Below are positions 1 through 64,000 of a stretch of 64,000 bases of DNA, piece after piece. Location of the stretch: the NCBI RefSeq assembly GCF_037893015.1, contig NC_133659.1, forward strand, positions 11,777,885-11,841,884, in the 5' to 3' direction. The notes under the pieces are model-generated. The model saw only the letters and a program-made list of their open reading frames with translations, was not told where the DNA came from and ran no database searches. Both the position numbers and the translations under genes were made by a program. The number at the start of each line of letters is the position of its first letter. Position 1 is the first letter of the stretch. This DNA is from Macrotis lagotis (taxonomy: Eukaryota > Chordata > Mammalia > Peramelemorphia > Peramelidae).

Positions 1-99
1 GCTAGTGGAGATGATGGAATTCCAACTGAGTACCAATTTTCCCATGTAAAAGATGCACCTTAATTTTGAGACCCAAAATATGAGAAAAATATAGTACAT

Positions 100-660
100 A
101 AAGTTATTGAACTCAAGTTTTATTCTCATAAAATTCATACAACTCCTCATCACTGTCAGAACTCCCATCTATGAGCTTGTCCTCATCTTTGTTTGATGAG
201 ACAAATCTCTGTTTTAGGAGAGTCTCTGTCTGCTCTTCTGCCTGTGCTGTGGTCTGGGGTTGACCACCAACACTCCCTGGGAAAGTCTGGGGTGTGAATG
301 CATGCTCAGTTCATTCTGATTCATAAACCTGAAGCACCTTCTGTGTCCTTCTTGGAAATCAGGAACTTCCTTTTCATCAGTCATTTTTCTGGCCTCCTGC
401 TGAACCCTTTGTGGACACAGGAATTCCAATGGCCCTTTGCTCTTCCATCCATCTCTTCCATTCCCTCTTGAACTCAGACCATTCAGCTGCCCTGCCTCTC
501 ATGGCCTTCTTTTGCCAGGGCATTTTCAGTTGGGTTTCTTCTTCCCAGAGCCATTGTCAGATTGTTTTCTCAGTTGGAGCAGGACCAGACTGACATTCAG
601 CAGCTTGATTTCCATTCACTTTTGCAAACTGGATCACTTTGAACTTGAATTCAGCACTGG
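100..660 (-). other. Unidentified pseudogene- or repeat-like segment
   Basis: Read on the minus strand this stretch gives protein-like but interrupted frames. One is rich in W, R, K and E ('WSEFKREWKRWMEEQRA'), another has 'FQEGHRRCFRFMNQNE', and an acidic stretch ending 'SDSDEELYEFYENKT' is followed by a stop and an AATAAA at about 112-117. The frames do not stay in register. I do not recognise the parent protein. A decayed processed gene copy or part of an unnamed repeat are both possible. It lies just upstream of an RTE LINE fragment that runs in the other direction. Confidence 0.3.
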
Positions 661-989
661 ACAAAAATCTTTCCGAGCCATTTCTGGGCAGAATGTGGCA
701 AAATGTCACCTAATATATACTGATAACAAATGTGAAAGAATGAGCACAAAGACACAAGCTCCAAAAAGCGGGAAATTTAAGGAAAAAATTTACAACCACT
801 GCAGAAGATGCTTCCAGGTTTTAGATCCCCACTTTTTTGAAGTGTGTGTCTTATACAGGGGAAATATGGTCTATAAAACCCTAAAAGGTGATCTGCACTC
901 AATCTGCCAGCAAATTTGGAAAATTCACCAGTGGCCATTGGTTTTGAATAGATGACTTTAGGTCCCAAGCCTAAAGATGGGCAATACCA

Positions 990-1860
990 AAATAATGTCC
1001 AAATGACCTTTCCCACGCCAGCAAGGATCTGCTTAAAATTCAGCAATATGTGAACCCAAAACTGCCAGAAGAGCAGGATGGTTTTTGAAGAGATAGAGGA
1101 ACTAGAGACCAAGTTTCCAATATTTGCTGGATTATGAAGAAAGCAAAGGAGTTCCAGAAAAACATCTATTTCTGTTTCTCTGAGTGCTTCTTTAACTCTG
1201 TGGACCACAGCAAAATATGACAAATCTTCCTAGAGGTGGGAGCACTACTAGATCATGTTACTTGTCTCCTGTGGAGCCTCTGTGTTGGCCAAGAAATAGC
1301 AAATAGAACAAAACATAGAATGACTGATTGGTTGAAGATTGTAAAAGGAGTACAATTGTAAAATTTTTATTTTCTCTAATTCAATTACATGCAGAGCCAA
1401 TCATGTGAAATGCTAGGTTGGCTGAATCACAAACCAGGATTGAGGGTGTTGGGAGAAATATCAGTAATTTCAGATGTGCAGATAATACCTCTCTGATGGT
1501 TGAAAGTGAGGAGGAATTAAGAAGCCTCTTATTGAGGGTATAAAAGAGAAGACTATGAAAGCTGGCTTAAAGCTTAACATCTAGAAAAATAAGATCTTGG
1601 TACTTGGTCCCATCATTTCCTGGAAAACAGAGGAAAAAGAAATGGAAGCATTGTCAAATTTTATATTCTTGGGCCCAAAGATTACTGCAGAAAACATCTG
1701 TAGCCATGATGTTAAAAGACGCTTGCTCCTTGAATGGAAAGTATGGCCAATCTGCAAAATATACTAAAAAGCAGAGATATCACCTGGCCAACAAAGGTCC
1801 ACATGTAGTCAAAGCTACGTTTTTTTCCAATAGCATTGTATCCCAGCAATTACACTGAGG
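990..1860 (+). mobile_element. RTE (BovB-like) LINE reverse-transcriptase fragment, decayed
   Basis: Plus-strand reading gives the typical RTE reverse-transcriptase order despite stops and shifts: 'SKDLLKI..YVNPKLPEEQ', 'RGTRDQVSNICWIMKKAKEF', 'KNIYFCF', 'VDHSK', then 'AGLKLNI' and 'KRRLLLE'. These blocks match the conserved spacing of BovB/RTE pol proteins. The YADD-type catalytic box is not intact, and both ends of the element are missing. It is an old, dead copy. Confidence 0.7.
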
Positions 1861-2474
1861 AAAATATTTATTTTGCTTTACTTTGGGAGAAGGGTGGAGC
1901 ATTTTGAAGCCTGGGATACTTGAGGGAGGGTAGATTTAGGCAAAGCACTGCCACGGGGGCTTTTGAAAAGATTCCAGATGAGGAGGAAGTGATATAGAAA
2001 TAAAATAGCAAACGTCATAATAGGACAACGCACACAAACTGGGCTCACTTTGGGGCCTTTGGCATGGTGCCATCAAATTATGGAAAAGTGATGTCATATA
2101 TTCTTCATTCCAGTAACTTATTCTACCATGCTTCTAGGTGGTGGACAGAGTGTACTTGGAGTGGTCATAGTTCTTGACCTGAACAGTTTTACCATTTTGT
2201 AGGAGGGAAAAAAAGCACGTCCATTGATAACTATAATGTGGATTTTATTGTGTATGCATATTAAGTATTAAAAAAACCCCTGTAAGATGAGATAACAGAC
2301 AGACACATCAGAAGAAAGACTTCATGAAGAAGAAGGAACTCTGGCAGGGCATTGAAGAATGGGTATAGATAGATGGAGGAGGACTAAGAGGAAGGTATTC
2401 CGGGGATAGAGGACAGTGTGAGTAAGTGCATGTTCCTATAAACATTGAATTGAATGAATGTCCTTTTATCACAG
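1861..2474. other. DNAI4 intron, no further feature seen
   Basis: Moderately AT-rich sequence between the LINE fragment and the DNAI4 exon. The last bases before 2475 form the splice acceptor 'tccttttatcacag'. No conserved reading frame or repeat was recognised. Confidence 0.4.
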
Positions 2475-2631
2475 TTTGGACCCTATCATTGTGAACTCGG
2501 CCTATCCAGGAGTGAAATTTACAACAGTCCTCTTTTCTAAAAGTACCGATTGCGTTTTAATTGGAGACAGTGAAGGACAAGTTGTCGTCTATGAATTGAA
2601 GAATTTGCCGACTTACGTAGAGAGCGGCCGG
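2475..2631 (+). CDS. DNAI4: DNAI4 (WDR78), penultimate coding exon, end of WD-repeat propeller
   Basis: The exon encodes 52 full codons, beginning LDPIIVNS and ending VESGR. It is bounded by acceptor 'tatcacag' and donor 'CGG|gtgaga'. The blocks TVLFSKSTDC and GDSEGQVVVYELKNLP are the last blade of the WD40 beta-propeller of the axonemal dynein intermediate chain DNAI4. From memory the human protein has 'LDPIV', 'GDSDGQVSVYEL' and 'ESGR' at the same places. In that family the protein is an intermediate chain of axonemal dyneins, needed for motile cilia and sperm flagella. Entry phase is 2 (the first base completes a codon) and exit phase is 0. Upstream exons lie outside the window. Position next to INSL5 agrees with the mammalian gene order. 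Confidence 0.88.
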
Positions 2632-2947
2632 GTGAGACTCCGAATCAGAAATGATCATTTATAATTGATCATGTCAGATTCTCAGCAGAAATTCTAGAGT
2701 TCTCAAAAATGGTTTCCTTTCTCTCCTCTTTCTCCATTTGGCATAACTATTAACGAAATATCCATTTTCTAGAGGTATACCATGATTCATTCATAGGTTT
2801 TACAGATATTAGTTTGGCAAGGTTGATAATTGACTCTTTGGACTTCAGTCTTCTCATTAACATTGCTCAACTGGAGGGAAAAAAAATCCCTTTCCTATTA
2901 ACTTTATTCTATTTCATTTGAAAGTTTTTCATAAGAAATCGTGGTTA

Positions 2948-3108
2948 AGGGATGGCTAGGTGACACAGTGGATAAAGCACCGGCCCTGGAGTCAGGAGTA
3001 CCTGAGTTCAAATCCTGCCTCAGACACTTAATAATGACCTAGCTGTGTGGCCTTGGGCAAGTCACTTAACCCTTGCAAAAAAAGCCTTGCAAAAAAACTA
3101 AAAAAAAG
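2948..3108 (+). mobile_element. Marsupial tRNA-headed SINE
   Basis: Full-length copy running from 'ggctaggtgacacagtgga' through 'gagttcaaatcctgcctcag' (B-box-like) to 'ccttgggcaagtcacttaac' and an A-rich tail. It lies in the DNAI4 last intron. Confidence 0.85.
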
Positions 3109-3114
3109 AAATTA

Positions 3115-3370
3115 TGGTTATTTAGCCCTTTTGGTGGTGTCTGATTCTTTGCAACCCCCATTTGGGGTCATCTTCGTAAAGATACTGGAGTGGTTTGCCA
3201 TTTTCTTCTCCAGCTCTTTTTACAGAGGAGGAAATTGAGGCAAGGATAAGTGACTTGGCCAGGGTCACACAGCTAGTAAATATTTGATGTTGGATTTGAA
3301 CTCAGAAAGATGAGTCTTCCTGACTCCAGGCCCTGTTCTCTATCTACCGCAGTGCCAGTAGCTGTCTCTG
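3115..3370 (-). mobile_element. RTE-mobilised type SINE, reverse orientation
   Basis: Contains 'ggtgtctgattctttgcaac', 'ggagtggtttgccattttct', 'cacacagctagtaaat' and 'cctgactccaggcc'. The same element recurs at 31650 and 63740. Complete copies begin, on this strand, with 'gttgttcagtca', the reverse complement of the RTE LINE 3' end. Confidence 0.7.
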
Positions 3371-3661
3371 ATAATATAATAGCATTAAAAAAAATTTATT
3401 CAGCTTTTCTTCTGTCTTCAGGAGCTTACTTTCTGATACAATGTGTTCACATAGAAGTTTTTAAAACTTAAGTCCACATATTACACACAACATGATTTGG
3501 GGAGGGAAGGCACTAGGAGCTGGGGGTGGGAGGTAGAATATGGAAAATGTATTTAACATAATTATATAAAATATTTAATTTGTCTGAGAATGTAGCAATC
3601 CAGAATAATTTCTTGTAAATTAGTAGAATCATAGAGTTTTAGAGCTGGAGAGGAACTTGTG

Positions 3662-3709
3662 TATATATGTAGTTCATTATATATATATATATAATGAACT
3701 ACATATATA
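3662..3709. repeat. Perfect 48-bp AT-rich palindrome
   Basis: The two 24-base arms are exact reverse complements around an (AT) core; each arm carries the non-AT motif 'gtagttcat' or its complement. It is followed by further (TA)n sequence to about 3741. Confidence 0.9.
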
Positions 3710-3888
3710 TATACATATATATATACAGATATATATGTAGTTTATTTATTATTCCTTCTTCCTTTATCATTTTACAAATTAAGAAACTAAAGCCTAGAGA
3801 AGGTTATGATTTGCTCAAGGGCACCAACACATTTCACAGGAAAATTCTTGCAAAATTATTTATCAAGATTTATTAAAAGGAACATGTA

Positions 3889-4046
3889 GGGGTGGCTAGG
3901 TGGTGCAGTGGATAGAGCACTGGCCCTGGAGTCAGGAGGACCTGGGTTCAAACCCAGCCTCAGACACTAAATAATTACCTAGCTGTGTGGCCTTGGACTA
4001 GCTACAACCTCATTTGCCTTGTAAAAAAAATTACTAAAAAAAAGGA
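3889..4046 (+). mobile_element. Marsupial tRNA-headed SINE
   Basis: 'ggctaggtggtgcagtgga', 'cctggagtcaggaggacctg', 'ctagctgtgtggccttgg' and an A-rich tail. Second copy in the last DNAI4 intron. Confidence 0.85.
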
Positions 4047-4265
4047 GCATGTATAGGAAATAGTTTATAATAGAATAATTGATTTTGAAAAATCTTAACT
4101 AGTTGCCATATTCCATTTTTATTGGTTGACTTATATATGTATGAATATTCTATATAAATATATATAATATATAAACACTACTCCATTACCTGTGAAAGAT
4201 TTTAAAAACAATACTACTCATATTTTTCTAGCACTTTAATTGTGTGCTTTGTTTTCTCTTTCTAG

Positions 4266-4313
4266 GAGGATACCATTGACTTTATACTTGGACCTAGGGC
4301 ACGTGCTTCTTAA
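4266..4313 (+). CDS. DNAI4: DNAI4 (WDR78), terminal coding exon
   Basis: After a pyrimidine-rich acceptor ('tctctttctag') the exon opens in phase 0, as the preceding exon requires. It encodes EDTIDFILGPRARAS and then TAA. The C-terminus as I recall it in human is a short tail of similar length and character after ESGR ('GDIMDTLLG...'), so this is the natural last coding exon. The 3' untranslated region follows; its end is not certain. An AATAAA at 5432-5437 is the best candidate signal, and others lie nearer. An alternative acceptor at about 4670 opens a longer frame, but it has no family similarity. Confidence 0.72.
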   Translation, partial: EDTIDFILGPRARAS

Positions 4314-5540
4314 TTTGTTGTTGCTGATACTTTTTAATACAGAAAAAGTAGTATTGGACTTTGATGTCAAATAGCGGCTATTTTCTCTGCCTTGGGTTGA
4401 CTCTTTGATTTTTGACTTAGATGAAATAGTATATAAATTCTTATTTTATAATTAATTTTAACATAAATCAAATGAAAGGGTTATTGGTTCATTTTATATG
4501 TGATTTGAACTGATTCTATAAAACACTATCAGAGGTTCTCCAGCTTTCCTGTGGAAACTCCCAGAGGATGGTAGTGAAATTACCTATCATTTAATCATAA
4601 GAACAATACTCTGGCTTTAATAGCATGTTAATTATTTTTAGATGCCAAACTTTGCTGTGTATTTTAACAGGGTAAAACGTCCCAAAGGCTCCAAATGAAG
4701 AATAATTCTTCACCCAGTGTTTATGAAACTCTGATTATATTGCAAAGTGCTTATGAATTAGATTTCTTTCTAATTTTTGAAAAAATAGTCCAGGTACTTG
4801 ATTCCAAAGAGGTATGTGCTGAAAGGGAGGTCCAGAATAAATCAAATGTACTGATCTGGAGAACCCCTGGGCTATTAGGTTCATTCTGAAGGTGATTCCT
4901 ATTCATTTGAAAGGCACAACCTGGCCAGTCCATGGTAGGCTTTGGTGTCCTGGAATTGCAGAGTTTTCAGAAATTCTCCAGGTTGTAGACAGATTGGTAA
5001 CCAGACAGAGCAACACCAACTGTTTGGTGTCTATATGTGAAGTTCATGGTAGAATTTTTTTTTGATTGGACAACAACTTAACCAAATGGAGATGAAGACT
5101 GAACTCCAACGATTCAACAGATCCTCTGTGAAATGCTGGGTTTCATTATGATGAAGAATTATTCTTAATTCAGGAGCCCTTAGACTTTTTTACACAGCAT
5201 AGACTCAATGTCAATTTGAGAGTTGTTGTGATCTTCCACTGTGTTCAGTTATTTGACTACATATAATTATTAGCATTATTATCTTTTGGGCTCATCTTTT
5301 AAACAAACAGACTGCTACAAAAAGGTAGTTTTTGAGCTTTGTTAGGATTAGGCATTTTCAAAAACAATCTCTTAACAATGTAAACTGTGCTGGGAGAAAA
5401 GCCCAGGATTTTATATGATGGCTGATAAATGAATAAAACCTTTATACATTTGATCCTTATCTGAAGAAGTTTTGTTGTATTTTCTATGTACAGAATTGTC
5501 TAATCTTTAAATTCCTCAATTAATGATCATTTTGTCCACT
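4314..5540. other. DNAI4 3' untranslated and intergenic sequence
   Basis: Unique AT-rich sequence downstream of the DNAI4 stop. Candidate poly(A) signals (AATAAA) are at about 4836 and at 5432-5437. A 64-codon open frame at 4695-4889 has no recognisable similarity and is probably chance. Confidence 0.4.
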
Positions 5541-5559
5541 AAGGAATATGTTTTTTTAA

Positions 5560-6560
5560 AAAAATTATTAATTTATATTTGAATTTTACAATTTTTCCCC
5601 AATCTCGCTTCCCTCCCCCACTCCCCACAGAAGGCATTCTGTTAGCCTTTACATTGTTTCCATGGTATACTTTGATCTAAGTTGAATGTGATGAAAGAGA
5701 AATCATATCCTTAAGAAAAAAAAAGTATAAGAGATAGCAAAATTACATAATAAGATAATGGGTTTTTTTTTAAATTAAAGGTAATAGTCTTTAGTCTTTG
5801 TTCAAACTCCACAATTCTTTCTCTGGATACAGATGGTATTCACCATCACAATATACTAAAATTGTCCCTGATTGTTGTATTGATGGAATGAGCAAGTCCA
5901 TTGAGATTGATCATCACCCCCAGGTTGCTATTAGGATGTACAATGTTTTTCTAGTTCTGCTCATCTTGCTCAGCATCAGTTCATGCAAATCCTTCCAGGC
6001 TTCCCCGAATTCCCATCCCTCCTGGTTTCTAATAGAACAATAGTCTTCTATGACATACATAGACCACAGTTTGCTAAGCCGTTCCCCAATTGAAGGACAT
6101 TCACTTAATTTCCAATTCTGTGCCACCACAAACAGGGCTGCTATGAATGTTTTTGTACAAGTGATGTTTTTATCCTTTTTTGTCATGTCTTCTGGGTATA
6201 GACCCAGTAGTGGTATTGCTGGATCAAAGGGGGTGCACATTTTTGTTACCCTTTGGGCATAATTCCAAATTGCTCTCCAGAAAGGTTAGATGAGTTCACA
6301 GCTCCACCAACAATGTACTAGTGTCCCATATTTCCCACATTCCTTCCAACACTGATCATTGTCCTTTACCAGTCATATTGTCTGGTAGTACTAGTCTGAG
6401 AGGTGTGAGGTGGTACCTCAGAGATGCTTTAATTTACATTTCTGTAATAAGTAGTGATTTAGAGCAGTTTTTCATATGACTATAGATTGCTTTGATTTCC
6501 TCATCTATAAATCGCTTTTACATATCCTTTGACCATTTGTCAATTGGGGAGCACTAAGAA
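5560..6560 (-). mobile_element. L1 LINE, 5'-truncated copy (ORF2 C-terminus and 3' end)
   Basis: On the minus strand the sequence encodes the hallmark C-terminal L1 ORF2 block 'PFDPAIPLLGLYPED', followed by 'TKTFIAALFVVAQNWKL' and 'LWSMYVIEDYCSIRN', then a 3' region ending in an A-rich tract near 5560-5580. Upstream ORF2 sequence to about 6560 is present with stops; the rest is missing. It is a typical 5'-truncated L1 insertion between DNAI4 and INSL5. Confidence 0.85.
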
Positions 6561-6779
6561 TATTCTGGTCTAAAGAACAATGATCTGATCTATTTCCTGC
6601 CGTTTCTAGTGGTCCTTCCTAAAGGAATAATGGTGGAAGAATAGACTGTAAGAGGTGTGGGTGAGGAAGAACTTTGGGAGACTCTATTTTCCATGATGCT
6701 CATGGCCAAGAAAACATCACTCAGTGAGAGAAATTCCATGAACATTAGTTTCCCAAAGGGCTATAGATTCTGGCACCTT

Positions 6780-6960
6780 GCTTAATGTTTGTCCTTCTTT
6801 CTGGAAGAAGGCCATTGACATCAAAGGAGATGCCATGATAAACACATGAATTGGATTTAAGTGAGGGAGGATGTGCTAAGTCACCAGCTTCACTTTCTCT
6901 TCAAGAGTCATCTGGGTCCAATAACCAGATATGAATCAGGACTGGAGATGGCCTGTGAGT
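6780..6960 (-). mobile_element. RTE-tailed SINE, reverse orientation
   Basis: 'tgtccttctttctgg', 'ttggatttaagtgaggg' and 'catctgggtccaataacc' match, in reverse, the elements at 14435 and 35170, whose complete forms end in (ACA)n. Confidence 0.6.
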
Positions 6961-7080
6961 CAGTCAAGGTTAAGTGACTTGCCCAAGGTCACACAGGTAG
7001 TGAGAGTCAAGCATCTGAGGCCAGATTCGAACTTCTGTCTTTCTGCCTCCAAGGCCAGTGTTCTATCCACTACACCTTAA
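6961..7080 (-). mobile_element. MIR/CORE-type SINE fragment, reverse
   Basis: 'gttaagtgacttgcccaagg', 'cacacaggtagtgag', then 'ggccagtgttctatccacta' is the reverse of the usual SINE head and core. Confidence 0.65.
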
Positions 7081-7289
7081 ACAAGCTCTGTGGTTGGAGG
7101 AGAGTTTTTTTAGAGTTAATCAGTATTAAAACCAGGCTGTTATAGATGAATGAGGGTGAGAACTTTGGAGGTAAGCCACAGGCTGTGGTTGGAACAGGGG
7201 AATGGAAGGAGGGTCCTTTTGGAGCAGAATGACCTTGGCGTCCTAGATTTCAGGGGTACCAGTCAGGTCTCAGTATCTCTGGAATGGAA

Positions 7290-7545
7290 CCAAGAGGTTT
7301 CATCAGTTCTCCTAGGATCGAGTCTGGACCCATGATTTCATTAATAGAGGGAATTCCCATGTAAGGAAATTCCTTCTACCGATGTAGGCCAACCCCTTCC
7401 CACAACTCAGTCTTAGAGAATTGCTTACTGAAAGGTAGTGACTTTCCCAGATCATATAGCCAGCATGGGTCAGAAATAGGACTGGCATCCTGGTCTTCCT
7501 CATTCCAAGACCAATTTTCTTTCCCTTATACCATGTAGAACTTTT
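7290..7545 (-). mobile_element. Marsupial SINE of the 'fatty head' group, reverse
   Basis: Begins 'gatttcattaatagaggga' and ends 'ataccatgtagaac'. The same 'tttcatcaatgggg' type head occurs at 61010 and 63260, so this is a dispersed family. The family name is not certain. Confidence 0.5.
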
Positions 7546-7639
7546 TCAAATGCTCCAAGATTTTCCTCCATTCAAAGGATCAAGTTGCAATAACTTGACC
7601 ACAGTCCCAATGTCCCAATTTTCTTTTGAAATTTTGACT

Positions 7640-7900
7640 AAAGATAATAATTAGCATTTATGTAGTGATTTTAAGGTTTGCAGAACCTATATTGTCTCAT
7701 TTGATCCCCACCACAATTCTCACAGGTTCTATCATTATACCCCTTTCAGAGATGTGGAAACTGGGGATGTGGAAACTGGGACTGAAAAGGGTAAGTGACT
7801 AGCCTAAGATCACATAGCTAGAAAGTATCTGAGATATGAATTTGAATTCAGATCTTCCCAACTTCAAGTCCTGTGCCCTACCTATTACACCACAGTATGA
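7640..7900 (-). mobile_element. Ther/CORE-SINE, reverse
   Basis: 'tgatttaaaggtttgcaga'-like start, 'ctcatttgatccccaccac', 'cacatagctagaaagtatct' and 'acttcaagtcctgtgcccta'. Confidence 0.65.
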
Positions 7901-7984
7901 TGGCTGTGCTCAAAACGTTAAAGGGCTGTCATAGAAAGCAAGAATTCGATTTGTTTTGTCTTTCTATCTATATCTGTGCCTGGC

Positions 7985-8013
7985 TTATCTATCATCCATC
8001 CATCTATCTATCC

Positions 8014-8059
<46 letters not shown>

Positions 8060-8072
8060 TCATCTCTCTCTG

Positions 8073-8105
<33 letters not shown>

Positions 8106-8135
8106 ACCTATCCACATATTCATCTATCTAGACCT
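7985..8135. repeat. (TATC)n/(CTGT)n compound tetranucleotide repeat
   Basis: About 150 bases of TATC and CATC units passing into CTGT and CTCT units. Confidence 0.95.
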
Positions 8136-8599
8136 TTCTAAAAGACAGGTCCAGGAGCCATAGGAAGAAGGTTCAACTTGAAGCAGTGTGGTATTCCCAC
8201 TTAAGAGAGTTCTTCAACTTCATTCATTGTCAGATTCATTATGGTGGAGATTCCTTTAGGGTCTGTGTTGGATTCAATGGTCCCTTCAGACTCTCAGTCT
8301 GGGGTTCTATAAATCCGATGCTGGAATAACAAACCTGTAAATATACAGTTAGCAGTGCTCCGTCCTTTAGTAATTTTATATTTTGGATGGGGATCACAGC
8401 TGCTACAGTTGGATATGTGGGTTGGAAACAAGTCTTGTCCCAAATGAACTCAATTGATATGTAGAACTGGCCATAAAATAGGTGGCAGAAGATTCAGGCT
8501 ATCTGGCTAAATGATGCCAGTTTGGGTAGTCTCCACTTGTCCATCCAGAAGAATGGGACAGAAAAGGAGTACAAAAAAGCCTTACCAGATTGGAGACAG

Positions 8600-8765
8600 A
8601 AAACGGAAAAGATAAGAGTATTTGATCCTCAGAACAACCTTGCAAGGTTCATGCTGTTATTAATCTCCATTTTACATTTCTCATAACTGAGGCAAACAGA
8701 GGTTAAGTAACTTGCTCAGGATCACTTTGCTGGTAAGTCTCTGGTTCTAGATTTGAACTCGGGTA
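8600..8765 (-). mobile_element. Ther/CORE-SINE fragment, reverse
   Basis: 'gatcctcagaacaacctt', 'ggttaagtaacttgctcagg' and 'gatttgaactcggg'. Confidence 0.6.
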
Positions 8766-8799
8766 TATGCTACCTTCAAAGCCCCTCCATAATTTAGCA

Positions 8800-9878
8800 A
8801 ATGGTATTTGAGGATTTTGGCCCCTGAATTTCAACCCTTACTAGCAGAAGCATAATATTCTAATAGAAATGCAGCAGACCAAGTAGTCCCGTGGTTTTTA
8901 AACAGAATTATAACTTCTAGGAATATAATCCATTCTAATTTAGCAGGCACCCTATAATGTCTAGTATATATTAGGAGCTAGGGGTATAAAATGTAAAACA
9001 ACACATTTGACATATGAATCCCTGATTTTGAAGACAGTCTAATGACTGTAATTTGTGAGAAATCTAATTGTATACAAAAAAAAGAGTCTTAGAAAGTAGA
9101 CTTTTCCAAGGTAGAGGAAAAAGATGAAAATAATGATAAAAACAACAATGGGAATAATAATAGCAGTGGCAGTGTGGAGTCATGAATACTAATGTAGTGG
9201 TGCTCTAACCACTGAACCACCTAGCTGCTTGTAATGCATTGCAGTGTCCTATCCTGCTTTTCACTTCTGAGCTCATTCCATTATCCAGTCACAAAATTGG
9301 TCCAAAAAAGAAGTACTGCTTGATAAGATCGAGGTCTTTCCCACAGAGTGCCTTTCTATTACTCCCTTTGGGAGGAATATAAGGAAATCCCAACCTGGGG
9401 TGACATGTTGGATTTTAATGAGCCAAAGAATATAAGAAAAGACAGACTAAAACTTTCCCAGAGGGCTAAGGCCTCCTCTTCGTAGAACTGAATCCAGTCT
9501 GACCAAGTGCTTTGGTCCAGAGTTGAGGGGCCCTCAAAGTGAGGGAGAAGGTCCAGTGCCCCCAGTCATGCAGGCTCAGCCTTGGTCTTTCAGGTTTGGA
9601 CACAGAGACCTCATCTGGTCTTTGAGGGACTAAGTCCAATTAAGCTCCTGTGTCAATTCCTTTCTGGGAGCCCCTAACTTGTGTATCAAAGACTCAACTG
9701 ACTTCATTTTCTGTCCTTTAGAATCAAACCTGTTGAGTGAGTTTAGTTCAGTCAATATTTTGTCAAGGATCCATTAGGAAAGTTTTAGGTGCTCAAATAG
9801 ACAAGGATTCAGAGGAAACTTTTTTTCCTGGATTTTCAATGGAATCACAATATATCTAAGGAGATACTAGAAGAAACT

Positions 9879-9880
<2 letters not shown>
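8800..9880. other. Intergenic, upstream of INSL5, nothing further seen
   Basis: Unique sequence with one short reverse SINE tail at about 9190-9230 ('ctaaccactgaaccacctag'). No coding exon was recognised. Confidence 0.4.

Positions 9881-9883
<3 letters not shown>

Positions 9884-9962
<79 letters not shown>
9884..9962. repeat. (GT)n-(GA)n compound microsatellite
   Basis: About 44 bases of GT units followed by about 32 bases of GA units, about 0.6 kb upstream of the INSL5 TATA box. Confidence 0.95.
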
Positions 9963-9967
<5 letters not shown>

Positions 9968-10488
9968 AGAGATGTTTTACAGAAATTCAATTGATTGACC
10001 CTCACTAGAAGAATTTTGATCTAGCCAGGAAAGCATACTTTCTCAGTTTATAATTTCCTATTGATATCAGGTATTTAATCCCTTGAGAGCTGAGCCCCTT
10101 GCCTCTGAGGGCACATTTGGTTCTACAGTATCATATTCTGAAAGGGAAAGCTTGATTTTTCCTCTTTCCCTCTATTCTTCATGTTGTTGGTTGAATTTTA
10201 GGCTTTCTTTTTTTCTTCCATTTACTTCAGTTGGGACAAGCCCTTTTCAGGTACCAAGTGGGCAGAATAACCTCTGATAAATTGTGTAAAATGTCCTTTG
10301 TTTAATTTACATCACTTTATAGTTGTGATCTTCAGACCCACCAGCTGTGGTAGGTCGAGATCTTCCCTGGAGACCTTAATGGGAAGTAGTTGGCACTAAA
10401 GAAAGAATGACATGCCTAAGCCTAGAGTCATAAAACCCATTAGCCAACCCAGTGTGTGCTCAATAAACATTTAATGGTGAGCCTTCAT

Positions 10489-10518
10489 CCAATAGCAGGA
10501 TGGGTCCTTCTGTATAAA
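10489..10518 (+). promoter_or_regulatory. INSL5: INSL5 core promoter (CCAAT and TATA box)
   Basis: TATAAA at 10513-10518 lies 88 bases before the INSL5 start codon, and CCAAT lies at 10489-10493. Normal TATA-to-start distance puts transcription start near 10540-10550 and gives a 5' leader of about 60 bases with no upstream ATG in view. This fits a tightly regulated, cell-type-restricted hormone gene. Confidence 0.65.
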
Positions 10519-10605
10519 TCAGCCTTGAGGTCCAGGATCCCCTCAAACTCTGTTTTTACTGCCTCTCCAGTTCCCCCTTTGGGTTCTCATCCACTCATCC
10601 GCACC

Positions 10606-10777
10606 ATGAAAGGCTTCATCTGGGCTTTCTTCTTATTGTCAGCCCTAGTGGCCATCTCTGGGGTGAGAGGCAAGGAGGTGTTGAAGGTCTGTGGTCGAGA
10701 TTTCATTAGGGCGATTGTCTACACCTGTGGTGGCTCTCGTTGGAAGAGGGACCTGCAGGGGGCCTTTGAAGACAGAG
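10606..10777 (+). CDS. INSL5: INSL5 exon 1: signal peptide, B chain, start of C-peptide
   Basis: Encodes residues 1-57. Residues 1-22 (MKGFIWAFFLLSALVAISGV, then RG) are a signal peptide very like human INSL5 (MKG...AIS.VR). The B chain follows with Cys29 and Cys41. The relaxin-family receptor motif is RxxxRxxV (R31, R35, V38), and the chain ends in GGSRW before a KR cleavage site. The exon ends in phase 1 at 'GACAGAG|gtaaga', in the C-peptide, which is the conserved relaxin/insulin-family intron position. ATG 10606 is chosen because it directly opens the signal peptide; an upstream in-frame ATG at 10456 lies before the TATA box. INSL5 is a secreted two-chain hormone of colonic L-cells acting on RXFP4. 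The GGSRW end recalls relaxin-3, but the signal peptide and gene neighbours point to INSL5. Confidence 0.92.
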
Positions 10778-12356
10778 GTAAGAGAAGGTTGTTTGCTGTT
10801 GTTTAGATGGGCACAGAAAACTGGGCAATAGTAAAGTACACTTAGAAACTTCTCAAGTAGGGTCTTGGGAGGTTTGGTTGAAGGAAGTGGACATGTATAA
10901 CCTGCACAAATGAGACCTGGAAAGGACATGGCAGTCTGAAGGATTAGACAGAATCTGGTGCACTGAGTAGAGGTTCCAAAGTGTTGCCTCTCAAGGAGAG
11001 CTGCCCCCAAGTTGGGCTACCTAGAGATGTGGTTGATATGTCTTCAGGTCTGAATGCTCTCTTGGGGTATGTTCCTTTTGTATGAGGATTGGACTTGAAG
11101 TCTCCTCACTTCCTTCCTCATTTAACATGGAGGAATTGGCCATGTTCAGCTCAAGCCCCAGAGGACAGGAGGGGCATAATGGGATGGAAGACACAAAAGC
11201 AAGTCAAGACTTGGTGTTAGGAGAACTTCCTGCAAATCAAAGCTGTCTCAATTATAATAGATAAATTTGGTTCCTTTCTCAATGGAGGTCAAGACTAGAA
11301 TTTGAATGACCCTGGGAAAGTCCCTAATATCCTCCAGTCTCTTCATGTGTAGAGCAGAAATGAGAGTGGTGCTCACCAGAGCTGCCTCAGGGTTGTGATG
11401 AGGATCAGGCAACAGACATTTATTAAGTGTTACTAAGCATTATAAACTAAGTGCTGGGGGTTCAAAAGAAAGGCAAGAGACAGTTCCTGCCCTCACAATT
11501 CAAAAGGGGATGACAAGGAAAAGATTGTGCCCATAAACAAGGTCTATCCAGGGTGGGTGGAGGGTGTTCTGCAGGAGGAAGGGTTGAGCTGAGCCTACAA
11601 AGAAGAGCTGGCATCTTGGCAGCTTTACAAGTTGGATTCCACTCACATCCCTGGGAGGAAGATATGTTGTTATCCCCATTTCACAGGTGAGGAAACTGAC
11701 TCTCCAGTGAAGTTAAAGTTCAGTGACTTGCCTGACTAACACAGCTAGCAAGTATCCAAGCTAGGATTTGAACTCAACTCTTCCTCACTCCAGGTCCAAC
11801 ACTCTATTCTACACTACCTAATTTATTTTTAAAATTGTTATTTTAAAAATTTTGTTATTTTTTCATTTTAGAGATTCAAATTTCAATAAATAATTTCTAC
11901 ATTTCAACCCACTTTTCTGGGATGGACTGGTATGGTTTCTCACTTTTTATTTTATGTTTTTGTCACATAATAAATACTTCTATGAATGGCGGTGAAAATG
12001 AGGCCCAGAGCTCCAGTTCAAAGCTCTGGGTGGAACCGTAAGTGTGTGCCCTCCATCTCTCTCTCTGTGTACAGGAAGAGAACTTGACGAGCTGGTCTCT
12101 TAGTGCACTAAGGGGACTTGAGTTAAGGAATGGGCCCTGGATTCCATTCCTGCTTTAAATCTATGCTCAGGTGGTTTTCTCTTTTTTATCTTCTGAACTA
12201 TTTCTGCATTCTAACCAGACGCACACAACAAAGGCCAATCCAGTGATGGTTGTTAACTTCTCACTTTCTTAACATAAAAATGTCTATGATTTGCCTTGGC
12301 TCCACCTTCTTCTAACATAGTCATATGTCTGTTTTTTCTTTTTTACTTTCCCACAG
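10778..12356 (+). other. INSL5: INSL5 intron (1,579 bp)
   Basis: Phase-1 intron with donor 'gtaaga' and acceptor 'tttactttcccacag'. It holds a Ther-2/MIR-like fragment at about 11405-11530 ('acatttattaagtgttacta') and a reverse CORE-SINE at about 11610-11815. Its last ~250 bases, from about 12105, are also present before the duplicate exon at 15507. Confidence 0.85.
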
Positions 12357-12577
12357 TGGAAGGGAAAAAGTACTTTGAGGTGCCTGACAAAAATGGAGTT
12401 TCTGACGACCTCATGGATGACGGCCTCTATGTCCATTCCCCTGATGATGAAATCCTCTTGCAGAAGCACCAGCCAGTGGGCACCAGGCAACTCAAGAGGC
12501 AGGCTGAGGCAGCTGATCTGGCTGTTTTCTGTTGCCAGACTGGCTGTACTGTTTCACAACTGAGCAAGCTGTGCTAG
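12357..12577 (+). CDS. INSL5: INSL5 exon 2: C-peptide and A chain
   Basis: Joined to exon 1 in phase 1, this completes a 130-residue prohormone (human about 135). It encodes the rest of an acidic C-peptide, a furin-type site RQLKR (residues 101-105) and then an A chain starting with Gln (possible pyroglutamate, as in human). The A-chain cysteines follow CC-x3-C-x8-C: 'CCQTGCTVSQLSKLC' and stop. This pattern supplies the intra-A bond and the two B-A bonds of the relaxin fold. Cleavage after KR at both C-peptide ends fits proprotein-convertase processing. AATAAA lies 102 bases after the stop. All six cysteines are present and the frame is intact, so the gene looks functional. Confidence 0.93.
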
Positions 12578-12678
12578 GGCAAGACCCAGTTGGATGGGCA
12601 GCCAGAGGTTGGCCATGAGAGGCTCTTGTCTGCCTTTTCCAACACCCTGATTCTTGTAAAAATGGAGGCTTTCAAACA

Positions 12679-12684
12679 AATAAA
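12679..12684 (+). terminator. INSL5: INSL5 poly(A) signal AATAAA
   Basis: Canonical AATAAA about 100 bases after the INSL5 stop codon, giving a short 3' UTR. A matching AATAAA sits at the same relative place behind the duplicate exon. Confidence 0.75.
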
Positions 12685-12792
12685 GAAATCAGCAAACTAG
12701 TCAATGGCTTTTTCCATGTATGACTTTTCAGAAAATGGAAAATTGGGGGTTAAAATTCAGATCTAGTTTATCCTTTTCTTTACAGTTATATG

Positions 12793-12793
<1 letters not shown>

Positions 12794-12833
<40 letters not shown>

Positions 12834-12836
12834 TGT
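12794..12836. repeat. (GT)n microsatellite behind INSL5
   Basis: About 43 bases of GT units, interrupted once by TATG. It has a counterpart at the same place in the duplicate block. Confidence 0.95.
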
Positions 12837-14329
12837 TTGAAACCAGCACTGTCCAGTTTGTAGCTAACATGTACTTTATAAACATGGAATTTAAAAATAG
12901 TGAGTTTTTGCATATTCCAGTGATCTGAAAGCTTATGTGTGGTTACTTGTGGAACAGGAGGTATGATTAGTAATAATCTCTGTGGTACAAAGAAAAGGCC
13001 ATTGGTCTACCAGATTATTTGAAGAGCTGGGTTTAAATCTCATCTCTGATACTGCAAGTTATGCAAGCTCTTGGGTTATTTTCCAGACTTCATGATTAAA
13101 ACCCATGTAGCAAAGGGGTGACTCCCAGTTCTGGGATATAGGAAGTCCGCTACTCTGTGTAGGGGTGGGGGTATGCAGGGAGATCTCCTTAGATTTACTG
13201 CATTTTTTCTTTTGGCCTCTTTGTGGAGCCAGAAATCTGCCTTATCTCACCAACCCAGTCTTTCCTCATCACCTTTTCCAGTCACTGCCATCAGCCATGG
13301 CTAAGCTAGGGACAATATTAGGGTATTTATGAAAAAGTCTAAATGTGGTGACTCTTCAAAGTTTGCAAGGTTTTCCTCTGATCTAGCCAGTGTGATGGTG
13401 AGGGAGGAGATCCAGGGCTGAGACTACCTTCCTCCCTCTATACTCCCTATCTCCCTTCTCACCCCATTCCTACTCAGGGATAACACCCAAAAGCTTCCAC
13501 CATGCAATTCTTGCATCCTTGAATCCTAATACCCAACAAGTTTAATATTTTACCTATGACTCATTGAGGGGGTCAACTTCTCTCAACCAATATAAACACT
13601 GTGCAAATGACACTACAGTCCATTCAATCGCTTTCAAAGACATTTGAATTGCTCAAGCACATTTTTACCCTTAGATGTGAGCCTCCGATTGATTGATTCC
13701 ATAAAAAAGCTGTCTCACCCGGTTAAGGCTTCAGTGCACAGCATCTTGACTTTAAGGAAGGCCGATTGACTTGATTGATTGGCTCAATTGAGACTCATCC
13801 TTCTATTTCCTGTTTGTGTAACCTTTGATTAGGTTTTAATTACTTTGAGCCTCAGTTTCTTTAGTTGTAAAAAAAGAAATGACTTCCAAGGTCTTCTTAA
13901 TATCTATGATTTTAAGTTTTTGTGATTTATATTTGTGTACTATCCAGAGGGCAATCAGGGGCACATTGACCTGAAAAGAGTTGGGTATCCATGATGGATG
14001 GGTTACCCTTCCAGGATGGCTAGTATTTGAACCTCTACTTCCTATAGAATACCTCCTCTGGCTTACAGACAAGATGGGGGTAGTTGTATCAGATGGTAGG
14101 TGGTTTTGCTCCTTATACTGGCTACTTATAAACTTCCTTACTATACAGACAAGAAGGGGAGAGGATAGTCAGGGGGCACCAGAACAAGATACCATTTTAT
14201 CATACTTAGGCATTCCTATCTGGGTTGATTGTAAGGAGATTTTTTCTGACATCAACCATAATTTTGTATCCTTAGAAATTCTGCTCATTGTTTCTAGTTC
14301 TTCCCTCTGGTTCAAAGAAAAAGGTTAAC

Positions 14330-14430
14330 AATCCTTTTTTCCACCTTTGGGGTGTCTCTTCTTTAGGTTAAACAGCTCCAGTTCTTTCAAGTGATCCTCA
14401 CCTGATCTAGGCTCATGGCTCTTCACCATC
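14330..14430 (-). mobile_element. CR1/L3 LINE 3' fragment, reverse
   Basis: 'tctcttctttaggttaaac', 'agctccagttctttcaag' and 'gctcttcaccatcttggtc' match the antisense CR1/L3 3' region also seen at 31355 and 55970. Confidence 0.6.
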
Positions 14431-14434
14431 TTGG

Positions 14435-14575
14435 TCCTGATTTGTATCTGGTTACTGGAACCAGATGGTTCAGGAGGAGAAATGGCCCTCCCTCACTTAA
14501 ATCTAATTTATTGGATGTCTTCCTTCTTGATGTCACAGTCCTCTTTGAGAATGAAGGACAACAATAGTACCCTGC
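14435..14575 (+). mobile_element. RTE-tailed SINE
   Basis: Ends 'cctctttgagaatgaaggac' followed by 'aacaatag', like the copies at 35170 and 35840. Confidence 0.6.
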
Positions 14576-14689
14576 TTGGGGGGCACTCTACAGTTACTGT
14601 CTAGCTTATCCATGCTTTTCCTAATATGCTACTCAAAACCAAACATATTTCACATGTGCTCTGGGCAAGGACAAAGTCACTCAGTCAAT

Positions 14690-14790
14690 AAGTTGGTAAA
14701 TATTTATTAAGCATCTACTATGTTCCAGAAACTTCTCTAAGAGCTGGGAATACAAAAAAAGACAATAGACAGTCCCTGGAAGAAGAATAA
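14690..14790 (+). mobile_element. Ther-2/MIR-like repeat fragment
   Basis: 'tatttattaagcatctacta' followed by 'gagctgggaatacaaa' and 'acagtccctgg' is a common marsupial dispersed repeat, also at 11405, 28110 and 51050. Confidence 0.55.
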
Positions 14791-15506
14791 AGAATATTCC
14801 AGACTGGAGGAATAACTCATGCAAATATGTAAGCAGGGAAATGATCCTGCCATGTTGGAAGGCTACCAAGGAGTAATGTGACCTCACTGCATTGGATGAA
14901 GAGGAACTCAGCTGATGGAAGTATGGATGGAATATTTTCAACTAATTTTTTTCTTTTCCCATGTTATGAAGTTAATTTAAGATTCTTCAAATAAAATATC
15001 TAAGTCTGTCATAAATGGCACCACATTGTTTTCAGAATTGAGTTTCATAGAAAAAATATTTGGAATGAGAAGATTCTTTAGAAATAATTTAGTCAGATGC
15101 CCTCATCTGACCTAAATTTTTAAAGTATAAATCAAATGAATAAACACTGAAGCTCTGTTACTTTCTGAATAACCTTGGACAATTCAGTGGCTATCTTTGG
15201 ACTGAAACTTCATCTGTAAAGTGAGATACTTGGATTAGATGATCTCTAAGGACTCTCTGCTGTCAACAAAATGAGGAGATTTAACTTAGGGAATAGTCCC
15301 CAAGTTCATTCTAAGCTTTAAATCTATGCTTCTATAATCTTTACATTTTTATCCTCTGAACTCTGAGTTCCCACTGGATAATCAAGAAAGACCCAGGGAA
15401 GACCAATACAACTATGTTTGTTAATTTTTCACTTTCCATATGTAACTATATCTAAGGTTTGCCAATGGGTTTCTAATATTGCCATGTTTTAAAAACTTTA
15501 ATTCAG

Positions 15507-15716
15507 CAGAAGGAAACTGGTATTTGGAGGCAAGTAACAAAAATGGAGCATCTGATAATGTCAAGCACCACAACCTCCTCTTTCTCAGTTCTCATCCTTA
15601 TACGGAAGCATAAAGAGGGCACCAATCTACAAAAGAGGCATGAACTGGCTGATGAGTTGGTCATTAATTGCTGCAAGATTGACTGTGGTAATAAAAGAAT
15701 TGAGCAATGGTGTTAG
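15507..15716 (+). pseudogene. INSL5-like duplicate exon 2 (C-peptide and A chain), probably a pseudogene
   Basis: Homologous to INSL5 exon 2. After acceptor-like 'taattcag' the frame homologous to INSL5 reads EGNWYLEASNKNGASDN (INSL5: EGKKYFEVPDKNGVSDD) and meets TAA at 15611. The A-chain part lies in the next frame: LQKR, then 'HELADELVINCCKIDC' and 'GNKRIEQWC', with a stop at 15714-15716. It keeps the KR site, the CC-x3-C-x8-C pattern and a final Cys. Compared with INSL5 the middle is about 11 bases shorter, which explains the frame change. In the A-chain frame the whole exon is open, but the acceptor phase would be 0 instead of 1. No signal or B-chain exon was found nearby. Best read as a decayed tandem copy; an exotic functional use of the A-chain exon is not excluded. 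Confidence 0.75.
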
Positions 15717-15885
15717 GGCAAGAAGATCCAAAATGGGTGAGCAGCTTGCCCCCTCCAATAGCTTGATTCTTGTAAAAAAGATGGCTTTTCAATCAGTAAA
15801 TAAATCAATGACTTTCTCACACATGAGATCTTTCAGAAAACAGAGAATTAGAGATTAAAATTAATATCTGGCCTATTCTGTCCTT

Positions 15886-15888
<3 letters not shown>

Positions 15889-15926
<38 letters not shown>
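15889..15926. repeat. (GT)n microsatellite behind the duplicate exon
   Basis: Positional counterpart of the GT run behind INSL5. Confidence 0.95.
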
Positions 15927-15928
<2 letters not shown>

Positions 15929-16269
15929 TTAGGTATGTCTAAGGACATGAGTGCATTTGGAGCCATCACCATACAGTATGCAACTAACATAGACTTCATA
16001 AATATGGAATTTTAAAAACTTGATTTTTAGCTCCTTTAATAATCTGAAACATTGTGAGTAAGGATACTCTCTCCATAACTGAGCAGATGGTCTTTAAGAA
16101 TTTCTCCTCCTGAAAGAGAAATGTAGAACAACACTTGTGATGTATGTCTCTGACTTGAAGAACCACAAAGTCTAATGCTTGTGAGTTAGAATAACCCACA
16201 AAAAGAATAAAAGAAAATAGGATATTCTAAGAGTAAGGAGAAAACTAATAATAATAATAGCAATGATAA

Positions 16270-16610
16270 GAAAAAAGTACAGTGGAAGTGTGGAATAGTG
16301 AATGTGACTCTGGTCTTGCAACCAAGAAATTCTGGGTTCAAGTCCTATCGTCAGCACATGCTGGTTATGTGGTGAAAATGATGATAGTGATAAGAATAGT
16401 TATCACTTATATAATGTTTTAGAGTTTATAGGTTTTACAAATAGTAGCTCTTTTTATTCTCATGACAGACTTCATCTCATAGATGAAGAAACTGAAGCAG
16501 GGAGAGGTGACCTGTCCTGACTCACATAGTAATTCTTTGAGGTTGGATTTGAATTCAGAGCTCCTTAACTCCAAGCTCAGGGATCTATCCAGTGAGCAAC
16601 CTCAATGTCA
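16270..16610. mobile_element. Two SINE fragments, MIR/Ther-like, opposite orientations
   Basis: 16270-16375 reads forward ('tctgggttcaagtcctat'). 16378-16610 reads in reverse ('gaagaaactgaagcaggga', 'gatttgaattcagagctcc'). Confidence 0.55.
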
Positions 16611-16920
16611 GCCTTATGATTTCATATTTTATTCTACAGACAACAGGGAACTGCTGAAAGTTTTTAATAAAGGAGTGACATGATGTTTTAGTCTATATTG
16701 GTGTGGGACAAAAACAGGAAGAGGAGGTAGAGAGTCTATAACAATATCCCAGAAGAAAACTGTCATAAATATCCCTTAAATTATTTCTAAAACAATAAAG
16801 AAAAAAGTTTGAACTGCTGTCCCCTATGACCGTGTGGTGCCGGAGTGAGTGGAAAGGGGGCTGGTTGGGTGGGAGTTATTTTATACAAGAACTGATTGAG
16901 TGTGGGGGAGAAGAGGCCAC

Positions 16921-17025
16921 AATGAAGAGTCTTTGTTAGTGAGAATTCTGAAAAGTATGAAGAATCTTTGTTAGTGAGAATTCTGAAAAGTATGAAGAAT
17001 CTTTGTTAGTGAGAATTCTGAAAAA
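16921..17025. repeat. 35-bp unit, three tandem copies
   Basis: Units at 16921-16955, 16956-16990 and 16991-17025 share 'ctttgttagtgagaattctg'. Copies 2 and 3 differ only at the last base, and copy 1 at two positions. Confidence 0.95.
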
Positions 17026-17039
17026 TATTTTGTAATGCA

Positions 17040-17890
17040 CATTTCATTGAATTAAGTTGAATCAAGGGCTATATGACTGATTTTTTTTCTAGGTGGTGAA
17101 ACTTTCTAAAAGGGAATGAAATAGATCATTGAATAATTCTATACTAGAGGAGGAAATAGCTTCTCTGATGGGTCACAGACCCTGAAGCAGTATGAGACTT
17201 TAGTAACCTTTTCTCAATAGTCATAGATAACTGAGCTTATTAAACGCTCCCCCAAAAGGAAAAAAAAAGTTGTCAATTTTTTTTACAGATTACTCAGATT
17301 AAAAATTTTGTTTCCTGCCACTCCCAAAAGTATCACAAGTATGACTTGCGGTGACAAGTTCCTTTATATGTATTAAAATACACTGCTCAGAAACCCAAAG
17401 AATGCTATTCAAGAAGACAGTTCATCCTGGGGAAGGACTGAAAAGCTTATCCTCAGAGGACTGGAGTTTTGAATCTTCTTTCCAACTCAAATTCTAGGAT
17501 TTCAGGCTTTATCTCTCTCTGCCTGTTTTTCTATTTGTAAAATCAGGGTTAGTTTAGGATGATCTCTAAGGCCCCTTCTAGCTCAATAACTCAGATTCCA
17601 GGTTCTGGAAGACTCACTCCAATGGGGGAATGTCTCAGGCAAATGGATTGGCCATCCTTCCATGTCTAAGAAAGTTGATGGTCACCAGCAAAGTGCAGAA
17701 CATATCAGTTTCTTGTCTTTTCCTTATTTTACTTGTGATCACAAGAGACCACAAAGTCCAGATGTCCTCAGTTTACCTGCTACCATTGACATTGTCTAGA
17801 GGTGTGACTCTAGGCAAGTCCTGTGAATTTTTAGTGCATAGTCTTTATTTGTAGAGGGAATTCTTCAGGGATGAAATCAAAGGTTTGGTT
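17040..17890. other. Intergenic, no gene seen
   Basis: Unique sequence with a MIR-like forward tail at about 17500-17605 ('tttgtaaaatcagggttag', 'ggccccttctagctc'). Confidence 0.4.
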
Positions 17891-17891
17891 T

Positions 17892-17897
<6 letters not shown>

Positions 17898-17942
<45 letters not shown>
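17898..17942. repeat. (CT)n microsatellite
   Basis: About 45 bases of uninterrupted CT units. Confidence 0.97.
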
Positions 17943-18169
17943 AGATCTAATCCAGATGTCAAATTGTCCTTTCAAGATTAACTAACATTTATGGAGCTAA
18001 TTTATGTCCCAGATACTTTCCCTTCTAACAAAGAAATGAAAATTGGACCTTGTCCATTAGGAGAAATAAAAATGACTTTAAAAGTCATAGCAGGCAGAAA
18101 GGAAGGCATTAGAATGCATACATTTCTAACTGTACATTGCACTGAGGAGCACAGGTCATGAATAAATCC

Positions 18170-19060
18170 TTCGAGCTATAAATGCATCTTTCCATTTGTG
18201 GAGTTCTTTGTGCTTAGAGCCTATTTTCCTCATACCAAGACTTAGCCGATTTTCTAGTTCTGCCTGTGTAGTGTGTCTTTGACCTTCAATGCCATCTCCT
18301 CTGGCCTGTCTCCTCCTCACTGAGAGCAACCCCAGAGCATCGTTGGCATAAACAGGGAGCTGAAGGCTCCATAAAATAGATGATCTGTTGCCGAAGCAAC
18401 ATTAGCCCACAAAATAACAAGCCACTTTAGCACCGTCAATGTTGGGGCCCAGACATTCAAAACCACACCAAGTACCTTGGGGATTGGAGTCCTAGGAAGA
18501 AAACAATCTAAGTACACAAGCTGTATTTGTTAAAGTGCCAATGATATGTTTGTTTTAAGCCATTTGGCCTAGAGAAATGCATTCAAAAGCACATCTGAGC
18601 ATGGTTCTTTAAGAGTCCCATCTATGCTCAGAGAGGTGGTTTTATGTGCTGGAAATGTATTTACTACTTAGCATCATGTATATTTAATGCTGTGGGGCTT
18701 ACTTTAGGGCCTTACCAAGCCACTTACAGATTCCATTATTGAAGATCTGCTACCCAGCATTCATAATATTTTGTAAAATGCCAGCGGCCCTTGAGACGAT
18801 CCAGTTGCAGCTCCAAGGCCAGGCAGATAGTCAGAGGCTGACTAGCCTGGACCTTAGGTCAGCAGTTTCCCCTATCAGCACACCATGAGTAAAAGTTGCC
18901 TAATTTAGCTGGCACCATGGAAGCCGGCACCAGTCCCACCGCAGCCCAGAGCCAGGGCACCATTTGTCCCAGAGTAAATGCTGTCAGCAGCCCAGGTGGG
19001 GTATTGCCTGGTGAGTGAGTAGGAGCATCTTCCCCTTAATGAAAAATTGGAATGATGGTT
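18170..19060. other. Repeat-poor block between INSL5 and DYNLT5, possible conserved non-coding element
   Basis: About 0.9 kb with no recognised SINE, LINE or microsatellite and a base composition more balanced than its flanks. No open frame with family similarity was seen. It may hold regulatory sequence for INSL5 or DYNLT5; this is inference from repeat avoidance only. Confidence 0.3.
18216..18248 (+). repeat. 33-bp motif, first copy
   Basis: Shares 'ttttcctcataccaagactt' and flanks with 19632-19664. The two 33-base copies differ at two positions. Confidence 0.85.
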
Positions 19061-19230
19061 CTTGGAGCCTGGTGAATAAGTCAAATGATTTAAAAAACCC
19101 TGTCTATGAAGGAAACCACATCTAATCTAGTAATGCAAGACTTAAAAACATGTCATGTCCCTTCTTCCCAACTTGCCCAAGCATCCCCTGTCCCCCAAAG
19201 GCATGACAAAAACAGAGAGTTTTCATTTAC

Positions 19231-19973
19231 TTTATTCATTCAGTTTTTTTCTAGAGGCAGTACCATAGAGTATAAAGAATGTGGGCTTTGGTTAATAACA
19301 ATGTCACCTACATCCCAGGGTTGTTGTGAAGATCAGATGAGATATAGCCATAAAGCACATAGAAATATTAGTTATTTTTGTTGTTGTTGGTATTATCGTT
19401 TCTCAGCATTCCTCCTAGGAGAATGCAAGCTCATGGAGGAAGTGGCCTTTTTTGGGTCTCTGTCAGTCCAATCTTCCAACAGGATCTGTGATCTCATCCA
19501 TTTGGCTGTGTCTGCTAGTCACGCTGATTTGCGACTCTCCTCCTTGTCCTCCCATTGAGTTTGCCGCATTAAGTCTGTTCATTCCTGGAGGCTATTCTCA
19601 ATTTCTTCTAGCATCACCAGTGCTCTAGGGAAGAGCCTGTTTTCCTCATACCAAGACTTGGCCGTGGCTATTCCATGGCTTTTCCTCTTCTAGCATCATG
19701 CAATTGGATGAAGTGTTATCTTGGCGTTGAATGTTGGTTTTATGTTGTTGTCTGCTGGAAATCATGTTTGCCTTTCCATTGCTTGGGGGCAGGGGTGATA
19801 TTACTGTCCAATTTTTAGGAGACTTTTACCCAAGAATATTGAACCAGGATCCAAGAATTACACAGAGTTTGTTAAATTGAACTGAATTATACACAGCCTC
19901 AAACTGTGCATTGATGTCTTCACCGAAACACGTCACTCAAGACCTATTTTTTTTAATCCATAGAGGCTCTTAG
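19231..19973 (-). other. DYNLT5: DYNLT5 3' untranslated region (probable extent)
   Basis: From the stop codon at 19974 to the first canonical minus-strand AATAAA at 19231-19236, about 740 bases. A forward Ther-like SINE piece lies at about 19255-19385. The true 3' end is not proven. Confidence 0.4.
19632..19664 (+). repeat. 33-bp motif, second copy
   Basis: Second copy of the motif at 18216-18248, 1,416 bases away, same orientation. It lies just downstream of the DYNLT5 stop in gene sense. Confidence 0.85.
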
Positions 19974-20177
19974 TCATTCAAAGTAAACAGCATAGACAGT
20001 TGCTAGAGCAAATAGAGATGTGTTTCTGAAGCTGAAGGATGCAAAGGTGTCATTTGCCCCATCCCAGAGACATCTGCTCCCAATGTGTAGGCTTTGGTTA
20101 TTCACTTGTCCAATGTGGATAATGACAACCAATTTGTATCTTGGAATCATGAGGTCTTTCACGCGGGCCTTAACAAC
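19974..20177 (-). CDS. DYNLT5: DYNLT5 (TCTEX1D1), last coding exon, C-terminal half of Tctex1 domain
   Basis: Encodes residues 111-177 and the stop. It starts [20 protein letters not shown] after acceptor 'tgtttctag' and ends [13 protein letters not shown]. The blocks [15 protein letters not shown] and SLFALA.VYAV.(F/L)E are signatures of the Tctex1 dynein-light-chain domain and match my recollection of human TCTEX1D1 closely. Tctex1-type light chains form dimers that bind dynein intermediate chains; the specific cargo or role of DYNLT5 is poorly known. The gene is tail to tail with INSL5, about 7.4 kb apart, matching the mammalian arrangement. Confidence 0.93.
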
Positions 20178-21038
20178 CTAGAAACAAATAGGCAATGGCT
20201 GAGCCACTAGTAAATTTGCCAAGCTAAGGCTCATTCTGATATTAGGGAGTCGAGATGACTTCAGTACCATTGCTGTAGGCAGGATGACAAATTATGGAAA
20301 TGTTAGCACCAGTCCCACTAAGATCCAGTTTTGATGTAACACTTTAATTTATAAATATGGATTCATGGGAGTCTTGGAACTGCTTTTTTATGGCAAGCAC
20401 TCACCTCAGTGGTCCCCAAATCTATGATTTTATCCCCATCTGAACACAGATCACATCCCACCTACGTGTAGTAGATTGATTTTGAGAACTGGGTCTAAAA
20501 AATTCATCACACAGAAGTTATATGCAGAATGTTTATAAAAAAGGTAATTTTGTGGAGAGGCACTAAAAGTTGGGAAGGTCAAAGAAGGCTTCATGGAAGA
20601 AGCAGAGTTTTTCCCAGGGTTCTGCAGGAAATCAGGCCTTTCATTTCTACCCACAGGCAATTTTCTTAACAAAGCTGACTTTCTTCCCTCACTTGTGAAA
20701 TTTTTGCCATTTAAATATCATTAAATTATAAAATGTATTTTATGCAATTTTTATAAAATTTATGAATTTATTATAGCACTTGCCCCTATAACTAGTGGTA
20801 ATTTTGCAATTTAATAATATCTAAGACATTGTCTTCCTGAGGGACATTGGTGTGAGCTCCTTGAGGGAAGGTGTGGTTCTTTAACCCCAGAACCATACCA
20901 ATGCTACCTGTCCCCCATTGGTGCCAGTTGATTAAATGAGGATAGATGAATAGCTATTAATTTTCTAAATCCAAATATTGTCTTCTTTGAAATGCTGTCC
21001 GAAATCATGTGTGTAGTTCAGAAAAGCTAGAAACCTAC

Positions 21039-21163
21039 CTCAGCTATTGTTTTAGTCATCTGTCTACACAATTCAGGTTCATATCTTTCCTCTTGTAGAT
21101 AATTTGTTAGTACATCTTTCAAAATATGATTGACAACATCCACAGGAAAATGTTTGTCAGGGC
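21039..21163 (-). CDS. DYNLT5: DYNLT5 (TCTEX1D1), coding exon 3, N-terminal part of Tctex1 domain
   Basis: Encodes residues 70-110 ([20 protein letters not shown], then [21 protein letters not shown]) between acceptor 'ccttccag' and donor 'GAG|gtaggt'. The first two bases complete Gly69 from the preceding exon; exit phase is 0. The helix YEPELC..M(T/S)K.I.E followed by VKARVKDL across the junction is the classic Tctex1 entry motif. Confidence 0.93.
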
Positions 21164-21309
21164 CTGGAAGGAGAAACATCATGTTAATATTCGGAGCACA
21201 TCCTTTTTTTCACCATCATTGAAAGAACACTTTGAATATTTTCTTCTCACCCATAAAATAATCAAAAGGATTAATAAAGTGTGACTGGCAGTAAGGACAT
21301 TGAGCTTTT

Positions 21310-21468
21310 TTCTTGTTTTGGTTTTTGGGGCTTTTTTGCTAGGCAATGGGGTTAAGTGGCTTGCCCAAGGTCACAGAACATAATTATTAAGTGTCTGAGG
21401 TCAGATTTGAACTCAGGTCTCCAGACTCCAGGGCCAGTGCACTATCCACTGTGCCACCTAGCCACCCC
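21310..21468 (-). mobile_element. Marsupial SINE with 17-bp target duplication
   Basis: Full-length reverse SINE in DYNLT5 intron 3, flanked by identical 17-base copies of 'aaggacattgagctttt' at 21293-21309 and 21469-21485. The intact duplication marks a fairly recent insertion. Confidence 0.95.
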
Positions 21469-22476
21469 AAGGACATTGAGCTTTTGGGGCAGACTTCCAT
21501 GAGCAAATTTATTGCCTTTTAACTATGCAGATGAATTAAATCAAGGACAGGGAGGAGAGAGATTTAAACAACAAGTCATCAATGGAGCGTCATGGGCTCT
21601 AGGATCCATTTGGATAGTACAGATACAAATGTAAAAATGAAGCCCGTTCAGTGAGTGACTTGGTGGGTAGAGTACTGGGATGGGAGACAGGGAGCCCCAC
21701 CTTTGGGAGTCCCTTAATTTCTTTGAGCCTGATTTCTTGTCTTCTGAATAAGTAGTGGAGTCCCTTATCTAAAGGCACAAAAAAAAAAAGGCAAGATTTA
21801 AACTCAGGTCCTCTAAGTCCTAATTCAACTCCCCATTATACCAAGATCTCTTCAGCTCTAAAATCTAGGGACCTATGATATCTTGATACAGGAGATCCAG
21901 ACCTTGTCATTTGTTTAAAGAATGTTGCTTTCTGATATTCCTATGAAATACCTCTTCTGGTCTACAAATGGTCTTTACCTCATAGGGAGATAGGACTATA
22001 ATGAATGTAATGGGCTTCTTGAGAGCTTTTTATCTCCAGAGTTTGTTCAGGTTTGCTTTGGGGTCTTTGCAAATCCTAAGAGGAAGAAAATAAATAGCTG
22101 TCCTATCTGGCATATTGATTTGTATCATGAATACTTTTTTTTGGAGTGAACCTTGGAACCCATATTTGGGGAAGACCTTAGATATGAGCTATAGTTAAGC
22201 TTAATTTTAGAGATTTCCCTGAAGTTTTATTTTAGACTGAAGACAGAGCCAGAGGCCTTCTTTGGGATCAATGCCAAACCCCCAAAATAGTTTTGAGTCC
22301 ACATGAGCCCAGAGGCACTTGCTGAGGTTACTAAGGCATTGTGGTACATCTAGATTGAGAGGATTGGACGAGAGAACCCCAGGAGCTCTCAACCTTTGAC
22401 CTATGAACCTTTAAGTAATTTTTAAATTTTATTGATATAATCGACATAATTGATTTCCTTTGTAATCCTATTTTAT

Positions 22477-22603
22477 ATGTATTTTATTTTATACATTTAA
22501 ATGTATTTTATTGTATTTAATACAGTTAAACTATATTAAATGTATGTAGAATATAAATATATTTAAAAGTATATAACAAAAAAATGTATAAAATAAAATA
22601 CAT
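22477..22603. repeat. 22-bp perfect inverted repeat, 83-bp loop, AT-rich
   Basis: Arms 22477-22498 and 22582-22603 are exact reverse complements built on 'tattttattttata'. It lies in DYNLT5 intron 3. Confidence 0.85.
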
Positions 22604-23253
22604 TTAAAAGCATTTATTTCTTAAGCCACTATTGACATGCTTTTTTTTGAAGGTCTATATCCAATCAAATGACTTTGTTAGGAAAAAAAAAGTCTATTTT
22701 GTTTATATACGTACCTTATTTTATATATTTAAAAACATTCTTCTGAGAGGGCATCCTTAGGTTTTATAGCCTGGCAAGGGGCCCATGATACACAAAAAGA
22801 TGAACTTTTACTCTAATATTTCATCTGCCTCTAACAGTTAATAAATGCTCATTGACTTGTACTTAAATTAATTAATTCCAAAGTCAAGTTTTGAGTTACT
22901 TCCTCTAGGTCCTTGGCAGGATTTGTTCTCTTTCTCTGGGTATTCTTTTCCCTGGGGAAGAGTGAAATGAAATTCTAAACCTTCTAGGATTGGCTCCAAA
23001 AAAGGGCACACTATAGGATTATAGATTTAGAGGGAAAAGGTGGTCATTTGTAGCCAGTTTGCCATGCATCTGGATTTAGAATTATTCTTGGGGGAAAGGT
23101 CATTTTAAGTATCTCACAGACCCACTTTGAATAATTTCACATTGTCTCTGGGGTAGATAACATGGTGAATAAAAACTCAAATAATAGCTCAAATAGAAAT
23201 TCAAAAATAAAGTTAGGGATCCAAATTGGCAGAAGGAGGATGGTGAAGCATAC

Positions 23254-23345
23254 CTAGCTGATAGGTGTTTTCCATCAGAACTGCAGGGCGGGAAGCTTCA
23301 TCATGGTGGCTAGGCTCATCCACAAAAGACACGGTACTCACTGAA
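23254..23345 (-). CDS. DYNLT5: DYNLT5 (TCTEX1D1), coding exon 2
   Basis: 92-bp exon encoding residues 39-68 ([20 protein letters not shown], then [10 protein letters not shown]), with split codons D38 and G69 at its ends. Acceptor 'tgttcttag', donor 'CAGCTAG|gtatgc'. The end 'MENTYQLG' is a strong family match to human DYNLT5. The Ser/His/Asp-rich first half is probably a disordered linker before the dynein-light-chain fold. Confidence 0.9.
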
Positions 23346-23559
23346 CTAAGAACAATGATACAAGAGAAGTTTCTCTTATTAACCCAACAGAAGAAAGCAT
23401 TTCCAAACGTGTCAAAGATCCCATTTTTGCTGAGAAAATTCTAAGCAAAAAGAACTCATGTTTCATCTATCCTAGACCTTTCCTCACCAAAACTCAAGTC
23501 TGACTTGCAATGATTCATTCCATTTGCCATGATATGATAAGGACCATAAGCCCCTCTTT

Positions 23560-23670
23560 AGGGATTTTTCCCCTATTAGAATATGAGTTCCTTGAAAACA
23601 GAAACAATTTCAATGTTTATTTATAAGCACAATGCTCTACATACAGGAAACGTTTAATAAATCTTTTTCT
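23560..23670 (+). mobile_element. L2 LINE 3' tail
   Basis: 'agaatatgagttccttgaaa' followed by 'gtttaataaatct' is the typical L2 3' end. It lies in DYNLT5 intron 1-2. Confidence 0.55.
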
Positions 23671-24974
23671 GTTCCACCTGTATATTGTTTCATCATTCAC
23701 TGTGAAAAAAAGATGGTAGTAAAGGAAGTCATCAGAGAAATATCTAATGGAAAAAGAAGATGGATTGGTCATGTGCAGAGCAAGAGATAACTCTTGGAAA
23801 GTCCATGTAATGTAATTGAATATCAGGAGAGACTGAGGAAGGTTCCTTGCATATTGTAGTGAATACATGGGAGGGCCCAAGTGAGATCTGCCCAGAGTGG
23901 GCAGGCATGAGTGGTTTGTGATTCACATCCTTGGAGGGCCCATCTACACTGATGAGGCTGCAATCTACTGTATTATTTACAGAAAAAGGGGTTAATAGGT
24001 ACAACTTGGTTCTGCAGAAGACATTAAAGGTCCTTTGAGATCATCAATAGCATTAGGAGATATAACTGGAGTCAAGAATAGCTCAGAACCATCACCTGGG
24101 GAACAGGGGAGGAATTAAAATTATTAAAACAAATCCTTTGTAAAAACTCTTCGGTGCTGAAAGAAGAGTAGAAATACCCCCCAATAAGAAGCCATAATTC
24201 AACCTAAATCCGTAACTATCCAAGACTCTTTTCACCACTTGGGCCATTTAGTTGGGCAAGTGAGGCAATATGAGTACACCCAGGTGGTGACCTGAAGGAA
24301 AAATTTAAAGATGGGGGTCTTGAGTGGGTTTCCAAGCCCCGCCCCAGTTCAGGTAAGCCTCAACAGACACCGCTTCATGGGTAGCCTCCAAATGGGCCCC
24401 GCTGACCTTGCTCCATCTGTGAGGTAAGCTAGGGTGTCACTTCAAAGGGGTGGTGACATAATAGAATGGGGGGATGGAAAAAGGACTTTTCAAGATTGGT
24501 AAGGTTTGTGTTTTCATTAAATAGGAGGTAGGATTATTATTCTTTGTTATACTCATGGGCATATGGCCTTAGGGATTTGCTCTTTATTTTTATGTATTGA
24601 ATAAGCTGAATTTTAATAAACTCTTAAAAAATATTAGATAAACACACATAAGATCTAACATTATCTATGTTTTATTGAATTTTTAGTTATTTTGTTAAAC
24701 ATTTTCCAATTACATTTTAATTTGGTTTAGACCACACTAAAGCATCTATATCACACCATTAAAAATTGCATCTGACAAAAGCAAATTAAATAAAATTAAA
24801 ATGAAAGTCCCTATTTGTATAGTACCCCAAGAACAAGAATCAAGATATATAGACATTTGTACAATAAATAATATCATTATATTTAGTAAGTCACTATGAT
24901 CCAAGAGCTGAAATTAATATTTGTTAAAAGAATTCTTAATTACTTTAGTTTTCCCCTTTAAAAATATTTCACAA

Positions 24975-25090
24975 ACTGGGGGCAACCAAGTGGCACAGTG
25001 GAAAGATCACTGGTCTTGGCATTCAGGAGTATCTGAGTTCAAATCCAGTTTCAGATCCTTATGCTTACTAGCTTTGCCCTTTACAAACTG
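24975..25090 (+). mobile_element. Marsupial SINE fragment
   Basis: 'ggcaaccaagtggcacagtg', then 'gagttcaaatccagtttcag'. It runs into TTTAAATT-rich sequence to about 25190. Confidence 0.65.
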
Positions 25091-26120
25091 ATTTAAACTC
25101 AAGATAATTTAATTTTAATTTAAATTAAATTAAAAAATTTTAAAAATTAAATTAAATAAAAAAATTAATTTAAATTCAAGATAAAAGGAATTAATTTTAT
25201 TGTATTAAATGAGACTTATTTAAGAGCTTCTTAGAGCTGTACTGATTGCCTGGAATCTTCTCCACACTTCACATTGAAGATGAATATATTAGAAATGCTA
25301 TGGATCTATGTCATGTTCTAAGTACTTGTCAAGATTTTCTTATGAATATTTTGTGTTTTAAGCATGTCTTTTATATTGTAGGAAATAAATGGCCATCCTA
25401 GACTGAAAGAAAAAGATCTATGTACTGACCTTTTAAAAAAACATTTTCAATTCACGGAGTAAAACAAGAATTTTCATAATATGGTACAATAAAAAAGATG
25501 ATTGCCCATGAAATTGCAAGACTATTATGTACATGTGATATATATCTAACTCTACATACCAATATACACAATCTATTAACAATTAGTAAAGATATATTAA
25601 GCATATTGGACACTGGTAGTCACCAGACAAAGACAAAAGCAAAACAATTCCTGCCTTCACATCTCTACCTACACATACATACATACACACAACACCCATG
25701 TAAATAACAACATAATATACTATATAATATGGCCACACACATGCATTTCCATCTACACCTATCCATAAATATATCACACAATGCAATGTGATAATGCACA
25801 TTCCCTTATAACATTTAAAACCTACTACAGTGGAAGTAAACTGGCTTCTAATTCTGTCCCTTTTAATTACTACTGGAATGATCTTGGGCAAATAATCTAA
25901 TTTCAGGCCTCAGATGGGTAGTTGCTCAATGACTTATGAGGTCACTTCCAGAGCCACCTCTATGATCCTTTGACTTACCCTGAACAGTCATTTTTTTCCC
26001 ATTCCTGGATCAGAATAATTGGCTCCCAAGACAGATATGTGTATATGCGGGCATTCACTAAACTTTAATTTCTCCATGTGCAACTAACAAAAAATAAAAT
26101 ATCGGACATAGTTACTTAAA
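25091..26120. other. DYNLT5 intron, AT-rich, no gene seen
   Basis: Contains simple A+T sequence and short CATA/CACA runs at 25670-25760. No exon was recognised. Confidence 0.4.
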
Positions 26121-26129
26121 GAGAATAAA

Positions 26130-26910
26130 GGTGGTGATGTGGAATAGGGGGCTTGAGGGATGGATTAGGAGGCAGAAGGGTTTAAACCCAAGCCCTGCCG
26201 TTAAGTACTCAGGTGACTGAGTAAGTCACCTCACATTCTAGGCCTTAATTTTCTCATTTGTAAAAAGAGGGGGATTGATCTAAGTGACCTCTGCTCCAGA
26301 GTTATCACCCTATGGATTCACCTCCTCACTCTGTCAACTTGGAACTGAGGAACCTTGGGCAAGTCTTGCTACCCACTCTGGGCATTAGTTTCCTCATTTG
26401 TAAACTAAAGAGGTGAGACTTGGAGATCTTAAAGTTCCTTCTGGTACTAAATTGAGACACCTACCTCCTTTTGTTTGAGGGCGATTCTAATTGTTAAGAA
26501 GTCTTCCAGGGTCCCTGAGCTGTTGCTGCCATTCCCTCAAAGGCTGCCATCTATTCTGTATAGATCCTATATATATTGATGTATCTGCATTTTTGAGCCC
26601 CCCACTGTAAGCTCCTTGAGAGAAGGAGTGGTTTTGGCTTTCTCTTTGAACTTCCAGATCCATATCTATTTTTTGTAAAGGCAGCTAATTAGAAAGACCT
26701 GGGTTCTAATCCTGCTTCATATACTCATTAACTATGTGATCTTGGGCAAACTACTCCTTACCCTTGAGCTTCAGTCTCATCTGTAAAATGGAGATAATTA
26801 ATATCCTACCCAGCTTCACTGTTGTGGAGATCAAGCAAGGTAATCTTTGTAAAATACTTTGCCAAACTTAAAACAAAGGTATAGAAATGTTGGCTATGAT
26901 CATACTGGCT
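26130..26910 (+). mobile_element. Three MIR/Ther-like SINE copies in a row
   Basis: 26130-26330, 26330-26450 and 26670-26910 each show forward SINE blocks such as 'tttcctcatttgtaaa' and 'gttctaatcctgcttcat'. Confidence 0.6.
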
Positions 26911-28109
26911 GAAGTTTGAATAATACCAGCTGATTGCCTTCCTAGAAGCCTTCTTCTGCCATTGACTAGCTCTTTCCAGCCTTGAAGACTTTGGGCAAGG
27001 GTTTCAGCTACCAGAGAGATGCTGCCACCCAGTGGACTCACCTTCTAAAGTCATCCCAACTCCACAGGGAAAATGAGATCTGACCATCTAGGAGGAGTAG
27101 CTGGGCACTCCTGGAGAGAGTGAGAAGGCTTTGAATTTCTTTTTGGCAAACTTGAGCAACAAAGAACTTTCTGGTCTATTATTTACAATTCTGATGAAGA
27201 ACAAATCTATCCCTAACTATAAATTCAATGTAATGCTCAAGAATTCATTCCTGATTTCACCCCAATTGCTAATGCTCTCCTCCCTAAAATCTTCTGTTTA
27301 TTTCATATTTATTTATTTTTATATTTTATATATATAATGCTCCTTAGCACTCCTGAAAACTCTCAAAGCTGTGAAGTTACAGTTGACTTTCTGATCTGTT
27401 TTGCTGGAGGGAGTTACCACAGTAGGGAGTTCCCCACAATGAAGCACAAATAGTGTACTTCCTTTTCAAGATGTAAAGGAAACTCAGAAGAGATGATATG
27501 TGAAAATTAGAGAGCGCTAAAAATGTCTATTGCTTTCATGTCATAGTTATGGCAATTCCCTCCAAATAGGATGTCTACAGGTCTTAGGGCGACTTTAAAA
27601 AACTTTAAGTAATAGATACAAGTAGTCCAATAAGCCCTTTTTAAGTGTTTTTCTGACCAACTTGGTTCCAAGCCTTCTTGCCTTCTTCAACAGCAAAATG
27701 TTAGGAGTCCCTTGTCATTCCCTTTGGGATTCAATTTCACTTTCCCAGTGGCATTAGGGTTGATAGCTAGCATGTGGTCAAAGATAGAATTTGAACCAAG
27801 ACTATTGCAAATTTTAAGGTATCTTCATGCTCTACTCCCTCTCAAGGTAGGTAATAATCATTTCTATCTTATGAATGACTAACGGTAAGACAAGTTGGAT
27901 TCATACAATAGGAAAAAAACATAGGGAGTGATCATATCCAGGTTATTGGAAGGAGTACTTCTTTTTGAGTTCTGGTTCCTTGATAGAAATCTCACCTCTA
28001 ATATTTGATACATTTGTTATCTGGGTCCTGTCCCTTCATTTCCCTTGGTCTCATTTGGGCTTCATGGTCTATTAATTCCCTTCCACATCTAAGACAGAGT
28101 AGAGAAGTT

Positions 28110-28260
28110 CACAACCTACTCTAGTCAGGCACCATGTTACCCATTGGGCATACAAAGAAAGGCAGACCATAGTCTCTGCCCTCAAGTAGCTCCTATTTGA
28201 ATAGGGAGACAACATGCCAACAGCTAAGTATAAACAAGATATAAAGGATGTCCCCCAAAT
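28110..28260 (+). mobile_element. Ther-2/MIR-like repeat fragment
   Basis: 'gggcatacaaagaaaggcag' and 'ctctgccctcaagtagctc'. Confidence 0.5.
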
Positions 28261-28759
28261 CAGTACAATTTTCAAATTTTAAATCTAAAAATTATGCCAA
28301 GACTTTATTGGAAACCATCTCAAAGTGATAATACCATGATCTTAATTTCATTCTTAATTTATCTGAAACCTAAGGCGTCTGCTTCACCCTGTCATTCAGC
28401 TTCTGGGCTAGGTGTTGGCAGAGGGCAGAAGACCAACTTGGAGGGGCCACACTTTCTTTTTGCTCCTTCTGTGACATTCTTGGACTATCCTTCTGGTCTG
28501 GGGCCAGGCTCATTTACAACCATTCACCTCTAGCCTAACCTTGTGGTAAACTCAGAGTTGGCAAACCCAGCAGGCACTCCCTCCCCTCCCTTCTCCAGAT
28601 TCATCTTGGGTTACTCGAGGAAGGTAATTAATCTCTTTTAGATTCCATTCAAGAATGACAGCACCATGGACAGTTCTGGCAGTGTGGGACCTGAGATTGA
28701 ACCAACTCTCATCTCCTGCTCCTCTAGTTGGGGTAGGGAAGGAATGGGGCAGCCTGGTT

Positions 28760-28970
28760 AACAACAACGATGATGACAGTAAGCATTTCCATAGTATTTG
28801 CATGTTGGTGAATATTAGCTACTTTAATCCTCACAGCAACTCTGGAGAATTCCTCACTTTCAGATGAGGAAACCAAGGTCCAGAAAGGTTGTGGTTTTCT
28901 CACTGTCACCCAGCTAGCAAGTGACAGAGCAGGCATGCTAGCATAGGTCCTTTGACTCTTAAGTCTTTTA
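28760..28970 (-). mobile_element. Ther/CORE-SINE, reverse
   Basis: 'aatcctcacagcaactctgg', 'gatgaggaaaccaaggtcc' and 'acccagctagcaagtgacag'. Confidence 0.6.
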
Positions 28971-29436
28971 TTCTTTTCTCCACATGCCATGCTACCTCCC
29001 AATTTTTAAATAACCAGTTTGTAATAAATACACTTCATGCTGAAAATGTATTAAACCCAAAGGAATTTTCCTTTGAATCTGAAGGCATTTAGGGTTCTTT
29101 GATTTTTCACCGAAACATCTCTATGAACATCAGTTACAACAATTGTATTTTTATCAAGCACAGTCATTTGAAAATAGGGTTTCTCTTGGACTGTAAGAAC
29201 CCTATGGGAAATCCTGGAAGCTACTTTCCAGGGTCATGCACTTTAGCAGATGCTTTACTTGTCCTTTGTCTTTCTTATGAGATCAGTAGATCCCTTTGCC
29301 CCAAATTGCAGGTATCCCTGGAGTCTTAGGGTTGCATGGATTTTGTGTAAAAGAATTCTCAGGGCATTTGCATTCCTAATTAGGGATCTTTCTTCTCTAC
29401 TTCCTTTGCTAGAGGCATCCCCTCAGAATAGTTGGA

Positions 29437-29530
29437 TTGGTTCTTGTCCTTCATTCTCAAAGAGGACCAAAATGATATCAGTTATGTTAGAATCAAATGG
29501 CAGTGTGTTGGACTGTGGCTGATTAGACCA
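29437..29530 (-). mobile_element. RTE-tailed SINE fragment, reverse
   Basis: 'cttgtccttcattctcaaag', then 'aggaccaaaatgatatcag'. Confidence 0.55.
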
Positions 29531-29859
29531 AAAGAGCTCAGAATATTCTATTGTAGGAAATAATTCATGTGAACACTTGAGGGGTGGATTCTCTCAATTT
29601 ATGCATCTCATGCTTCTTTTGATCTACTACAATTCTGCTTTGTTCATAGAGTGCAGAACCTTCTGGAGGGCCCTCATCAGATAACTGTCAGATTAAAGTA
29701 CATTTGAGAAACATTGAACAAAATAAATCAAAACCCAATAGAACATAGATAATGCTATTATGTGGTTTTCTAAGTCATTATGTGGCCAATGAGAGTGGGT
29801 GGGGAGGCATCTTTCCATTTGAGTGCAATTTCACTGATCTCTACTGCATCACTGCCAAA

Positions 29860-30060
29860 GTACTTTTCCTAAAGTTTGATTTTAACCATGTAATTCCTCT
29901 CCTTAAGAAGCTTCTGTGGTTCCCTTTTGCTTTCTAGGATAAGATAACTCTTTAGTTAAGCATTTCCCTAAGTCCTACCTTCCCTAAAGGATTGCTTTCA
30001 TAATCCCACTAAATCTTAACCCCATTTTTCAATACTTGGCATGATCCACCTATGGAAGGA
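29860..30060 (+). mobile_element. L2 LINE fragment
   Basis: 'ccatgtaattcctctcctta' and 'tgctttctaggataaga' match the L2 3' region. It ends just before the DYNLT5 first coding exon. Confidence 0.5.
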
Positions 30061-30119
30061 AATGTATGTGATCAGAGCCCAATACTGGCAATGGAGCAAT
30101 TAAAGTCTTGGCTACTTAC

Positions 30120-30232
30120 TCTTTGGCCCGGCTGGAGATCTCCTTCATCTTGAGGCCAGGGCTGCTCACTGAGGACATGCTACCTCTTTTCTTTAGTAAT
30201 AGAGAAGCCTTGTCTTTGGTGACCTCAGACAT
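30120..30232 (-). CDS. DYNLT5: DYNLT5 (TCTEX1D1), first coding exon
   Basis: Encodes residues 1-37 (MSEVTKDKASLLLKKRGSMS, then SVSSPGLKMKEISSRAK) and ends in phase 2 at 'AAAGA|gtaagt'. ATG is 12 bases inside an exon that begins at acceptor 'cttctttag' (exon start 30244), so at least one 5' non-coding exon must lie upstream, toward higher coordinates. The basic, Ser-rich N-terminus with KKRGS fits the human protein. Total CDS 534 bases, 177 residues (human 179). Confidence 0.9.
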
Positions 30233-30309
30233 CTTGGTCAGAACCTAAAGAAGGAAAATTGGCACATAGTATGTGAGAAATATGAAAACTGGTGAGTTTT
30301 AAGCTCAGG

Positions 30310-30480
30310 GGTGTTGGTAGTAGTGGTAGCAATGATAACTGACATTTCTATGGTGCTTTAATATATTATTTTATATGATTTTTGCAATAACCCATTCTAC
30401 AAGTGGGGAAACTGAGGTTGAGAGATAGTAAGTGACTTGCCCAAAGTTGCACAGTTAGTAAGAGTCTGAGGCCAGAAGGT
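30310..30480 (-). mobile_element. Ther/CORE-SINE, reverse
   Basis: 'ggggaaactgaggttgagag' and 'agtgacttgcccaaagttgc'. Just upstream of the first coding exon of DYNLT5. Confidence 0.6.
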
Positions 30481-30679
30481 AGTTCATTAACATCCATGTA
30501 ACCTCTCTACACAATAAACATCAGAAATTCTTGTTGAATTTCTTGATAAAATAGAAACTTTGTCTATTTTTTGGGGGGGGGAGTGAGGCAATTGGGATTA
30601 AGTGATTTACCCAGGGTTTCATTCTACATTCCTGTTCTCTAGGATTCAATCAATTTGACTTTCTCTCTGTTCTTTTAGA

Positions 30680-31340
30680 TAACTCTCTTATCTCTCTTGT
30701 CTGTACCTTTGCCCTGGCTCTCTCCCCACAACTGGAGTGCATTCCTTCCTCCCTTTTAACTCATGGAATCCCTCTCTTCCTTCAAGCTAAGCTTGAGTAC
30801 TACATGAACCCCCTTTCCAACAAATGTTAGCATGTCCCCCACTTCTATTGAACTACCTTGCATTTATTCCATTTATGTCTCTTCAGCACCTGCTTATGTT
30901 GGTCCTTCTCATCTCCTCTCTCTAGAATGTAAGCTTCCTGTGGATTAGAATTGTTTCATGGTTTTGTACTTGTAACTTCAGGGTCTGGAATGTAGTGGGA
31001 CTTAGATACCTGTGAATTGATCTATAGATCATATTCCAAGCTAGAGAATCAGAGAGTTGGAAATCCAACTTGTATGGGAGCCAGAATCCCCCCTCCCCAG
31101 CCCTTCTCTACCATTTCTGAAAAGTAGCTTATCAGGTCTCTGCTGGAACCTCCTGACTCCTCTCCCCAGAGAGTATGCTCACTGGAAACCTGACTCAACC
31201 CAACTATCTGGAAATTTCTTCTTTCTCCCCTTTAGCTTTGTAGATCTCCTTGTATGGTTTTCTTCATTCAGAATGTAGACTCTTTGAGGGCAGCGATTGT
31301 CTTCTTGTGCATCCCAGAATTTAGTATAGGGCTTGGCTCA
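30680..31340 (+). mobile_element. L2 LINE 3' region, one or two fragments
   Basis: 30680-31000 reads 'ggagtgcattccttcctccc' to 'gaatgtaagcttcctgtgga'. 31250-31340 repeats the tail 'gaatgtagactctttgaggg'. Confidence 0.55.
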
Positions 31341-31354
31341 TCTAAGCACCTCCT

Positions 31355-31820
31355 CAGTTCTCTCCCTTTCAATCGGTTTCTGTTCTGTCTCTGTCTCTGT
31401 TTCTCTTTCTCTCTTCTCCCTACCTCTAGGGATCTGAAATTGTTACCTTCCAAGGCAGTCTAGCCTGCTTTTAGATAGTTCTAATTTTTAAGGAGTCACC
31501 CTTGTCACAACTAATGAAGCCTAAATCTGCTTCTCTTCTTCCCACTACTATTATGTCTCTGGTTCTGCCTTTGAGGCATAAGCAGATTAAGTCTGAGTTC
31601 CCTTCCAAATGGCATCCCTTCAAAAACTTGAAGACTTGAAGTCTTCTTTTTCTCAGTCATCTCAGTTGTGCCTGATTCTTCATAGCACCATTTGGAGTTT
31701 TCTTGGCAAAGATACCGGAGTAGTTTATTTTTTTCCTTCTTCAGCTCATTTTGCAGATCCCTAATTCCTCAAATTTATCCTGGAATGGCATGAACTTGGG
31801 GATCTGGTTGTCCTCTGGAT
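31355..31820 (-). mobile_element. CR1/L3 LINE 3' region, reverse, interrupted by an RTE-type SINE
   Basis: Antisense CR1/L3 blocks are 'gcctaaatctgcttctc', 'ccaaatggcatcccttc' and, after the SINE (about 31650-31760), 'ctaattcctcaaatttatcc' and 'gttgtcctctggatattttc'. It shares a CT-rich insertion with the copy at 34080. Confidence 0.6.
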
Positions 31821-32269
31821 ATTTTCCAGTTTAGGTTTTTTTTATTTAAAGATATTTTAAAATTATTTCCTTGTAATAGAAAAAATCACTTCTCAGAAGG
31901 AAAATGTGTATTTATGAACATGATTAAATAGGATTTAAGAAACTGAGTATATTCTAAAGTTATGAGATTTAAAAGCTTTAAGGGACCTTAGAGAAATATA
32001 TCTAGAAAGTAAGACATAGAGAGGTCTATTTCTGAATGATAGGATCAGGATTAGAACTCAGATCTCTGAATTCTAAGTTCTATGTTCTTTCTATTTCTCC
32101 ACACCAAAAGAGTGAAAAAATGAGAAAGTATTTGGGAGGTTGTGCACTCTGTGCCAAATACTTGGCAAACCTGGCAAGTGAGCTTCCTTGGCTGGTCTTC
32201 AAGGAGAGGTAGCCATGAATAGTGGGGAACACCAATTCAAAAAGTCTGACTTCAAATTCTGACTAGATT

Positions 32270-32505
32270 ATTTATCTACCTATTTATTTATTTATTTGTT
32301 TGTTTATTCATTCATTCATTCATTTATTCATTTATTTATTTATTTATTTATGTTTATTTTTATTTTTTTGCAGGGCAATGGGGTTAAGTGGCTTGCCCAA
32401 GGCCACACAGCTAGGTAATTATTAAGTTTCTGAGGCCGGATTTGAACTCAGGCACTCCTGACTCCAGGGCCAGTGCTCTATCCACTGTGCCACCCAGTCG
32501 CCCCT
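32270..32505. mobile_element. (TATT)n tract followed by reverse marsupial SINE
   Basis: 32270-32360 is a tetranucleotide run (TATT, TTTG and TTCA units). 32361-32505 is a near full-length reverse SINE ending 'ccacccagtcgcccc'. The run is probably the expanded SINE poly(A) tail. Confidence 0.8.
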
Positions 32506-33079
32506 TAAATTATTTATTTGCTGTGTGAGCTTTGACCATGAACCTGGACTTGTGACTCTAGGCAGGGTAATCTCTCCAATAGGCAATCGTTCTGACACTC
32601 AAGCTTCCTCCCCTGTAAAATGGAAATAATAATTATTTTAACTACTTCCTCAATTTGTTTAAGAAAAGTGCTTTGTGGATGTCAAGCTTTAACAATGTGA
32701 GTGACATAAAATTCATGGAATTATTCCGGCTCTATCAAATTAAAATACTTTAAAAGTTAAAAATAGAATTGGCACCCCTCAACTCTTCTCAAGAGATAAG
32801 AGATAAAGATGATAAGTTTCTGTCTAGTAACTTTTTAGCTAATTATAATAGTGAATACTTATATGGTGTATTGTATTCATCCCTATAGGCCTCAGTTTCC
32901 TAATCTGTAAATTGAGAGAGTTAAACTAAATGATTTCTAAGGTTCCTTCTAGCTATTAATCTTTAATCTCATGATTTTATCTGATCCTTATAACTATTCG
33001 TTGTGGGGGGTGGGGGAGGGAAGTAAGATGGGAGAAAATTGTAAAACTCAAATAATATCTTTAATAAAAATAAATTTAA

Positions 33080-33107
33080 AAACAAACAAACAAACAAACA
33101 AATAAAT
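33080..33107. repeat. (CAAA)n short repeat
   Basis: Seven CAAA-type units. Confidence 0.85.
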
Positions 33108-34079
33108 ATTTGGTAGAATTCACTTACAAAAAACCCTATTCATTGAGGTAGTTAGGACCCATATTATTAACCCTATTTTGCAATGTATGAGCAGCTGAGA
33201 CAAATAGAGGCTAAGTGATTTATTTAGGGATGCACAGCTAAGTTATAGTAAAAACAGAATTTGAATTCAAAGCTTCTGATTATGAAGCCTTGTAATCAAG
33301 CTTGATTATGGTTCTAGAACTCACTTGATTTCTGAATGGAAGAGTGTATAATAAGTCGAGTTTGTGTCTTTAATCCTCTGACTGAACCCCATAAACCCAT
33401 AACCCCAAGATATTCTCTAGAAGAGAGAAGAGTTGAACCCTTTTTGTTCTCTTTTTGGATCCTCAGTGGTGGTGGAGGACCCGACTTGAGAGTGAAAGGG
33501 ATTACTCTACTCATCATGTTACTTGGGATTCCAACATAACTAAGGAAGGACCATTAAGTTCCTTTTCCAGAACACGGGATGCAAAGGTCTTTTTTTTTTA
33601 GTGATTTTAAACAATTATACCATTTAAAATTTGTTATATGATTACAACACATTTGCTTCTTCAACAGTGTAGAACAACTGAATTTAGCACCCACTTAGCA
33701 AGAATAATTAGCTAAAATAGGAAATTCCCAGATGGCCAGAATTGTTAATAAGACCCTCTATCTGAGCCACTGTAGTAACTAATTCTGTCTCTCTCAACTC
33801 AACTTGTCTTAATTATGTCTTGGATTATTTTCACATCATGAATTGCAAAGTTGATTTGAGGTACTTGGGAACTGTTTGCTTGGAGAAACTCTCAAGTGAT
33901 TAGTGAATGGTTCTGTGAAGGTTCATCCAGCCCTGTTTTCCAGTCCCTGCAGGCAGGCCTACCTGTTAGATAGGGAATGCTAGAACACCTGGAGCATAGG
34001 AGCCCTCTACTAGGGAAAGGAGAGACCTGAGTCTCCTCTAGCTCATTACAATGCCATCTTGCCTCCTAGCAATTCACCT

Positions 34080-34475
34080 TATACACTATCCACTTCATCA
34101 GTTCACTTTCTTTCAATACATTTCTGTCCCTGTCTCTCTGCCTCTGTCTCTGTCTCTGTGTCTCTTTCTCTCTCCCTCCAGGGAGCTGAAACCTGTTACC
34201 TTCCCAGGCAGTCCAGTCTACTTTTAAATAGTTCTCATTTTAGGGAGTCCTCCTCCCTGCCACTAATGAAGCCTAAATCTGCTTCTCTCCATCTTTTACC
34301 AGCTACTCCTATTGCACTTCTGCTTCTGCCTTTGGGGCATAAACAGATTGAGTCTGAGTCCTCTTCCAAATGGCATCCCTTCAAGTACTTGAAGACAGTC
34401 TTCTCCTTTCAGGATTATGTTGTTGTTGCTGTTGTTCAGTCATTTCAGTTGTGCCTGATTCTTCATGTCCCCGTT
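34080..34475 (-). mobile_element. CR1/L3 fragment plus SINE head, second copy
   Basis: Resembles 31355-31680 over the whole length, including the TCTCTG-rich stretch, 'gcctaaatctgcttctc' and 'ccaaatggcatcccttca'. It is followed by 'tgttgttcagtcatttcag', the head of the same SINE family. Confidence 0.6.
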
Positions 34476-34504
34476 CATATCATTAAACAGTGCCAGATGC
34501 ATTT

Positions 34505-35015
34505 TGAAGCATATTTTCGCAGAATCTCAGAAATGGAAAGGACCTCAAAAGTTATCCAGTTTACCTTGTATGAGAACAATAATTCCAAAACAACATGGTT
34601 GATAAGTGTTTACCCAGTCTCTCTTGGAAGATCTCCAGTGAATGGGGAGGGCATGACTTTCCAAGGTAGCTTCATCTTCTTTTGGGACTTCCAATGGCAG
34701 AGAAGCTTTTCCCAAAATTAAGCTGAAATTTATTTCTGAGGTCTTCCATTTATTTACCCTTTACGACTGAGAGAAGAACTATCTTCCATTTTCTACATGA
34801 ATATCCTTCAGGTACTTGAAAAGGGTTATTATGAGAGTCCCATGTTTCCCCTTTTCCCTTTGCAATATCCCCAATTCCTTCAATTAATCTTTGTATCACA
34901 TGATTTTGAGGTAAACTTCATGATCCTAGCTGCCTTCCTTTGGACCCTCTTCATTTTATCAATGACTTTTCCACAAAATGTTACACCCAGGTCTGAACAT
35001 AGTAGTTATTAGTTT
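34505..35015 (-). mobile_element. CR1/L3 LINE 3' region, reverse
   Basis: 'gcagaatctcagaaatggaa', 'gcttttcccaaaattaagct', 'ccttcaggtacttgaaaag' and 'ccaattccttcaattaatct' follow the family order. A 220-codon open frame across 34059-34721 is a chance frame through these repeats. Confidence 0.6.
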
Positions 35016-35069
35016 TTAGACAGGGGAAGGAATCTTGGAGATGATCAAATTCCATCTTCTCCTTTCCAC

Positions 35070-36030
35070 GCTATCCTTGCGCATAGGCAGTATAGCGGTC
35101 CAGTGAATAGAGTGCTGGATTTGGATTTCAGGAAGCTCTGGTTTTAGGTGCTAGTTACATGACCCTGGACTCCCATTATATCCAGGGCCATCTCCATTTG
35201 TTCTGAACCATACCTGGTCACTGGATCCTGATGGCTCCAAGAGGAGAGAGTGAGGATGCTAACTTTGCACAGCCCTTCCTCACTTAAATCCAATTCATTG
35301 GCACGTCATGGCATCACATCCCTGATGTTATGATCCTCTTTGAGAATAAAGGACGAATAATAACCTATGTGAGTAGCAGGAGCTGCCCCACTACTGACCA
35401 GTTGGGCAGCACAGCTTTTCTCCCTCCCTGCCTCCCTAAGTCCCTAACTCCCTTCCTGCCTTCCTGCCTTTCAGTATTTTTTCCTTCCTCCTTCCATCCT
35501 TCCCTCCCTCCTTCTTCCCTCCCTGCTTTCTTGCCTTCTTCCTTCCCTCCCGCCCTCTAGCCTCACAACACTCTGGCTCATATTTATTGGTTAATAGGTC
35601 AGGTCAAACCATTGGCCATTATTTGGGTCCTGATTGGTTCAGACTGCAAGTAAATATAAACTTTTTGTTTTGGCCAGAAAACCTGAAGGTCTTCCCCTCT
35701 CTGAATGATTGATTTTTTGGTTAAAGAGACCATTCTTTGCCTCATTTCTTTCCTACTTATTTTACCATAATCACTGCATGGGTTTTGCTTCAGTCAAATT
35801 GAGACCTGTTAAAAATTGTAGCTAAAAAGGTCCAGGTCTCTCACTGCACCCAGGGACATCTCCAGTTGTCCTGATCCACATCTGACCACTGGCCCCAAAG
35901 GGCTCCAGAGGAGAAAGTGAGGTTGGTGACTTTGTATAGCCCCTCCCCCCTTAAATTCAATTCACTTGCATATCACACCCTGATGTCAAGGTCCTCTTTG
36001 AGAACCAGAACAAACAATAGTAGCAACATT
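35070..36030 (+). mobile_element. SINE cluster with two RTE-tailed SINEs and a polypyrimidine tract
   Basis: 35070-35165 is a MIR-like head. 35170-35365 and 35840-36030 are RTE-tailed SINEs (both contain 'tgatg' and 'gtcctctttgagaa'-type ends). 35400-35565 is a (CCTT)n/(CCCT)n polypyrimidine tract. Confidence 0.6.
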
Positions 36031-36039
36031 AACATGATC

Positions 36040-36965
36040 CTGGACAAGTCACTTAAACCTCTATCTGTCTCAGTTTCCTCATTTGCAGAATGAAGATGCT
36101 CTTCCCTCCCAGAGTATTGTGAAGCATCTCCTTCCCAGAGTTACCATGAGGATAAAATTAAATATTTATAAAGAGCTTTGTAAGTCTTAAAGTCCTCTGT
36201 AAATATTAGCTATTATTTCTACACCTGTGAAGAGTAAGACCCAGGGAAATCAAATGACTTGTAGAACTCTAGCCATGAAGTAGGGTCCTATTTAGCAACT
36301 CCCTCACTTTATCTTGGAGGTCCAGAAATGTGAAATCCAAAGGCAATTGGGTCCTAAGTGTCAGGGCAGGGATTTGAATTCAGGTCCTTAGACTCCAAAT
36401 AGAGTTTTCTTTCTAAGATACCATATGCTCTTCATGAACAACCAAGTCTTCAAACATTTTCTTTTGAGGGGTCTGGATAGTATGCCTATTCTGCTCATCC
36501 TGCTCACCCAAAGTTCTAAACGTAGTGGTCTTCCAAACTCCACATGCTTGGTGATACAAGGAGAAAAGAGTCAGTCATAAGTTCATAGAGAGCCAGAGCC
36601 AGAAGGGAACCTTAGAGATTGAGTTCTACCCCATCCTTTCACATATCAGAAAATGACAGTTTTGGGGCGAGGGGAGTGAAGTAGTGAAGCTTGCCTGAAG
36701 TCAGAAAGATCTCAGTTCAAATTGGCCCTCTATCAGTTTCTATCAGCCTCAGTTTCCTCAATCATAAAAGAGGGATAATAACTTACTTTCTGGGGTTCTT
36801 GAGAGGGTCAAATGAGGTATAATTATAGAGTGCTATGTGAATGTTGTGGCTGGAGTGCTGGACTTGGAATCAGGAAGACTCATCCTTATGAGTTCAAATC
36901 TGGCCACAGACACTAGTTGTGTGACTTTGGGCAAGCCACTTAACCCCTTCCTCCTACAGAGCTAG
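36040..36965 (+). mobile_element. Three Ther/MIR-type SINE copies
   Basis: 36040-36215 ('cctcatttgcagaatgaaga'), 36660-36845 ('tttcctcaatcataaaagag') and 36846-36965 ('ctggacttggaatcaggaag'). Confidence 0.6.
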
Positions 36966-36986
36966 AGAGAAGAGAATAATATCTTT

Positions 36987-37136
36987 TTGTTTGTTTGTTT
37001 TTGCAAAACAATGTGGTTAAGTGACTTACTCAAGGTCACACAGCTAGGGAATTATTAAGTGTCTGAGGCCGAATTTGAACTCAGGTCCTCCTGACTCCAG
37101 GGGGTGCTCTATCCACTGTGCCACCTAGCCGCCCAG
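36987..37136 (-). mobile_element. Marsupial SINE with 13-bp target duplication
   Basis: Full-length reverse SINE bounded by 'gaataatatcttt' at 36974-36986 and 37137-37149. Sits directly beside the CpG island. Confidence 0.9.
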
Positions 37137-37299
37137 GAATAATATCTTTGTTAAGAAACCCCCCAAAGGACTAACGAAGAATGTTGTGGTTAGGGGGTCT
37201 GCCTAGGGGTCTCAGCCTCAGCTCTGCAGGGCCAGGGTGCTTGGCAGGGGCTCAGCTCAGCTCAGGTGCTCTACTCCCTGCCAGGCCAGGCATCTTGGC

Positions 37300-38500
37300 C
37301 GACAGCCTCCACTGAGGCATGGTGAGGGCAGCGCAGAGCTCTGGGCATGAAGGGTTCCGAGTTGGGGGGTTCGATCTAAGGACCCCAGGGCCATAGATGC
37401 CGCTCTCCTTCTCAGCCGGGTCCCCCACGTTGCTTCCTTTTGCATACGCTGGGTCCCCCGCCTCCCGTCGGATGCCCCCTCAGCACCCCGCTCCCCCAGC
37501 TTGCTCAGGGAACCCAGGTTCACTTACACTCATGCAGAGGGGCTGGGCAAGACCAGGGCCCTGAGAAAGGGCGATCGCTGCATCCCGTTCAGCGCATGGG
37601 TGCCAAGGCACCCCCAGGGCAGGGGTGCAGGGTTCTGCGGCCGGCAGGGGTGGGTGGGCGCTGCAGGCTCCCCAGCTCCTCCCGAGCGCCCAGGCCTGGT
37701 CGCTGTCCAGCGTCTCCAAGGCTACCCGGCCAAACAAGAGCGGACCCCGCCCCCGACCCCGCCCGCTGCAGCAGGGGGCCCTGCCCCCTCCCCACCCCCC
37801 GGATCCCGAGGCCACAGCCCAGGAGCAGGCCTGGCCCGCACCCTTAGTCTAGGGAGACCCCGGGGGCCACCCCGGGCCGCCAGCTCTTCAGGGATTTGGA
37901 ATCGGAGGGTCTGGATTTCAGTTCCACCTCCATCCGGGGACCTTGGGCAGGGGTCTCCTATGGGAGTCGGCAAACACCTGCACAGACTGTGCACACCCAG
38001 GGTCTAGGCAGGGTGAACTGGGGGGGGGGGGGGTCCTAGAGAGACAGGCAGGACGCGGGGCTTTAGCTGAGGCTCAGAGGGAGCCAGGAAAGCCAGGAGG
38101 CGCCCGTGAGGAGCCTTGGGGGAAATGCTAAGGTGCTGGGAAATGGGGAGTTCAAAGAGCCCCCAAGGAAGCCACTGGGAGGGATAAGACTGAAAAAATG
38201 CGAAGCAGCCAGGAGGGAAAAAGCCTTAAACAGCAGCCGGAGCATTGATATCCGATCTGCTGAGCCACCGGCAGGGATTGGACACGAGGGTGACGGGGCA
38301 GCATCGTTTAGGATTGCTCTGACGGCTGGGAGAGGAGAATGGACCGGCCCGGGCAGGGATCTGAGCCGGGGAAACCCATCAGCAGTTGTTGCAGTAGTCC
38401 GCGGGCAAGTCATAAGGTCAGGCAGCAAGGCGGTGGCAGAGAGCAGAGGCCTTTCTGGAGAAATGCCAGGGAGGAGCATCGTCGGGTCTTAGATGCCCAG
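37300..38500. promoter_or_regulatory. DYNLT5: CpG island, likely DYNLT5 promoter and non-coding first exon
   Basis: The only strongly G+C- and CpG-rich stretch in the window, with many GGGCGG-like and CCGCCC-like boxes, set in AT-rich surroundings. DYNLT5 needs a 5' non-coding exon above 30244, and the island lies 7 kb upstream in gene sense with no other gene start nearby. On the minus strand a strong donor 'GAGT|gtaagtg' at 37528/37527 could end that exon. Several 60-168 codon open frames in both strands are the usual by-product of high G+C and are not called genes. A G run lies at about 38021-38034. Confidence 0.6.
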
Positions 38501-39180
38501 TGCAAAAGTCCCTGCGGACGGTGACTGCAGCCCTGAAATGCAAACGCTTGCTCCTTGGAAGGAAAGCTGCGGCCGCCTGGACAGCAGACTAAAGAACAGA
38601 ACCATCACCTTGCCAACAAAGACTCATATAGCAAAGCTCTGGTTTCTCCAGTAGCCATGTATGCCTGTAAGGAAACTCGATGCTCTAGAATTGTGGGGCT
38701 GACGATGACTGCTGAGAATCCCTTGGACAGCAGGGAATGCAATCAGTCCACACTTAAATTCATTGAAGCTACTCAGTGTAAGGCCAAATACTGAAGCTGA
38801 AGCTGAAATTCTTTGGCTACATGATGAGAAGATGGGACTTATTGGAGAAGACTCCAATGTTGGGAAGACTGGTGAAAGGAGAAGGGGATGGCAGAGGAGG
38901 AGATGGAGAGAGTCATGGCAGCAATAAACATGAGTCTGGACAGACTTTGAAATTTTCTTTGCAAGGCAATGACTCGCCCAAGGCCACACAGCTAGGTAAT
39001 TATTGTGTCTGAGGCCAGATTAGAACTCAGCTACTCCTGACTCCAGGGCCGGTGCTCTATCCACTGCACCGCCCCTGGACAGACTTTGAGTGATAGTGGA
39101 GGACAGAAGGATCTGGTGTGCTGTGGTCCTTGGAGTCATGGAGAATAAGACTTGACTGAACAACAACAAAATATAATGAT
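38500..39180 (+). mobile_element. RTE (BovB-like) LINE, C-terminus and 3' end
   Basis: Plus-strand frames give 'DGDC', then the block around 'RLLLGRK', 'DSRECNQSTLKFIEATQCKA', 'MMRRWDLLEK' and a tail ending 'gactgaacaacaacaaa'. This is the RTE pol C-terminus and 3' end, the same family as 990-1860. It is interrupted by a SINE at 38951-39074. Confidence 0.8.
38951..39074 (-). mobile_element. Marsupial SINE nested in RTE LINE
   Basis: Reverse SINE from 'ttttctttgcaaggcaatg' to 'ctgcaccgcccc', slightly shortened, flanked by a perfect 15-base duplication of LINE sequence 'ctggacagactttga' (38936-38950 and 39075-39089). Confidence 0.95.
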
Positions 39181-39424
39181 GACTGGGTGATCAGCAACTT
39201 TGTGTAAGTCATAAAGGTTCACGTATGTACTTGTCTCCTCTGTAGAATATAAGCTCCCTGAGGGCAGGCTCTATTTCATACCGCGTGTAACACAAAATAG
39301 GGGCCGGATGGATGCCCTCCGTGGATGAGTAAAGCTCTTGACTTTGGATGCTGAGGTTGCTGTTTGGTTTGCTATGGCTCCTTCATTTCTGAGACGTAGG
39401 GATGGTAGATGAGGGTTGGTTTCT

Positions 39425-39820
39425 TGGAAAGAATGTTCAATTTGGAGCTAAGAGATCTCCACTTGGATTCTAGCTCTATATTTACTAGTTGTATGAACTT
39501 GAACAAGTTATTTCATTTCCCTGTGCCTTAGTTTCTTCATTTGTAAAAGGAGGGGCTTGGATCCTGGATCTCTAAGAAGTCTTTTTGAGCTCAAAGTCTA
39601 TGATTCTAAGATCTGTGATCAAGTAGATACAATTCAAAAAGTTTATTTACCAATTGACCCAAAGTAACCCATCTATTTAACTTGCTACCCATTTTACAGA
39701 TGAGGAAACTGAGGCACACAGGGTTAAGTGATTTGTCTAGGATCACCCAGCTAAGTAAGTGTATGAAGCTGGATTTGAACTCAGGTCTTTCTGACTCTGG
39801 TATAGATTCTAACATTGCAT
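39425..39820. mobile_element. Two MIR/Ther-like SINEs, head to head
   Basis: 39425-39600 forward ('gtttcttcatttgtaaaagg') and 39660-39820 reverse ('gatgaggaaactgaggcaca', 'ggatttgaactcaggtcttt'). Confidence 0.6.
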
Positions 39821-40039
39821 CATCCAGCAGTGCACCATCTTGGGTAAATCATGTAATCTCTCTGGCCCTCAGTTTTCTTATTTATAAATAGCAGGGTAGT
39901 ACTAGAATGTTCCCCTCTCTCAGGAATGTTCCCCACTTGCCGCACCAGGCTGGCTCAGTGGGATGTGTTACAGACCTGTCATAACTGTCATATGAAAAAC
40001 AGGGGATTTGGTTAGATGACCGACTTTCAATCTATGACC

Positions 40040-40130
40040 ATGTCTGTCTGTCCATCCATCCATCCGTCTTCCTGCCTGCCTGTGTCTGATTGTCTATCCA
40101 TATATCTCTCTATGTCTATCTATACAGGTA
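40040..40130. repeat. (CCAT)n/(CTGC)n/(CTAT)n degenerate tetranucleotide tract
   Basis: Runs of tgtctgtccatcc, cctgcctg and ctatctat units. Confidence 0.8.
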
Positions 40131-40779
40131 ATCCTTTATGGGACCTCACTACACCTCAGAAGCACCTTTCAGTGGTGCTTCAAACTGGTGTCCCAAATGA
40201 AGTTTAAAAAAAGCATCGTCTGGTTATCTTTAACTCTACTCTCCCTCCCTCCCTATCAAATACTTAGCCAGTCATCTTGAGTCCCTTATGGAAACATTTC
40301 TCCCATTCCCTGGTTTCCCAAGCTGCAGTCCAAGTTCAAGCCTTTGCTAGCACTGTTGGCTTCATTGGCAGCATTTCCTAGATCCCACTCTTGGGCAAGT
40401 TAATGAATTTTTCTGCTCTTTGGTTTCGTCATGGGTAAAATAAGAAGGTTGAAGTTTTGCCCTTTTCAGTTCTTTTCAGTTCTAAATCTCACCCTCTGGT
40501 ATGGAAAGAAACCAGGGTTGTCCCCTCTTGCTAGTGTCACTATCCCTTCATTATAATGACTGGGGGATACTCCCAATGGAAGAAGACTAAATAAGGCATT
40601 TTCTTGCCTTTATCATGGCATTTGTGGCAGGCCATCCCTTGTCCAGCCCCACTGGGCTACTGACAATTGTCTATCCCTTCCATCTGCCTCCTAGTCCATT
40701 TATTCTTTTATTAGCATAAAATGCATAACCAACGTTTCTCTTTATAATGGAAAAAAAACTCCACTCCACAGTCCAATGC

Positions 40780-41840
40780 ACGTTTCCTCATAGTTTTCAT
40801 TTATTTTTCCAGAAAAAAAAAATCACATTTAAATGACAACTTATTCAGACAATTCCTCTTCTTCGGTATAGAATGATTCCACTTTGCTCTGAAATGGAAA
40901 CCCTCCCTACAGTAATCTGTCAGGGCCGAGAATTGCATAATCAGCATGTTGTGACATGACTCAAAGGGCTTAGGTGGGAATATGGAGGAAAACATCTATA
41001 AAAACCCCATTATTCACCCCCAAAGTGATAGCCACAGGTCGGTATCCTAATCTATAAGGCAAGTAACATTAAAATATGTTTCAGGTTTCTCTTCAACAAC
41101 TCAATACAACACCTTCATCTCACCATAGTTCAGCCCTGTCAGATGCTGCAGCCAGTCAGATGTCCGATGTTGCAGACAGCGCACCCGGCCGCCTGCCCAC
41201 CTGGGCTTTTCTCTGAGAATGCTGGCTACACGGTAAAGCTTTCATTACAGACTGAGCAGTTCAAAGGGTATCATAGAATAAATTGCACATGGAGGCAAAA
41301 AGGCCAGGCATTTAACTTAAACGTTAAAAATATACTTGTGTGTATTTTCATTCACAATTCTTATAAACATTTTATACACAAAGTATTTTATAAAACGATA
41401 GAGCTACTGGATAGAGGGTCAGAAAGGGAGAAATTTGCTCCACTTCTGCTCCAAGGGGGCAGAACAACAAAGGAGTCCCATCCCCCAGTTCAGAGAGAGC
41501 TCTGGACTCCCAAGTCGCCAGTGGATCCTCATTTCCCACCTCACTCCTGCTACACAGCATTTGTTAGTCAGCTGGAAACACCACACTGAACTTCACTATT
41601 TTTAAGAAATACTTTCCATTGTCCCTTTCTTGTGAAACGAGAAACAGATGTTTTTCAAGAGGCGCCTATAGTCTCACCCCGGGGCCCAAGCTCAGTTTGA
41701 CCATCTGATCCCCATTTTCCGCGCAAAGTGAAAACAAGACCAAGAGCAATAGCAACAGCTGACCTCTTCCATAGAAACCCACGAACAGACTCCAAACACC
41801 GAATAAAGCAGCGGGCCCTGTGGCTGAACTGCTTAAAATG
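40780..41840. other. Repeat-poor intergenic block between SGIP1 and DYNLT5
   Basis: About 1 kb with no recognised repeat and scattered CpGs (for example 'gcgcacccggccgcctgc' at about 41179-41196). Overlapping open frames of 62-148 codons have no family similarity. It may be old regulatory or UTR-like sequence; nothing firm can be said. Confidence 0.3.
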
Positions 41841-41849
41841 CTATCATAG

Positions 41850-42150
41850 GGAAAATTCACAGAATTCCAGAATCTTCTGGGTCAGAAGGGACCCCGGGGA
41901 CATGTGGTCCAACCTATACCTGAATAAGAAACCCCTTGACAGAATCTCCGATGAGTGGTCACCTAGACTTTGCTACATCCCGAGGCAGCCCATTTACTTG
42001 TTGGACAGCACCAAGGCTGAGAAAGTTTCTGTCTTCTTGGGTCCTAAATCTGCCTTTTTGCCCCAGCCCTCATTTTTCCTCATTCTGCCCTGGACAAAGA
42101 TTTATCTGCCCTCCCACGCTCAAGTACTTGAAGACAGCTGTTGCCACATT
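41850..42150 (-). mobile_element. CR1/L3 LINE 3' fragment, reverse
   Basis: 'tctgggtcagaagggacccc', 'atgtggtccaacctatacct', 'cgaggcagcccatttacttg' and 'caagtacttgaagacagctg' follow the family order closely. The open frames across it are chance. Confidence 0.7.
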
Positions 42151-42159
42151 TGACATTGT

Positions 42160-43535
42160 GAGGGAGGCCATATTCAGCAGTTATTATTTCCAGCTTCACA
42201 GGAAAAAAAGAGTTGCTCTTTCCCCTACCCTCCTATCCAACTTCAATTATGTCAGGATTAAAATGCTGACAAAGAAAACCATCTCCAGCCTCCATAAGAA
42301 TCCAATGATCATCCTGGGAACTTACCAGGGAAGGAAAGGATCTGGCTTTGGACTTGAGGCAGAACTGTCCCAAGGCGAGTGGGCCCTAGTAATGTGTTGG
42401 ATTACTGAAAGTTTATAATGATGATGCATCGGGATCATTAGAAATTGAGTTGGCAACAAAATAAATGAAAAACTGCTATGGATGTTCATATAGGAATGAA
42501 AGAGATGAGATGAAATTCATATTTGGGTCTTTCCTGTGCTGAAATAAAATCTATTTAAACAAAACATTTAGATAGATTTCTTTAATTGCAAACTCTGAAT
42601 GAGAGGATAATTTGAACTGTTTGAGGAGATGCCAAATGGTTTTGCTCTAATTGAAAACACATATATTGTCTCAGAAACCTTTAGCAGACCATGGAATTTA
42701 GACATGGGAAAGGGACTGTAGATGCCCTGGTCAACTCCCTCATTTTACCAAGCAGGAAACTGAGGCGCAGGGAGGTGAGCTCACACAGGAAGGAAGGTAG
42801 CCTTGGTGGATAGGCTTGTATCCTAGTTCTATCAATGGCCTTGAATAAGGTCACTTTACTTGTCTCAATGCCCTGAACTGTAAAATAGGGGTGACAACAT
42901 TTACACTCTACCTCATGAGATTATTGTGAAGAGCTTGCTATGCCCCAAAGAACTCTGGAAATGCCAACTTTTATCATTCTCAGAAAGTAGAACTCAGGTC
43001 CAACTCAAGTGTTCTTTTCACAACCCCAGGCTGCTGATTTCCCTATAAATCCCTTGGAAAGTCAAATATGATGAAACAGTCCCAGGAAATGCTCATAGCA
43101 TGTTGATTTTACTATATAATACTCCTTACCGATTTGCCTTTAACAATTTTTTTTCTTTTCCTACAGCACCATGGAAGTGGTTATCACCTCCCCATTATGA
43201 GTCAGTAAATTCAGGGTTTACTTTACACAAACCTGGGGACTGATGGTTATTGGCATGAGAGGCTCTAAGTTGCAACAACCTCAAACTACTTTGTAAAGGA
43301 AGATCTCAGATATTTTCTAAAAATACAGGACCTCAACCAGGAATTTTTATAACATTCCATAATTTTGGGGTTTGGGGGGAAATTAGTGATTTTTAGAAGG
43401 AACCTAGCATAACGGAATCAGAAAGACTCAGGTTTGAGTCTGAGCACTGACTTATATTTGCTCTAAGATCCTGGGTAAGTCATCATATCTTTAGGTGTTT
43501 CCCACAGCTCTCTAAGGTTCTAACTTCTGTCACTT
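42160..43535. other. Intergenic, SINE remnants only
   Basis: A MIR-like reverse piece lies at about 42680-42800 ('ccaagcaggaaactgaggcg') and a forward piece at about 42810-42980. No exon was recognised. Confidence 0.4.
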
Positions 43536-43539
43536 TTTT

Positions 43540-43885
43540 GCTCGAGAAGCTTCATTGGTTCCCTCTTATCTCTGGGTAATGGAAAATGGTCCCAGATGAA
43601 TCTTTGAGCATTTTGCATCCTCCCCCATTGCTCCAATCTCCCTTTCCAGACTCATTTACATTTCTACCAATTTGGTTTCCTTCATGTTCTGGTACTCAAT
43701 AACTCTATCCCTGGGATTTTATCAGAATCCTGACCTTCTAACACTCCATGTCCAAACCCTCTTCTCATAATAGTATGTAATCACCTTGAGGCTAGAGATT
43801 ATCATTTTTATCCTTGCATCCTTTGTAACGAACAGTGTGTTGTTTAATAAATACTTTCGGGGTGAATGAGTGAATGAATGAATTT
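43540..43885 (+). mobile_element. L2 LINE 3' region
   Basis: 'gaagcttcattggttccct', 'ctccctttccagactcattt' and an end 'gtttaataaatactttcggg' followed by TGAATGAA units, the typical L2 3' terminus. Confidence 0.65.
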
Positions 43886-43899
43886 CAAGTTCCCCCAAG

Positions 43900-45175
43900 A
43901 TCACTTAAAGCAGGGGTGTCATTTCATCAAGGGCCATATTCCATTCATGAATATTGGAAGACTTTCTCCTGCTATTTGCTAAGTGGATGACAAATTGAGA
44001 AGGGTGGGGTAAAGCCTTGAGAGAGAACTGCCTGTATTGAGCAGGGAAAAAGAAAAACTCCCATTTGGTTGCCAGTGACTCATTAAGCAGAGACACCTAA
44101 TAGGCATCCTCAAGAGTTCAGAGTTTTATTTTTGAAGGAAAACATTCATTCTTCTTTCCAATTAATTCCAACCTGACTTATTTTCGAGGGAATAGTCCAT
44201 GCATTTGTGTTCATTTCTGAACCAATATTCTTATAGGTGTCCATTCATGTGGACTTAAACTGGGTGTTCTCAACCTTCTTTGGTGTCTTGGACCCCTCTT
44301 GGCAGACTGGTGGAGTCTTTGGGCCTCTTCTCTGAATAATGCTTAGAAATATGTAAAGTAAAATATTTAGGATGAAAAAGAAATCAAGTATATTAAAATA
44401 CAGTTATCAACTATATGAAAAGCCCACCCTAGTCACAACCCTAGATTAAAAATCCCTGACAAAGTCATGTGAGATTTACCTGATTATTTCTACCCTAGAT
44501 ATTGTAGACTATGATGAGAAATAGGGTGAAACACTTTGAAGACAGGGAGTTTGGGGTCTCGACTCTTTCCCTCCCCTTTCACCCAGTAAGTGGTATACAG
44601 CGGTGATTAATAAACACTTACTGAATGAGTAGATTCAATACAGCTAGTCTGCTTTGAGGATAGACAAGGTCTTTGGGAAACAAGAAACGGGTTTTCTCCT
44701 GAAATGCTCACTTCTTCATTAACCACCTCTTTGCTGTTCCATTGCTAAGTTTGCCTTATGTGTTTGGATACAATTGGGCAGAATGCTGAAATGGAAGTGG
44801 GTATTGAGATTCTCTCCATGCGGCCCAGTCAACCATGGAAACATTCGCTCAAATTGTCACTTTCCAAGTCTATAATGCTACATTTCAGTGATATAGAAAG
44901 CCTCCATTTTGAACTTTCCGGAATTTGGTGATTGGTTACAACCCATCATCCTTCACAGAGTTGACAGCATGGAGCCCTCCTATTCTTTAAGGTCCTAAAG
45001 GAGAATTTTCCAAAGAAAAGAACCTGAAACAAATTGACAGACTTCATCTCATATTTGAGACTGAGCCTAAAAAACTTCTGCAGAGAAAGGAAAAAAAGAC
45101 AAAAAAGATTTTCCTATTATTTTCTTTTTGAAGTAGAAAAAAAAATAAAGTAGATAGAAAAACTATAGTTCCTGA
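43900..45175. other. Intergenic, mostly unique
   Basis: No gene seen. An L2-like tail lies at about 44580-44630 ('taataaacacttactgaatg'). 44740-44960 is repeat-free. Confidence 0.4.
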
Positions 45176-45178
45176 TCT

Positions 45179-45283
45179 GAGAAAAGGGACATCTGTTTGG
45201 GGGCTTTGGAGTGTCTAAGCTTAGACTGATGTGAGAAAAGGGACATCTATCTGGGAGTTTCCAGTATCTAAGCTTAGACTAAC
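45179..45283. repeat. Diverged tandem duplication, unit about 54 bp
   Basis: Both units contain 'gagaaaagggacatct' and end 'tctaagcttagact'. First unit 45179-45230, second 45233-45283. Confidence 0.8.
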
Positions 45284-45761
45284 AGAATTTCAGGACTGGA
45301 ATGGTAACTCATTTCATCCTACTCAACTTAATGACTTAATTTTCCATAACACCTTGAGCCTGGGGTTTTCATAAGAGATGTGGACATTTACTATCCCATC
45401 CTCCTCCTCTTATCAGGAAATAGAAAGGGAAGTCAATTATTTTGGGCAGGCAGGGCTTCCTGGTCACCAGTGACAGTCCCAAACATTCAATGAAGAAAAT
45501 GCATTTAAGATAATAGTAAAAACATGAAAGAATCATCGAGTTTCAGAGCTACTTTAGGGGCTTTAGAAATGATTTAAATCTCTAAATAATTTAAATTTAA
45601 TTTATTTCACTTTAAGTAATATATACCCCTATCCCAAATGTTCAGAGGAGGAAATTGAGATATTTTGAAAGGAAGTGTCTTTTCCAGGATTCCCTAGTAA
45701 GAGTTAATAGCAGAGCAAATTAGAGCAGTTTGGAGCCTCTTTGAATAATCCACACAGAAAC

Positions 45762-45763
<2 letters not shown>

Positions 45764-45837
<74 letters not shown>

Positions 45838-45961
45838 CAGAGAGAATCTCTTCTGTGTGTGTGTGAGAGAGACAGAGACAGAGACAGAGAGACAGAGACA
45901 GAGACAGAGATAGAGAGACAGACAGAGAGAATCTCTTCTCTGTGTGTGAGAGAATCTCTTT

Positions 45962-46052
<91 letters not shown>

Positions 46053-46078
46053 GAGAATCTCTTCTCTGTGTGTGTGAG
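45764..46078. repeat. Complex (TG)n/(AG)n/(CAGAGA)n microsatellite mosaic
   Basis: About 315 bases in which (TG)n, (AG)n and CAGAGA blocks recur, separated each time by 'gagaatctctt'. This looks like higher-order duplication of a compound microsatellite. Open frames of 127-203 codons encoding Thr-His and Ser-Leu repeats on the minus strand are artefacts of it. Confidence 0.9.
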
Positions 46079-46299
46079 TTTGAACACATGTGCATATGCA
46101 GATAGTGGGTAGAGAATAAAGACCCAACAGGAGATTTCCCCAGGATGAGGAAATTCCCTATCACTGTGGGGGGGCGGGGGGGCATCTTTTCTACAGGTCC
46201 TAGTCCTTGAGAATGTCTAGGATCATTAGAAAGTGAATCACTTGCCCAGGGTCCACAGCCAGAAGGGTCTAGAGCAGGACTGAACCAGAGTCTTTTTAT

Positions 46300-47100
46300 C
46301 TCCAAGGCCAGCTCTTTCCCCAGAATTTGACACTATTGCCTCTCGTGAACATCATTAATTCCCGGAGATGTATGTAAGCCTCTAGACATACACATACATT
46401 GATATATGTCTCTATCCTAACGATAAGAATGTAGCTAAACTTAAAGTTTAATTTTATCTGAGGTGGTCTTACATACGTAAGCTAATTTACTTTAAGCACA
46501 CAGAGACTTTTTTCCCCTTTAAGCAGCCCAAGGTGATGCAATGAGCTTTTCTTTGGGCAAACCGCAACTCTGGTAAGAGAAAAATAATACTTGAAAAATA
46601 TATTATTTCACTATGCAGAGAAACTCATAGAAAGAAAATTATAGCCATTATCAATTTTACTTAGTGAAAGAAAATGTACTCTAATTGTATTATAAGAATC
46701 CATTTCAAAAAGTATTTCTCATGAAAACATAGAACTAATTTGAAAAAAGAAGAAAACTTTTTTTCGGTCATAGAAGGGAGACAAGATAATTATCCCAGCA
46801 CTTAAAATCCATTCAAATGCCATTTCTTGTCTGTTTCAGATACAGAGATATTTTGGTGAATGGAGATGTCTGGAGGAATGGGGTGAGCTGTTTGACATTT
46901 ATTATTGACAATCTTTTGGGAATTGGACACAGAGACATTAGCAATGGTTCAATTATTCTTTCGTGGCTGAGAACCATTGCAGTGTCTCCCAGGGTCATTG
47001 TTTGAACATGAATTCTCATTTTCTAATGCCTTTGGAAGAGTTGTGGAAAGTTGGACTATGTGTTTGCTAAGGCCAAGACTGAGCATGGAAGTTTAAAACA
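46300..47100. other. Intergenic, repeat-poor
   Basis: No recognised repeat or exon. Antiparallel short frames at 46813-47019 are overlapping chance frames. Confidence 0.35.
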
Positions 47101-47109
47101 AAATAAGCA

Positions 47110-47445
47110 ACTAGATACACACACACAGCTATATGCAACCACACATACAGGTAATCACACATACAAGCATACCCCCCCCCAACACACACATACACACTCA
47201 CAAACACACATACATCTCAATCCCTGATATGAACTGGTTTTGTTGCTATTTGTCCCTTTTTCCTGAAAGCTGAATTCAAGTAGAATTGAAGCTCCATGAG
47301 GGCAGGGAGGATTTTTGTTCTTTGTAGCATAAATGCTTGAGGAAGGAAAAAGAGAAGGATGGGAGAAAGGAAGGAAGGAGGGAGGAAGGAAGACAAGAAG
47401 GAGGGAGGAAGGATGGAAAGAAGAAAAAAAGAGGATGTAAGAGGA
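47110..47445. repeat. CACA-rich tract and (AAGG)n purine tract
   Basis: 47115-47220 is degenerate CACA/CATA repeat with a C run. 47340-47445 is GAAGG/AAGGAGG purine repeat, after an L2-like tail ('gaagctccatgagggcaggg'). Confidence 0.85.
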
Positions 47446-47449
47446 GGAT

Positions 47450-49064
47450 TTATCTAGTTAAATGAGGTTTGAGCGTATTTAGAAGCCTAAGACTCCCATT
47501 CTCTGGAACAGGGATCGTAGGCATTAATTAATTCTTTAAAATTTCATAACTAGAGATGTCTGAATCACATTAGGGATCCTTGTCATATATACTTTAAAAA
47601 TTACATTTTTACAATATCAACAAAAGAAGGCATCCTTTTAAAGAGTTACCATGTGTTTATATGATTTAATTAACTCTAGAATTGCATAAAGTAAAATATA
47701 AAGAGTAAGATGTGAGAACCAGAAAGAAATATCTATATATATATGCTTTCTGTGTTACTACTCATGGAAGGGTTGTTCTAGACACTTTTAATAGTTCCAT
47801 TCTTACCAGATAGCTTGTTTCTTATTGGTTTCAATCTTTCATATTTTAAGAATTATGTTCCTCTTTCTCTTTTCACTCTCAGCTTTAGGGTTCCCTAATA
47901 TCTCTGACCTCCTTAATTCAATGAGGATTCCATTTGTCAAAGTGGACAAGGGTCCACAAGTAATTCTAGTGCCTTCATCGGGTGACTATGGGTAGTTAAC
48001 CCTCTGGACAATGATGAGTAGGGAGGCAGTGATTCTTTCCCAGTGAAACCTATCATCCATTCCCCAGGTTCTCATAAACACTCAACAAAGTTGACAAGCA
48101 AACAAAAATAATGCTTACATCTTCCCTCTTGTACATTTGGGTGATGGATGGTCGTCTTAAAAGATTTTAACCCCTGATCCCAAAATTGGGAGGTGCCAAA
48201 GATCATTGCAATGAGTGGTTTTAAAAAAAACACACCAAACAAATTGACTTATAGGGATGATAATAAAGTTACTGTAAAATTAGACGGACAGAAAACTGTT
48301 CAAGAATAAAACTTTTATAACTTTAAGGCGGGTAAGGAGGAGATGAGGCCAATATAGCTAAGACAAAGATGCTGGCTAGAGGATAGGTCTCAAGAGTTGG
48401 GAAGAACTGGATTCATCCTGGCTTTGCAACCCTAGAGAAGTCCATTCATTTCTCAGCATCCTAGGCAACTCTTTCAGATGGGAAATTTCAGAGTATAGAT
48501 CAGCTCTGGTAGAGAGAATTTCTTTCATGGTTGCTTGTTATACTGATGAAATCACATCTGGTTAAAATTTTGTGTATATATCTATATATATCGATATATA
48601 TATATAGATATAGATATATACACACATAGCCATGTGTCTATATAAACATACATTTATGTATAAATGCATGCGTGTGTCCAAGAGAGGCAGTGTAATCTAT
48701 TGGATAGAAGGCTGGTCTTGGAGGAAGGATAATCTGGTTTAAGTCCTGCCTTTGATATATATTAGCTGTATGATCATGTCCTTAAACTCTTAGGGCCTCA
48801 GGTGAAGTCTAAGAATGATGAATTTCTGAAAAGTTTTATCAGTGAAGGGAATCTCCATACAGGGAAAGCCCTCCACCAATGAACTACCATACACAGATTC
48901 CCCCCACCTCTCCCCCAAAAGTATCTAAATGTTAACTGGGTGGTGTGCCAAAGGGTTGAAGGGCAGGTTCTTCCATAGAAAGAATGGATAATAGTTTCTG
49001 GGGAGTACATCCCAAGAAGTATTTCTCCTACGGGAACCTATATTTTGCTGGTCTGGGCTAGAGA
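47450..49064. other. Intergenic downstream of SGIP1
   Basis: Unique sequence with an (AT)n-rich tract at 48570-48640 and SINE pieces at 48670-48920 (forward head 'tattggatagaaggctggtc', then a reverse 'accatacacagattcc'-type element). No exon was seen. Confidence 0.4.
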
Positions 49065-49224
49065 ACTGCATTCCCTGCCTTCCATCTCTGGGAAATGGAG
49101 GTTAATGATAGGAGCTGTGGCTTGCACCTATCTTATTGGTTCCAAAGGAATGGCCAGTGGTTCTAATTTACAGTAATTCAGATTTTTAAAGAACATTTTG
49201 TTCATTGGAGAGGACATTTATTTC
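49065..49224. repeat. 160-bp direct repeat, copy 1, with minus-strand AATAAA
   Basis: Matches 51407-51562: 'ggaaatggaggttaatgata', 'ttacagtaattcagattttt' and 'catttgttcattggagagga'-like end. Read on the minus strand it starts at an AATAAA (49217-49222). Confidence 0.85.
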
Positions 49225-50329
49225 AGAGAAAAGCCATACAGCCTAACTTAGATTTCCCATTGCCCAAAAGCCTTGCAAGTTGCACATCAACAATCTCAGA
49301 TCCATGGATGCTCATCCACCATTCACTCAAAGACCAGCAGCCTCCACATAGGGCAAGAGGACAGACGATGCAGGTCAATTCAGCCTGCAGAGTTTCAGAA
49401 ACAGTTATGTCCACAATCAGGTAGCAATTCTTAATCACATCATCCTACAATCACAATAAAACTGCCTGGTTCTTCAGGAATCTCCATATTTGCCCAGTTT
49501 ACGGGAGAGGTGGTGAGTGTAGGGAAATGGCCTGGATCCCAGCATCCTCTGGAATCTTAATCATAACTTCATAATTTAAACTTTAAATATCCCCTTTTTA
49601 CATATTATAAAAATAAGAGGCCCTGTTTATATGGCGTGCATTTTTATGAAATTTGCAGTTTGAAAAAAAAGCGGTTAAAAAGTGGTACATCTTGCCTTCT
49701 TTAAATATCTTGTAACCTTAGAATTTACTGAAATATTTTTAATTCGAACCCCACTAAATGTTGGAAGGTAGAACTTTTAATTTCACACTATAGAATAAGA
49801 CGTAGTAAGGACTGGAGGAGAAAAGGAAAGATTTTTCTTGGTTCTGCGAATCCTTCTTTTATGAGGCACCCCCTTTGAAAGCCGCTACCAATATTGTATT
49901 TAAACTTTATATATTGACAAAATGCAATCTATCTCTGTAAGCCTTGTGCCAATCAACAGGACTACTAGTAAATTTATATACCATAGTTTAAATTACACCC
50001 ATTTCATGAATGGTCAAATGCTAAAACTCAAATTTGTCTAACGTCCTGAAATACAGTCTTACGGGAATGAGTACAATTTACAAATACAATAATTACATTT
50101 TAAAACCATTAACAATGTTACACCTAGAAGTAAATACTGTGGGACTGGTCTCAACACGGTGTTGTCCAAGGAGGGAGAAAGGTCACTGAAAGTAATGGAC
50201 ACTTCCAGTAGAAATGTCCCCAGGGCAGGTTTTACTTGGTTTTCATTAAAAACCCCAAAACAAAAACCTGTTCCATGTATGACAGTCCTCCGTGATAATG
50301 GGTTCTCCATATGCTTGCGTAAGGTTCTA
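49217..50329 (-). other. SGIP1: SGIP1 3' untranslated region (probable)
   Basis: Follows the SGIP1 stop on the minus strand. It is repeat-poor with AT-rich blocks, and a canonical AATAAA at 49217-49222 gives a 3' UTR of about 1.1 kb. Other plausible ends further down cannot be excluded. A 71-codon minus-strand frame at 49223-49438 and a 133-codon frame over the last exon have no family support. Confidence 0.45.
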
Positions 50330-50352
50330 TTAGTTATCTGCCAGATATTTGC
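50330..50352 (-). CDS. SGIP1: SGIP1, terminal coding exon
   Basis: After acceptor 'ctttttttcag' the exon adds GKYLADN (the Gly codon is split) and TAA. SGIP1 proteins end in FAAGKYLADN, so this tiny coding part is exactly the expected C-terminus. It was found from phase and family end alone, being only 23 coding bases. Confidence 0.9.
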
Positions 50353-51049
50353 CTGAAAAAAAGAAGGTCGTGAGGACGGGTTACCAATCACCAGTCTGTC
50401 TGAAGAGGGAGTGTGAGGCAGGACATAGACATGGTGGCTTGTGGATGACCACAGATCCATCCTTCTCTCTATATATAACTAGATAGCAAGGTAATTCTAG
50501 GAAAGTTTTTCTTTTCTGGACATGTTATCACCCAGTTGATTGAGTATTAAATTTTCTAGAATAACTGTTCTACTTGTCATGGGTCTCTCTCAAGCCAAGG
50601 ATTAGCCAAAACAGGACATTTTGTGTCCATGAGATGTCCTCAATTCAACTTTTAGAGAGAAATTCCCTTGGGGTACTGGGGATTAAGGAAGCACTCTCCC
50701 ATTGTAGGAGACACTCTGGAACATTATCTTATGATAGATAAGGCAGAGACCCAGCATACCAACCTCGAGGGTTTGAGATCTTGAGATACTATCAAGTTAC
50801 TGGTGGGTCATTCCTGGAAGGGCAGTGATGCTCAGACTGAGGAGGGACTCACCTGGCAGGTAGCAGGGACCCCAACTAGCAGCTTCCTATCTTAAGTCAA
50901 TTGTTCTTGCTCATTTAGTGCTATGCTTATTTGTTTGTTTAGACTGTACCAGAGGATAAGAAGGGCTTTTTAGAGTCCTGTAAGTTAGGTATCCTGGAAG
51001 GAATTAATGGCTGTCTCATCCTAGTTACAAATTAGGTTTAGATCATCAA

Positions 51050-51190
51050 GTATTTATTAAGCACCAACTGCATGCTGGGGATAAGACTGGGCTTATAAAG
51101 AAGGGCAAAACCCATAAACACACACCTATCCTCATCATGATCCTTTCTCTCAAGGAAGTGACAGTTCAGTAGGGGAGATAATGGGCAAAT
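51050..51190 (+). mobile_element. Ther-2/MIR-like repeat
   Basis: 'caagtatttattaagcacca' and 'ctctcaaggaagtgacagtt'. Confidence 0.55.
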
Positions 51191-51406
51191 AACACATACA
51201 GACTAAATGGAGTGAATCATGGAGCTCGGGAAGTCCTGCCTGGACAGAGAGTTCTTCCACTGGCAGTGACCCTGGAGCGTCAGAACTGGATATTGGCCAA
51301 CTCTGGTCCTGGGGATCCCTGGTTTACCCATCAGATTAAGCGACACCTACAGGATTTCTAATGGAATGAATTCAAGCTCTTCTCATTCTTTTGAACCACC
51401 TGGGGA

Positions 51407-51562
51407 CTGGATTCCCTGTCTTCTGCCTCTTGGAAATGGAGGTTAATGATAGGAGCTGTGGATTGCTCCATCTTATTGACTCCAAAGGAATGGTCAATGT
51501 TTCTAGTTTACAGTAATTCAGATTTTTCAAGAACATTTTGTTCATTGGAGAGGACATTTATT
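51407..51562. repeat. 160-bp direct repeat, copy 2, in the last SGIP1 intron
   Basis: Second copy of 49065-49224, about 2.3 kb away and in the same orientation. By eye roughly nine bases in ten match. Confidence 0.85.
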
Positions 51563-51659
51563 TCTGGGGCTCTCTTGAACTAAGGAAGGGAAACTAGGAA
51601 CCATTCAGGATTTTCAGGGAGATTGCTAAAGTAGCTAGACCCTCTGCCCAAATACTTTG

Positions 51660-52020
51660 CATTTATGTTTTATTTACTCTGTATAAACAGTTCTCTCTCT
51701 TGACTTCCTGTTCTCATTAGACTATAAGCTCCTTGAAAGCAGGGATTGTTTCCAAGAGGCTTCTAGTTGGTACCATATTGCAGAGGGTTAGACCTGGAGT
51801 CTTGCTGTAGGACCCTGGGCAAGTCACTTAACTTTTGTCTGTCCCAGTTTCCTCATCTGTAAAATGGGAATAATAATATATCATCTCTTTTCCGAGGATC
51901 AAAAGAGATAATATTTGTAAAAAGCATTTATCCTAGAGCCTGGCACTCTGGGGAAATGTTTATTCCTTCCCCCTCTCTTTAAAGGTATTACATATAAAAG
52001 GCTTTTAATAAATGTTCATT
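51660..52020 (+). mobile_element. L2 tail interrupted by Ther-type SINE
   Basis: 'gactataagctccttgaaag' (L2 3' end), then 'gggcaagtcacttaact' and 'cctcatctgtaaaatgggaa' (SINE), then 'cttttaataaatgttcattg'. Confidence 0.55.
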
Positions 52021-52345
52021 GAAATGAATTCTCTATGCTCTGATGCCATCCACCAGTAGAATGCAAGAAGTGCCTAATAAATGATTATTGACTGATGCTC
52101 TCCCTAAGAGCACAAGATCTGAGGTTTAGACCCTGGGCAGCAATTTAGTCCCATGCTCTCATCATGTATGAGGAAACTGAGGTCTTGGGAAGGTACATGA
52201 CTGGCTTGCCCAAGGTTCTTTTGCTAGCAAGCACTGAAGGTAGATCTAAAGCAATCTTGTCTGTAGCCACTCTCTTTGTCCACTACCTCTGGTGAAAGGA
52301 AGGAAGGGCCACATGGGCAGGCACACTACCACCCTCTCCACTTAC

Positions 52346-52510
52346 CTGCTGCGAACCTTTTTTTAATGAGTGAAAACCGGTACCCTGCTCCCACCAGCTC
52401 GATGTCACAGCCAGAAAGGGTGCTCCCCTCACTGGTAAACTGCACGACCAATGGAGAAGGTTTGCTAGGGCCTTCGGATAACTGGAATCTCGCCAGCAAA
52501 GACCCCACCC
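52346..52510 (-). CDS. SGIP1: SGIP1, penultimate coding exon, mu-homology domain end
   Basis: 165-bp exon encoding [38 protein letters not shown] and [16 protein letters not shown]. It lies between acceptor 'ttttggag' and donor 'GCAGCAG|gtaag', with split Gly codons at both ends. This is the last beta-rich part of the muniscin mu-homology domain, with the family block [26 protein letters not shown]1 is a brain-enriched endocytic adaptor related to FCHo1/2. The mu-homology domain binds Eps15- and intersectin-type partners and helps nucleate clathrin-coated pits; the protein is also reported to affect CB1 receptor internalisation. Confidence 0.95.
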
Positions 52511-52878
52511 CTCCAAAAGAAAAATAACAACCCGTTATCAGAGGAAAGCAGTAATGTAATGACTCTACTGACAAGAGAATAAAACTCCAAGTTGAACTTG
52601 GAACTTAAAAATGCAAGACTTTATATTTCAGTTACAAGCCCTATGATGAATAGTGTTTATTAGTAAAGATTCCTAGCCACTAGGTGAGGCCATGTATGAC
52701 GCACAATTGAGGGTAGACAAGCTATTTCAGAACAGGCTATTTTTTCCCTTGCCACAGGCAGATTTAAGTCAGATGAAAAATTAAAAATATCAAAATGATC
52801 CCAGAGTACATGCAGGTGTCCAAACATGGGAGAGACACGTGTGAGGCTGAGAGCTGTTCTTTGATTAGAAAATTGTCA

Positions 52879-52880
<2 letters not shown>

Positions 52881-52926
<46 letters not shown>
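52881..52926. repeat. (GT)n microsatellite
   Basis: About 46 bases of GT units in the SGIP1 intron. Confidence 0.95.
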
Positions 52927-53224
52927 TATGTGAAGGCAGATTATAGGGGAGGGGCTAAGAATGTTTGTCTGAGATGAGAGGAACACATTAAAGAAATAAG
53001 TAAAAAAAAAGCATGATGACTTTATTTGTTGATAAATCTAATCAGAAGGTAAGGCCTTTTTCTATATGATGATAGAGCTCTTTGGGCAATAATGAACTAT
53101 TTAAAAATAAGTTATTTCAGGTTTTTTTTTTGGGGGGGGGAAGAGGAGGCATGGGAGGGTGTCCAAATCTGTGCAAGTAACTCCCTCTGTGGTCAGAGAA
53201 GATGGACAGATCAGAGGCCAGAAA

Positions 53225-53795
53225 GAGAGATCATAGGATCATAATACTACAGCCAGTAGAGACATCAGAGGTCATTTTAGGAATAAGGAGTCTATAGATA
53301 AAGAGACTGAGACTCAGGGAAGTGAGTGGTTTTTCCCAGTGTGACATATAGGATGAGAGATCTAGAGGTTGGATAATCCAAACTCCTTAATTTACAAATG
53401 AAGGAGGTGAGGTCCAAGGACCACAATGATTTGCCCAAGGTCATAAGTAGTATCAGAGATGGAATTTTAACCTGGACCCTCATCTTCTGGAGTCAGGGCT
53501 CTTTAATGTGCAATCCACCCATTTTTGGGATCTAAACTATATTGAGGAAAAGGAAGGAAAACCCAGAGCTCCTTGGCCTTATGTCAAATTTGTAGGGTGA
53601 TGCAGACAAGGGGCTCACTGGTGATCACCTCTTATATAGACTTCCAGTTCAACTCTGCCCATGTTGCTTAAACTCCCTGAGCCTCAGTTTCTTTATTTGT
53701 AAAATGGGGATAAAAAAGTACCTTCATTCCAAAGTTTTGAGAACCAAAGGCAGTAATGAATGTAAAGTAGATTGCAAAACTTAAATATTTTTAAG
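53225..53795. mobile_element. MIR/Ther-type SINE pieces, mixed orientation
   Basis: 53225-53500 reverse ('ttgcccaaggtcataagtag') and 53590-53795 forward ('gcctcagtttctttatttgt'). Confidence 0.55.
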
Positions 53796-53828
53796 TGTGA
53801 TATCAATATTATTGAACAAATGAATTAC

Positions 53829-53893
53829 CTCCATTTTCTGATTTTTGAGAGATGTCAGGGATCTTCCACAGTATTCTTTGCTGTTCAGCATTC
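53829..53893 (-). CDS. SGIP1: SGIP1, small internal coding exon
   Basis: 65-bp exon encoding [20 protein letters not shown] and G, between acceptor 'cttattttaag' and donor 'ATGGAG|gtaatt'. The split Trp codon (TG|G) joins it to the previous exon and a split Gly to the next. The sequence [15 protein letters not shown] is characteristic of SGIP1/FCHo mu-homology domains. Confidence 0.95.
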
Positions 53894-54059
53894 CTTAAAA
53901 TAAGATAGGAAGCTATTAGGATTTGCTCTGTGCTTCAGGACATTGAATCTAGAAGAAATCTAAAATGCAATACATTTAACACTAAACTCACTCTTTTTAG
54001 CCAATACTCTCCCCTCTTCCAAATGTCTCTTGTTCTGTTACAGACCTCACCAGCTATCT

Positions 54060-54650
54060 AGTGGCATTATTTTGGTCAATTATCCAGTCTTTGCCATATC
54101 TTCTTCCTTCTCATATGACCTATTGCTCTGCTTTTACAGTCACTAACTTGACTCTAGCCCTTATCCCTGCTCCCCTGGCTTATTGAAACAGATTCCTAAT
54201 AACTGGTCTCCTTTCCCAAGTCTATCCTCCTTCATTCACTCTATGCATGTCTGACAAGTCATTTTCTTAAATCACAGATCTGTCTGTATAAGCACCATAT
54301 TCAATAAACATGACTTCCTATTGCCTCTAGGAAAAAATACTCTATCTCAAAACCTGGCCCCAATTTACTTTCTTACCAACCTCCATGGATGTCACTCCCT
54401 TTTCTGTCATCTTTGATTCAACCAAACTGGCTTTCCCTCTGTTCCTCATCACGAGACTCCCTTCTCCCGTCTCCCAACTCTATTCCTTTGCCTTGGGTTG
54501 GAATATACTCTATCTCAGGGAGCCCCTCTTTTTCTCTAACATGCAAATCAGACATCATCTGGAATGGGTTCCCTGCCCAATAATGCAGGTTACACGCTTC
54601 CTTTGGTAGATAGTTTCCTAGTGTTGTTGTGGATCACATGTTCACTATTC
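54060..54650 (+). mobile_element. L2 LINE 3' region
   Basis: 'cttcctattgcctctaggaa', 'ccaaactggctttccctctg' and 'ctattcctttgccttgggtt' follow the L2 3' order. Antisense to the host gene; two overlapping short frames here are chance. Confidence 0.6.
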
Positions 54651-55562
54651 TGTGTTCAACCCAATGTTAAGCCTTTCAGAAATTAGTCAACATGGTGCTT
54701 GGGGAACCAACACAGTATCTAGTTTTTGGACCAGTTCCTAGTTTTTTCCTAGCTTCAGGAAGCACCTCCTGCACGTCTATTGTAACATTCAAGAAATGAG
54801 GGGAAACGAATCCCCAGCAGAGCTGCATGAGGCTAAAGGATCCATAGGATCACCCAGCTAGTAGGTGTCACAATTTGAACACACGTTTTCTTGACTTGAA
54901 GCTCAATATGCTACCAATCAATCAATAGCCATTTCTTCAGTACTAGCTATGTATCAGGTGCCATTCTCTACTACTTCATAATTCTTTTGTTAACCCCCCC
55001 CACAAAAATCCCAAGAAAATGTTTTCATTGGAATAAGTCATTCTCATAGTTGACATTGCTCTCTATCAATGCATACCGACATCTCCTCTGAAACTATTAG
55101 ATTCCCTGGGGCTCTTAGAGGCTCTCCCAGATAGTACATGTCAGAGGCAGGTCTTCTTGGATGGGAGGATGACTCCAATGTCTTCTCAGAGGATGCCCCC
55201 CCCCCCCCAAGCTCCCACCCCATGCCATATAGCTTTCCTGCCTTGGCAATATTTTTGAACAAAGCACTGACAGATGGAAAACCCCAGTTAATAGCTTGAC
55301 TAATTCAGGGGAAGGAAACTAAGGTAGATGAACAAATTCTTTAAAAGCTCTATCTACTTTCTGCTTTTTCAACCACACGGGAAAAATGGATTCTGGTTCC
55401 TTGACAGATTCTGGATCAAAGTGTCCTAGACTTTTCAGCACAAAGAGGTGATTTCCATTCCTGGACCATGGTGATTCTTAACCCAGAGAGAAGGCAGAAG
55501 ACCCCTGGAAGAACCAGTGACCTGCTGGTCCAAAGGTTCTATGGGACTTAGGTCTTCCCTAC

Positions 55563-55765
55563 CAAACAGCAGGAGGCAGCACCGCTTGAAGTTTGGTGAC
55601 TCCGCCATCAATGGGGACAAGAAACTGGACATTGTTGAGGGCGACTGGAGTGGTCATTGCATCTGTGTTATACTTGTAGTCGATGCGAAGGTCAGTGCTT
55701 GCTGGCTCACATCTCCAGTTCACTGCCAAGTTCAGGGGAGTTGATTGAATCCCCTGGACAGACAC
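55563..55765 (-). CDS. SGIP1: SGIP1, internal coding exon, mu-homology domain core
   Basis: 203-bp exon encoding [40 protein letters not shown] and [20 protein letters not shown], then AVLPPAV and a split Trp. Acceptor 'tggactag', donor 'GTTTG|gtaggg'. [15 protein letters not shown] and the V.F.VPIDGGV segment are near-identical to human SGIP1 as I recall it, which shows how strongly this domain is conserved. Confidence 0.97.
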
Positions 55766-55969
55766 CTAGTCCAAGAACAAACAAATCAGTAAAGAGGGCA
55801 GAGGTTGCTTTGGAAGTCATTCCTGATTCCTTTGCATCCTCCAAATCCTGAGGATCTGCTCAGAAGAAATCTATGACATGATTTTCAAACATGAGTGTGT
55901 TTAGAAAAAAGTCCCTGGATGGAAATCACCAGGTGGAATGTTTTCAGAGGACCAAAGTTGTGGAGGAGG

Positions 55970-56510
55970 CAGGAAACTTCATGGTCATCCTGTCCAGGTT
56001 TTACCTACCAGACAAGGGCCATTCAGTCTGTTTGAAGATCTACAAAGACGGGGAACTTACAACCTCTTAAGGCATCCCATTCCAATTTGGGACAGATCTA
56101 TTAGGAAACTTTTCCTTACACTGAGCCCCAATTTTCCTGCTTGAACCTTTTGGTTCTGGCTCTACCTTCTGTTACCAATCCATATGACAACCCTTCAAAT
56201 ATTTGATACCAGCTAGGATGTGTCCCTAAGTTTTTCTTATCTGGGTCATTGCCCCCTTCCATCCCCAGTCTCATCTTCTCTACCTACACCTTCTTTGTTC
56301 CTTTAACCAATCTTCTTATGACATGGACTCGTGACCCTTCACCATTCTGATTGTCCTCCTCTGGATGCTGTCTGGCTAACCAATATACTTTTAAAATTGC
56401 GACTCTGAGAACTAAGTACAATATTTTAGATGAGGTCAGAGTATTGTCTTCCTTCTACCCATGATCTGCCACATGAGATTTTAGGGCTTGCATATCCCAC
56501 TGCTCAGTCA
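55970..56510 (-). mobile_element. CR1/L3 LINE 3' region, reverse
   Basis: 'gtcatcctgtccaggtttta', 'aaggcatcccattccaattt', 'gacaacccttcaaatatttg' and 'gattgtcctcctctggatgc' follow the family order. Confidence 0.7.
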
Positions 56511-56649
56511 GGTTTTTTCCTTCCAACAACGAGCATCTAACCCTACTTCCTTTCTCCTTTACTTAGGAAGTTGATTTTTAAAAATCTAGACATAAGACTG
56601 GATTTCCCCCTACCAAATTTTAACAAATGAACAATAAAAGAATGATTTA

Positions 56650-56880
56650 GAAAGACTGTGTGGCAAAGTGAGTTGGAATGTCAATCTTGACATTTGGAAG
56701 AATGAGTTCAAATTCTGACTCAGTTGCTTGCTGACTCTGTGACCCTGGCAAGTTGTTCATGGCCTCCGAGTTGGCGCTTTCCTATCTGCAAAATGGGGAT
56801 AATGAGAATATTGACTTCCTAGGGTTGTTGTGAGGTAAAGTGATATATAAATGGTAGTAATTACTATTATTTAGCACAAA
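56650..56880 (+). mobile_element. Ther/MIR-type SINE
   Basis: 'agaatgagttcaaattctga' and 'tgcaaaatggggataatgag'. It lies between two oppositely oriented CR1/L3 fragments. Confidence 0.65.
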
Positions 56881-56889
56881 AACGTTAAT

Positions 56890-57480
56890 GTGATCTTTGG
56901 TTGCACTGAGAGATCTAGGCAGGTGATCAACTCCTATACTCTGTCCTGTTCAGACCATATCTGGAATCTCATGTGCAGTTATGGGCACTCCCAACATTTC
57001 AAGAGTGCATGGAAAAACTGGAGAGTGTCTAGAGGAGGGGAGTCAAGGGTCTTGAGAACTTGCCATCTGGCGATCATCTGGAGGACGTGGGAAGGTGAAT
57101 GGGGGAGAAAAAAAGACAGGGCAGAGGGTAGTGATGGCCACTACCTTCAAGTATTTGAATGGCTGTCACATGGAAGAAAGATTAACCTTGTCTTGCTTGA
57201 ACTTCAGGGCCGAACCAGGAGCAATGAGAAAATATTGCAAAGAAGCAAACTGGGACTTGAAATCAAACAAACAAATAACCTCCTAACAATGAGAATGATC
57301 CCAAATTGGAATGTCTTCTCTTGAGGGGCATGGGCAGAGATCTTCAATCAGAACTGGGAGGACCATTGATTAAGCATGCTGTTGAGGGGATTCCTGGACA
57401 GTCTTGGGGGTTGGCCATGATAACCTTTGAGCACCTTTCAATTCTGAGAGGCTTTCATGGGCTTTGTTTCTTGGATCAGA
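56890..57480 (+). mobile_element. CR1/L3 LINE 3' region, sense orientation
   Basis: Sense blocks 'caagtatttgaatggctgtc', 'cttcagggccgaaccaggag', 'aaattggaatgtcttctctt' and 'gttgaggggattcctg'. A 144-codon open frame across 56890-57324 is a chance frame in the LINE 3' part. Confidence 0.7.
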
Positions 57481-57584
57481 TATCAGGGGACAGAGGAGTC
57501 ATTTCCCTTAGAATTCCATGTTTCTAGGAAGATATCAACTGGCAATCTGATAAAGGTGTCTTTATCCGTACAATTGCATCTTAC

Positions 57585-57717
57585 CTGATATTTGAGCATG
57601 TCCACATTATAATACGTTGCCTGTGGCTTTTGCTCTGACACTTTCTTTAGGTGAGTCATCAGATTTGGCATGTTTACCCAGAATTCCTTGGTATTGGCAT
57701 CACATTGTGTATCATCG
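57585..57717 (-). CDS. SGIP1: SGIP1, internal coding exon
   Basis: 133-bp exon encoding [40 protein letters not shown] and LKYQ, between acceptor 'ctttgaatag' and donor 'TATCAG|gtaaga'. Its first base completes a Cys codon from the preceding exon. [13 protein letters not shown] and [12 protein letters not shown] are diagnostic SGIP1 blocks. Confidence 0.96.
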
Positions 57718-57729
57718 CTATTCAAAGAA

Positions 57730-58080
57730 AAGAAAAGTTTGAATTTCTAGGTCAAAATAAAAGAACCACATGCATGTACACACATTTTAGAGAAACGTAC
57801 ATACATACATACATACACATATATGCAACAACTTCTGTCTGACTTTTCTCCTTATTTCTGGAAATCCTCAACTTTCTTATCTGAAAAGTGGGGATCAGAC
57901 CAGATGATCTCCAAGGTGTTGTCTAAGTCTATGATTCTGTGAACTCTGATCAAGTGGATGGTTTTTTATACTTATGTTGATTCTATTACCTTTAAGACGA
58001 AATACTTGCCATATAAGACCGTCCACATTAAATTTGTACCTACCTTCCCAGTCTGTCTTAAGGCACTTTCCTGTTCACTT
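57730..58080. other. SGIP1 intron, simple and SINE-derived sequence
   Basis: A (CATA)n run lies at about 57795-57825, then a MIR-like tail ('ctgaaaagtggggatcag'). Confidence 0.5.
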
Positions 58081-58089
58081 AAAATGGCC

Positions 58090-58350
58090 AACTAGTTGAT
58101 CCATGTAAAAGTCATTCCCTCCCATAGACCCTCTGTCTAGAATGTGCTCTCCACTCATGTCTACTTTTTAGAACTCTGAGCTTCTTTCGAAGTCCAGTTT
58201 AGACGCCACCTCCTCTATAACTTTTCTGGATGCCTCCCAATTTCTCATGTTCCAGAACTCTTGGTATACTTCTGCTTCCCTGGATATATCTTATTTCCCC
58301 TTAAATGGAGACATTTTGTACCATTACAGTGGAATGTAAACACCTTAAAA
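58090..58350 (+). mobile_element. L2 LINE 3' region
   Basis: 'agaatgtgctctccactcat', 'agtccagtttagacgccacc' and 'gtggaatgtaaacaccttaa'. Confidence 0.6.
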
Positions 58351-58359
58351 GCAGGGTTG

Positions 58360-58929
58360 ACTCTGTATCCCTAACCCTGATGAAATCATTTCCATTAGGA
58401 CTGGCCATCAAATTGACAAACGTTTCTAGCCTCTGGTCAGCAGTTGAAATTAAAACTAAATTATTCCAACTAAATTTAATTGGGTCATAAGAAATTAATT
58501 ATCTTGTTAAAATTTTGTCTTGACTGATCCCTCCTCTTCTGGAAAAATACAGTTTTGTTAGATTAACTACAACAACATATCTTTCTATAGCGCTATAAAG
58601 TTATCATGTATACGGAATGTGAGACCCATATCATCCTATGAGTTAAAGACTAGAGGGCTGAGTATCAGGAGTAGGATTTAGTGTAAAGTCTTACACTGGA
58701 GAGCAAGAATCAGATTTATGAGTATGCTGGAACCCAGCCCTCTGGCCATTCTAGCACTGAGGGACTAGAGCCTTCTGCTAGGCCCCTCTCCACTGTACCA
58801 TATTCTCCAAAGAAGAGAAGGACAGTCTTAACTATGTAATAAATAGTAACCACACAGTATTATTGCTCTTCTCAGACCACTGGCATTCCTAGAACATGAA
58901 TACTGCATGAACATCCACATGAATGTGAT

Positions 58930-58930
<1 letters not shown>
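58360..58930. other. SGIP1 intron, nothing further seen
   Basis: Unique sequence without recognised exon or repeat. Confidence 0.4.

Positions 58931-58936
<6 letters not shown>

Positions 58937-58969
<33 letters not shown>
58937..58969. repeat. (AC)n microsatellite
   Basis: About 33 bases of AC units. Confidence 0.95.
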
Positions 58970-58994
58970 TTACCCATAGCAAGAATGAACATAA

Positions 58995-59525
58995 ATAGTA
59001 GAGGCAACTTGGTTTAGTGAACTGCACTAGGAGTCAGGAAGAGCTGGGTTCAAATTCTACTATATTTACCAGCTATGTGACCTTGAGCAATTTCCTTTAC
59101 TTCTCTGAAATCCAATTCCCTTATCTTTAAATGGGGATAGCAGTAATACCTACTTCCTAGGGTTAGTGAGGGAAAATAAGAAGGAATTATAAAGTATTTT
59201 GCAAATATCTCTACTGTCATCATAATGATTGGGAAAAAATATTGTATAATACATATCTACCCAATAAAATTTCACTGAACACATTTACATATAATGCTGA
59301 ATAAAACATATAATAAAATTGAGATTTAGCACAGGGAAGACCAGTTTAAATCAGAAGTATCAATCATAATATTTTTTAAAAGAATGGGAGCAGCTAGGTA
59401 GCACAATGAATGGAGTACTGGTCCTGGAATCAGGAGATCTGAGTTCAAATTCAGCCTCAGTCACTTGACATTCACTAGTTGTGTGACCTTGGGCAAGTCA
59501 CTTAACCCCAATTGCCTTACCCTTC
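58995..59525 (+). mobile_element. Ther-type SINE and marsupial tRNA-headed SINE
   Basis: 58995-59230 ('actaggagtcaggaagagct', 'gtattttgcaaatatct') and 59390-59525 ('gagcagctaggtagcacaat', 'gggcaagtcacttaacccca'). Confidence 0.7.
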
Positions 59526-59529
59526 CAAA

Positions 59530-60457
59530 TGTTTTCATTATTTTCAAATACAATAGATCAAACCAAACAAAAACAATGTTGTCCAGTATAAGTCCTCTGT
59601 GGATTTGTTTTAATAATCTTTTGAGAATACTTTGAAAATGATTTCTCTTCCCATAGATGTCTCTAAAATATTTGAGCTTTACATTTGATTGGAAGCTCCT
59701 GAGGGCAGGACCTGTCTATGGCCAATTGTATCCTCGGAAGTTAGCCCAGGACTTGTGCTTAACATTTCATATTGATTGTTATTAATAATGCCTCATTCTC
59801 TTAAGTAATTTTTTATGCCTCTTTTTCACATTATTAACTTATTGAGGAGAACCTTCTTTAGGGTCTTCATTCAGAGAAAGGACAAATAATGACAATTTAA
59901 ACCAAAGCAGGAAGGGTTCTGGGAGCTAACAGGTTCACCTTCACTGGAAGTTCTTAGTTGAGGCATGATGATTTCTCATCTGGGATGTCTTGAACCCCTT
60001 CAGGACACGCCAAGGATGGGATCATTCACTTAGAACTTGGAGACACTTTGGTCCAACACACTCATTTCATAGTTGGGGAAACTGAGGCTCAGAGAGGTCA
60101 CCAGTTAATAAGTGTCAGGCAGCCCTTCTTGACTCTTGGTCCAACATGCTTAGGGCTTTGCCCTATTGTCCTTCCCCCATGCTGTTGAGACAAATGTCTG
60201 AAGTTCCGCCCAGTTCTGGGTTGCTGGTATTGTTGGTTTTGTAGGCTGTGGCCATTGAATGTGACCTCTATGAGATCCCACTGAACCTGGAAAGGCACCA
60301 TATATGGTCCCAGTGACAGACTCCCTTCCTCTTGAAGACTTGCCTAGATCATTTCTAAGAGACTGATCTCCAAGGAGGCCACAATTTAAGGTTGGACTAT
60401 GCCAATTCATGAAGAACATCTCCCAAAGCAAAGATTGAGGTACAACTCATGCTGGGG

Positions 60458-60493
<36 letters not shown>

Positions 60494-61000
60494 CATTTGG
60501 CTTACAAGACCTTGTGACAGGAGGAACCCTTAGAACACTATTCAGTAGGGAGGCAGAGAATCCCATATTCAGAGATCAAGAAAGAAGGAATCAGGCAGCT
60601 CTAGGGAGAGAGTAATTATGGTATGGTGCAGGGACTATGAGACCCACAGGTGTATAAGGCCATGAAATCATTTGGTCTGGTGCTTTCAGGACAACTGTAG
60701 GTGGAACTCCAAATTCAATGAACCTAGGAGCTTTTAGGGGTCAATTAATTAAATATTTGACCAAATAAGCTAATAATTTTGTATGTGCTGTGAATGACGT
60801 TCTAAATATCCAATAAAAAAAACCCTGGTGTAGAGGAAAAACCATCTGCTCCTATCCTAGTTCAACTAATTATTTTTGCTCATTAGTGGCTGAAGGAGTC
60901 TAAGTGCAGAGCGCATGAAGACTTTCTATGTTTGGTGCCCTTGGACAAGCCGCAACACACCCCTCAGCTACCCTAGTTATATGTCTGCTTACTAGGGATA
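59530..61000. other. SGIP1 intron, old repeat remnants
   Basis: L2-like tail at 59690-59780 ('ggaagctcctgagggcagga'), CR1-like piece at about 59900-60000, reverse SINE piece at 60060-60160 and (GT)n at 60461-60490. No exon was seen; minus-strand frames at 60098-60431 have no family support. Confidence 0.4.
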
Positions 61001-61009
61001 GGAACTGGA

Positions 61010-61140
61010 CCAGTGATTTCATTGATAGGGGGAAATTTTAGATTAGGAGACTCCTTCTAGTAATACAAATTGGCACCTTCTCTGTAACTTAATAGCCCTA
61101 GGGAGAGGGTAGCCAGAGATGTCGAAAGTCTGTTCCCATT
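61010..61140 (-). mobile_element. Dispersed marsupial SINE fragment, reverse
   Basis: 'gtgatttcattgataggggg' and 'actccttctagtaatac' match the elements at 7290 and 63240. Confidence 0.5.
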
Positions 61141-61453
61141 GGCACACAACATTCCGGAATACCCCAGGAACCACATTAAAATGTAATTGGGAAATACTTA
61201 GCAAAATAAATAAAAATACAATAGAACATAGACATTGTTTGTTATTATGTGTGGTTTTCTAAGTCAATATACTGCTCACAGGGATCCTTTTGTATTGTAT
61301 GATTCAGTTTCTATTGGAGGTTGTCACCACTGGTCTAAGGTATTGAAAGTTTAAATGGCTTGTCCTGGGTCACATAGTCAGTATTTGTCGAGGGGAAACT
61401 TGAATCCACCTTTTCTTGGTTCTAAGGTCAGACTTCCTGGAAATTTGGGATTC

Positions 61454-61457
<4 letters not shown>

Positions 61458-61516
<59 letters not shown>
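61458..61516. repeat. (CT)n microsatellite
   Basis: About 59 bases of CT units followed by CCCTCCTT sequence. The Ser-Leu or Arg-Glu frames across it are artefacts. Confidence 0.97.
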
Positions 61517-61519
<3 letters not shown>

Positions 61520-61994
61520 CTCCTTCCCTCCCCCTCTTCCTATCAACTTTACCACAAACCTTTTATTTTAATAACAAAATATTTGTATTATTTCTTCTAG
61601 ATAGTAAGATGAATGAGGGCAGGGAACATGTCTTATTGCTATACCGCCCCTGTGGTGTTCTTCATGGATATGGTTAGTATTTGATATATTTTGTTTGTTA
61701 AATTGAATTGTCCAAACCCTTTTAACTTAGCACTTTGATTTACTACCTGTGTCTTTAGAAATGATATTGCCCATTTTGGTGCCTCAGTTTCTTCTTCTGT
61801 AAAATGAGGGTGTTGCACCAGATGACCTATAAATCATCTCCAAATGTATGATTTGATATTAAGAATTTGAACTTTACTAGAAAAATCTCATATCCAACAT
61901 CATTTCCAATTCTGTTTTTTCTATTCTGGGAAGTACAATTGACAGAGTACTTATTCATTTGTTTTCAGCTTACCAGGAGAAGACAGGTTTCACA

Positions 61995-62025
61995 CACACA
62001 CACACACATACACACACACACACTG
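61995..62025. repeat. (CA)n microsatellite
   Basis: Short CA run with one TA interruption, 64 bases from the SGIP1 exon donor. Confidence 0.9.
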
Positions 62026-62088
62026 CTCAGCTACCAAGCCACAAACCACCCTCCCATCTCTGAAGAGCTTGTAGAAAATGGTATTTAC

Positions 62089-62244
62089 CAGCAGAGAAGT
62101 TGGGGGTTTGGCAGGACGTGTTCTAACCTGTTGAAATTCACCACTCGGAAGGTCAGGGTGGCTGGGGAGGGGTTGTTGGCAAAGTGTCTGGTGATGCCAG
62201 CTGGGAATGACAGCACCATCTCTCCAGTGATCTTCACTATACAC
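62089..62244 (-). CDS. SGIP1: SGIP1, internal coding exon, start of mu-homology domain part in window
   Basis: 156-bp exon encoding [40 protein letters not shown] and [11 protein letters not shown], between acceptor 'ccccttccag' and donor 'CTGCTG|gtaaat'. KITGEM.LSFP.GI opens the mu-homology domain in muniscins. Earlier exons (membrane-binding, proline-rich AP-2/endophilin-binding region) lie beyond the window. With the five downstream exons this gives about 247 C-terminal residues, all in frame, so the domain looks intact. Confidence 0.96.
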
Positions 62245-63230
62245 CTGGAAGGGGGAGAGGGCAAAGATAGTGAGAAGACAGGAAGAGTCAAGACAGAGAC
62301 CATGGAGAGAAACGCAGATCCTGGAGGGTGGTCTGATGCCTCTCTTTCTTACCTGGCTCACAAGTTCAGATTCTTAGAGCTAAGGGCTCCAGTAGCAGCC
62401 AGTCCTAATGCTACCTCAGTAGGAATCATTCTATTGTGAACCTACCAGAGGGTTTTCAAGACCTTCAGTAAGAGGGAAGTCACTTTTCCCCAAAGCAGCC
62501 CCTTGCGTATCTCTGCATTAGGATGTGGTTTGTGTCTGCCTAATGATGTTTCTTCTTTGACTAAGCAGCACATGCCTGTCCTCCCTTATGGCAGCTGTAA
62601 TGACAGCTGTAATGTCTTCATCTCAGAATCACAGTCTTTGAGAATAGGAAGGGGTCTCAGCAGTTGGCCCATATAGCAAAGGCATCCCTGCTATAATCCC
62701 CCGCCCCCAATGCTCATCTTGTCTCCCCTTGAAAGTCTCTGAGGAGGATCACCTAGCCCTCCAATAGTAACCTGATCCACTTGGGAATAGATGTCTTCAT
62801 TCTGACATGGAACCCAAATCGCTTTCTTTTAATGGTGTCTCCTGGCTCAGTTTTCTGGGGCAAACAGTCCAAATCTAAGCTCTCTTTCACAGAAAGTTCT
62901 TTAAGTAGTCAGAGGGAGCTGGTCATGCCCTACCCCAAGGGTTCTCCTCTTCATGATACAAGACATACCATGATAAAGACTGCTCCTCCAATGGCATAGG
63001 CTCATGGTCCTACACTCTCCTGTCTGCCTTCCTTTGAACACTCTTTGGTTCAATCTGGGGAAGGTAGTCTCAAGATTATCAATGTCCAATGGACATCAAG
63101 AGTCTCAGTGTGTTTGGTAGGCAGTAGGCACTTAGTAAAAGTCTATTATACTGATTGATTATACTTTCTTTGCAGTTTAGTCTAAGAACTCATTTTGTTT
63201 TCTTCCTTTAATGATTTTAAAAAGTTTTGT
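62245..63230. other. SGIP1 intron, no further exon recognised
   Basis: Unique sequence and old CR1-like traces (about 62620-62830: 'ctcttgtctccccttgaaag'-like). No SGIP1 exon was recognised up to the window end. Confidence 0.4.
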
Positions 63231-63234
63231 TTTT

Positions 63235-63460
63235 TCCAAGGCATTTCCATATATCTAATTTCATCAATGGGGAAAGGTCCCCCATCAGGAAACTCCCTCT
63301 TTCGATGGAGGTGGCAGCTGTTCCCCACTTGAGTCTTTTAGGGGTACTTAGACCATTGAGGGGCTCAAAAACTTGCCCAGGGTCAAACATCTCATTTAGG
63401 TCAGGAATGGAACTGGGACTTTGAGAATTTTTCACCAGCTATTGGTCCATTCCATGAGGC
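63235..63460 (-). mobile_element. Dispersed marsupial SINE, reverse
   Basis: 'aatttcatcaatggggaaag', 'aacttgcccagggtcaaaca' and 'ggaatggaactgggact'. Confidence 0.55.
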
Positions 63461-63739
63461 CTCCTCTTAGTTCCTTTTGACTAACAGAGTGGTCCATGGA
63501 AGAAGCCCACAGTAACTTTTACAAATTCATGTTTAATATTTAAAGTATTTGTCCCGCCCTGAAAGTAGTCAGGATGGGAGGATAACTTAGCTTTCTTGAG
63601 AACTAAGTGAATAATGACTCTGTGATGATTTCATGATCTTTAATAACTGGAATCTTATAGCAAAATGTATCTTAGCCTGACCAGGGTCCAGAGAAGATTC
63701 CCCCTCCCCCCCACTAACCATTCAAAAGGAAAAGCTTCA

Positions 63740-63895
63740 GTTGTTTCTCAGTCATGGCTGACTCTTCCAATCCAATTTGGTGTTTTCTTGGCAGAGATAT
63801 TGGAATGGTTTACTATTTTCTTCTCCAGTTTATTTTACAAATGAGAAAACTAAAGCACATATGGTTAAGTGACTTGCCCAGTAAAGCTGAAAGGG
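63740..63895 (-). mobile_element. RTE-mobilised type SINE, reverse
   Basis: 'cttcagttgtttctcagtca', 'ggtgttttcttggcagagat' and 'gttaagtgacttgcccagt', as at 3115 and 31650. Confidence 0.7.
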
Positions 63896-63924
63896 CTGAT
63901 GTAATGCTATATGGCAACCACAGG

Positions 63925-64000
63925 AGGCAGCATGCCATAGTGGTTAGTGTATTGGAGGAACTGGAGTCAGAGAACATGGGTTCAAATCCCGCCTCTGATA
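63925..64000 (+). mobile_element. SINE head, cut by the window end
   Basis: 'ggcagcatgccatagtggtt' and 'catgggttcaaatcccgcct' are an A/B-box bearing SINE head. Confidence 0.7.

Follow-up and report, generated by a model that had tools for sequence, protein, structure and literature searches.

Disrupted INSL5 sequences have been described in rat and dog, whose INSL5 pseudogenes are reported to carry a frameshift or stops and to be likely non-functional, and the same source describes INSL5 as being under constraint (PMC551602). At the RLN locus, local duplications are reported to have given INSL4, INSL6 and RLN1 (PMC3310001). Here we describe a stretch of 64,000 nucleotides (the window) from the greater bilby, Macrotis lagotis, whose published genome measures 3.66 Gbp (PMC11239497), in which the second exon of INSL5 is found twice. 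With a probability of about 0.88, we read the second copy as a non-coding relic, now dead, that was left by an old local duplication at the DNA level. Such a dead fragment is an ordinary piece of genome archaeology, and it preserves a record of a local duplication at INSL5; no duplication of this kind at the INSL5 locus was found in the open-licence literature searched.

The parent gene and the duplicated block

The parent gene and the two copies of the block are as follows.

10606–10777, forward strand: INSL5 exon 1, intact, translated as the signal peptide and B chain KEVLKVCGRDFIRAIVYTCGGSRWKR
12357–12577, forward strand: INSL5 exon 2, intact, with C-peptide, A chain and stop; parent of the copied exon; acceptor score 12.0
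12111–12947, forward strand: parent block in the alignment, with the intron end, exon 2, 3′ UTR, GT microsatellite and flank
15274–16068, forward strand: duplicated block, 61.7% identical with gaps over 864 columns (E 1e-58), with two matches in the assembly

The protein encoded by the exons at 10606–10777 and 12357–12577 is identical in all of its 130 residues to part of the Macrotis lagotis record. Exon 1, which ends in phase 1, is 100% identical to the INSL5 of this species (P0001), the poly(A) signal lies at 12679, and the protein matches Pfam PF00049. The database model (P0001, 174 aa) starts at an in-frame ATG 44 codons 5′ of the usual start, and this extension, 10474–10606, spans a TATAAA at 10513; the upstream start is probably an annotation error. 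The B chain contains CGRDFIRA in each of the 11 marsupial INSL5 proteins retrieved (the exon at 10606–10777 and P0002–P0011), and in all 11 Arg replaces Leu B9, one of the residues reported as keeping INSL5 inactive at RXFP3 (PMC4939597). Bilby and opossum INSL5 also have GGSRW, as in relaxin-3.

A sequence-only reading of this DNA had proposed that a block around exon 2 is repeated downstream, together with the intron end, the 3′ UTR and the GT tract. The repeat is confirmed by the alignment of 12111–12947 with 15274–16068 (E 1e-58), which contains all of these parts. The 837-bp parent segment has its copy 3.1 kb downstream, at an offset of 3163 bp at the start of the block and 3121 bp at its end, and identity without gaps is 72.1% (754 columns), or 70.7% (710 columns) once the GT tract is removed. 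The two blocks align beyond chance, as that reading had required of a duplication: the part before the GT tract scores 415, and 300 Markov-resampled controls reached at most 120. When the 3,655,600,598-base assembly was searched with the copy as query, very common words being skipped, two matches were returned, the copy and its parent.

The alignment takes in 246 bp at the 3′ end of the INSL5 intron and reaches about 100 bp past the GT tract, and this homology in intron and 3′ flank points to duplication at the DNA level and not to a retrocopy. Homology to the parent gene that includes intron and flank places the copy among unprocessed pseudogenes. A processed pseudogene was rejected, the INSL5 intron end being present in the copy and not removed, and a separate old relaxin paralogue was rejected as the source on the basis of the copy–parent alignment.

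A second copied piece and the age of the duplication

The description of the block as a tandem duplicate is probably too simple, as the copy adjoins a piece whose counterpart lies upstream of INSL5.

8785–9187, forward strand: X, the upstream counterpart of X′
16071–16303, forward strand: X′, a copy of sequence upstream of INSL5, right after the duplicated block

X lies 1.4–1.8 kb upstream of INSL5, and X′ begins 2 bp past the end of the exon-2 copy. The first part of X′, 16071–16114, matches 8785–8828 at 77% (E about 1e-4), and 16119–16303 matches 8989–9187 at 66.5% (E 5e-15 as its own query, 2e-12 in the whole-window comparison); the X/X′ score is 48, against a null maximum of 26 in 1000 controls. 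That X′ is joined behind the INSL5 copy is a new observation here. Used as assembly queries, X and X′ each return themselves alone and neither retrieves the other, so that an old low-copy repeat would escape such a search, and X may stem from a separate event. A control pair of similar divergence, 1647–1856 and 38475–38677, is an interspersed repeat with 1484 candidates, of which 40 of the 40 scored were matching; this family has relatives at about 80%.

The permuted order, with the exon-2 copy followed by X′, suggests one complex local duplication. Homology between the two exon-2 blocks did not extend significantly past 12947 into X (the score was reached by 111 of 1000 controls), no convincing trace of the remainder of the duplicated unit was found in 12948–15273 or after 16303, and X gave just two hits, of 32–36 bases at E 0.065, in the 7.9 kb that precede the window. 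Gene fragments joined in permuted order near their source can be produced by template switching or through circular intermediates. The order found here could have arisen in one complex event by template switching or, alternatively, by re-insertion of a circle in which 12947 had been joined to 8785; it might also mark a junction in a tandem array that once existed and has otherwise been lost.

The duplication is old. Non-coding divergence between the copy and its parent is 0.34 (K2P), and there are six exon-2 columns at which bilby INSL5 differs from all 10 of the other marsupial INSL5 proteins retrieved; the copy has the bilby-specific state in 0/6 of these, and in 5/6 it agrees with one or more of the other marsupials. 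Taken together, the divergence and the lack of bilby-specific residues indicate that the duplication predates those changes on the bilby lineage, and the earlier suggestion of a young lineage has to be given up. An exon-2 protein tree of 12 rows did not place the copy (7/9 inner branches open, copy branch very long), and a search of the literature for a marsupial neutral rate gave no usable value; the age is stated here in relative terms.

Elsewhere in the window, a direct repeat of 160 bp at 90% joins 49065–49224 and 51406–51564, with no further copies in the window, and a unit of roughly 35 bp that begins AGAATCTTTGTTAGTGAGAATTCTG can be recognized by eye, in about three tandem copies, at 16925–17030. 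Overlapping open frames, several of them rich in Pro, Arg and Gly, cluster on both strands at 37440–38490, which is perhaps a CpG-rich promoter region.

State of the copied exon

The copied exon and its candidate signals are the following, with acceptor scores computed from generic weights.

15482–15506, forward strand: decayed homologous acceptor, pyrimidine fraction 0.59 versus 0.91 and score −0.2 versus 12.0 in INSL5
15507–15716, forward strand: pseudo-exon 2, with an 11-nt deletion that disrupts the homologous frame; A-chain frame of 69 codons, ending LQKR-HELADELVINCCKIDCGNKRIEQWC-stop
15565–15588, forward strand: strong cryptic site resembling an acceptor (score 10.1); the exon would start at 15589, in phase with INSL5 exon 1
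15799–15804, forward strand: AATAAA, about where INSL5 has its poly(A) signal

In the homologous frame, the copy runs for 34 codons and then stops, because 11 nucleotides are deleted in the C-peptide, which is where the sequence-only reading had placed the break. That reading was also right that the A-chain frame is open over all 69 codons of the copied exon (15507–15716); the frame is open from 15477, and its residues upstream of the deletion are accidental since this phase-0 stretch is non-homologous. Of the features it had listed, the dibasic LQKR (QLKR in INSL5 itself), the CC-x3-C-x8-C cysteine pattern, the stop (TAG) and the AATAAA are all there, and an extra final cysteine is not: the A chain has four cysteines in all, the last of which closes the pattern. 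Between Cys3 and Cys4, the best alignment with INSL5 requires one inserted and one deleted base, so that this half of the A chain has been rewritten at unchanged length. The Gly before Cys3, common to 11/11 marsupial INSL5 proteins retrieved, is Asp in the copy, and a further AATAAA, at 15690, lies within the A-chain codons.

The acceptor AG is still present and the pyrimidine tract is lost. No continuous frame through B chain, C-peptide and A chain is available via the homologous splice, and the disabling lesions of the copy are thus the frameshift, the decay of the acceptor and an exon 1 not found near by. Two stretches of the A-chain frame gave no match to Pfam PF00049 at E up to 5, a lone A chain being a weak query, and there was no Rfam match at the gathering threshold.

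The claim that the copy has no B-chain partner held in the window, where blastn, tblastn and masked local alignment against a rest-of-window background found no B-chain exon for it. By tblastn, the copied exon 2 is detected at E 2.6e-4, and the genuine INSL5 exon 1 is the only exon 1 below E 1. The top exon-1 score elsewhere in the window, 53.3 (minus strand, near 13.2 kb), barely exceeds the runner-up at 51.7 and was therefore taken as background. Against the assembly, the INSL5 protein gave seven matches from nine candidates, two of them the INSL5 exons and the remaining five read as RLN3, INSL3 and three RLN-type B exons; this search omitted the copy's own exon, so an equally diverged distant exon 1 would be missed too. 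With neither an exon 1 nor an INSL5 promoter found alongside it, the copy is unable, in its present form, to encode an INSL5-type hormone on its own.

As an observation on the wider family, three relaxin-type exons for signal peptide and B chain (L007, L009 and L010) lie within 93 kb on bilby contig C8, at 68.74–68.83 Mb, two of them nearly identical and one diverged. Their sequences suggest a three-gene RLN cluster in the bilby, known from its B-chain exons.

Identity between copy and parent is lower in the exon (65.0%, 206 sites) than in the non-coding flanks (73.0%, 504 sites, without the GT tract), and is 60.0% over the A chain and stop (75 sites). An exon less conserved than its flanks speaks against protection, and the differences are spread evenly over the three codon positions (23/69, 23/68 and 25/68). 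The G+C content of the A chain is 0.51 in INSL5 and 0.39 in the copy, with 14 changes from GC to AT and 5 back, and part of the excess divergence of the exon may be due to this loss. Pairwise dN/dS over 67 codons is 0.52 (bootstrap 0.19–1.04; 13 of 1000 replicates dropped), a value that is not clearly 1, is lowered by the constraint on INSL5 itself and hence does not tell a neutral copy apart from one that was once functional. Synonymous divergence, at 0.96, is far above the non-coding 0.34, and the few sites and the G+C decay are likely to be part of the cause.

Only 6 of the 25 A-chain codons specify the same residue in the copy and INSL5, and four of these are cysteines, which gives 4/4 for cysteines versus 2/21 for other residues (Fisher about 0.001). 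In permutations, cysteines and stop were kept in 0.1% of cases if all differences are placed on the copy branch and in 5.4% if half are. Forward simulations started from bilby INSL5 exon 2, standing in for the ancestor, and the values fitted to the flanks were about 0.15–0.2 per branch, with an indel rate of about 0.03 per site. At a setting near this fit (d 0.17, indels 0.03), the cysteine pattern survived in 3.7% of runs, and the pattern with the whole exon open in 0.4%; over all settings (d 0.17–0.5, indels 0–0.03), survival of the pattern ranged from 0.14% to 14%. Retention of the cysteines is mildly surprising, with a chance of about 0.1–5%, and leaves room for a past functional phase. 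As a whole, the copy is no better preserved than the surrounding non-coding DNA.

Possible histories and comparison with known systems

These results are most consistent with a relic that would be decaying at about the neutral rate, and we lean towards a history in which it was born as a fragment and never functional. A tentative variant within the relic reading, in line with the lost paralogue that the sequence-only reading had suggested, is that the copy was once a complete tandem INSL5-type gene, functional for a time, which later lost exon 1 and its frame; its A chain would have been changing on a fixed cysteine frame while the gene was functional. Such a past would fit the cysteines and stop, kept as the remaining A-chain residues diverged further than the flanks, as well as the retained LQKR and the boundary between exon-2 copy and X′, which resembles the junction of a tandem unit 8785–12947. 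It sits poorly with the failure to find convincing remains of exon 1, or of the other parts of the unit, in 12948–15273, after 16303 or in the 7.9 kb upstream of the window, with the lack of a third-position excess among the differences, and with an A-chain half rewritten by +1/−1 indels. Cysteines kept in frame in other marsupials would mean either a second INSL5 copy in the past or a second A chain that persists today; otherwise the pattern in the bilby copy would be chance.

It is very improbable that the copy still serves as an alternative last exon, with INSL5 exon 1 sometimes spliced to 15589. The predicted product would be a 99-residue prohormone with the signal peptide, the INSL5 B chain, dibasic sites and the A chain of the copy; when exon 1 is joined to the homologous acceptor of the copy, a stop interrupts the frame ahead of the A chain. 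In the stretch scanned, six AG sites are in the phase of the A-chain frame, those in the open stretch being 15535, 15589 and 15616. The score of the predicted site at 15589 is 10.1 (12.0 for the true exon-2 acceptor), the phase of the site gives one open frame, and the copy has its own AATAAA. Sites as strong make up 103 of the 9300 AGs on both strands of the window (0.80 per kb), and about 0.04 such in-phase sites are expected in 15477–15630 (154 bases), a figure to be taken as a hint, having been sought post hoc. However, the site itself was found after a rescue was sought, with generic weights, and INSL5 exon 2 precedes it with a strong acceptor and a poly(A) signal of its own. Furthermore, the AATAAA at 15690 falls within the A-chain codons, the Gly before Cys3 is lost, no clear constraint on the copy is seen beyond the cysteines, and no such isoform or paralogue was among the hits of the protein database searches. 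The searches with the INSL5 protein gave 11/11 hits, and then 11/19, that represent one INSL5 in each of 11 marsupial species, the other eight being from fish; no second INSL5-type protein of any marsupial was among the hits of these shared-word searches, in which no placental INSL5 appeared and which are thus not exhaustive.

If this were true, alternative last exons would combine the same INSL5 B chain with the usual or a changed A chain, and the choice between them could shift receptor selectivity; in INSL5/relaxin-3 chimeras, a difference at RXFP1 is reported as assigned to the A chain (PMC4939597). It is scarcely credible that a separate gene, with its first exon elsewhere, uses the phase-0 frame from 15507: this frame is open across 69 codons and upstream to 15477, but the homologous acceptor is decayed and a database search with the frame of the copy gave no candidate protein. 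Chance similarity or an assembly artefact has a negligible probability, given the E value of 1e-58, the score of 415 before the GT tract against a maximum of 120 in 300 controls, and an ungapped divergence of 28%, far too high for an unmerged haplotype.

The dead relic that we favour shares with INSL5 (insulin-like peptide 5), a member of the relaxin family, the intron end, the exon, the 3′ UTR and the cysteine spacing of the A chain, whereas it differs from that gene in its broken C-peptide frame, its decayed acceptor, the Asp in place of Gly before Cys3 and the B chain that was not found. With fragments left by template switching or circles it has the permuted joining in common, although the mechanism here would have to be read from an old, eroded junction. 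The RLN locus, as reported, offers the same kind of small-scale local duplication in the relaxin family as bilby INSL5, but there it concerns named family members (PMC3310001), and in the bilby one exon only, at the INSL5 locus. Like the rat and dog pseudogenes, the bilby copy is a disrupted INSL5 sequence; in those species, as they are described, the INSL5 gene itself is inactivated (PMC551602), whereas the bilby has an intact INSL5, and what is dead there is an additional, partial copy.
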